This document shows positions 1 through 33,313 of a stretch of 33,313 nt of DNA, piece by piece. Position numbers and translations under genes: made by a program. The stretch spans positions 1-33,313 of the forward strand of contig CALAEG010000408.1 of the NCBI GenBank assembly GCA_937890965.1, in the 5' to 3' direction. Positions within the stretch are counted from its first letter, which is position 1. Each line of letters starts with the position of its first letter. This stretch comes from an uncultured Caulobacteraceae bacterium (GTDB lineage: Bacteria > Pseudomonadota > Alphaproteobacteria > Caulobacterales > Caulobacteraceae). Under the pieces are notes generated by a model. The model saw only the letters and a list, made by a program, of their open reading frames with translations. It ran no database searches and had not been told where the DNA came from.

Positions 1-233
1 TCTATATCGGCGACCCGGCCTTTGTCAGCCGCGGCTACGGCCGCGCCATGCTGGGCGGCTATGTTCGCGAGGCGGCCTTCCCCCTCTATCCCGACGAGAC
101 CCGCTGCTTCATCGCCCACGCCCGCGACAATACAGCCGCCCTGGCCTGTTCCCGCTCGGTGGGGTTCCGCGACGTGGGATCGTTCGTCGAGGATGGCATC
201 GACATGCGGTTGCTGCTGATCGAACGCGGCTAG
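1..233 (+). CDS. GNAT-family N-acetyltransferase, C-terminal fragment (5' end outside window)
   Basis: An open frame runs in from the window edge (codons from base 3) and ends at TAG 231-233, leaving about 76 residues. The visible part has the GNAT acetyl-CoA loop pattern (GDPAFVSRGYGRAML), a beta strand with IAHARDNTAALACSRSVGFRDVG, and a short hydrophobic last strand. The arrangement resembles AAC(6')/IucB-type acetyltransferases, in which a GDP...RG.G loop is followed by a DN..A...Y/S..GF helix. The substrate cannot be told from this fragment. The gene overlaps the stop codon of the convergent amidohydrolase by 4 nt. Confidence 0.75.
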   Translation, partial: YIGDPAFVSRGYGRAMLGGYVREAAFPLYPDETRCFIAHARDNTAALACSRSVGFRDVGSFVEDGIDMRLLLIERG

Positions 234-1288
234 ATCGCCAGCCGATAGACCTTGGTCGCCGTGCCGCTATAGAGGGCGGCCTTTTCGTCGTCCGAGGCGC
301 CGGCGGTGATCACCTTGAAGGCGTTCCAGAGCACGTCATAGGTGCAGCTGCACAGGTCGACCGGGAAGTTGCTCTCGAACATGCCGCGGTTCGGGCCGAA
401 GGCCTCGATGCAGGTCTCGATATAGGGGCGCCACTCCTCCGCCAGCACGCTCGAACGCCGGCCCTGCATGAAGCTGTCGAAACCGGCGAACGGCATGGCG
501 AGGCCCCCCAGCTTCACCGCTACGTTCTCGCAGGCGCCGATCTCGCGAATCTTCGCGGCCCAGCCGGCGAACCGCTCCTCGCGCTTGCCGGCATAGGCGC
601 CGGTGCCCAGCGGCGTGCCGACATGGTCGAGAATGAACTGAGTGTCCGGGAAGGCGCGGACGAGGTCGAGGAACTCGCCGAGCTGCGGTTCGAGCAGCCA
701 GGCGTCGAATGACAGGCCTTGCTTGGCGAACGCCTGAAAGCCGCGCCGGAACTCTGCCGACGGATAGAGCCCCGGCGTCTGCCGCGACAGCGGTCCCAGC
801 ACATTCGGGTCGGCGTCGTAGGAGGCCGAGTGGCGGATGCCACGGAAGCGCCCGCCGCCGACCGCCATGTGCGCCCGTAGCGCGTCGTCAATCAGCTTCG
901 GGTCCTGCGTCAGGTCGACGTGGCTGACGATGCCGGCGCAGGCGCGGATCGGCCCATAAAGGCCGCTGGCGCTCATCGCCGCCGCGCCGTTCACGAACTC
1001 GGTCTCGCCGATGACCTTGAGGTGCTCGGGCCCGTCCAGCCGGTACATCGAGCCGCACTGAACGAAGACGGTGGCGACCACATTGTGGCCGCGCTGCATG
1101 TCGGCCACCAGCTCGTCGATCAGGTAGCGGGGCGCGAGCCGCATCACGTTCTCGAATCCATGACGCACTGGCGGCCGCTCACTTGGCGGCGGCAGGAACG
1201 GCGTGCGATCCCACAGGTGGTGGTGCGGATCGACGATGGGGAGCGACGGCTCCAGAATCTCTTCGCTTGGCGCTGCGGCGTCGCTCAT
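230..1288 (-). CDS. Amidohydrolase family protein (amidohydrolase_2, COG3618-like)
   Basis: A 352-residue TIM-barrel metal hydrolase of the amidohydrolase_2 group, which includes L-fuconolactonase and 2-pyrone-4,6-dicarboxylate lactonase. Visible motifs are the strand-1 metal site PIVDPHHHLWD (H22 and H24), RFRGIRH near 147-153, ILDHVGTP near 219-226 with a candidate metal His, and MFESNFPVD near 303-311, which fits the C-terminal active-site Asp segment. No signal peptide is seen, so it is probably cytoplasmic. These enzymes hydrolyse lactone or cyclic acid C-O or C-C bonds; the substrate here is not predictable. The ATG at 1288 follows a purine-rich AGGGAGGA stretch on the minus strand. It is divergent from the EF-hand gene, with a 115-nt gap. 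Confidence 0.85.
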   Translation of the reverse strand: MSDAAAPSEEILEPSLPIVDPHHHLWDRTPFLPPPSERPPVRHGFENVMRLAPRYLIDELVADMQRGHNVVATVFVQCGSMYRLDGPEHLKVIGETEFVNGAAAMSASGLYGPIRACAGIVSHVDLTQDPKLIDDALRAHMAVGGGRFRGIRHSASYDADPNVLGPLSRQTPGLYPSAEFRRGFQAFAKQGLSFDAWLLEPQLGEFLDLVRAFPDTQFILDHVGTPLGTGAYAGKREERFAGWAAKIREIGACENVAVKLGGLAMPFAGFDSFMQGRRSSVLAEEWRPYIETCIEAFGPNRGMFESNFPVDLCSCTYDVLWNAFKVITAGASDDEKAALYSGTATKVYRLAI

Positions 1289-1403
1289 GGCGTCCTCCCT
1301 GGCTTTTCTTTGCCCGTTTCCTTAAGTCGACGCTCCGGCCCCCACAAGGCCGCGTCTTGCCGATGAAATCGCCTGGCAACAATGGCGTGACACTCGAGGG
1401 TCA

Positions 1404-2096
1404 ATGCGAGACGCACGATTGAGCGGCGGGATGGCGATGGCGCTGCTGTCCGTGTTCGCCGCCTTCCAGGTCGCCGCCCAGCCCGCCGCCGCGCCCGACC
1501 TCATGAAGGGGCCGAGCCTGTTCATCAGCCCCAGCGGCCAGCCGTTCCGGGTGGTCGCCGGCCAACCCTATCCGGTCGTGGTCTGGTTCGCCCAGGTCGA
1601 CAAAAACGGCGACGGCCGCATCGACCGGGCGGAGTTCCGCGCCGATGCCGAGGCCTTCTTCCGTGTGCTCGACGCCAACCACGACGGAGTAATCGACCCC
1701 TTCGAGATGCAGGCCTATGAAAACCAGGTCGTGCCCGAAATCCTCGGCGCCTTCCGCGTGCCCGAGGGTGGCGCGGGGTCCGTGGGTGAGGTTCAAGGCT
1801 TGCCTCATCGCGGCGGCGCCCGGCGGGGCCTGTTCGGCCTGGGTCCCCGGCCGCCGGACGATCCGGACGAGGTCAGCGTGGCGAGCGGCGCGGCGCCCTT
1901 CGAGCTCATCCCCGATCCCGAGCCGCTTGCCGCCGCCGACCTGGCGATGGACGGGCATATCACCCTGGCCGAGTTCATGACCGTGGCCGACCGGCGGTTC
2001 GATCGCCTGGACAAGAAGGGCCTGGGCTATCTCACCCTGGCCGGTCTGCCGAAGACCCTGGCTCAGACGACGGGCGAGGCGGCGCATCGGCGCTGA
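1404..2096 (+). CDS. Secreted EF-hand calcium-binding protein
   Basis: A 230-residue protein with an N-terminal signal-like segment (short basic start, then MAMALLSVFAAFQVAAQP) and several EF-hand loops. Two loops are canonical: D66-E77 (DKNGDGRIDRAE) and D90-E101 (DANHDGVIDPFE). A third, D179-E190 (DLAMDGHITLAE), lacks a ligand at position 3. A fourth near D203 (DKKGLGYL) is degenerate. The middle, about 115-170, is Gly/Pro-rich linker. It is probably a periplasmic or secreted Ca2+ sensor or buffer of unknown role; small EF-hand proteins of this kind are common in Caulobacterales. The start at 1404 has GAGGG only 3 nt upstream, and an in-frame ATG at 1431 is an alternative. Its last 65 nt overlap the convergent ParB-like gene. 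Confidence 0.8.
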   Translation: MRDARLSGGMAMALLSVFAAFQVAAQPAAAPDLMKGPSLFISPSGQPFRVVAGQPYPVVVWFAQVDKNGDGRIDRAEFRADAEAFFRVLDANHDGVIDPFEMQAYENQVVPEILGAFRVPEGGAGSVGEVQGLPHRGGARRGLFGLGPRPPDDPDEVSVASGAAPFELIPDPEPLAAADLAMDGHITLAEFMTVADRRFDRLDKKGLGYLTLAGLPKTLAQTTGEAAHRR

Positions 2097-2439
2097 CGAT
2101 ATGTTCTGGCGCGGGATCCACCGCGAACCGCACCGCGGCGATGTCGGCGTCGCCGCGCAACCAGGCTTTGGCGAGGCGGTGGCCGCCGTCCATCAACCGC
2201 CCGTCGGCGGAGAGGATGATGGGATAGGCAAGATCGGCCTTCTGGATTCGCCGCGCGTGTTCGGCCACCGCCCGGCAGGTGGGGGCGTGGCGTTCGCCGA
2301 ACCAGCAGTCCTGCTCGAACTCGGCGATGGCGCTGAGCGGAACCCGCGTGACCGGCAGCCCCTTAGCCGCGCGCCAGAGCTTTTCGGTGATCCAGAAGGC
2401 CCGTCCGCCCGGCACGGTGTGAGAATGGCTTTCCGGCAT
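2032..2439 (-). CDS. ParB/sulfiredoxin-like nuclease-fold protein, 135 aa
   Basis: A small cytoplasmic protein. Residues about 30-95 carry a ParB N-terminal-like pattern: a strand with PVTRVPLSAIAEF, then YPIILSADGRLMDGGHRLAKAW, equivalent to the P-I-.-.-DG-.-.-.-DG-.-HR motif of ParB/Srx-fold domains that bind nucleotide. It lacks the HTH half of a true ParB partition protein, so a role in chromosome segregation is not implied. The ATG at 2439 is chosen because upstream sequence in this frame is antisense to the EamA gene. It is divergent from the EamA gene by 63 nt. Its last 65 nt run antisense into the EF-hand gene. Confidence 0.65.
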   Translation of the reverse strand: MPESHSHTVPGGRAFWITEKLWRAAKGLPVTRVPLSAIAEFEQDCWFGERHAPTCRAVAEHARRIQKADLAYPIILSADGRLMDGGHRLAKAWLRGDADIAAVRFAVDPAPEHIVSADAPPRPSSEPGSSADRPG

Positions 2440-2502
2440 GGTTGGCGTCTCCCGCTCGTCGCCCGCGTTTACCTCAATCGTGACCCAGCTTAACAGCGGG
2501 CC

Positions 2503-3339
2503 ATGACCCCGCTCGTCATCGGCCTCATCCTCAGCGCGGCCCTGCTGCACGCCACCTGGAACGCCATTCTGCGCGGCGGCGCCGACCGGCTGTGGTCGAT
2601 CACCGTCATGTGCGCGACCTCGGCGGTCGTCGCCCTGCCCTTCCTGTTCCTTCTCGCCTTGCCGGCCCGGGTGAGCTGGCCCTGCATCGGGCTCTCGGCC
2701 GCCTTGCAGGTCAGCTACTGTCTCTTCCTGGTGCGCGCCTATCGCGAAGGCGAGTTGGCCCAGGTCTATCCGATCGCGCGCGGAACCTCCCCGCTCCTGG
2801 TGACCCTTGGCGCGGTCTTCGTCGCTGGCGAGCGGCTGACGCCGGCGGCCCTGGCCGGCGTGGCGCTGGTCTCGCTGGGCATCATGGCCCTGGCCTTCGA
2901 AAAGACGCGACCCAGCTTGCACTCGACCCTCTCCGCCCTAGCCACCGGGGTCTTCGTCGCCGCCTACACCCTCACCGACGGGGTTGGCGCGCGGCTGTCG
3001 GGCCATGCGCAGTCCTATACGGCCTGGCTCTTCCTGGTGCAGGGCGCGGCCATGCCCGTCGTCTATGTCGCCTTGCGCGGCCGGCTTGCCCTGCCGCTGA
3101 GAGCGGCGGAAACCTGGAAGGCGCTGGCCGGCGGCGTCTTCGGTCTCCTGTCCTACGGCGTGGTCATCTGGGCGCTGAGCCTGGCGCCCATGGGCCGGGT
3201 CTCGGCCTTGCGCGAGACCAGCATCCTGTTCGCCGCGGTGATCGGGGCGGTGTTCCTGAAGGAGAGGCTGACCCCGGCGCGGGTCACGGCCGCCCTGATG
3301 ATCGCCGGCGGCGCGATAGCGCTCTCAACCGCCCACTGA
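2503..3339 (+). CDS. EamA/DMT-superfamily transporter
   Basis: A 278-residue, very hydrophobic protein with about ten predicted membrane helices in two five-helix repeats, the architecture of the drug/metabolite transporter superfamily. N-terminal repeat: AALLHATWNAILRGG and ALQVSYCLFLVRAYREGELAQVYPIARGTSPLLV. C-terminal repeat: GVVIWALSLAPMGRVSALRETSILFAAVIGAVFLKERLT, with the typical E-rich end of helix 9. These are inner-membrane exporters of amino acids or other metabolites; the substrate is not deducible. Its end overlaps the convergent CPT-like gene by 15 nt. There is no strong Shine-Dalgarno before the ATG at 2503. Confidence 0.85.
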   Translation: MTPLVIGLILSAALLHATWNAILRGGADRLWSITVMCATSAVVALPFLFLLALPARVSWPCIGLSAALQVSYCLFLVRAYREGELAQVYPIARGTSPLLVTLGAVFVAGERLTPAALAGVALVSLGIMALAFEKTRPSLHSTLSALATGVFVAAYTLTDGVGARLSGHAQSYTAWLFLVQGAAMPVVYVALRGRLALPLRAAETWKALAGGVFGLLSYGVVIWALSLAPMGRVSALRETSILFAAVIGAVFLKERLTPARVTAALMIAGGAIALSTAH

Positions 3340-3897
3340 GCTGTCCTGAGCCATGCGCTCGAAAGCCGACGGTCGGCGCCTCGCCCGCCAAGCCGAAAGC
3401 AGCCTATCGACGTTTTCACCGGCCTTGGTCGCCGTAGAATCGAGTTCGAGATCATGGGTAAAGACCGGCAGCGTCTCGAAATCGCGACGCGCGTCGCCGG
3501 CGCGGCGATCGCCCCTTGCGATCTCACGCCGTTCCATCTCCTCAACGTCGCAGTGGATGCGAACGAAGAAGACGTCGAAACCGGTCAGAAGCCGAACGAG
3601 GTCTCCCATCCACTCTTGGGTTTCGACGATGTGCTCGACGATCAGGTTGTTTCCCGATCCGGCATAGGCGGCCAGTGCGTGATGAAACCCGTCGAAGAAC
3701 GGCCCTCGCAGGCCGGTCCATGGAAACTCGCGGCTGCGGATGCGGGCCATCGGCAGAATGCCGGCGTCGCGCATATGGTCGATGGAGATATGCCAGAACG
3801 GCGCCTCGATCCTGGCCTGCAATTCGCCGGCGATCGCGGACTTGCCGCTGCTGGACGGCCCATGGATCAGGATGATCTTGCCCGTCTGCACGGCCAT
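3325..3897 (-). CDS. Chloramphenicol phosphotransferase-like P-loop kinase
   Basis: A 190-residue P-loop protein. The Walker A is GPSSSGKS at 13-20. Next come SIDHMRDAGILPM, corresponding to the catalytic Asp region after strand 2, GPFFDGFHHALAAYAGSGNNLIVEH (about 66-89), and VFFVRIHCDVEEMERREIARGDRRAG, a lid region with several Arg. This order fits the CPT-like family (PF07931), whose founding member phosphorylates chloramphenicol; most members have unknown substrates. The ATG at 3897 lies 17 nt after the gluconokinase stop, so the two form an operon. Continuing the frame further upstream would run through the gluconokinase gene out of frame, which supports this start. Resistance should not be assumed from the family name. 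Confidence 0.7.
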   Translation of the reverse strand: MAVQTGKIILIHGPSSSGKSAIAGELQARIEAPFWHISIDHMRDAGILPMARIRSREFPWTGLRGPFFDGFHHALAAYAGSGNNLIVEHIVETQEWMGDLVRLLTGFDVFFVRIHCDVEEMERREIARGDRRAGDARRDFETLPVFTHDLELDSTATKAGENVDRLLSAWRARRRPSAFERMAQDSSVGG

Positions 3898-3914
3898 TTC
3901 TCCGGTGTGGCCGG

Positions 3915-4418
3915 TCAGGATAGCCGCTCGATGACCGCCTTGGCCACGGCCTCGGACGCCTCCCCGATATCGACCACGATGGCATGTTCGTCCGCGCTCG
4001 GCGGTTCGAGGTCGGCGAACTGGCTGGCCAGCAGCTTGGCGGGCCAGAAGTGGCCGGCGCGGTGGGCGAGACGTTCGGCGATCTCGGTTTGCGAGCCGCG
4101 CAGATAGACGATGCGCACCTGCGGGCGACCCTTCCGCAGACTGTCGCGATAGGCCCGCTTCAGCGCCGAGCAGGCGACGACGCCGGGCTGGCCCGCCTTG
4201 GCGCGGGCGTCGATCCAGTCGCCGATGGCCGCCAGCCACGGCGCGCGATCGGCGTCGGTGAGCGGAACGCCGCTGCGCATCTTGTCGATATTGGCCTTTG
4301 GCTGCAGGTCGTCGCCATCGACGAAGGGCCAGTCCAACCGTTCGGCGATCAGTTCGCCCACCGTGGTCTTGCCTGCGCCGGAAACGCCCATGACCACCAG
4401 GATTGGCGCTACGGTCAT
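3915..4418 (-). CDS. gntK: Gluconokinase (GntK family)
   Basis: A 167-residue cytoplasmic kinase that phosphorylates D-gluconate to 6-phosphogluconate (EC 2.7.1.12), feeding the Entner-Doudoroff and pentose phosphate routes. Walker A is GVSGAGKTTVG (11-21). The family motif VDGDDLQPKANIDKMRSG runs from 33, followed by PLTDADRAPWL, CSALKRAYRD near 83-92, VRIVYLRG, and HFWPAKLLASQFADLEPP, which is diagnostic of GntK. Length is normal. The ATG at 4418 has GGAAGGA about 6 nt upstream. The CPT-like kinase gene follows it in the same operon. No gluconate transporter or GntR repressor is in view. Confidence 0.93.
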   Translation of the reverse strand: MTVAPILVVMGVSGAGKTTVGELIAERLDWPFVDGDDLQPKANIDKMRSGVPLTDADRAPWLAAIGDWIDARAKAGQPGVVACSALKRAYRDSLRKGRPQVRIVYLRGSQTEIAERLAHRAGHFWPAKLLASQFADLEPPSADEHAIVVDIGEASEAVAKAVIERLS

Positions 4419-4483
4419 ACGGGTCCTTCCCAAGTCTGGCCGCGCCGCGTTGACAGGCGCCCTACCGGCGTCCCACCCTAGAC

Positions 4484-4503
4484 CCTGATCACCGATCAGG
4501 AGA
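4484..4503 (+). promoter_or_regulatory. Palindrome overlapping the Shine-Dalgarno of the acyl-CoA synthetase gene
   Basis: CCTGATC-ACC-GATCAGG at 4484-4500 is a perfect 7-bp inverted repeat with a 3-nt spacer. Its right arm ends in AGG, which starts the likely Shine-Dalgarno AGGAGA (4498-4503), 8 nt before the ATG at 4512. As DNA it could be an operator, as RNA a weak hairpin hiding the ribosome site. A TTGACA lies upstream at 4450-4455, but I see no good -10 at standard spacing. Confidence 0.4.
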
Positions 4504-4511
4504 GCGTTGCG

Positions 4512-6152
4512 ATGGCGGGTTGGGCCTATGCGGACATTTGGGAAGAGATCGCCGCCGCCGTGCCGGGTCGCCGCGCCCAGGTGCAGGGGCCGCGCGAGCT
4601 GAGCTGGGGCCAGTTCGACGCCCGCGCCAACGCCATGGCCCGCTTCCTGCTCGACGCCGGCCTGAAGCAGCAGTCCAAGGTCGCGGCCTTCCTTTTTAAC
4701 GGCCCGGAATATCTCGAGACCTACTACGCGACCTTCAAGGCCGGGCTGGTCCCGGTCAACACCAACTACCGCTATGGCGCCGAGGAGCTGGTCTACCTGT
4801 TCGACAATGCCGACGCCGAGGTGGTGGTCTTCCACGCCGCCTTCGCCGAGGTCGCCGCCAAGGCCCGCGCCAGCCTGCCGAAGGTGAAAGCCTGGATCGC
4901 CGTGGCCCAGCACGGCCATCCGGTTCCCGATTGGGCTGAGGACTATGAGACGATCGCGGGCAGGGCGGAGGATCGCGTGATCGCCCCCTGGGGCCGCTCG
5001 GGCGACGATCTTCTGCTGATGTACACCGGCGGCACCACCGGCATGCCCAAGGGGGTGATGTGGCGCCAGGAAGATCTGTTCAAGGTGCTCGGCGGCGGCG
5101 GCAACCTGATCGAGGCGCTTCCGCCGCTGGAGACCCCGGCCGATGCCGGTGAGCGGGCGCTGGCGTCCGAAACCAGAGAGGGATCGGTCCTGCGGCTGGT
5201 GCTGGCGGCCGCGCCGCTGATGCACGCCACCGCCCAGTTCACCGCGCTCAGCGCGCTGACCGGCGCCGGCGCGATCGCCACCCTGCCGTCGCATCGGCTG
5301 AACACGGTCGAGTTGTGGTCGGAGGTCGAGCGGCTGGGGGTCACCGGCGTCACCATCGTCGGCCAGGCCTTCGCCCAGCCGATGCTGCAGACCCTGAACG
5401 CCCATCCGGGCCGCTGGGATTTGAGCAAGCTTCGGGTGATCAATTCCTCCGGAACGGTCTGGAGCCACGAGAACAAGCAGGGCCTACTGAAGCACGCGCC
5501 GCACATCACCCTGTTCGACAGCCTGGGCTCGTCCGAGGCGGTCGGCATCGGCGGCTCCAACTCCACCGCCGGCCAGGAGGCGGAGACGGCCAAGTTCGCG
5601 CTCGGTCCCAACACCGCGGCCTTCACCGAGGACGGTCGCCGCATCCAGCCCGGCTCCGGCGAGCGCGGCCTCTTGGCGCTCGCCGGCTTTCTGCCGGTCG
5701 GCTACTACAAGGACCCGGAAAAATCGGCCAAGACCTTCCGCGAATTCGAGGGCCGGCGCTGGTCGGTGCCGGGCGACTTCGCCACCGTCGAGGCCGACGG
5801 ATCGCTCACCCTGCTCGGCCGCGGCTCGCAGGTGATCAACACCGGCGGCGAGAAGGTCTTCCCGGAGGAGGTCGAAGAGGCGCTGAAGCGGCACCCGTCG
5901 GTCCACGACGCGGTGGTGGTCGGCGTGCCCGACGAGCGTTTCGGCGAGCGCATCTGCGCGGTGGTTGAGCTCGCGCCCGGCGCGCCCGCGCCAACGCTGG
6001 AGCAACTCTCCAAGCACGTCCGCGCCCATCTGGCCGACTACAAGGCGCCGCGCGAGCTGGTGCTGGCGCCGGTCGCGCGCTCGCCCAACGGCAAGGTGGA
6101 CTACAAGGCGGCCAAGGCGCTTGCCCTGGAGCGGCTGAAGATCACCGCTTGA
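4512..6152 (+). CDS. Acyl-CoA synthetase (AMP-binding, FadD-type)
   Basis: A 546-residue member of the ANL superfamily, activating a carboxylic acid to acyl-AMP and then acyl-CoA in the cytoplasm. The P-loop YTGGTTGMPKG is at 171-181. SSGTVWS near 312-318 is a variant A4/A5 region, and DSLGSSEAVG runs near 336-345. GRGSQVINTGGEKVFPEEVEEAL at 436-458 is the hinge and A8 region. The adenylation lysine is K528 in SPNGKVDYK. The set VINTGGEKVFPEEVEEAL is typical of acyl-CoA synthetases of steroid, terpenoid or fatty-acid degradation in actinobacteria and alphaproteobacteria, so the substrate is probably hydrophobic. It is divergent from gntK with a 93-nt gap. An M13 peptidase gene follows after 103 nt. 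Confidence 0.9.
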   Translation: MAGWAYADIWEEIAAAVPGRRAQVQGPRELSWGQFDARANAMARFLLDAGLKQQSKVAAFLFNGPEYLETYYATFKAGLVPVNTNYRYGAEELVYLFDNADAEVVVFHAAFAEVAAKARASLPKVKAWIAVAQHGHPVPDWAEDYETIAGRAEDRVIAPWGRSGDDLLLMYTGGTTGMPKGVMWRQEDLFKVLGGGGNLIEALPPLETPADAGERALASETREGSVLRLVLAAAPLMHATAQFTALSALTGAGAIATLPSHRLNTVELWSEVERLGVTGVTIVGQAFAQPMLQTLNAHPGRWDLSKLRVINSSGTVWSHENKQGLLKHAPHITLFDSLGSSEAVGIGGSNSTAGQEAETAKFALGPNTAAFTEDGRRIQPGSGERGLLALAGFLPVGYYKDPEKSAKTFREFEGRRWSVPGDFATVEADGSLTLLGRGSQVINTGGEKVFPEEVEEALKRHPSVHDAVVVGVPDERFGERICAVVELAPGAPAPTLEQLSKHVRAHLADYKAPRELVLAPVARSPNGKVDYKAAKALALERLKITA

Positions 6153-6255
6153 TGCTCTGCCCGTGTCCCCGCAGAGCACGCCTTTTCGGGCGAAGGGGCC
6201 CTATGATAGAGCGTGTCGGGTGAAGCCCGTATGCGCTCCCGATCACGGAATCTCC

Positions 6256-8340
6256 ATGAACACATCCCCTCTCTGGCTGGCCGCGCTTGCAGCCGGCGCG
6301 CTGGTCTGCGCCGCTGAGCCGGCCGCCGCCCAGTCGAACAGCCCCGCCGCCCCCGCGCCGGCCGCGTCCGCACCCGCGGCCGTCGACGTCACCGCGCCCA
6401 AATACGGCGCCTGGGGCTATGACGAGAGTGGCCGTGACCTTTCCGCCAGTCCGGGGGCCGACTTTTTCCGTTACGCCAACGGCGCCTGGTACGACCAACA
6501 GGTGATCCCGGCCGACCGCACGCGGTTCGGCAATTTTGACAAGCTGGTCGTGCTGTCGGAGAGCCGCACCCGGCTGATCATCGAGCAGGCCGCGGCCGGC
6601 CAGCTGACCGACCCCGACGCGATGAGGGTGGGCGACGCCTACAAGGCCTTCATGGATGAGGCGCGGGTCGAACGGCTGGGCGCCCAGCCCCTGGCGCCCG
6701 ATCTCGGGGTCATACGCGGTGAGCGCACACGCAAGGACATCGCCGCGGTCATGGGCCGGGTCGGCTTCCAGAGCGCCATCTTCGACATGTCCATCGACGC
6801 GGACGCCAAGGACCCCAATCGCTACACGGTCAATATCGACGTCGGCGGCCTCGGCCTGCCCGATCGCGACTATTACCTGAAACCCGAATTCGCCGATAAA
6901 AAGAAGGACTACCAGGCCTATGTCGCCGGCCTCCTGAAGGAGATCGGCTGGACCGACCCGGATGCGGCCGCCAAGGCCGTCGTCGAGTTCGAGACCAGGC
7001 TGGCCGAGGCGACCTGGCCAAGGGAGGACGAGCGCGACCCGCTCAAGACCTATAACCCCATGGCGGTTTCGGACTTGGCGACCTATGCGCCGGGCTTCGA
7101 CTTCAAGGCCTTCCTGGCCAGCGCCGAACTGGGTTCGCTCAACCGGATCGTGCTCAACGCCAATACTGCCTTCCCGAAATTCACCGCCATCTATGCCGCG
7201 ACGCCAGCCGAGACCTTGAAGGCCTGGCAGGCCTTCCACCTGGCCGATTCCGCCGCGCCCTATCTGTCGGACCGCTTCGTCCAGGCCCGCTTTGCTTTCC
7301 GCAACCACGACCTGGCCGGCCAGCCGGAGATCCAGCCACGCTGGAAACGCGGCGTCGGTTTCGTCAACCGCGCCCTGGGCGAGGCCGTCGGCCGCCTCTA
7401 TGTGGCCCAGTATTTCACCCCGGACGCCAAGGCCAAGATGGACGCCCTGGTCGGCCACCTGAAGGAGGCGCTGAACGCGCGCCTGGAGCGGGTGGACTGG
7501 ATGAGCGCGGAGACCCGGGCCAAGGCGGTGGAGAAGCTCTCCAAGTTCACCGTCAAGGTCGGCTATCCGGCGGAATGGCGCGACTATTCAGCGCTGGCGG
7601 TGCGGCCGGACGACCTCTATGGCGACGCCGAGCGGGCCGCGATCTTCGAATGGGAGCGGCACGTCAAGCGGATGAACAGACCGGTCGACAAGCTGGAGTG
7701 GGGCATGACCCCGCAGACAGTCAACGCCTATTACAACGCCAGCAACAACGAGATCGTCTTCCCGGCCGCCATCCTGTCGCCGCCCTTCTTCGATCCGGAC
7801 GCCGATCCAGCTATCAACTATGGCGGCATTGGCGCGGTCATCGGCCACGAGATGACCCACGGCTTCGACGACGAAGGCCGCAAGTTCGACGGCGAGGGAC
7901 GGCTGGCCGATTGGTGGAGCGCTGAAGACGCGCCCAAGTTCCAGGCCCGCACCGACCGGCTGGGCGCGCAGTATTCCAGCTTCGAGCCGGTGCCGGGCGC
8001 CCACATCAAGGGCGCGCTGACCATGGGCGAAAACATCGCCGATCTCGGTGGCATTCTGGTCGCGCTCGACGCCTACCATGCCTCGCTGCACGGCCAGCCG
8101 GCGCCGGTGATCGACGGCCTGACCGGCGACCAGCGCTTCTTCCTGGGCTTCGCGCAGATCTGGCGGGAGAAGATGCGCGACGACGCCCTGCGCGAGGACC
8201 TAGTCTCCGACCCGCACTCGCCGTCGCACTACAGGGTGGTCGGAACCCTGCGCAATGTCGACGCCTGGTACGCCGCCTTCGACGTCAAGCCCGGCGACCC
8301 GATGTACGTGGCGCCGGATCAGCGGGTCAGGATCTGGTGA
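6256..8340 (+). CDS. Secreted M13-family (neprilysin-like) zinc metallopeptidase
   Basis: A 694-residue exported protein. The signal peptide is MNTSPLWLAALAAGALVCA followed by AEPAAAQ, then an Ala/Pro-rich linker to about residue 50. The zinc site HEMTH is at 531-535, and GENIADLGG at 591-599 holds the third zinc ligand E592. NAYYNASNNEIVFPAAIL before the zinc site is the classical M13 substrate-binding stretch, and the chain ends in the RVRIW typical of the family. The N-terminal PGADFFRYANGAWYDQQVIPADRTRFG is also diagnostic. It is probably a periplasmic oligopeptidase cutting before hydrophobic residues. The start at 6256 is chosen for the signal peptide and the upstream GGAA; an upstream in-frame start at 6163 would put 31 residues before it. 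Confidence 0.93.
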   Translation: MNTSPLWLAALAAGALVCAAEPAAAQSNSPAAPAPAASAPAAVDVTAPKYGAWGYDESGRDLSASPGADFFRYANGAWYDQQVIPADRTRFGNFDKLVVLSESRTRLIIEQAAAGQLTDPDAMRVGDAYKAFMDEARVERLGAQPLAPDLGVIRGERTRKDIAAVMGRVGFQSAIFDMSIDADAKDPNRYTVNIDVGGLGLPDRDYYLKPEFADKKKDYQAYVAGLLKEIGWTDPDAAAKAVVEFETRLAEATWPREDERDPLKTYNPMAVSDLATYAPGFDFKAFLASAELGSLNRIVLNANTAFPKFTAIYAATPAETLKAWQAFHLADSAAPYLSDRFVQARFAFRNHDLAGQPEIQPRWKRGVGFVNRALGEAVGRLYVAQYFTPDAKAKMDALVGHLKEALNARLERVDWMSAETRAKAVEKLSKFTVKVGYPAEWRDYSALAVRPDDLYGDAERAAIFEWERHVKRMNRPVDKLEWGMTPQTVNAYYNASNNEIVFPAAILSPPFFDPDADPAINYGGIGAVIGHEMTHGFDDEGRKFDGEGRLADWWSAEDAPKFQARTDRLGAQYSSFEPVPGAHIKGALTMGENIADLGGILVALDAYHASLHGQPAPVIDGLTGDQRFFLGFAQIWREKMRDDALREDLVSDPHSPSHYRVVGTLRNVDAWYAAFDVKPGDPMYVAPDQRVRIW

Positions 8341-8345
8341 GGGGT

Positions 8346-8388
8346 TGAAAAAGCAAGGCCCGCCACGGGGGAATCATCGCGGCGGGCC
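8346..8388 (-). terminator. Rho-independent terminator reading on the minus strand
   Basis: On the minus strand, GGCCCGCC (8388-8381) pairs with GGCGGGCC (8364-8357) across a 16-nt loop, followed by TTGCTTTTTC with five T at 8352-8348. The T-run lies on the minus side only, so it ends a leftward transcript. That could be the hisG mRNA, with a 3'UTR of about 200 nt, or a separate small RNA starting near 8475. The stem could also help end rightward transcripts from the M13 gene, but without a U-tract. Confidence 0.7.
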
Positions 8389-8475
8389 CTTAGCCTCTTG
8401 AAGGTAGCGGGCGTTTCCTCCCCGAAACGCCGAGTCGCGCGGGCTCTGATGGCCCGTGTCGTCTCTCGCTAGGGA
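8348..8475 (-). ncRNA. Candidate structured non-coding RNA between the M13 peptidase gene and hisG
   Basis: This 245-nt convergent gap is unusually structured. On the minus strand there are, in order, CGGGC (8456-8452) / GCCCG (8444-8440), GGCGTTTC (8431-8424) / GAAACGCC (8417-8410) with a 6-nt loop, and the terminator stem. A further GAAACGCCG at 8490-8482 could pair instead with CGGCGTTTC 8432-8424, giving a switch-like alternative fold. A perfect TTGACA lies at 8504-8499. At 17-nt spacing the -10 is poor (TTCCCT, 8481-8476), so transcription of its own is uncertain. I could not match it confidently to 6S, SRP, tmRNA, RNase P or a riboswitch class. It may simply be the hisG 3'UTR. Confidence 0.35.
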
Positions 8476-8585
8476 AGGGAACGGCGTTTCAGCAATCTTG
8501 TCAATCTTTTGCACGGCATCGTGTTTCAAACGCGCAACACGGCCGGACGGTGGCGGCAAATTCGATCAAATCAGCCAGGCTTGCG

Positions 8586-9551
8586 TCAACTCCGCTCACC
8601 GAGACGCGTCGCCAGCCGGTCGCCGGCGGAGGACCGCGGCTCGAAGGCGAAGTCGGGGCGCACCACAGAGACCGGTCCGACCTTGGCGTGGGCCAGGGCG
8701 GCCGTCACCTCGAACAGGGTGTCGACCTCCGCCAGCAGCCCCTGGGCGCGGCGCGTGGCGCCCCGGGCGAGGAAGGGCTGAACGGCCTCCTCGGCGGTCT
8801 TGTCCTGTTCCGCCGGCCAGGAGACCAGGGCCGTGCGCCTGGCCCGGGCCCGCGCCTCCACGATGCTCATCAGCCGCCGCGCCGAGGCGAGCTGCTTGGG
8901 CGTCCACCGCGCGATGAGGCTGGCGCAGAGCTGCGCCTGGCTGCGCAGGATCAGGCCGTCCTCCAGCACCTTCAGCCCGTTGGCCTTCAGGGTCGCGCCG
9001 GTGGTGGTGATATCGACAATCAGCTCCGCCTGGCCGGCGGCCGGCGCGCCCTCGGTGGCGCCGCTGGACTCGACGATGCGATAGTCGACGACGCCGTGGC
9101 TGGCGAAAAAGGCTCTGGTCTGCACCATGTACTTGGTCGCGACCCGCATGCGCCGGCCGGTGCGGGCCAGAAAGGCGGCGGCGACTTCTTCCAGGTCGGC
9201 CATGGTCTCGACATCGACCCAGCTGGCCGGCGTCGCCGCCACCAGGTCGGCGCGGCCGAAACCCAGCGCGCGCAACAACAGGACGTGTCCGTCGAGCGTA
9301 TCGCCGCGCTCGCGCAGCAGATCCTCGCCGCTGACGGCGAGGTGCAGTTCGCCGGTATCCAGGCCGGCGGCTATGTCGCTGGCGGACAGCAGCAGCACGC
9401 GCACGTCCGGCAGGCCGCTGATCGTCGCCAGATAGCCGCGCTCGCCGCCCTCGGCCTCGAGCTGCAGGCCGCAGTCGGCGAGCCAGGCCTCGGCCTGTTC
9501 CTTCAGCCGGCCCTTGGAGAAGAGGCCGAAGGTCAGTGGGGCGTCGCTCAT
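8586..9551 (-). CDS. hisG: ATP phosphoribosyltransferase catalytic subunit, short form (HisG)
   Basis: A 321-residue cytoplasmic enzyme of the first step of histidine synthesis (ATP + PRPP to phosphoribosyl-ATP, EC 2.4.2.17). The N-terminal FGLFSKGRL is the family start, and GDTLDGHVLLLRALGFGRADLVAATPASW is the first-domain core. ELIVDITTTGATLKANGL at 176-193 is the PRPP-binding signature. It belongs to the short form that depends on HisZ, and the hisZ gene directly precedes it with a 4-nt ATGA overlap. The C-terminal tail is longer than in minimal HisG-S proteins, as in several alphaproteobacteria. Last gene of hisS-hisZ-hisG. Confidence 0.95.
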   Translation of the reverse strand: MSDAPLTFGLFSKGRLKEQAEAWLADCGLQLEAEGGERGYLATISGLPDVRVLLLSASDIAAGLDTGELHLAVSGEDLLRERGDTLDGHVLLLRALGFGRADLVAATPASWVDVETMADLEEVAAAFLARTGRRMRVATKYMVQTRAFFASHGVVDYRIVESSGATEGAPAAGQAELIVDITTTGATLKANGLKVLEDGLILRSQAQLCASLIARWTPKQLASARRLMSIVEARARARRTALVSWPAEQDKTAEEAVQPFLARGATRRAQGLLAEVDTLFEVTAALAHAKVGPVSVVRPDFAFEPRSSAGDRLATRLGERS

Positions 9552-10684
9552 GACGCCCTCCCGGCTTGCGCCCAGGCCCGGCCGGGCCGCACCGCGCAGC
9601 CGACGGCACCACGCGCCGCGCCGCCCAGATGAGCCGGCAGGGAATCGTAGCGCCCGCCGCCGGCGACCGGCGCCTCGTCGCTCAGGGCCGGACTGCGCAC
9701 CTCGAACAGGAAGCCGTCATAATAGCTGAAGGCCCGGCCAAAACTGGCGTGGAAGATCAGCCGGTCCTCCGGCGCGCCGTGGCCGATAATGGCGTCAAGC
9801 CGCCGATCCCAGGCTTCGAGATCGGCCTCCAGGTCCAGTCCTCCGGCGCGGACGAGGCCGGCGGCGGCGTCGAGCATGGCCCTGGGCGGGCCCGACAGGT
9901 CGATGAAGTCGCGGATCAGCCTAGCCTCGGCGGGGCTGAGCCGCGGCGCGCGGGCGGCCTCGCCGCGCTGCACCAGGCGATGAGCGATTTCGCCCGCCGA
10001 GCGTCCGCCCACCGGCTGGATGCCGGCGATCGACCACAGATCCTGCAGCACCGCGGTGGCGTCGGCTTCCGGCAGGCCGGCGAGCAGTTCGGCGATGCGA
10101 TCGCCTTGGCGGGCGGAGGGTTCGGCGGCCTGGGCGCGGGTAAGTTCGCCGGCCAGCGCGCCCGGCCGCGCGAAGGCGCGCTTCAGCCGCGCGGCCAGGG
10201 CGGGCGCTAGACCGATCGCGTCTATGAAGGCTGAAAACAGCGCCACGTCCCCCAGGATCAGGACCAGGTCGTCGCGTCCGCCGGCCGCGGCCGCGCGCCA
10301 GGCCAGGCCTGCGACCTCGGCGTCGGCCTCGGGGCCGCTGTCGCCGCCGAAGACCTCGATCCCGATCTGCAGGAATTCCTCGGCGCGGTCCGAGCCGCGC
10401 GGCGCGACGCGGAAGGCCTTGCCCTCGTAGAGATAGCGGCCGTCGCCTCGGCCCTCGGCGATGTGGGCGCGGGCGATGGGGATGGTGAAGTCGGGCCTGA
10501 GGCAGGCGTCCTCGCCGTCGCCCTGCACCAGGAAGAGCCGCCCGCGCATGGTCTCGCCGGCCAGGTCGAGCATCAGGCCAAGCGGCAACATCACCGGCGC
10601 GTCGACAAAGGGCGCGCCGAGCAGGGCGAAGGGCGCGCGGATCGCGGCCAGCACCTGGGCTGGAACGGGCGGTTCGAGCCTCAT
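9548..10684 (-). CDS. hisZ: ATP phosphoribosyltransferase regulatory subunit (HisZ)
   Basis: A 378-residue paralogue of the histidyl-tRNA synthetase catalytic domain. It lacks the anticodon-binding domain and does not charge tRNA; in the known family it forms a hetero-octamer with short HisG and carries histidine feedback. Visible features are the motif-1-like VMLPLGLMLDLAGETMRGRLFLVQGDG, then ACLRPDFTIPIARAH, RYLYEGKAFRVAP and EEFLQIGIEVFGG (motif 2 region), and the C-terminal RSPALSDEAPVAGGGRYDSLPAHLGG (motif 3 region, GGGRYD). The ATG overlaps the hisS stop by 4 nt and its stop overlaps the hisG start by 4 nt, so the three are translationally coupled. Confidence 0.93.
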   Translation of the reverse strand: MRLEPPVPAQVLAAIRAPFALLGAPFVDAPVMLPLGLMLDLAGETMRGRLFLVQGDGEDACLRPDFTIPIARAHIAEGRGDGRYLYEGKAFRVAPRGSDRAEEFLQIGIEVFGGDSGPEADAEVAGLAWRAAAAGGRDDLVLILGDVALFSAFIDAIGLAPALAARLKRAFARPGALAGELTRAQAAEPSARQGDRIAELLAGLPEADATAVLQDLWSIAGIQPVGGRSAGEIAHRLVQRGEAARAPRLSPAEARLIRDFIDLSGPPRAMLDAAAGLVRAGGLDLEADLEAWDRRLDAIIGHGAPEDRLIFHASFGRAFSYYDGFLFEVRSPALSDEAPVAGGGRYDSLPAHLGGAARGAVGCAVRPGRAWAQAGRAS

Positions 10685-12150
10685 CGGGCGGCCTCCAGGA
10701 TGCGCTGGATGGTCGCCACCAGCTCATCGCGGCGTACGGTAACCTGGCCCGGGCGCTCGCCCCGCCAGCTTTGATTGTCGCTGACGCCGGCGGCCAGCAC
10801 ACGGCCGAGATCGAGGTCCTTGATGGTCACCTGGCCCGCCGCGCGCTCGTCGCCGCCGACGATGACGGCGGCCGGCGAAAGCCTGCGGTCCGCGTAGCGC
10901 ATCTGCGCCTTCATGCCCGACTGGCCGAGATAGACCTCGGCCGCGACGCCGGCGGCGCGCAGTTCGGCGGCCATGGCGAAATAGTCGGCCATGCCCTCGG
11001 CGTCGAAGGCGATGATCACCACCGGCCCGCGCGCGCGGAAAGCCTCGGCGCGCCCGGCAGCCTTCAGCGCCGCGGCCAGCCGCGAGACGCCAAAGGAAAA
11101 GCCGGTCGCCGGCACCGGCTGGCCGGTGAACCGCGCCACCAGATCGTCATAGCGGCCGCCGCCGCCGACGGAACCGAAACGGACCTTCTGGCCGCGCTCG
11201 TCGAGTGTTTCGGCCAGCAGCTCGGCTTCGAAGACCGCGCCGGTATAATATTCCAGCCCGCGAACCACCGACGGCTCGAACACCGCATGATCCTCGCTGA
11301 CGCCGAGGCCGGCGAGGGCGGCGGCGATCTTCGACAGCTCTTCCACCCCCTCGTCGCCCTCTGTCGAGCCGCCAATGACGTTGGACAGCCGGTCGAGCGT
11401 GGCCGAGCGGCCCGCGCCGCCGGCCTCGACAAAGGCGATGACCGCGTCGATGGCGGCGGTGGTGAGGCCCGCGCCCCTGGTGAAGGCGCCCGACTCGTCC
11501 TTGCGGCCGGCGCCGAGCAGCAGGCGCACGCCATCGACCCCCAGCCGGTCCAGCTTGTCCACCGCGCGCAGCACGCCAAGCTTCTGCGCCGGATCATCCG
11601 CGCCGGCCGAGGTCAGGAGGCCGTTGAGCAGTTTGCGGCTGTTGATCTTCAGCACGTAGTCGGCCGCCGGCAGCCCCGCCGCGGCGAAGCCCTCGACCGC
11701 CATGGCGATGATCTCGGCGTCGGCCTCGGGGCGGGCCGAACCCACCGTGTCGGCGTCGCACTGGATGAATTCCCGATCGCGACCGGGGCCGGGCTTTTCG
11801 TTGCGCCAGACACTGCCGATCGCGTAGCGGCGGAAGGGCTTGGGCAGGGTCTCCCAGTTCTGCGCCACGAAGCGGGCCAGCGGCGCGGTCAGGTCGTAGC
11901 GCAGCGCCATCCACTGCTCGTCGTCGTCCTGCAGGGCAAAAACCCCCTCGTTGGGACGGTCGGCGTCGGGAAGGAACTTGCCGAGCGTGTCGGCATATTC
12001 GAAACCGCCGGTGGCCAGAGGCTCGAACCCGTAGCGCTCATAGACGGCCGAGACGGCATCGACGATGCGCCGCTCGGCGGCGAGGTCGTCGGCTCGCTTG
12101 TCGAGGAAGCCCTTCGGAGCGCGGGCTTGGGGTCGGAAGGCCTCGGTCAT
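10681..12150 (-). CDS. hisS: Histidyl-tRNA synthetase
   Basis: A 489-residue class II synthetase attaching histidine to tRNA-His (EC 6.1.1.21). Motif 2 is FRRYAIGSVWRNEKPGPGR followed by DREFIQCDADTVG. The histidine A loop is GLEYYTGAVFEAE, and motif 3 includes SVGGGGRYDDLVARF with GFSFGVSRL. The C-terminal domain (VVIIAFDAEG...AGVAAEVYLGQSG.KAQMRYAD, GGDERAAGQVTIKDLDLG) is the HisRS anticodon-binding fold. MTEAFRPQARAPKGF is taken as the start (12150) because KGF-D is the conserved N-terminus; an in-frame start at 12252 would add 34 low-complexity residues. The arrangement ties charging and biosynthesis of histidine in one operon. Confidence 0.95.
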   Translation of the reverse strand: MTEAFRPQARAPKGFLDKRADDLAAERRIVDAVSAVYERYGFEPLATGGFEYADTLGKFLPDADRPNEGVFALQDDDEQWMALRYDLTAPLARFVAQNWETLPKPFRRYAIGSVWRNEKPGPGRDREFIQCDADTVGSARPEADAEIIAMAVEGFAAAGLPAADYVLKINSRKLLNGLLTSAGADDPAQKLGVLRAVDKLDRLGVDGVRLLLGAGRKDESGAFTRGAGLTTAAIDAVIAFVEAGGAGRSATLDRLSNVIGGSTEGDEGVEELSKIAAALAGLGVSEDHAVFEPSVVRGLEYYTGAVFEAELLAETLDERGQKVRFGSVGGGGRYDDLVARFTGQPVPATGFSFGVSRLAAALKAAGRAEAFRARGPVVIIAFDAEGMADYFAMAAELRAAGVAAEVYLGQSGMKAQMRYADRRLSPAAVIVGGDERAAGQVTIKDLDLGRVLAAGVSDNQSWRGERPGQVTVRRDELVATIQRILEAAR

Positions 12151-12287
12151 GGGCGGCGCATAAAGGATCGTGCGGGGCCGGGCAAGGAACGCCGGCGCTC
12201 GATCAGGTGCGGTAGCGGCTCGTTTACCCCGACTTGATAAGGCTTGGCGCAACGGATTGCCCGTCCGAAAGCCCGAGGACCACGCTC

Positions 12288-12767
12288 ATGTCATGCGATG
12301 TCGCGCTCGCCGCCTTTCTCGTCTTCGCCCAGGCCGGTCCGGCCGCCGCCGCGCCGCCGCCGATGGTTGCGGTCGCCGATGCCGCGCCGGCCTCGGTGGC
12401 GAGCGAGCCGCTGTTCACCGACATCGTCGGGCGCGCCGGGTCGCTGAAGAGCCAGGTCGACGCCTATCGCAAGAGCCTGGCGGGCGTTTCCGAGGCCATC
12501 ACGCTTCCGCAGTTCGGTCAGTTCAGCGAAGCGATCACCGAACTTTCCCTGCTCGATGAGAAGGGACACGGCGTTCTGGTGGCGCGGGGCTCGAAGGACG
12601 ACCTGAAATGCATCCTGCACGGCATTTCCCAGGACCTGCCGAACAAGCTGGCGGCGGTGGTTGCGGCCAAGACCGGCCACGACCAGGACACCGCGCTGCG
12701 CGACATGTCCTATCTGCTGAACGACAATGTCGAGGTGATCACCGCTCCGCCGCAACCGGCGGCCTAA
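12288..12767 (+). CDS. Small exported hypothetical protein
   Basis: A 159-residue protein with an N-terminal hydrophobic signal (CDVALAAFLVFAQAGPAAAAPP) and probable cleavage after the AAA stretch. The mature part is mostly helical: SLKSQVDAYRKSLAGVSEAI, then FSEAITELSLLDEKGHGVLVARGSKDDLKCILHGISQDLPNKLAAVVAAKTG, and DMSYLLNDNVEVITAPP at the end, with a single mature Cys. I do not recognise the family. A GAGG sits about 8 nt before the ATG at 12288. It is divergent from hisS, and its stop overlaps the convergent dsbD-like stop by 4 nt. Probably periplasmic; function unknown. Confidence 0.7.
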   Translation: MSCDVALAAFLVFAQAGPAAAAPPPMVAVADAAPASVASEPLFTDIVGRAGSLKSQVDAYRKSLAGVSEAITLPQFGQFSEAITELSLLDEKGHGVLVARGSKDDLKCILHGISQDLPNKLAAVVAAKTGHDQDTALRDMSYLLNDNVEVITAPPQPAA

Positions 12768-14890
12768 GAGGCGGTCGCCTTCTGGGCGGCATCGACCACC
12801 AGGCCTTCGGTGAGGATCTGCGGCAGCACCTCGGGCTCGCCGCCATTGGCGGGATACATCAGATAGAGCGGCACGCCGGCCCGGCCATGTTCGGCCAGGG
12901 CCTGTTCGATCATGGTGTTGCGGTCGGTCCAGTCGCCGACCAGATAGACCACGCCGGCTTTGGCGAAGGCGTCGGCGGTCTTGGCCCCCGACAGCGCCAC
13001 GCGATCGTTGACCTGGCAGGTGACGCACCAGGCGGCGGTGAAGTTGACGAAGACCGGCCGGTGCTCGGCGCGTAGCTCTCCCAGCCGGTCGGGCGAGAAG
13101 GGCTGTGAGACGAGCGCCGCCGGGGTTGGCGCGGCGGGCCAGAAGGCCGCGCTCAAGGCCAGCGCGATAGCGATGCCGGACGCGGCCAGCGCCGGGGCCG
13201 AGCGTGCACCCGAGATGCGGGCGCGCTGGCCGGCGCCATAGAGCCAGGCGGCCAGACCGGTGAGCACGGCGGCGGCGAACAGGCTGGCCAGGCGGCCCGA
13301 GCCGGCGCTCTGGGCATAGACCCAGGCCAGCCAGGCGGCGGTGGCGTACATCGGAAAGGCCAGGGCCTTCTTCAGCCCCTCCATCCAGGGCCCCGGACGC
13401 GGCATACGGCTGAGCAGGGCCGGCGCGAAGGCCAGCACCACGAAGGGCGCCGCCATGCCCAGCGCCAGCGCCAGGAAGACGCCGAGCGCGATGGCGGGGC
13501 CCTGGGTCAGGGCGAACCCGACCGCCGCGCCCATGAAGGGCGCGGTGCAGGGCGCGGCGATCGCGACCGCCAGCACGCCGGTAAGGGCCGCGCCGAGCAC
13601 GCCCCCGCGCTCGGCCGGCTCGGCCTGGCCGGCGGCGGCCTGCAGGCTCGTCCCGGCTTCGAAGACGCCCGAGAGGTTGAGGGCGACGAGCAGCATGACC
13701 AGGGTCAGCCCGGCGACGATGGCGGGCGATTGCAGCTGAAAGCCCCAGCCCACCGCCTCGCCGGCCGCGCGCGCCGCGATGAGTGCTCCGGCTAGCGCCA
13801 GGAAGGTGGCCACGACGCCGCCCAGATAGGCCAGGCCCTGGATGCGGGCGGCGTTGGGCTGGTGGGCATGGCGCGCCAGCGAGGCCGCCTTCATGGCCAG
13901 CACCGGGAAGACGCAGGGCATCAGGTTGAGGATCAGCCCGCCGACAAAGGTCAGCCCCATGGCGATGGTCAGCTGGCCAAGGCTGGCCGGCGCCCCCGTC
14001 GGGCCCGGTGGCGGTCCGAGCCCGGAGGCGCCCGGCAGCGGCGGTCCTGGCGACGCCGTCACCTCGAAGACGCGAGAACCGAGGGCCAGAACGCCGGTCA
14101 GCGTCGCCGGCGGCTTGCCGGTCTTGAAGGCCGAGCCGGGCGCGAGCGACAAGGTGAGGCCGTTGGGGCCGCGCTCGATGATCTGGGGCGCCGCCGCGTC
14201 GATGGCCTCGCCGTCATAAGGATAGAAATAGGCGCCCGCGAAATCCGCGCCCTTCAACGGCGCGCCAGCGATGCTCAGCTTCACCGTCGTGGCGCTGGGC
14301 GTCATGGCCGCCTTCAGGGCCGGCGAAGCCCACGGGGCGGCGGTGAGGGCGGCGGTGATCCGCGGGGCCCAGTGCGGCTCATCCGGCGGGCCGGCTGAAA
14401 CCACCGGCAGATCGAGGGTCAGCTGGGCGTCTTCGGGAACGCAGACGTCCTGGCAGACCAGGAAGGCCGCGTGCGCCTTCAAGGTCACGGTCTGGCCGGG
14501 TTTTGCGTCCGCCGGGGCGGTCAGCGTCACCGGCAGCAGCACAGAGCCGGTATAGCCGTAGTCCATCAGCGGACCGATTTTCAGCTGTTGCGGCGCCGGC
14601 CAGACGATCTCGCCCGCCTTCCAGCCGGCCGGCAGGGTCCAGTCCAGGGTGGTCGCCTGGCCGGAATCGCCGGGATTACGCCAATAGGTGTGCCAGCCGG
14701 CGTCGATCTGCTGGCGCAGCGCCACATGGATGGTCCCGCCCGGCGCGATGGCCGTGTGGTCGGCGACGATCTCGGCGGTGAGATGACCCGCGCGCACCGG
14801 CGCGGCGCGCGCCAAGGCGGGCGCGGCCAGGGCCAGACAAAGGGCGGCCAGGGCCCGCGCGCCGATCGACAGGAGTGTTCCGTTCACCAT
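12764..14890 (-). CDS. DsbD-family thiol:disulfide reductase
   Basis: A 708-residue inner-membrane protein that carries electrons from cytoplasmic thioredoxin to the periplasm. The signal peptide (residues 1-29) is followed by a DsbD-alpha/ScsB-like domain with a CQDVC pair (C146, C150). Next is an eight-helix core with C326 in LNLMPCVFP and C448 in AIAAPCTAPFMG, then a C-terminal thioredoxin-like domain with WCVTC (C622, C625). All three redox pairs are present. FYPYDGEAID and the N-terminal domain resemble ScsB-type rather than E. coli DsbD. The start at 14890 gives a clean signal peptide; an in-frame ATG at 14941 would collide with the divergent gene. Likely substrates are DsbC/ScsC-type proteins or cytochrome c maturation factors, none encoded here. 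Confidence 0.9.
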   Translation of the reverse strand: MVNGTLLSIGARALAALCLALAAPALARAAPVRAGHLTAEIVADHTAIAPGGTIHVALRQQIDAGWHTYWRNPGDSGQATTLDWTLPAGWKAGEIVWPAPQQLKIGPLMDYGYTGSVLLPVTLTAPADAKPGQTVTLKAHAAFLVCQDVCVPEDAQLTLDLPVVSAGPPDEPHWAPRITAALTAAPWASPALKAAMTPSATTVKLSIAGAPLKGADFAGAYFYPYDGEAIDAAAPQIIERGPNGLTLSLAPGSAFKTGKPPATLTGVLALGSRVFEVTASPGPPLPGASGLGPPPGPTGAPASLGQLTIAMGLTFVGGLILNLMPCVFPVLAMKAASLARHAHQPNAARIQGLAYLGGVVATFLALAGALIAARAAGEAVGWGFQLQSPAIVAGLTLVMLLVALNLSGVFEAGTSLQAAAGQAEPAERGGVLGAALTGVLAVAIAAPCTAPFMGAAVGFALTQGPAIALGVFLALALGMAAPFVVLAFAPALLSRMPRPGPWMEGLKKALAFPMYATAAWLAWVYAQSAGSGRLASLFAAAVLTGLAAWLYGAGQRARISGARSAPALAASGIAIALALSAAFWPAAPTPAALVSQPFSPDRLGELRAEHRPVFVNFTAAWCVTCQVNDRVALSGAKTADAFAKAGVVYLVGDWTDRNTMIEQALAEHGRAGVPLYLMYPANGGEPEVLPQILTEGLVVDAAQKATAS

Positions 14891-14940
14891 GCGAGAGCTA
14901 TAGGTCCGTCTCCAAACCGACAAGCCGCAAGGAAAACCCA

Positions 14941-15342
14941 TTGCCCGCCCATTTCGAAGACATCGAGGTCGGCCAGGTGGTCGCGCTGGGCTCCATGCCG
15001 CTCAGCGAGACTATGATGGAGAGCTTTAACGCCACCTTCGCCCGCGACCGCGACCTGAGCGAAGGCGCCTGCGAGGCCCTGGTCTATACCGTCTGGTCCA
15101 GCCTGGACGCCGCCGCCTCGGCCGACTGGCCGCAGACCAAGCGGCTGGCGGTCGATGCGCTGCGCTGGGGGCGTATCCCGCCGGCCGGCGACACCCTGCG
15201 CGGGCGGATGACGGTGATGGGCAAGGATCCGGTTGGCGCCGGCAAGGGCATTGTCTTCGCCCAGCACGACCTGCTCGACCAGGCCGGCCGGCTGGTCTTT
15301 TCCTGCCTTACCCGCAGCCTGTTCGCCTGCCGCGAACTCTGA
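14941..15342 (+). CDS. MaoC-like hotdog-fold protein, TTG start, catalytic motif absent
   Basis: A 133-residue single hotdog domain: HFEDIEVGQVVALGSMPLSE at the start, then RIPPAGDTLRGRMTVMGKDPVG (the PGDTL.G strand) and GIVFAQHDLLDQAGRLVFSCLTRSLF. This is the MaoC/NodN dehydratase pattern, but the usual D-.-.-P-.-H segment after FAR is replaced by DRDLSEGACEALVY, so hydratase activity is doubtful. It may bind acyl-CoA or be a degenerate partner subunit. The TTG at 14941 is preferred because AAGGA at 14929-14933 lies 7 nt upstream and the protein then begins right at the domain. An ATG at 14875 would add 22 residues and overlap dsbD. The downstream neighbour is convergent sapC. Confidence 0.7.
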   Translation: MPAHFEDIEVGQVVALGSMPLSETMMESFNATFARDRDLSEGACEALVYTVWSSLDAAASADWPQTKRLAVDALRWGRIPPAGDTLRGRMTVMGKDPVGAGKGIVFAQHDLLDQAGRLVFSCLTRSLFACREL

Positions 15343-15350
15343 GAACAGGG

Positions 15351-16133
15351 CTAGGCCATCGTCTCGCCGCGGCGGGCGAGCGACTCGGCGACCAGCTTGT
15401 CCCAGCCGAACAGTGAGATCAGGTGGGCGTAGATCTGGCCAAGCGCCCCATTGTCGCGCAGCTCGACCAGCTTGTCCGTCGGCAGCGCCCTCAGCCGCTC
15501 TTCCGACACGCCGAAGAACTCCGCCACCAGCTGCGGCTCGCCGGGCTCGCCGGTGGGCGTGCGCGGGGTGAAGGTGGTCTGGCGGGTCTCGAACAGGTCG
15601 AGGTCGATGAGCATCTTGACGAACAGGTCGGTCTGGCGCCGGTCGGCGTCGAACTGGCCGCAGAAGTCGATGCAGCTCTTGGTGAATTCAGTGGGCTGGC
15701 CGTTCTCGAACAGTGGCACGTCGCCGCCGCCTTCGATCCAGAGCGAAGAGCTGCGATCGATGCAGACCACCATCTTCTGCGCCGGCTCGTCGAGCGCGCC
15801 GACGAAGGGATAGCGGCGGATGAAGGCGGGAATATAGGCGCCTGGCCGATAGGCGCCGTCGTCGGCGACGAACAGGTTTTCGCCGGCGTTGACGCCGACC
15901 ACGGCCAGCGGCGCGTGGGCCTCGCCGGCGAAGATGATCGGATAGTTGACCGCGGCCGGACCGAACTCGCCAACATGCAGCGGCACGAAATGCTGCTTGG
16001 CGACGAAGCCGAACGGCTTGTCGGACTTGAGCAGGCCGAGATTGGCGTGACGCTTGGCGTCCAGCGGCTCGGGCCGCTCGTACAACAGCACATTGCCGGT
16101 GACGGGATTGGGTTGGGTGTCGTTAGCGGCCAT
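15351..16133 (-). CDS. SapC family protein
   Basis: A 260-residue protein matching the SapC pattern (PF07277): PLDAKRHANLGLL, FGFVAKQHFVPLHVGEFGPAAVNYPIIFAG, then GVNAGENLFVADDGAYRPGAYIPAFIRRYPFV, which is characteristic, and SLWIEGGGDVPLFENGQPTEFTKSCIDFCGQF. The name comes from a Campylobacter S-layer locus. In Caulobacter-like bacteria SapC genes often sit near TonB receptors and tryptophan-halogenase-like genes, neither of which is here, so its role is unknown. No signal peptide is seen. The ATG at 16133 (MAANDTQPNPVTGN) is favoured; an in-frame start at 16256 would add 41 unlikely residues. It is divergent from the hydratase gene. Confidence 0.88.
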   Translation of the reverse strand: MAANDTQPNPVTGNVLLYERPEPLDAKRHANLGLLKSDKPFGFVAKQHFVPLHVGEFGPAAVNYPIIFAGEAHAPLAVVGVNAGENLFVADDGAYRPGAYIPAFIRRYPFVGALDEPAQKMVVCIDRSSSLWIEGGGDVPLFENGQPTEFTKSCIDFCGQFDADRRQTDLFVKMLIDLDLFETRQTTFTPRTPTGEPGEPQLVAEFFGVSEERLRALPTDKLVELRDNGALGQIYAHLISLFGWDKLVAESLARRGETMA

Positions 16134-16282
16134 GCAGCACCGAATATCTGGCGTCAGGGCGCGGGGCCCAAGGTCGGCGGCTTCTAGCGGATCGGCTTGC
16201 AACGGGCAATGCGGCGCGATTGACGGCTTGCGCGAGCCCGCCTCCTTCGCCTTCAATGCGGAAAACCAGGAAGGACGCCCCC

Positions 16283-17140
16283 ATGCCCATCGACTATCCG
16301 CAAGTGCTCGAGCGCCGAACCGAAGGCGAAGGCGCCTGGACCAACCAGGAAACCATCCTCTACGCGCTAGGCGTCGGCATGGGCGCCGATCCGATGGACG
16401 AGAAGGAGCTGGCCTTCGTGTTCGAGAAGGACCTGAAGGCGCTGCCGACCTTCGCCTCGGTCATCCGCGCGCGGCCGACCAGCTCGACCGGCCCCGAGGC
16501 GCGCATGCAGCTCAATCCCGTGCTCATCGTCGACGGCGAGCGCAACATCACCTTCCACAAACCGATCCCCGCCGCCGCCAAGGTGAAGAGCAAGGGCCGC
16601 GTGCTCGGCGTCTTCGACAAGGGCAAGGACAAGGGCGCCGTTGTGGTCAACGAGACGATCATCACCGACGAGGCCGGTGATCCCATCGCCACCATCCACG
16701 CCTCCCTCTTCGCCCGCGGCGACGGCGGGTTCGGCGGTCCCTCCGAGGGCCAGCCGGAGCCGCACGCCGTGCCGACGCGAGCGCCGGACCGCTCGATCGA
16801 TATCGTGACCCGCCCGGACCAGGCGCTGATCTACCGGCTGTCCGGCGACTTCAATCCGCTGCACGCCGACCCGGACTTCGCCCGCCGCGCCGGCTTTCCG
16901 CGGCCCATCCTGCACGGGCTCTGCACCTATGGCATCACCTGCCGCGCGGTGCTGCAGACCTATGCCGATTACGATGCGGCGGCGATCAAGAGCCATGCGG
17001 CGCGGTTCTCCTCGCCGGTCTTCCCGGGCGAGACCATCACGGTGGATCTGTGGAAGGACGGCCCGGTGATCTCGTTCGAGGCGCGCATCCAGGCGCGCAA
17101 CGTCACCTGCATCAAGAACGGCAAGACGGTCCTGGGCTAG
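16283..17140 (+). CDS. (R)-specific enoyl-CoA hydratase, hydratase-2/MaoC type
   Basis: A 285-residue double-hotdog enzyme like the hydratase-2 part of peroxisomal multifunctional enzyme 2. The N-terminal half (PIDYPQVLERRTEGEGAWTNQETILYALGVG) is the substrate-binding hotdog. The C-terminal half carries the hydratase-2 signature YRLSGDFNPLHADPDFA at 184-200, with catalytic D189 and H194, followed by GFPRPILHGLCTYG. It hydrates trans-2-enoyl-CoA to (3R)-hydroxyacyl-CoA. With the acyl-CoA synthetase and acyl-CoA dehydrogenase in this window it fits lipid or sterol side-chain oxidation (inference). AGGAAGGA 7 nt before the ATG at 16283 fixes the start over an upstream in-frame one at 16220. Confidence 0.92.
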   Translation: MPIDYPQVLERRTEGEGAWTNQETILYALGVGMGADPMDEKELAFVFEKDLKALPTFASVIRARPTSSTGPEARMQLNPVLIVDGERNITFHKPIPAAAKVKSKGRVLGVFDKGKDKGAVVVNETIITDEAGDPIATIHASLFARGDGGFGGPSEGQPEPHAVPTRAPDRSIDIVTRPDQALIYRLSGDFNPLHADPDFARRAGFPRPILHGLCTYGITCRAVLQTYADYDAAAIKSHAARFSSPVFPGETITVDLWKDGPVISFEARIQARNVTCIKNGKTVLG

Positions 17141-17200
17141 GACGCGTCACGAAGCTGTCGCCGAGCCGCCTTAGTCGTCGCCGTTTTCGGAGCTGATCGC

Positions 17201-17986
17201 ATGGTCCGCCGCTTCCTGCCGCCGCTCGTCGCGGCGGGCCTGATCTTCGCGTCCCTCGCGCTTGCCCAGTCGGCAGAGCCCGTCGGCTATCTGACCGCCG
17301 ATACGACCCCGCAGACCCTGCGCATCCTGCCCGCCCCGCCGCCGCCGGGTTCGGGGCGAGAGGCGGACGACGAGGCGATCTTCGCCAAGACCCGGACGTT
17401 GAAAGGTGATCCGCGTTGGTCGCTGGCGACCTTGGACGCCGACCTGACCCCACGCGCCGGCATGTTCGCCTGTGCGATCGGGGTGAGGCTTGACGCGACC
17501 AATGCGCCGACGCTCGATCGGATGCTGCATCGCATGGGTTACGACGCTCGCGCCGTCGTCGATCCGCCCAAGGACAGCTTCAATCGGCCGAGGCCCTATG
17601 TCGGGGCCTCTGGCGATCCCCCCATCTGCGTGCCGAAGACCGACAGCCTGGCCAAGAGCGCCGCCTACCCGTCCGGCCACGCCACGGTGAGCTGGGCCTG
17701 GGGGCTGATCCTGGCCGAGCTCGCGCCGGACCGTTCGACCGAGATCCTGATGCGGGCGCGCGAGATCGGCGAAAGCCGCATCGTCTGCGGCGTCCATTAC
17801 CTGAGCGATGTCGAGGAAGGCCGCACCAATGGCTCGATCCTGGTCGCGGCCCTGCATTCCAGCCCCGAATTCCGCGCCGACATGGAAAGGGCCCGCGCCG
17901 AGGTGGCGGCCGCCCGCCAAACCCCGCACGTCGGTCCCGGCGACTGTCTTGACACCGACCAGGCGGCCCAGCACCCGCCCTATTGA
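17201..17986 (+). CDS. Periplasmic PAP2-type (class A) acid phosphatase
   Basis: A 261-residue exported protein with signal MVRRFLPPLVAAGLIFASLALAQSAEP. The three phosphatase motifs of the PAP2 superfamily are intact: K124xxxxxxR131P132, PSGH (157-160), and S192RxxxGxH199xxxD203, where H199 is the nucleophile and H160 the acid/base. The order and spacing match bacterial class A non-specific acid phosphatases (PhoN type). It probably releases phosphate from organic monoesters in the periplasm. GGAG lies about 8 nt before the ATG at 17201. It sits 60 nt after the hydratase gene on the same strand. No Pho box was noticed. Confidence 0.92.
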   Translation: MVRRFLPPLVAAGLIFASLALAQSAEPVGYLTADTTPQTLRILPAPPPPGSGREADDEAIFAKTRTLKGDPRWSLATLDADLTPRAGMFACAIGVRLDATNAPTLDRMLHRMGYDARAVVDPPKDSFNRPRPYVGASGDPPICVPKTDSLAKSAAYPSGHATVSWAWGLILAELAPDRSTEILMRAREIGESRIVCGVHYLSDVEEGRTNGSILVAALHSSPEFRADMERARAEVAAARQTPHVGPGDCLDTDQAAQHPPY

Positions 17987-17991
17987 GGCAT

Positions 17992-18014
17992 CCTCCTCCC
18001 GCAAGGGGAGAAGG
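17992..18014. repeat. Intergenic palindromic repeat, copy A
   Basis: A 23-bp imperfect hairpin with a CTCCC-GCAA-GGGGAG core. It is the reverse complement, with one mismatch, of the element at 33262-33284 and is related to the hairpin at 30243-30261. It lies just after the PAP2 phosphatase stop in a 48-nt convergent gap, so it may also help end transcription. Confidence 0.6.
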
Positions 18015-18034
18015 GCCGCGTTCAAATGATCCAG

Positions 18035-18565
18035 CTACGCCGGCCTTGTGGCCGCATAGACCCAATGGCGGCGAAGCGGGTCGCCTTCCGGCAGGTTCGG
18101 GTGGTCGAAGTCCCGGGACGGATCGCGCGTGAGGCCGGCGCGGGCCATGACCGCCTGTGAGCGCCGGTTGGTGTCGGCGGTGAAGGCGATGATCTCTTCG
18201 AACTTCAGCCGATCGAATCCGTCGAGCACGGCGGCACGCGCCGCCTCGGCGGCGTAGCCAAAGCCCCACGCCGCGCGCGCCAGGCCCCAGCCGGCCTCGA
18301 TCCCGGTCACGGGCAGGGTTTCGTGGACTGGCGCTAGGCCGCAATAGCCCAGAAAGGCGCCGTCTGCGGTCCGCTCGATGGCCCAGCGGGTGTACCCGCG
18401 CTCATCGAACCCACTGGCGAACCGCTCGAACCGCTGGTTGGCCGCGTCAGGCGTAGGGACGCCGCCCAGCCAGCTCATCACCTCCGGGTCGGCGGTCACA
18501 GCCAGGAAGGGCTCGCGGTCCGCCTCAGTCCACGGGCGCAGGACCAGGCGTTCGGTGTCGATCAT
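18035..18565 (-). CDS. GNAT N-acetyltransferase, RimJ/RimL-like
   Basis: A 176-residue cytoplasmic acetyltransferase. It begins with IDTERLVLRPWTEADREPFLAVTADPEVMSWLGG, the RimJ/RimL-type N-terminus, then GLAPVHETLPVTGIEAGWGLARAAWGFGYAAEAARAAVLDGFD, where GFGYAAEAA is the acetyl-CoA loop. The last part is IIAFTADTNRRSQAVMARAGLTRDPSRDFDHPNLPEGDPLRRHWVYA. Members acetylate protein N-termini, small amines or amino acids. Its ATG overlaps the aguB stop by 4 nt (ATGA), making it the last gene of the agmatine operon, so a polyamine-related acceptor is possible (inference only). Confidence 0.88.
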   Translation of the reverse strand: MIDTERLVLRPWTEADREPFLAVTADPEVMSWLGGVPTPDAANQRFERFASGFDERGYTRWAIERTADGAFLGYCGLAPVHETLPVTGIEAGWGLARAAWGFGYAAEAARAAVLDGFDRLKFEEIIAFTADTNRRSQAVMARAGLTRDPSRDFDHPNLPEGDPLRRHWVYAATRPA

Positions 18566-19440
18566 GCCGGTCGGGGCTCGGTGAGGGCGCCATAGAGGTC
18601 GGGGCGGCGGTCGCGGAAGAAGCCCCAGGCGGCGCGGTGGCGGGCCATGAAGTCCAGGTCGAAACTGGCGACGGCGAAGCCCTCGTCGTCGGGACCCAGG
18701 TCGGCGACCAGGTCGCCGCGATGGTCACAGATGAAGCTCGAGCCATAGAAGCGCTGGCCGCCGCCCGGATAGTCGTTCCAGGGCTCGAACCCGGTGCGGT
18801 TGGCGCCGGCGACCGGGATGATGTTGGAGACCGCATGCCCCTGCATGGCGCGCCGCCAGGGCAGGGCGGTGTCGAGGCTGGGATCGTGCGGCTCCGAGCC
18901 GATCGCGGTCGGGTAGAGCAGGGCCTCGGCGCCCATCAGGGTCATGGCGCGGGCGGCTTCCGGGTACCACTGGTCCCAGCAGATGCCGACGCCCAGGCGG
19001 CCATGGCGCGTGTCCCAGACGCGGAAGCCGGTGTCGCCGGGACGAAAATAGTATTTCTCCTGATAGCCCGGTCCGTCCGGGATGTGGCTCTTGCGATAGA
19101 GGCCGAGCAGCGAGCCGTCGGCGTCGATCATCACCAGGCTGTTGAAATAGTGCGGCCCTTCGCGCTCGAAGATCGAGACCGGAATGACCACGCCCAGCTC
19201 CGCCGCCAGCGGGGCCAGCGCGGTGACGCACGGGTGAGTGCGCCAGGGATGGGCCTGGGCGAACCAGCGCTCCTCCTGCCGTACGCAGAAATAGGGCCCC
19301 TGGAACAGTTCCGGCGGCAGGATGACCTGGGCGCCAGCGGCGGCGGCTTCGCGGATGAGGTCGGCCGTGCGGGCGATATTGGCGGCCAGGTCGTCGCCAT
19401 AGGCGCTCTGCAGCACGCCGAGGCTCAAGGTCCGGTTCAT
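18562..19440 (-). CDS. aguB: N-carbamoylputrescine amidase (AguB)
   Basis: A 292-residue nitrilase-superfamily amidase that turns N-carbamoylputrescine into putrescine, CO2 and ammonia (EC 3.5.1.53). The catalytic triad is complete: E44 in LPPELFQGPYFC, K117 in LYRKSHIPDGPGYQEKYYF, and C154 in GICWDQWYPEAAR. IGSEPHDPSLDTALPWRRAMQGHA and PVAGANRTGFE are specific to AguB. It overlaps the aguA stop by 4 nt and the GNAT start by 4 nt. Together with aguA it forms the two-step agmatine-to-putrescine route. No arginine decarboxylase is in the window. Confidence 0.95.
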   Translation of the reverse strand: MNRTLSLGVLQSAYGDDLAANIARTADLIREAAAAGAQVILPPELFQGPYFCVRQEERWFAQAHPWRTHPCVTALAPLAAELGVVIPVSIFEREGPHYFNSLVMIDADGSLLGLYRKSHIPDGPGYQEKYYFRPGDTGFRVWDTRHGRLGVGICWDQWYPEAARAMTLMGAEALLYPTAIGSEPHDPSLDTALPWRRAMQGHAVSNIIPVAGANRTGFEPWNDYPGGGQRFYGSSFICDHRGDLVADLGPDDEGFAVASFDLDFMARHRAAWGFFRDRRPDLYGALTEPRPA

Positions 19441-20441
19441 GCCGGCTCCTCGCGGCTGATACAGTGGAAGGAGCCGCCGCCGCTGAGCAACGCGCGGGAG
19501 GGCAACCCGATCACAGTCCGCTCCGGAAAGAGGCTCTGCAGGGTGTCCAGTGCGAAGGCGGCGGCGCGGGTCTCGTAGACCGGGGCGATCACCGCGCCGT
19601 TGGCGATGATGAAGTTCATGTGCGAGGCCGGCAACACCGTGCCGTCCTCGTCCTCGATCCGGCCGGGCGAGGCGATGCGGGCCACGGTCAGGGCCGAGCC
19701 GCGCGCGCCGCGCATGGTGGCCAGCCGGCGCGCGGCGTCGTCATAGACCTCCGCATTGGGGTCGCTATGCCCCCAGGCCACCGGGCAGGCCACCACGCCG
19801 GGCGCCACGAAGCGAGCCAGATTGTCGACATGGCCGTCGGTGTGGTCGTTGGCCAGGCCGTCGCCCAGCCAGAGCACGGCGCGCGCGCCAAGATTGGCGG
19901 TCAGCGCGGCTTCCGCCTCCGCCTCGCTCCAGTCGGCATTGCGGTTGGGGTTGAGCAGGCACTGGCGGGTGGTCAGCACGGTGCCGAAACCGTCGTGGTC
20001 CAGCGCGCCGCCTTCGATCACGCAGGGCGCGGTGTACAAGGGCGCGCCGGCGGCGGCGGCGATCTGCTCGGCGACGATCTCGTCGCCGTCCAGCAAATAC
20101 TTGCCGCCCCAGCCGTTGAAACGGAAGGCCTGGGCGGTGAACAGGCCGTCGCGGTCGAGGAAGATCGGCCCGGTGTCGCGCAGCCAGACGTCGCCAAAGA
20201 GGCCGCGGACGATCTCGATCCCGGCGGCGTCCTCAAGCAGGGCGCGGGCGGCGGCCTCCGCCGCGTCGCCGCGCACCATCAGCCTGACCCGCTCCTTGCC
20301 TGGCCCGGCCAGGGCGCGCGCCAGGGCGGCGGTCTCGGCCTGGGCGGCGACGAGGTTCTCCTCCCACAGCTCCGCATGGCTCGGAAAGCCCAGCCACATC
20401 GCCCGATGCGGCGACCACTCTGCGGGAACGGGCGCGATCAT
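19437..20441 (-). CDS. aguA: Agmatine deiminase (AguA)
   Basis: A 334-residue member of the peptidylarginine-deiminase-like fold, hydrolysing agmatine to N-carbamoylputrescine and ammonia (EC 3.5.3.12). Motifs are PAEWSPHRAMWLGFPSH, DVWLRDTGPIF near 84-94, FNGWGGKY, EGGALDHDGFGTVLTT from 143, and NDHTDGHVDNLARF near 198-211 with catalytic H204. The nucleophile is C327 in LSGGGSFHCIS, close to the C-terminus as usual. It lies 41 nt after msrA on the same strand and is coupled to aguB by an ATGA overlap. Confidence 0.95.
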   Translation of the reverse strand: MIAPVPAEWSPHRAMWLGFPSHAELWEENLVAAQAETAALARALAGPGKERVRLMVRGDAAEAAARALLEDAAGIEIVRGLFGDVWLRDTGPIFLDRDGLFTAQAFRFNGWGGKYLLDGDEIVAEQIAAAAGAPLYTAPCVIEGGALDHDGFGTVLTTRQCLLNPNRNADWSEAEAEAALTANLGARAVLWLGDGLANDHTDGHVDNLARFVAPGVVACPVAWGHSDPNAEVYDDAARRLATMRGARGSALTVARIASPGRIEDEDGTVLPASHMNFIIANGAVIAPVYETRAAAFALDTLQSLFPERTVIGLPSRALLSGGGSFHCISREEPA

Positions 20442-20482
20442 GGTGACGCCTAATAGACCAAGCCGCCGGCGTGAAAAGGGTC

Positions 20483-21079
20483 CTAGCGCAGCGCCAGGGG
20501 CCCCCAGATGCGCTTCAGGACACCGTCCTTGCCGCAGCCGGTGCGGTAGGCGGCGTAGGCGAAGACGTTCTTGTCGGAATAGTGCTGGTGATAGTCCTCA
20601 GCCGGCCAGAACACCACGGCGTCGCGGATGGGGGTGACGATCCTGCCCTTCAGCGGCCCCTGTTCCAGCGCGGCCTTGGAGGCCTCGGCGATGCGGCGCT
20701 GGTCGGGAGAACTGACGAAGATGGCGCTGTGATAGGAGGACCCCCGGTCGCAAAAGGCGCCGCCTTGATCGGTCGGGTCGATCACGTGCCAGTAGCGCTG
20801 CACCAGGGCGGCATAGCTGATCCTGGCCGGATCGAAGGTGATCTTGATCGATTCCAGATGGCCGGTGGTCTCGGTGGAGACATCCTCATAGGTGGGATGG
20901 GCCACGTGACCGCCAGTGTAGCCGACCAGTGTGTCGACCACGCCGGGGATGTGCTCCATGTCGTGCTGCATGGACCAGAAGCAGCCGCCGGCGAAGATGG
21001 CGGTCTGGGCGGGCGCCGCGAAGGCTGGCGCGGCGAACGCGAGCGCGAAAGCGGCGGCGAGAGCGACGATGCGTTTCAT
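20483..21079 (-). CDS. msrA: Exported peptide-methionine (S)-S-oxide reductase (MsrA)
   Basis: A 198-residue enzyme repairing oxidised methionine. The signal peptide MKRIVALAAAFALAFAAPAFA places it in the periplasm. The active site is AIFAGGCFWSMQHDMEHIPGVV with nucleophile C33, where most family members have GCFWC or GCFWG. GYTGGHVAHPTYEDVSTETTGHLES holds the catalytic Glu, DQGGAFCDRGSSYHSAIF is conserved, and C-terminal RTGCGKDG supplies a possible resolving Cys. A periplasmic MsrA would need reducing power from the membrane, and a DsbD-family reductase is encoded elsewhere in this window (inference). It is divergent from the lysyl-tRNA synthetase gene, with an 80-nt gap. Confidence 0.93.
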   Translation of the reverse strand: MKRIVALAAAFALAFAAPAFAAPAQTAIFAGGCFWSMQHDMEHIPGVVDTLVGYTGGHVAHPTYEDVSTETTGHLESIKITFDPARISYAALVQRYWHVIDPTDQGGAFCDRGSSYHSAIFVSSPDQRRIAEASKAALEQGPLKGRIVTPIRDAVVFWPAEDYHQHYSDKNVFAYAAYRTGCGKDGVLKRIWGPLALR

Positions 21080-21159
21080 CCGTCAATAGTGGGCGGCGCG
21101 GGTGGCCGGTTCAAGGCGAAGGCTTGCATCCCGCCGCCGCCCGGCCTTTAAGGCCCGCC

Positions 21160-22839
21160 ATGGTTCAAGGACTTTATCCACTGGCGCGCGAGGCGAAGTC
21201 CTGGCCATTCGAGCAGGCCCGTCTGCTGATCGGGCGGATTCTGCGCCTGCGCCTGACCCAGGCTGAGCGCGACCTGGCCGCGACCCTGATCGAAGCCGGC
21301 AAGGCCGACGAGGCGGCCGCGACCTTCGCCGCCTTGCGCAAGCCGGTTGTGTTCGAATGCGGCTACGGCCCCTCAGGCCCGCCGCACCTGGGCACCTTCG
21401 GCGAGGTGGCGCGGCCGGCCATGGTGCGCCAGGCCTTTCGCGCGCTCACCGACGACGCCATCCCGACCCGGCTGATCTGCGTCTCCGACGACATGGACGG
21501 CCTGCGCCGCATCGCCCCCAACCTGCCCAACCAGGCGATGCTGCACGAAGACCTCGGCAAGCCGCTCACCGTGGTGCGCGATCCCTTCGGCGAGCACGAC
21601 AGTTTCGGCGCGCATAACAACGCCCGCCTGCGCGCCTTTCTCGACGAGGCCGGCTTCGACTACGAGTTCGTCTCGGCCACCGAGGCCTATCGCTCCGGCC
21701 GCTACGACAAGACGCTTTTGACCGCACTGGCCCGCTTCGACGACATCCAGGCCATCATGCTGCCGACGCTGGGGCCGGAGCGGCGGGCGACCTATTCGCC
21801 CTTCCTGCCTATCAGCCCGACCACCGGCCGCGTGCTCGAGGTTCCGATGCTCGAAACCCACCCCGAGCGTGGGACCATCGTCTTTGCCGAGGAGGACGGA
21901 AGCCGGGTGGAGATCCCGGTCACCGGCGGCGCGGTCAAGATGCAGTGGCGGCCCGACTGGGCGCTGCGCTGGACCGCGCTGGAGGTCGATTTCGAGATGT
22001 CCGGCAAGGACCTGATCGACTCGGTCAAGGTCTCCAACAAGATCTGCCGCGTGCTCGGCGGCGAGCCGCCTGACGGGTTCAATTTCGAACACTTCCTGGA
22101 TGAGAACGGCCAGCGCATCTCCAAGTCCAAGGGCAACGGCCTGACCATGGAGGACTGGCTGCGCTACGGGACGCCCGAGAGCCTGGCCTACTACATGTTC
22201 CAGTCGCCGCGTTCGGCCAAGCGGCTCTATTTCGACGTCATCCCGCGCGCCACGGACGAATATCTGCAGCAGCTCGATGCCTATAATCGCCGGGAAAATT
22301 CGAGCAATCCGCTCGACAACCCGGCCTGGTTCGTCCACCGCGGCCAGCCGCCCGAGCGCGGCTCGCCGGTGTCGTTCAGCCTGCTGCTCACCCTGGTCGA
22401 GGCCGCCAACGCCTCGGACAAGGCCATCCTCTGGGGCTTTTTGAGCCGCCACCTGCCGGGCGCCTCGCCGGTCACCGAGCCCCTGCTCGACCGGCTGTGC
22501 GGCTACGCCATCAACTATTACGAGGACTTCGTTCGCCCGGCGAAGACGTTCCGGCCGCCGACCGACCGCGAACGCGCGGCCTTCACCGACCTTTTGACCC
22601 GGCTCAAGGCCCTGCCGCACGATTGCGAGTCCGGTGAACTCATCCAGAACGAGGTCTATGCGGCGGGCAAGGCGGCGCAGTACGAGCCTTTGCGCGACTG
22701 GTTCTCCGCCCTCTACGAGGTGCTGCTCGGCCAGAGCCAGGGACCTCGCTTCGGCTCCTTCGCCGCTATCTTCGGACTGGAGCGCACCATCGGCCTGATC
22801 GAGCGGGCGCTGGCCGGCGAGGATCTGGCCGAAAGCTAA
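21160..22839 (+). CDS. lysK: Class I lysyl-tRNA synthetase
   Basis: A 559-residue class I (Rossmann-fold) LysRS (EC 6.1.1.6), unrelated to the usual bacterial class II enzyme. The HIGH-equivalent is GPSGPPHLGTFGE after VVFECGY. RLICVSDDMDGLRRIAPNLP and VKMQWRPDWALRWTALEVDFEMSGKDLIDSV are class-I-LysRS specific, and the KMSKS loop is RISKSKGNGLT. It is typical of archaea, spirochaetes and many alphaproteobacteria including Caulobacter. The start MVQGLYPLAREAKSWPFEQA at 21160 is the family N-terminus, with AAGG about 6 nt upstream; the frame stays open further 5', but there it is antisense to msrA. No second LysRS is seen here. Confidence 0.95.
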   Translation: MVQGLYPLAREAKSWPFEQARLLIGRILRLRLTQAERDLAATLIEAGKADEAAATFAALRKPVVFECGYGPSGPPHLGTFGEVARPAMVRQAFRALTDDAIPTRLICVSDDMDGLRRIAPNLPNQAMLHEDLGKPLTVVRDPFGEHDSFGAHNNARLRAFLDEAGFDYEFVSATEAYRSGRYDKTLLTALARFDDIQAIMLPTLGPERRATYSPFLPISPTTGRVLEVPMLETHPERGTIVFAEEDGSRVEIPVTGGAVKMQWRPDWALRWTALEVDFEMSGKDLIDSVKVSNKICRVLGGEPPDGFNFEHFLDENGQRISKSKGNGLTMEDWLRYGTPESLAYYMFQSPRSAKRLYFDVIPRATDEYLQQLDAYNRRENSSNPLDNPAWFVHRGQPPERGSPVSFSLLLTLVEAANASDKAILWGFLSRHLPGASPVTEPLLDRLCGYAINYYEDFVRPAKTFRPPTDRERAAFTDLLTRLKALPHDCESGELIQNEVYAAGKAAQYEPLRDWFSALYEVLLGQSQGPRFGSFAAIFGLERTIGLIERALAGEDLAES

Positions 22840-22857
22840 CTGAGCAGTGATCAGTTA
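22836..22857. repeat. Inverted repeat spanning the lysyl-tRNA synthetase stop codon
   Basis: AACTGA (22838-22843) and TCAGTT (22851-22856) form a 6-bp inverted repeat with a 7-nt spacer, extendable by one T-A pair. The lysK TAA (22837-22839) lies in the left arm. No T-run follows, so it is not a clear terminator. Its place about 4 nt upstream of the MerR promoter suggests a possible second protein-binding site. Confidence 0.3.
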
Positions 22858-22860
22858 AGC

Positions 22861-22889
22861 TTGACGTTAACGTAAGCGTGACCTAGCAA
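22861..22889 (+). promoter_or_regulatory. Promoter with LiuR/MerR-type palindromic operator
   Basis: TTGACG (22861-22866) and TAGCAA (22884-22889) are separated by 17 nt, a plausible sigma-70-type promoter. The 16-mer TTGACGTTAACGTAAG (22861-22876) has a perfect 10-bp centre ACGTTAACGT and begins at the -35. From memory it resembles LiuR boxes (TTTACGTWWACGTAAA-like) of MerR regulators of branched-chain or fatty acyl-CoA breakdown. The gene it precedes is such a MerR protein, so autoregulation of the regulator plus acyl-CoA dehydrogenase unit is likely. Confidence 0.6.
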
Positions 22890-22913
22890 TGATCGGGCAA
22901 CGGAGGCGAAACC

Positions 22914-23387
22914 ATGCCCGACCTGAGGCGCCCTGAGCGCACCTACACCATCCGCCAGTTGTGTATCGAATTCAAAGTGACGCCGCGGGCGCTGCGTTTC
23001 TATGAGGACAAGGGGCTGCTCTCGCCGGCGCGCGAGGGGCTGAACCGGGTCTACAACTATCGCGACCGCGCCCGCCTGACCCTGATCCTGCAAGGCAAGC
23101 GGGTTGGCCTGAGCCTGTCCGACATCCGCGAGATCCTCGAACTCTACTCGCCGGACGACGGCGGCGCGGCCCAGGCGGCCAAGTCGCTGCGCAAGTTCCG
23201 CGACCAGATCGTGGCGCTCGAGGCCAAGCGCGAGGACATCGACCACGCGCTGGAAAGCCTGCGCGAAGGCTGCGCGGCGATGGAGGCGCGACTGGCCCAG
23301 ACCCGTCCGGATCTCTTGCCCCAGGCGACGGAAGCCGTTGAGACGCCGCGCCAGCGCCTGGACGCCGTGCACGAATTCGCCAAATAG
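22914..23387 (+). CDS. MerR-family regulator, LiuR-like
   Basis: A 157-residue DNA-binding protein. The MerR winged helix-turn-helix is at about 10-78: YTIRQLCIEFKVTPRALRFYEDKGLLSPAREGLNRVYNYRDRARLTLILQGKRVGLSLSDIREILELY. A helical dimerisation arm follows (about 90-135, FRDQIVALEAKREDIDHALESL). It lacks the cysteine ligands of metal-sensing MerR proteins. The sequence matches the LiuR subgroup, which controls acyl-CoA catabolism and probably senses an acyl-CoA. GGAGG sits 7 nt before the ATG. The acyl-CoA dehydrogenase gene starts 38 nt downstream, and a palindromic operator overlaps its own promoter. Confidence 0.88.
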   Translation: MPDLRRPERTYTIRQLCIEFKVTPRALRFYEDKGLLSPAREGLNRVYNYRDRARLTLILQGKRVGLSLSDIREILELYSPDDGGAAQAAKSLRKFRDQIVALEAKREDIDHALESLREGCAAMEARLAQTRPDLLPQATEAVETPRQRLDAVHEFAK

Positions 23388-23425
23388 TCCTAAGCTTCGG
23401 ACTTTAAGCCACACGGTTGACCGCC

Positions 23426-25210
23426 ATGAGCTACCGCGCCCCCGTTCGCGACCAGATGTTCGTGCTCCGGGAGGTGCTGGAGCTCGACCGCTACAGCAAT
23501 CTGCCGGGCTTCGCCGACGCCTCGCTGGATACGGTCGAGCAGATCCTGACCGAGTCGGCGCGCTTCTGCGAAGAGGTGCTGGCCCCGCTCAACAGGGTGG
23601 GCGACACCGAGGGCTGCCACTGGTCCGGCGACTTCAGCGTCACCACGCCCAAAGGCTTCAAGGACGCCTATGCGACCATGGTCGCGGCCGGATGGCCGGC
23701 GCTGGGCTCGGCCACCGAGTTCGGCGGCCAGGGCCTGCCGCGGGTGGTCAACCTGGCCTATTCCGAGATGTCCTCGGCGGCCAACATGGCCTTTTCCATG
23801 TATCCCGGCCTGACCCACGGGGCCTATTCCGCCATCGTCGAAGGCGGCTCGCCCGAGCAGAAGGCCACCTACCTGCCCAAGCTGGCGAGCGGCCAGTGGG
23901 GCGGGACCATGAACCTGACCGAACCCCAGTGCGGCACCGATCTTGGCCTCCTTCGCAGCAAGGCCACACCACAGGCCGACGGCTCCTATCGCATCACCGG
24001 CGAGAAGATCTGGATCTCCGGCGGCGAGCACGATCTGGCGGAAAACATCGTCCACCTGGTGCTGGCCCGCATCGAGGGCGCGCCGGCCGGAGTGCGCGGC
24101 ATCTCGCTGTTCATCACGCCCAAGTTCCTGCCCTCGGCCGACGGCGGGGTCGGCCCGCGCAATGAGGGCGTCAAGTGCGTCGGCCTTGAAGAGAAGATGG
24201 GCATCCACGGCAACGCCACCTGCTTCATGTCCTATGAGGACGCCCAGGGCTGGCTGATCGGCGAGGAGAATGCCGGCCTGCGTCTGATGTTCGTGATGAT
24301 GAACGAGGCCCGGCTGGGCGTCGGCCTGCAGGGCCTGGCCCAGGGCGAGGCGGCCTATCAGGCGGCCTGCGACTTCGCGCGCGAGCGGCTGCAGGGCCGC
24401 GCGCTCTCCGGCCCGAAGAACCCCGACGGGCCGGCCGATCCGATCATCGTGCATCCGGACATCCGCCGCATGCTGATGGATAGCCGCGCCATCCTCGAGG
24501 GCGGCCGCGCCTTCCTGCTCTGGACCGGGCTGCAGGGCGACCTGATGCACGAGAGCCCGGACGAGGCGGTGCGCCAGCGGGCGTCCGACTATATGGGCCT
24601 GATGACCCCGGTGACGAAGGGCTTCCTGACCGACAAGGGCTTCAAGATCTGTTCCGACGCCATGCAGGTGCACGGCGGCTCGGGCTTTACCGAGCACTTC
24701 CCGGCCAGCCAGTATCTGCGCGATGTACGCATCAGCATGATTTACGAGGGCACGAACGGCATCCAGGCGCTGGACCTGGTCGGCCGCAAGCTGGCCGCCA
24801 ACGGCGGCCGCGCGGTGTTCGGCTTCTTTGGCGAGATCGACGCCTTCGCCGCCGCGCACGCGGGCGATGACGGCCTGGCTCCCTTCGTCGAGGGCCTGGC
24901 GGGGGTGAAGGCGCAGCTGCAGGAGGCCACCACCTGGCTGATGCAGAACGGCCTGCAGAACCCGGAAGAGGCGGGCGCCGCCTCGACCGACTATCTGCAC
25001 CTCTTCGGCCTGACGGCGTTGGCCTATATGTGGGCGCTGATGGCCAAGGCGGCGTTGCCTAAGGCCGCTGACCCCGACCCCTTCTACGCTGACAAGCTGA
25101 CCACCGGCCGCTACTTCCTCGACCGCATCCTGCCCGACAGCGCCAGCCACCTGGCCAAGCTGAAGGCGGGCGCGAAGAGCATGATGGCGCTGAAGGCGGA
25201 GGCCTTTTAG
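23426..25210 (+). CDS. Acyl-CoA dehydrogenase, long DmdC/FadE-type
   Basis: A 594-residue FAD enzyme with the extended C-terminal domain of the group that includes 3-methylmercaptopropionyl-CoA dehydrogenase DmdC. It begins MSYRAPVRDQMFVLREVLELDRYSNLPGF, diagnostic of this group. The FAD-binding middle domain has MNLTEPQCGTDLGLLRSKA (162-180) and ITGEKIWISGGEHDLAENIVHLVLAR. CVGLEEKMGIHGNATC follows, and the catalytic base is E441 in IYEGTNGIQALDLVGRK. It forms the double bond in acyl-CoA beta-oxidation; chain length or DMSP use cannot be told. The ATG at 23426 is preferred over an in-frame TTG at 23417. It lies in an operon with the MerR regulator. Confidence 0.92.
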   Translation: MSYRAPVRDQMFVLREVLELDRYSNLPGFADASLDTVEQILTESARFCEEVLAPLNRVGDTEGCHWSGDFSVTTPKGFKDAYATMVAAGWPALGSATEFGGQGLPRVVNLAYSEMSSAANMAFSMYPGLTHGAYSAIVEGGSPEQKATYLPKLASGQWGGTMNLTEPQCGTDLGLLRSKATPQADGSYRITGEKIWISGGEHDLAENIVHLVLARIEGAPAGVRGISLFITPKFLPSADGGVGPRNEGVKCVGLEEKMGIHGNATCFMSYEDAQGWLIGEENAGLRLMFVMMNEARLGVGLQGLAQGEAAYQAACDFARERLQGRALSGPKNPDGPADPIIVHPDIRRMLMDSRAILEGGRAFLLWTGLQGDLMHESPDEAVRQRASDYMGLMTPVTKGFLTDKGFKICSDAMQVHGGSGFTEHFPASQYLRDVRISMIYEGTNGIQALDLVGRKLAANGGRAVFGFFGEIDAFAAAHAGDDGLAPFVEGLAGVKAQLQEATTWLMQNGLQNPEEAGAASTDYLHLFGLTALAYMWALMAKAALPKAADPDPFYADKLTTGRYFLDRILPDSASHLAKLKAGAKSMMALKAEAF

Positions 25211-25227
25211 CGCCTCCCCAACAACAT

Positions 25228-25333
25228 CCGTCATCCCCCGTTGGAGCCGCGAAGCGGCGGAATGCGGGGGACCCATGAACACCTGATCCAAGACGGTGAT
25301 CATGGTTGGCCCGAACAAGTCGGGCCATGACGG
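25228..25333. repeat. 106-bp palindromic intergenic element bounded by CCGTCAT / ATGACGG
   Basis: The element has 7-bp terminal inverted repeats CCGTCAT (25228-25234) and ATGACGG (25327-25333). Inside are a GC-rich hairpin GTCATCCCCCG...GCGGGGGAC with a small internal GCCGC-GAA-GCGGC stem, and a second hairpin GGCCCGA-ACAA-GTCGGGCC near the right end. No ORF is present. It fills most of the convergent gap between the acyl-CoA dehydrogenase and vsr genes. This looks like a dispersed REP/MITE-like element; copy number cannot be judged from one window. Confidence 0.6.
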
Positions 25334-25347
25334 AAAAGTGGGTAAGG

Positions 25348-25758
25348 CTAGGTCGCGAGCAGCTTGGCTAGCCGCCGCTCAAGCGCTTCGGCGTCCTTCA
25401 GGTCGCATTCCCACACCACCTCGACCCGCCATCCGAGCGCTTCCAGCTTGGCGCGGGTTTCGATGTCGCGGGCGCGGTTGCGGGCGATCTTGGTGGTCCA
25501 GTAGTCGCGGTTGGCTTTCGGCACGCGGGCGCCTCGAACGCAGTCATGGCCGTGCCAGAAGCAGCCGTGAACGAAGACGGCGAGCTTGCGGCCGGGCATG
25601 ACGATGTCCGGTCGGCCGGGCAGATCGCGTCGGTCGAGCCGGTAGCGCGCGCCCAGCCGCCACAACAGGCGGCGAACGACCAGTTCCGGCCCGGTGTCGC
25701 GCGCCTTGACCCGCGCCATCACCGCCGAGCGTTTTTCGGCGGTAAAGACGTCGGTCAT
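25348..25758 (-). CDS. vsr: Very short patch repair endonuclease (Vsr)
   Basis: A 136-residue nuclease that nicks 5' of T in T:G mismatches arising from deaminated 5-methylcytosine. MTDVFTAEKRSAVMARVKARDTGPELVVRRLLW holds the conserved RS..M..(V/I)...TGPE segment. D51 in LPGRPDIVMP is the catalytic Asp, followed by AVFVHGCFWHGHDC (60-73) with catalytic and zinc-binding His/Cys, then P80...N83..YW..K..RNR.RD, all typical of Vsr. Length is normal. Its ATG shares one base with the cysK stop (TGATG, 25760-25756), so it should be translationally coupled to cysK. A C5-cytosine methyltransferase, the usual Vsr partner, lies just upstream of cysK. Confidence 0.95.
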   Translation of the reverse strand: MTDVFTAEKRSAVMARVKARDTGPELVVRRLLWRLGARYRLDRRDLPGRPDIVMPGRKLAVFVHGCFWHGHDCVRGARVPKANRDYWTTKIARNRARDIETRAKLEALGWRVEVVWECDLKDAEALERRLAKLLAT

Positions 25759-26747
25759 CAGAGCCCGTCGAACAGGGCCGTCGACAGGTAGCGCTCGGCG
25801 AAGCTCGGGATGATGGTGACGATCAGCTTGCCGGCATAGGCGTCTTCCGAGGCCAGGCGGAAGGCGGCGGAGAGCGCCGCGCCGGAGGAAATCCCGCCGG
25901 GCAGGCCCTCGATTCGGGCGGCCTTGCGCGCCATCTCGAAGGCCTCGTCGTTGGAGACGGTCATCACCCGGTCGATGACGCCGCGATCGAGCACGCCTGG
26001 TACGAAGCCCGCGCCGATCCCCTGGATCTTGTGCGGTCCGGCCGGGCCGCCGGACAGCACCGCCGAGCCCTCCGGCTCCAGCGCGATCATCTGCACCGAG
26101 GGCTTCTTGGCCTTCAGCACGTGGCCGACGCCGGTGATGGTGCCGGCGGTGCCGACCCCGGAAACCACCGCGTCCACCTTGCCGCCGGTGTCGCTCCAGA
26201 TCTCCTCGCCGGTCGAGACCTGGTGCACCATGGGGTTGGCCATGTTCTCGAACTGCTGCGGCATGACCGAGCCGGGAATCTCGGCCAGCAACTCCTGGGC
26301 GCGGGCGACGGCGCCGCGCATGCCCTTTTCCGCCGCCGTCAGCTCAAGCCTGGCGCCCAGCAGCACCAGCATCTTGCGCCGCTCCATCGACATGCTCTCC
26401 GGCATCACCAGGATGATCGGATAGCCCTTGGCGGCGGCCACGAAGGCCAGAGCGATTCCGGTATTGCCGCTGGTCGGCTCGATGATGGTCGAGCCGTGTT
26501 TCAAAAGGCCCTGGGCCTCTAGGGATTCGATCATCGAGGCGCCGATGCGGTCCTTGACGCTGCCAAGCGGATTGAAGAATTCCAGCTTGGCCAGCACTTC
26601 GCCCTTGGGCTTCAGCTCGGCGGTCAGCCGCGGCAGCCGGATCAGCGGCGTGTCGCCGATGGTGTCGATGATGGAGTCATAGATCTTGCCGCGCCCGGCG
26701 CGCTTGAAGCGGGCGGCGTCATAGGCTTTGGCGGCGGTCGTGGTCAT
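25758..26747 (-). CDS. cysK: Cysteine synthase (O-acetylserine sulfhydrylase)
   Basis: A 329-residue PLP enzyme of the beta family, making cysteine from O-acetylserine and sulfide (EC 2.5.1.47). The PLP lysine is K65 in FFNPLGSVKDRIGASMI. PTSGNTG (91-97) is the substrate loop, VSGVGTAGTITGVG the phosphate-binding loop, and PHKIQGIGAGFVPGVLD and GLPGGISSGAAL are conserved. The C-terminus has PSFAERYLSTALF where PSFGERYLST is usual. An N-terminal extension of about 20 residues (AYDAARFKRAGRGKIYDSI) is seen in alphaproteobacterial homologues. Its 86-nt leader after dcm includes a hairpin near 26764-26787. It is followed with 1-nt overlap by vsr. Confidence 0.95.
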   Translation of the reverse strand: MTTTAAKAYDAARFKRAGRGKIYDSIIDTIGDTPLIRLPRLTAELKPKGEVLAKLEFFNPLGSVKDRIGASMIESLEAQGLLKHGSTIIEPTSGNTGIALAFVAAAKGYPIILVMPESMSMERRKMLVLLGARLELTAAEKGMRGAVARAQELLAEIPGSVMPQQFENMANPMVHQVSTGEEIWSDTGGKVDAVVSGVGTAGTITGVGHVLKAKKPSVQMIALEPEGSAVLSGGPAGPHKIQGIGAGFVPGVLDRGVIDRVMTVSNDEAFEMARKAARIEGLPGGISSGAALSAAFRLASEDAYAGKLIVTIIPSFAERYLSTALFDGL

Positions 26748-26833
26748 GGCGGGCGGCTCTCTCGTGGTTTCGGCCTTCGAAACCCACTCTAAGCGCTGGG
26801 GATAAGCCTTGTCCGCCCAGAAATCGTCGGCGC

Positions 26834-27967
26834 CTATTCAGCGGCGGCGATGGCGGGGAGGCCGGCGATCAGCGGCTCCAGGATCTGGGCGGCCAGTTGG
26901 CGCACCACCGGGACCGCGACCCCGTCGCCGATGACCCGCCAGGCGGCCGTGGCGCCGGCGGGCAGGCGATAGTCTTCCGGAAGGCCCATCAGGCGGGCCC
27001 CCTCGCGGGCGGTCATCAGGCGGCTGCGCGTGCGGCCGCCATCGACGATGACCAGCAGTTGGCGCGAGGAGCCGCCGCCGGGGGTGCGCAGGCAGCCGGC
27101 CAGGCCGTCCAGCCGCAGTTCCGCGCGCTGGATCTTGCCCGGCCCCGTCCCACGCACCCGACGATAGACCGGCGCCGTGATCCGCTCACCGTTCGCCGCG
27201 GCCTTACGCAGGCGCTCGCGGTGCAGCGGGCTCATCTGGCCGAGCAGGGCGGCGGTCTGCGCCTTCGAGCGCCAGGCGACGGCGTCGTCGGGCTCAAGAG
27301 CGTCGGCCAGGGTGGTGTTGCGGGCGTAGGGCGCCGCCAGCCGCCACCAGAGCCAATGGCGTCGGAGGGGCTCGGGCAGGCTATCGAAGGCGCGGCGGAC
27401 GGCGGCGGTGGCGACGGCGCCGGGTACAGAGGAGACCAGCCCGTACGGCGCTTCGCGCGTTGCGATGATGAAGGCCCGGGCGCGCGACTGCGGCAGGAAG
27501 GCCGACGCATTGAGCTCGACCGCGCCGAACCGATAGCCGCGGGCGGCGAAGGCCTGTCCGATGGCGGCGAAATCGGCGCCGCCGGCGGAGTTCAGCAGGC
27601 CGGCGACGTTTTCCAGCACCAGGACACGCGGCGCGCGGCCCTGATCGTCCAGCGCCTCGATCAGGCGCCAGAAACCCCAGAAGGCCGACGATCGCGCGCC
27701 GCCCAGGCCCGCCCGCGAACCGGCCAGACTGACGTCCTGGCAAGGGCTGGACGCCCAGGCCAGATCGGCCGGGCCCGGCAGATCGCCAGCATCGATCGCC
27801 CAGACGTCGCCCGGATGCAGATGATCGCCGCCGAAATTGTCGCGATAGGTCGCGGTCTTCAGCGTGTCGAAATCGTTGGCGAACAGGCAATCCCAGCCGC
27901 GCCCAAGCCCCAGCCGCGCCATGCCGCCGCCAGCGAAGAATTCGTAGAAGGTGAAGGGCCGACTCAC
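26834..27967 (-). CDS. DNA (cytosine-5-)-methyltransferase, solitary
   Basis: A 377-residue C5-methyltransferase. Motif I is FTFYEFFAGGGMARLGLG (6-22), motif IV WASSPCQDVSLAG with catalytic C76, motif VI LENVAG (119-121 = ENV), and motif VIII QSRARAFIIA (160-169). A target-recognition region spans roughly 195-305 and includes GCLRTPGGGSSRQ. Motif IX is LMTAREGARLMGLPEDY and motif X AAWRVIGDGVAVPVVRQLA. No cognate restriction enzyme is present, but vsr lies downstream. The recognised sequence is unknown. The start is GTG at 27967: an in-frame stop lies just upstream at 27985-27983, and motif I begins within 6 residues. There is no clear Shine-Dalgarno, and the GTG lies in an 18-bp palindrome. 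Confidence 0.93.
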   Translation of the reverse strand: MSRPFTFYEFFAGGGMARLGLGRGWDCLFANDFDTLKTATYRDNFGGDHLHPGDVWAIDAGDLPGPADLAWASSPCQDVSLAGSRAGLGGARSSAFWGFWRLIEALDDQGRAPRVLVLENVAGLLNSAGGADFAAIGQAFAARGYRFGAVELNASAFLPQSRARAFIIATREAPYGLVSSVPGAVATAAVRRAFDSLPEPLRRHWLWWRLAAPYARNTTLADALEPDDAVAWRSKAQTAALLGQMSPLHRERLRKAAANGERITAPVYRRVRGTGPGKIQRAELRLDGLAGCLRTPGGGSSRQLLVIVDGGRTRSRLMTAREGARLMGLPEDYRLPAGATAAWRVIGDGVAVPVVRQLAAQILEPLIAGLPAIAAAE

Positions 27968-27978
27968 AGCTGTGAGTC
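27961..27978. promoter_or_regulatory. Perfect 18-bp palindrome over the methyltransferase start codon
   Basis: GACTCACAGCTGTGAGTC reads the same on both strands. On the minus strand the GTG start of the methyltransferase is bases 12-14 of the palindrome. It could be an operator at the transcription or translation start, perhaps bound by the methyltransferase itself or by an unlinked regulator; its perfect symmetry suits a homodimeric protein. Confidence 0.5.
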
Positions 27979-28009
27979 TAGATCAGGATTGGCCGGAAGT
28001 GTTGAGGCG

Positions 28010-28135
28010 CTACTGCGCCGAGGTCGCGCCGGGCGCGATCAGGTGGGTGTGCTGGACGCCATGGGCCGGCGCCGGCAGCAAAAGGCCGAGCGCTATGCCC
28101 AGCATCGCCCCGAGCCCCAAAATCACCTTGGCCAT
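28010..28135 (-). CDS. Small hydrophobic exported or membrane protein, 41 aa
   Basis: A short ORF with MAKVILGLGAMLGIALGLLL at the start, then PAPAHGVQHTHLIAPGATSAQ. It has one strong hydrophobic segment with a possible signal cleavage near PAPAHG. An AGAGGACG stretch lies about 6-8 nt before the ATG at 28135, a reasonable ribosome site. It precedes the methyltransferase gene on the same strand, with about 42 nt between. No known family is recognised. The hydrophobic core and the ribosome site argue for a real gene, but chance cannot be excluded at this length. Confidence 0.45.
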   Translation of the reverse strand: MAKVILGLGAMLGIALGLLLPAPAHGVQHTHLIAPGATSAQ

Positions 28136-28342
28136 CAATCCGTCCTCTAGCGTGTTACCGGAATGCAAAAGTCCACCTTCTGTTCCGTTTAGGTCGGGGC
28201 GCGGCCGGCTGACCGCAAGCGCCCGGCCGGGCGGCGGACCTCGACTTTTTCTCCAATCCGAATAAGCGCCGCTGGGTCTCAAAGACTTGACCCGCCCCCC
28301 GCCGGGCGCGCCAAATGCCGCCAAGGATTTCGAGGAACGACC

Positions 28343-30073
28343 ATGGACCAGCCATACGATCTCGTCGTGCGCGGCGGCCTCGTCCACGACGGCCTGGGAT
28401 CGGCGCCGCGCGAAGCGGACGTCGCCGTCAAGGACGGCCTGATCGCCGCCGTCGGCGCGGTCGCCGGCCGCGGAATCGAGGAGATCGACGCCAGGGGCCA
28501 GCTGGTGACGCCGGGCTTCGTCGACATTCACACCCACTATGACGGCCAGGCCACCTGGGACCAGCGGATGCAGCCCTCGTCCTGGCACGGGGTGACCACG
28601 GTGGTGATGGGCAATTGCGGCGTCGGCTTCGCGCCCTGCCGGCCGGAGGATCACGACCGGCTGGTGCGGCTGATGGAAGGCGTCGAGGACATCCCCTTCC
28701 CGGTGCTCAGCCAGGGCCTGCCCTGGAACTGGGAGAGCTATCCCGACTACCTGGCCAGCCTGGAAAAGCGCCGCTTCGACGTCGATATCGGCAGCCAGCT
28801 GCCGCACGCCGCCGTGCGCGTCTTCGTCATGGGCGAGCGCGGGGCCAATCGCGAACCGGCGACCGAGGCCGACATCGCCGCCATGGCCAAGATCGCCCAG
28901 GGCGCGGCCGAGGCCGGGGCCCTGGGCTTCACCACCTCGCGCACGCTGAACCACCGCACCAGCGACGGCCAGCCGACGCCCACCCTGACCGCCGGCGAGG
29001 ATGAGCTGACCGGCATCGCCATGGGGCTGAAGGCCGCCGGCAAGGGCGTGCTGCAGTTCGTCTCCGACTTCGGCGACGAGGACGCCGAATTCGCCATGCT
29101 GCGCCGCGTGGTCGCGGCTTCCGGCCGGCCGATGTCGTTTTCGCTGATTCAGAACCCGATGCGGCCGCAGTCCTACAAGAGCCTGCTGCATGCGGTGGAG
29201 GACGCCAACGCCGCCGGCCTGTCGATCAAGGCCCAGGTCGCGGCTCGCCCGGTCGGCGTCCTGCTCGGGCTGGAGCTGACGGTGAACCCCTTCACCCACT
29301 ACCCGGTCTACAAGGAGATCGCCGCCCTATCGCTCGAAGAGCGGGTCAAGGCGCTGAAGGACCCGGATTTCCGCGCCCGGCTGTTCGCCAGCCGGCCGGA
29401 AGACGGGATCCGCGGCGCCGGCGGCGGCTTCGTGCGCATGCACCTGATGAGCGACCAGCCGGACTACGAGCCCACCGACGCGACCACGGTGGCGCATGTC
29501 GCCTTGCAGACCGGCGCCGACCCACAAGCGGTCGCCCTCGACCACATGCTGAGCAAGGGCGGGCGCGGCATGCTCTATGTGCCCTTCCTCAACTATGCCG
29601 AGGGCTCGCTCGATCCGGCCTACGCCATGATCAATCACAAGGACGCCATACCGGGCCTTTCCGACGGCGGCGCCCATGTCGGCATGATCTGCGACGGCAG
29701 CTTCCCGACCACCATGATCACCCACTGGACCCGCGACCGCACCCGCGGCCCGAGGATCCCGCTGGAACAGGTCATCCGGCTGCAAACCCGCGAGACCGCC
29801 CGCGCCGTCGGCCTCTATGATCGCGGCGTCCTGGCCCCCGGCTACCGGGCCGACCTGAACGTCATCGACTACGACAACCTGACCCTGCACGCGCCCCAGG
29901 TGGCCTACGACCTGCCGGCCGGCGGCCGCCGCCTGATCCAACGGGCCAGCGGCTACACGGCGACGGTCGTCGCCGGCCAGATCACCTACCGCGACGGCAC
30001 AGCAACGGACGCCCTGCCCGGCCGCCTGGTCCGCGGCGGCAAGGCCGCGCCGCTCGCCGCGGCGGCGGAGTGA
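28343..30073 (+). CDS. N-acyl-D-amino-acid deacylase / amidohydrolase family 3 (D-aminoacylase-like)
   Basis: A 576-residue metal amidohydrolase. The start YDLVVRGGLVHDGLGSAPREADVAVKDGLIAAVG is the urease-like beta-sandwich. TPGFVDIHTHYDGQATWDQRMQPSSWHGVTTVVMGNCGVGFAPC carries the H63xH65 metal pair and the GNCG-.-.-.-AP-C motif of D-aminoacylases. Later come GLSDGGAHVGMICD with the catalytic Asp and a C-terminal GVLAPGYRADLNVIDYDNL sandwich strand. It likely hydrolyses N-acyl-D-amino acids or related amides in the cytoplasm; exact specificity is not predictable. GAGGAA lies about 6 nt before the ATG. The 207-nt leader contains a GC-rich stem followed by five T (28193-28250). Confidence 0.9.
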   Translation: MDQPYDLVVRGGLVHDGLGSAPREADVAVKDGLIAAVGAVAGRGIEEIDARGQLVTPGFVDIHTHYDGQATWDQRMQPSSWHGVTTVVMGNCGVGFAPCRPEDHDRLVRLMEGVEDIPFPVLSQGLPWNWESYPDYLASLEKRRFDVDIGSQLPHAAVRVFVMGERGANREPATEADIAAMAKIAQGAAEAGALGFTTSRTLNHRTSDGQPTPTLTAGEDELTGIAMGLKAAGKGVLQFVSDFGDEDAEFAMLRRVVAASGRPMSFSLIQNPMRPQSYKSLLHAVEDANAAGLSIKAQVAARPVGVLLGLELTVNPFTHYPVYKEIAALSLEERVKALKDPDFRARLFASRPEDGIRGAGGGFVRMHLMSDQPDYEPTDATTVAHVALQTGADPQAVALDHMLSKGGRGMLYVPFLNYAEGSLDPAYAMINHKDAIPGLSDGGAHVGMICDGSFPTTMITHWTRDRTRGPRIPLEQVIRLQTRETARAVGLYDRGVLAPGYRADLNVIDYDNLTLHAPQVAYDLPAGGRRLIQRASGYTATVVAGQITYRDGTATDALPGRLVRGGKAAPLAAAAE

Positions 30074-30140
30074 ATTACCTAGGCCAGCGGGAAGGTGAGG
30101 GTTACGGCCTCTCAGCCTTATCCTGAAGCGGCGTACGCCC

Positions 30141-30262
30141 GTCGAGAGCGCCACCGCGAGTTCCACTCGCGGGGATGCGTTCGCCAACGATTTGGCGAAC
30201 GCCGCTCTCGACCCTCCCACGCGCGAGGCGCGTGGGCCCCTCCTTCTCCCCACGGGAGAAGT
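30141..30262. repeat. Cluster of nested palindromes in the intergenic region before the aro leader
   Basis: The 273-nt stretch 30074-30346 has no gene. Its centre is nearly all inverted repeats. An outer stem GTCGAGAGCG (30141-30150) / CGCTCTCGAC (30203-30212) encloses two hairpins: CCGCGAG/CTCGCGG (30154-30160/30166-30172) and an 11-bp stem 30177-30187/30192-30202. Then follow CCCACGCGC-GAG-GCGCGTGGG (30216-30236) and CTTCTCCC-CAC-GGGAGAAG (30243-30261). The last is related to the repeats at 17992 and 33262. The cluster could fold as a multi-branched RNA or DNA cruciform, and may terminate the deacylase transcript. Confidence 0.6.
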
Positions 30263-30308
30263 CTGGGAATGTCAGGCCATCGTGGCTGACCAGAATGCAG
30301 CAGGGCGC

Positions 30309-30335
30309 GTGACAACCGTCCTTCGCCCCTATATA
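30309..30335 (+). promoter_or_regulatory. Putative promoter of the DAHP synthase leader
   Basis: GTGACA (30309-30314) and TATATA (30330-30335), 15 nt apart (16 if the -10 is read as ATATAC), are the best promoter-like pair before the leader ORF. Transcription would then begin near 30341-30343, only about 4-6 nt before the leader ATG at 30347. The AT-rich -10 stands out in this GC-rich region. Confidence 0.5.
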
Positions 30336-30346
30336 CGGCCCGTCCC

Positions 30347-30430
30347 ATGATCCTCGCCGCCAGCCAATTTTACTTTTGGTATTTCGGCTATCCGACGCCC
30401 CTGGCGCCGGCGGAGGATCGCTTGGCCTAA
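30347..30430 (+). CDS. Aromatic-rich leader peptide of the DAHP synthase attenuator, 27 aa
   Basis: A 27-codon ORF (ATG 30347, TAA 30428-30430) whose residues 8-15 read FYFWYFGY: three Phe, three Tyr and one Trp in eight codons. Such a run is the hallmark of a regulatory leader peptide whose translation is slowed by shortage of charged tRNA-Phe, tRNA-Tyr or tRNA-Trp. Four of the six Phe/Tyr codons are TTT or TAT, uncommon in such GC-rich DNA. There is no Shine-Dalgarno, and the likely transcription start is a few bases upstream, suggesting leaderless initiation. It is followed by mutually exclusive hairpins, a terminator and the DAHP synthase gene. The peptide itself probably has no other role. 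Confidence 0.85.
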   Translation: MILAASQFYFWYFGYPTPLAPAEDRLA

Positions 30431-30477
30431 CCCAACCCAAGCCGAACTTCCCGTCAGCCGCCAGGGTCCTGGCGGCT
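30356..30477 (+). promoter_or_regulatory. Ribosome-mediated transcription attenuator (regions 1-4)
   Basis: Region 1 (30356-30363) and region 3 (30457-30464) are the same 8-mer, GCCGCCAG. Region 2 (30399-30406, CCCTGGCG) can pair with region 1 (6 bp) or with region 3 (8 bp, CGCCAGGG 30459-30466). Region 3 can instead pair with region 4 (30468-30477) to form the terminator. A ribosome stalled on the early aromatic codons (30368-30379) covers region 1 and leaves region 2 free to form the 2:3 antiterminator. A ribosome reaching TAA at 30428 allows 1:2 and 3:4, stopping transcription. The logic matches classical trp/phe attenuation, here placed before DAHP synthase. Confidence 0.82.
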
Positions 30478-30482
30478 TTTTT
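30456..30482 (+). terminator. Intrinsic terminator of the DAHP synthase leader
   Basis: AGCCGCCAGG (30456-30465) and CCTGGCGGCT (30468-30477) are perfectly complementary around a very short GT centre; in practice the innermost G-C pair would open to a 4-nt loop. Six T follow at 30477-30482. It lies 42 nt before the DAHP synthase ATG, inside the mRNA leader, so it acts as an attenuator rather than a gene-end terminator. Confidence 0.9.
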
Positions 30483-30524
30483 GTTGCCCGCCAGCTCCCC
30501 AACCCCCCTCCTGGAGCCAGCCCA

Positions 30525-31613
30525 ATGTCCCCCTCGACCGACGACCTTCGCATCGCCCGCCTGGAGATGCTCAGCCCGCCCTCCCAGGTGATCGGCGAGG
30601 CGCCGTCCAGCTTCATGATCGACGAAATGGTCGAGGGCGCGCGGGCCGCTGTGCACAACATCCTGCACGGCGACGACGACCGGCTGGTGGTTATCATCGG
30701 CCCCTGTTCGATCCACGACCCGAGGGCGGCGCTGGACTACGCGGGGCGGCTGGCGGAGATGCGGCGGCGGCACGAGGGCGAGCTGGAAATCCTCATGCGG
30801 GTCTATTTCGAAAAGCCGCGCACCACGGTGGGCTGGAAGGGGCTGATCAACGATCCGGGCCTGGACGGCGGCTTCCGCATCAATGACGGCCTGCGCCTGG
30901 CGCGCCGCGTGCTGCTCGACATCGCGGCGCTCGGCCTGCCGGCGGCCTGCGAATTCCTCGACGTGACCACCCCGCAGTACATCGCCGACCTGGTCGCCTG
31001 GGGCGCGATCGGGGCGCGCACCACCGAGAGCCAGATTCACCGCGAGATGGCGTCGGGCCTGTCCTGTCCGGTCGGGTTCAAGAACGGCACCAATGGAGAC
31101 GTGAAGATCGCCATCGACGCGGTGCTGGCGGCGCTCAACCCGCACCATTTCCTGGCGGTGAATAAGGATGGCCGCGCCGCCATCGCCACCACCCTTGGCA
31201 ATGACGACGCCCATATCGTTTTGCGCGGCGGGGTGACGCCCAACTATGACGCCGCCTCGGTCGCCGCCGCGGCCGCGGAGCTGGCCAAGGCCGGCCTGCC
31301 GCAGCGGCTGATGGTGGATGCGAGCCACGCCAACTCCCGCAAGCGGCACGAGAACCAGCCCGGCGTGATCGCCGACCTCTGCGCCCAGCTCGCCGGGGGC
31401 GAAGGCCGCATCATGGGGGTGATGGTCGAGAGCCACCTGCGCGCCGGCCGCCAGGACCTGGTCCCCGGCCGCCACCTCGCCTACGGCCAGTCGATCACCG
31501 ACGCCTGCATCGACTGGGAGACCTCGGTGACGGTGCTGGACGACCTGGCCGAAGCGGTGCGGGCGCGGCGCGAGCGGGCCCGCCGGCCAAGCGCGGCGGC
31601 GCTCGGGGCGTGA
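30525..31613 (+). CDS. aroG: 3-deoxy-7-phosphoheptulonate (DAHP) synthase, type I (AroF/G/H class)
   Basis: A 362-residue enzyme condensing phosphoenolpyruvate and erythrose-4-phosphate in the first shikimate step (EC 2.5.1.54). VVIIGPCSIHD (55-65) holds metal ligand C61. MRVYFEKPRTTVGWKGLINDP (91-111) and GARTTESQIHREMASGLSCPVGFKNGTNG (163-191) bind the substrates, and DASHANS (265-271) with VESHL (301-305) complete the metal site. The N-terminal arm, about 55 residues, is where AroF/G/H-type enzymes are feedback-controlled, but the effector cannot be read here. GGAG lies about 8 nt before the ATG. Expression should rise when aromatic aminoacyl-tRNA is short, through the upstream attenuator. 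The gene symbol is by family, not by isozyme. Confidence 0.93.
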   Translation: MSPSTDDLRIARLEMLSPPSQVIGEAPSSFMIDEMVEGARAAVHNILHGDDDRLVVIIGPCSIHDPRAALDYAGRLAEMRRRHEGELEILMRVYFEKPRTTVGWKGLINDPGLDGGFRINDGLRLARRVLLDIAALGLPAACEFLDVTTPQYIADLVAWGAIGARTTESQIHREMASGLSCPVGFKNGTNGDVKIAIDAVLAALNPHHFLAVNKDGRAAIATTLGNDDAHIVLRGGVTPNYDAASVAAAAAELAKAGLPQRLMVDASHANSRKRHENQPGVIADLCAQLAGGEGRIMGVMVESHLRAGRQDLVPGRHLAYGQSITDACIDWETSVTVLDDLAEAVRARRERARRPSAAALGA

Positions 31614-31629
31614 GGCCGCGCGCGCCTGA

Positions 31630-33159
31630 TCAGTCCGCCGCCATGGGCTCCGCCGAGGCCGGGATCTGGTCGGCGGGTTTGCGTAGCAGCAGCACCAGCG
31701 GGATGGCCGCGAGCGTGGCCAGGAACATGGCGTGGAAGACGTCGGTATAGGCGACCATGGAGGCCTGGCGGGTGACCTCGCCGTTCAGCGCCTCCATATT
31801 GGCCTGGCCGTTCAGCATGGGCGCGGCGATCGGATTGTCCGGCGTCAGGGTCTCGGTCAGCCGGGCGTGAACGATCGAGACGTTCTGCACGAAAACGGCC
31901 TGCATGATCGAGATGCCGGCGGCGTTGCCCAGGTTGCGGATCAGGGTGAAGACCCCGGTGCCGTCGCCGCGCAGATTGGGCGCCAGGGTGGCGAAGGCCA
32001 GCGTGGTCATGGGCAGGAAGATCAGACCCATGCCAAGGCCCTGCACGATCCCGGTCCAGATCATGGAGAAATAGCCCATCTGCAGGCTGAAATGGCTCAT
32101 GCCGAAGAAGGAGATGGCGAACAGCAGAAGGCCGGTGATGATCAGGAAACGCGTGTCGACCCGCCCCACCAGCCGACCGGCGAAGAACATCGAGACCAGG
32201 CTGCCGACCCCCCGCGGCGCCTGGATCAGGCCGGCGGTCATCACCGGGTAGCCCAGCAGGGTCTGGGTCATGCCGGGCAGGAGCGCCATCACCGAAAAGA
32301 CCAGCAATCCCACCGCCAGGCCAAGACCCGTCGCGGTGACGAAGTTGCGGTCCCTGAGCAGCTCGACCGGCAGGAAGGGCTTGTCGGTGGTGGCGCTATG
32401 AATGGCGAAGAGCACCAGGGCCAGGCCCGCCACCGCCGCCTCGATCATGATCTCGGTCGAGTGGAACCAGTCGTTGTTCTGGCCGCGGTCGAGGAAGAGC
32501 TGGAAGGAGGCCAGCATGAGCGAGAGCAGGGCGAAGCCCATGGCGTCGAATCGGAGCTTCTCGCCGTGCCGGCGCTCGTGCAGGAAGGTGGAGACGCCCA
32601 GGAAGCACAGGATGCCCACCGGCAGGTTGATGTAGAAGACCCAGCGCCAGCTGAAATTGTCGGTGAGCCAGCCGCCGAGCACCGGCCCGGCGATCGGCGC
32701 CACCATGATCCCCATGCTCCAGATGGCCATGATCGGGCCGCGTTCCTCAAGCGGATAGGCATCCAGCATCACCGCCTGCGATAGGGGCGCCATGGACGCG
32801 CCGAACGCGCCCTGCAGGATGCGGAAGATGACGATCTCCTGCAGGTTCTGCGCCGCCCCGCACATGGCCGAGGCGATGGTGAAGCCGACGATGGAGACCA
32901 GGAAGACCTGTTTGCGGCCGAACCGGCCGGCCAGCCAGCCGGTGGTCGGCGTCATGATCGCCGCGGCGATGATGTAGGAGGTTAGCACCCAGGTGATCTG
33001 GTCGCCCGAGGCCGAGACCGACCCGGCCATGTGCGGCAGGGCCACATTGGCGATGGTCTGGTCGAGCACCGTCATGATCATGGCCAGCATGATCGAGATC
33101 AGCACCATGGTCCGATTGGGCGCGGGCTCGACGACGGGCGCGGCGGCGATGGCGGTCAC
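31630..33159 (-). CDS. DHA2-family MFS multidrug exporter (EmrB/QacA type)
   Basis: A 509-residue inner-membrane proton antiporter with about 14 hydrophobic helices. Helix 1 carries MLAMIMTVLDQTIANVALPHMAGSV, with the conserved LD-T-IVNVALP motif D1. GWLAGRFGRKQVFL is motif A, FRILQGAFGASMAPLSQAVMLDAYP follows, and GPVLGGWLTDNFSWRWVFYINLPVG is motif C plus the WRWIF-IN-P segment typical of DHA2. No EmrA-like membrane-fusion gene or TetR regulator is adjacent, although one may lie beyond the window. It is convergent with the DAHP synthase gene (16-nt gap). Substrates are unknown. Confidence 0.92.
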   Translation of the reverse strand: MTAIAAAPVVEPAPNRTMVLISIMLAMIMTVLDQTIANVALPHMAGSVSASGDQITWVLTSYIIAAAIMTPTTGWLAGRFGRKQVFLVSIVGFTIASAMCGAAQNLQEIVIFRILQGAFGASMAPLSQAVMLDAYPLEERGPIMAIWSMGIMVAPIAGPVLGGWLTDNFSWRWVFYINLPVGILCFLGVSTFLHERRHGEKLRFDAMGFALLSLMLASFQLFLDRGQNNDWFHSTEIMIEAAVAGLALVLFAIHSATTDKPFLPVELLRDRNFVTATGLGLAVGLLVFSVMALLPGMTQTLLGYPVMTAGLIQAPRGVGSLVSMFFAGRLVGRVDTRFLIITGLLLFAISFFGMSHFSLQMGYFSMIWTGIVQGLGMGLIFLPMTTLAFATLAPNLRGDGTGVFTLIRNLGNAAGISIMQAVFVQNVSIVHARLTETLTPDNPIAAPMLNGQANMEALNGEVTRQASMVAYTDVFHAMFLATLAAIPLVLLLRKPADQIPASAEPMAAD

Positions 33160-33261
33160 GATGTCCTCAAAGCCTCCCCGACCTTATGAGCGCCCGGCGG
33201 CACCGTGCATATTTTTAGCCTAGTTCGCCGCAGGGAACACTCTCTCCCAAAATACCGCGAT

Positions 33262-33284
33262 CCTTCTCCCCTTGCGGGAGAAGG
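33262..33284. repeat. Intergenic palindromic repeat, copy C, within the region upstream of the exporter gene
   Basis: A CTTCTCCCC-TTGC-GGGAGAAG hairpin core, 23 bp in all, followed by GTGGCCTCCGAAGGAGGTCG, itself an inverted repeat. It is the one-mismatch reverse complement of 17992-18014. The 154-nt stretch 33160-33313 shows no other gene or clear promoter; the element may continue past the window end. Confidence 0.6.
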
Positions 33285-33313
33285 TGGCCTCCGAAGGAGG
33301 TCGGATGAGGGGT

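Follow-up and report, generated by a model that had tools for sequence, protein, structure and literature searches.

An intergenic locus on the minus strand of the 33,313-nt stretch of DNA analysed here (the window), which comes from an uncultured Caulobacteraceae bacterium, is a copy, not annotated before, of an already known small RNA. It is very probably an orthologue of CrfA, with its own TTGACA promoter and intrinsic terminator, that would act as an alphaR8-binding sponge induced by carbon starvation. The preliminary description had left this RNA unassigned and proposed a covariance-model search. That search identified a match to CrfA (RF01527) at positions 8467-8344 of the minus strand, with a score of 50 bits against a curated cut-off of 38. 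The match spans the full model (positions 1-136), and CrfA is the sole Rfam family at the curated cut-off within the whole window. The gene, including a putative start slightly upstream of the match, was placed at 8344-8469 (minus strand). We rejected isrD (RF01388) as an identity, as its score of 17.4 bits against a cut-off of 37 was judged to be due to chance. Folding of 8344-8467 on the minus strand gave -61 kcal/mol (z of -4.1 against shuffles, with 0 of 200 as good), and the segment 8348-8504 had a z of -3.1 against shuffles. Caulobacter-type CrfA copies score approximately 160 bits, well above the 50 bits of the window copy, in which SL1 and the -10 region are divergent. Given the low score and these two divergent regions, expression of the window crfA is not assured.

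The window copy shares with CrfA of C. crescentus (CCNA_R0093; RF01527) a three-part layout of SL1, SL2 and terminator. The 22-nt SL2 is identical in the two and both have a TTGAC box, whereas SL1, the linker and the terminator stem differ in sequence. SL1, the 5′ hairpin of CrfA in the predicted fold (8432-8465, minus strand), is variable in sequence among relatives, and a hairpin is predicted in most copies. SL2 (8410-8431, minus strand) reads GGCGUUUC-GGGGAG-GAAACGCC and, as it corresponds to the published protected site, is the predicted binding site for alphaR8 sRNA. It comprises 22 consecutive invariant columns in an alignment of 42 loci, and because of this invariance its covariation is uninformative either way. 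For transcripts with their 5′ end at 8470 or 8467, the mean pair probability of SL2 in the predicted fold is >0.99.

The intrinsic terminator (8352-8388, minus strand) consists of a GC-rich hairpin at approximately 8388-8357, with UUCCCCC in its loop, followed by a U-rich tail. Eight pairs of its stem are changed on both sides in relatives with pairing kept. The loop sequence UAUCCCCC (8371-8376 in the window, and in relatives) is better conserved than part of its own stem. TCCCC is present in the terminator loop at 72 of 75 loci and TCCCCC occurs 3′ of SL2 in 241 of 299 genomes, with some clades lacking it. This loop is complementary to the SL2 loop, and the frequency of TCCCCC after SL2 made a loop-loop contact, UCCCC of the terminator with GGGGA of SL2, an attractive idea. 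Such a contact cannot be generally required, because SL2 is kept in copies with no TCCCCC in the terminator loop (L096-L098, L104, L106, L108, L110 and L115).

The TTGACA that the preliminary description had pointed out at 8503-8498 of the minus strand was assigned as the -35 box, and TTGAC is found 60-80 nt upstream of the SL2 core in all 75 loci. When loci are anchored on this box, the next conserved block is TTGCCGTT, which gives the promoter pattern TTGAC-N16-CGTT. The corresponding segment of the window is GAAACGCCGTTCC (8478-8490, minus strand), which includes the GCCGTT block. A simple consensus scan called neither promoter nor terminator. EcfG-type stress promoters have the form GGAAC-N16/17-CGTT. 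In crfA promoters (8503-8478 in the window, and relatives) the -10 side (CGTT) is EcfG-like and the -35 side is not. In some crfA promoters (L051, L055, L060 and L034) the -35 box is preceded, at a distance of 40-50 nt, by a sequence that is TGTCAAAA-like or an inverted TTTTGAC..GTCAAAA; this sequence, possibly a regulator site, is absent from the window.

In C. crescentus, alphaR8 partners protect CrfA residues G49-C63 (15 residues; PMC12559287). With +1 set at the G of GCAAGG, they match GGGGAGGAAACGCCC exactly in Caulobacter-type copies (e.g., L003). Alignment with such copies, together with the published residue numbers, suggests a start at about 8469 in the window, from which TTGACA would fall at the usual -35 distance. 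A small RNA with its own promoter and terminator, and not a riboswitch, is thus the right reading, as the preliminary description had proposed; at the level of sequence, the conserved TTGAC box supports the promoter and the double-sided changes in the stem support the terminator.

In C. crescentus, CrfA binds Hfq and serves as a sponge for the alphaR8 sRNAs SisA-D, to which it attaches and whose levels it lowers when carbon is exhausted (PMC12559287); among Hfq-bound sRNAs it was the most enriched (PMC11005374). The binding site, the Hfq dependence, the depletion of SisA and the induction by starvation have all been published for that species (PMC12559287, PMC11005374). The genome that contains the window also encodes an alphaR8 partner. 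We found one alphaR8 (mmgR/SisA-type) RNA gene (RF00519; 54.1 bits, cut-off 41) at L077:1480-1556 (G000:C5:4445-4521), as compared with four (SisA-D) in C. crescentus; the host assembly is incomplete (499 contigs) and further copies may be missing. The gene is convergent with an adjoining N-formylglutamate amidohydrolase (FGase) gene (PF05013), and sisA of C. crescentus is linked to a gene for the same enzyme. A response-regulator-like ORF lies farther on, at 2624-2995.

The alphaR8 RNAs (also MmgR or SisA) form a family separate from CrfA and are encoded elsewhere in the genome. SL2 is complementary to the alphaR8 core, GGGCGUUUCCUCCCU, and GGCGUUUC is common to alphaR8 and the SL2 5′ arm. 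Between the host alphaR8 core and CrfA there are 16 contiguous pairs (GGGGAGGAAACGCCCG with UGGGCGUUUCCUCCCU, two of them G-U), a pairing that is partly expected between GC-rich RNAs; the best pairing of shuffled CrfA with the host alphaR8 was 15 nt in 200 trials. In every one of the five genomes of the genus, one or more alphaR8 RNAs can form 16 contiguous pairs with CrfA. Compensating changes between SL2 and the alphaR8 core were not found, because alphaR8 is nearly invariant.

The identity as CrfA, the correspondence of SL2 to the published alphaR8 site and a host alphaR8 with 16-base pairing make it most likely that the window CrfA functions as a sponge that depends on Hfq and is induced when cells starve for carbon. 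By analogy, we infer that the organism of the window behaves as C. crescentus does with respect to CrfA action. In this scheme the crfA transcript would start from the TTGACA promoter and stop at the intrinsic terminator, both of which belong to crfA itself. The SL2 loop GGGGAG would pair with CUCCCU of the alphaR8 sRNA, and pairing would extend from the loop into the 3′ arm (GAAACGCC). The GGCGUUUC of alphaR8, the same letters as the SL2 5′ arm, would then displace that arm. Because alphaR8 carries this identical sequence, strand exchange from the SL2 loop is the natural route, and we infer such a step on that basis. The alphaR8 RNA would be masked and lost, freeing its mRNA targets under carbon starvation. 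A functional parallel is QrrX of Vibrio, a sponge of Qrr sRNAs (PMC12559287). As with CrfA, one sRNA inactivates a family of sibling sRNAs, but the partners and the signal differ, and the likeness is one of function, with no sequence relation claimed.

Alternatively, CrfA might not be a sponge and might activate transporter genes by direct action on mRNAs. In the first description of CrfA, as it is represented in a later paper, 27 transcripts have their stability controlled by the RNA (Landt 2010, via PMC3073932). However, these effects were later reassigned to SisA loss (PMC12559287) and the strong complementarity of the window CrfA is to alphaR8, so that direct action is improbable. Still less probable is a structured hisG 3′ UTR, which the preliminary description had entertained, or an sRNA processed from the 3′ UTR of a hisZ-hisG mRNA. 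In the window, CrfA is on the same strand as hisG (8586-9551, minus strand; PF01634) and directly downstream of it, and a convergent M13-family peptidase gene (6163-8340, plus strand; PF05649 and PF01431) follows on the other side. This position and the common synteny favour a 3′ UTR: a check of synteny, also suggested in the preliminary description, showed that the hisZ-hisG / M13-peptidase neighbourhood recurs, and at most CrfA loci hisG and hisZ precede the RNA, the M13 peptidase gene follows it, or both. On the other hand, all 75 of 75 loci have the TTGAC box, at a distance that hardly varies, and loci of several genera retain both CrfA and the box although the 1.5 kb inspected there contains no hisG, which points to a gene in its own right.

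The other alternative starts from the repeats and boxes listed in the preliminary description, all of which are present. There is a direct repeat, GGCGTTTC, at 8410-8417 and 8483-8490, and there are perfect inverted repeats between 8424-8432 and 8482-8490 (9 nt) and between 8410-8417 and 8424-8431 (8 nt). These had been read as two mutually exclusive stems sharing one arm. If a transcript began upstream of 8490, a two-state RNA could switch between the 8490-8482/8432-8424 stem and SL2, and so control exposure of the G-rich loop. The 9-nt repeat is perfect, and would compete with SL2, whose pair probability falls to about 0.006 in a hypothetical RNA from 8504, but even there the mean pair probability of the proposed stem does not exceed about 0.01, so that neither forms appreciably. 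The stem at 8431-8410 is real and conserved. Its supposed competitor is not supported: the arm GAAACGCCG (8490-8482) falls in the interval from the -35 box to the probable start, where it overlaps the conserved GCCGTT block, and its 9-nt complement occurs in 1 of 94 distinct loci, that of the window itself (the next best has 7). A 9-nt match arose in 21 of 20000 mononucleotide shuffles of the 72 upstream bases, which taken alone is unusual, but the match was chosen post hoc among many possible repeats and overlaps a conserved promoter element. With one arm in promoter DNA, outside the RNA, and specific to the genome of the window, the alternative pairing is most likely a coincidence, and a two-state RNA is extremely unlikely. 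The promoter of C. crescentus CrfA, unlike that of the window copy, holds no such accidental repeat of the SL2 arm.

CrfA is nearly universal in the taxonomic family of the organism. Of 299 genomes sampled from this family, 280 gave matches at E ≤ 0.001, 254 of them above the Rfam cut-off, and CrfA was detected in all five genomes of the genus. The control set of 14 named genomes gave a single match, in Caulobacter vibrioides. The alphaR8 partner and a hisG / M13-peptidase neighbourhood common to relatives are further features in which the window copy resembles CrfA of C. crescentus.

We also searched 249 sampled genomes of the order for the exact hairpin by pattern. It was single-copy in two other families, with 12 and 11 genomes respectively, and most copies were of the GAGACGCC variant (GGCGUUUC-GGGGAG-GAGACGCC); a reversed control pattern had no matches in the same 249 genomes. 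At L088-L095 and L099 (around base 1500), CrfA-like hairpins GGCGTTTCGGGGAGGAGACGCC occur one per genome in these two families. In all nine copies examined, a TTGAC box precedes the model match by no more than 50 nt and a terminator-like hairpin follows. The RNAs of the two further families are candidates, not established members: those detected by the RF01527 model reach 32-34 bits and so fall short of the cut-off of 38. The first family has alphaR8 RNAs that carry the standard core, and an A-to-G change keeps both pairings through G-U; in the second, the one genome examined has a weak alphaR8 match without the core. There is about an even chance that sponges of alphaR8 predate CrfA as curated and range more broadly, extending to at least two further families, and work by strand exchange, as alphaR8 RNAs carry a copy of the 5′ arm of the hairpin.

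In combination, a supposed unidentified riboregulator becomes a known one, whose function by homology would be that of a carbon-starvation sponge of alphaR8 sRNAs. TTGAC-N16-CGTT can now be offered as a common promoter pattern of crfA. The survey indicates that sponge and target occur together throughout the genus and in divergent relatives, and hints at the same sponge/target pair in one neighbouring family.
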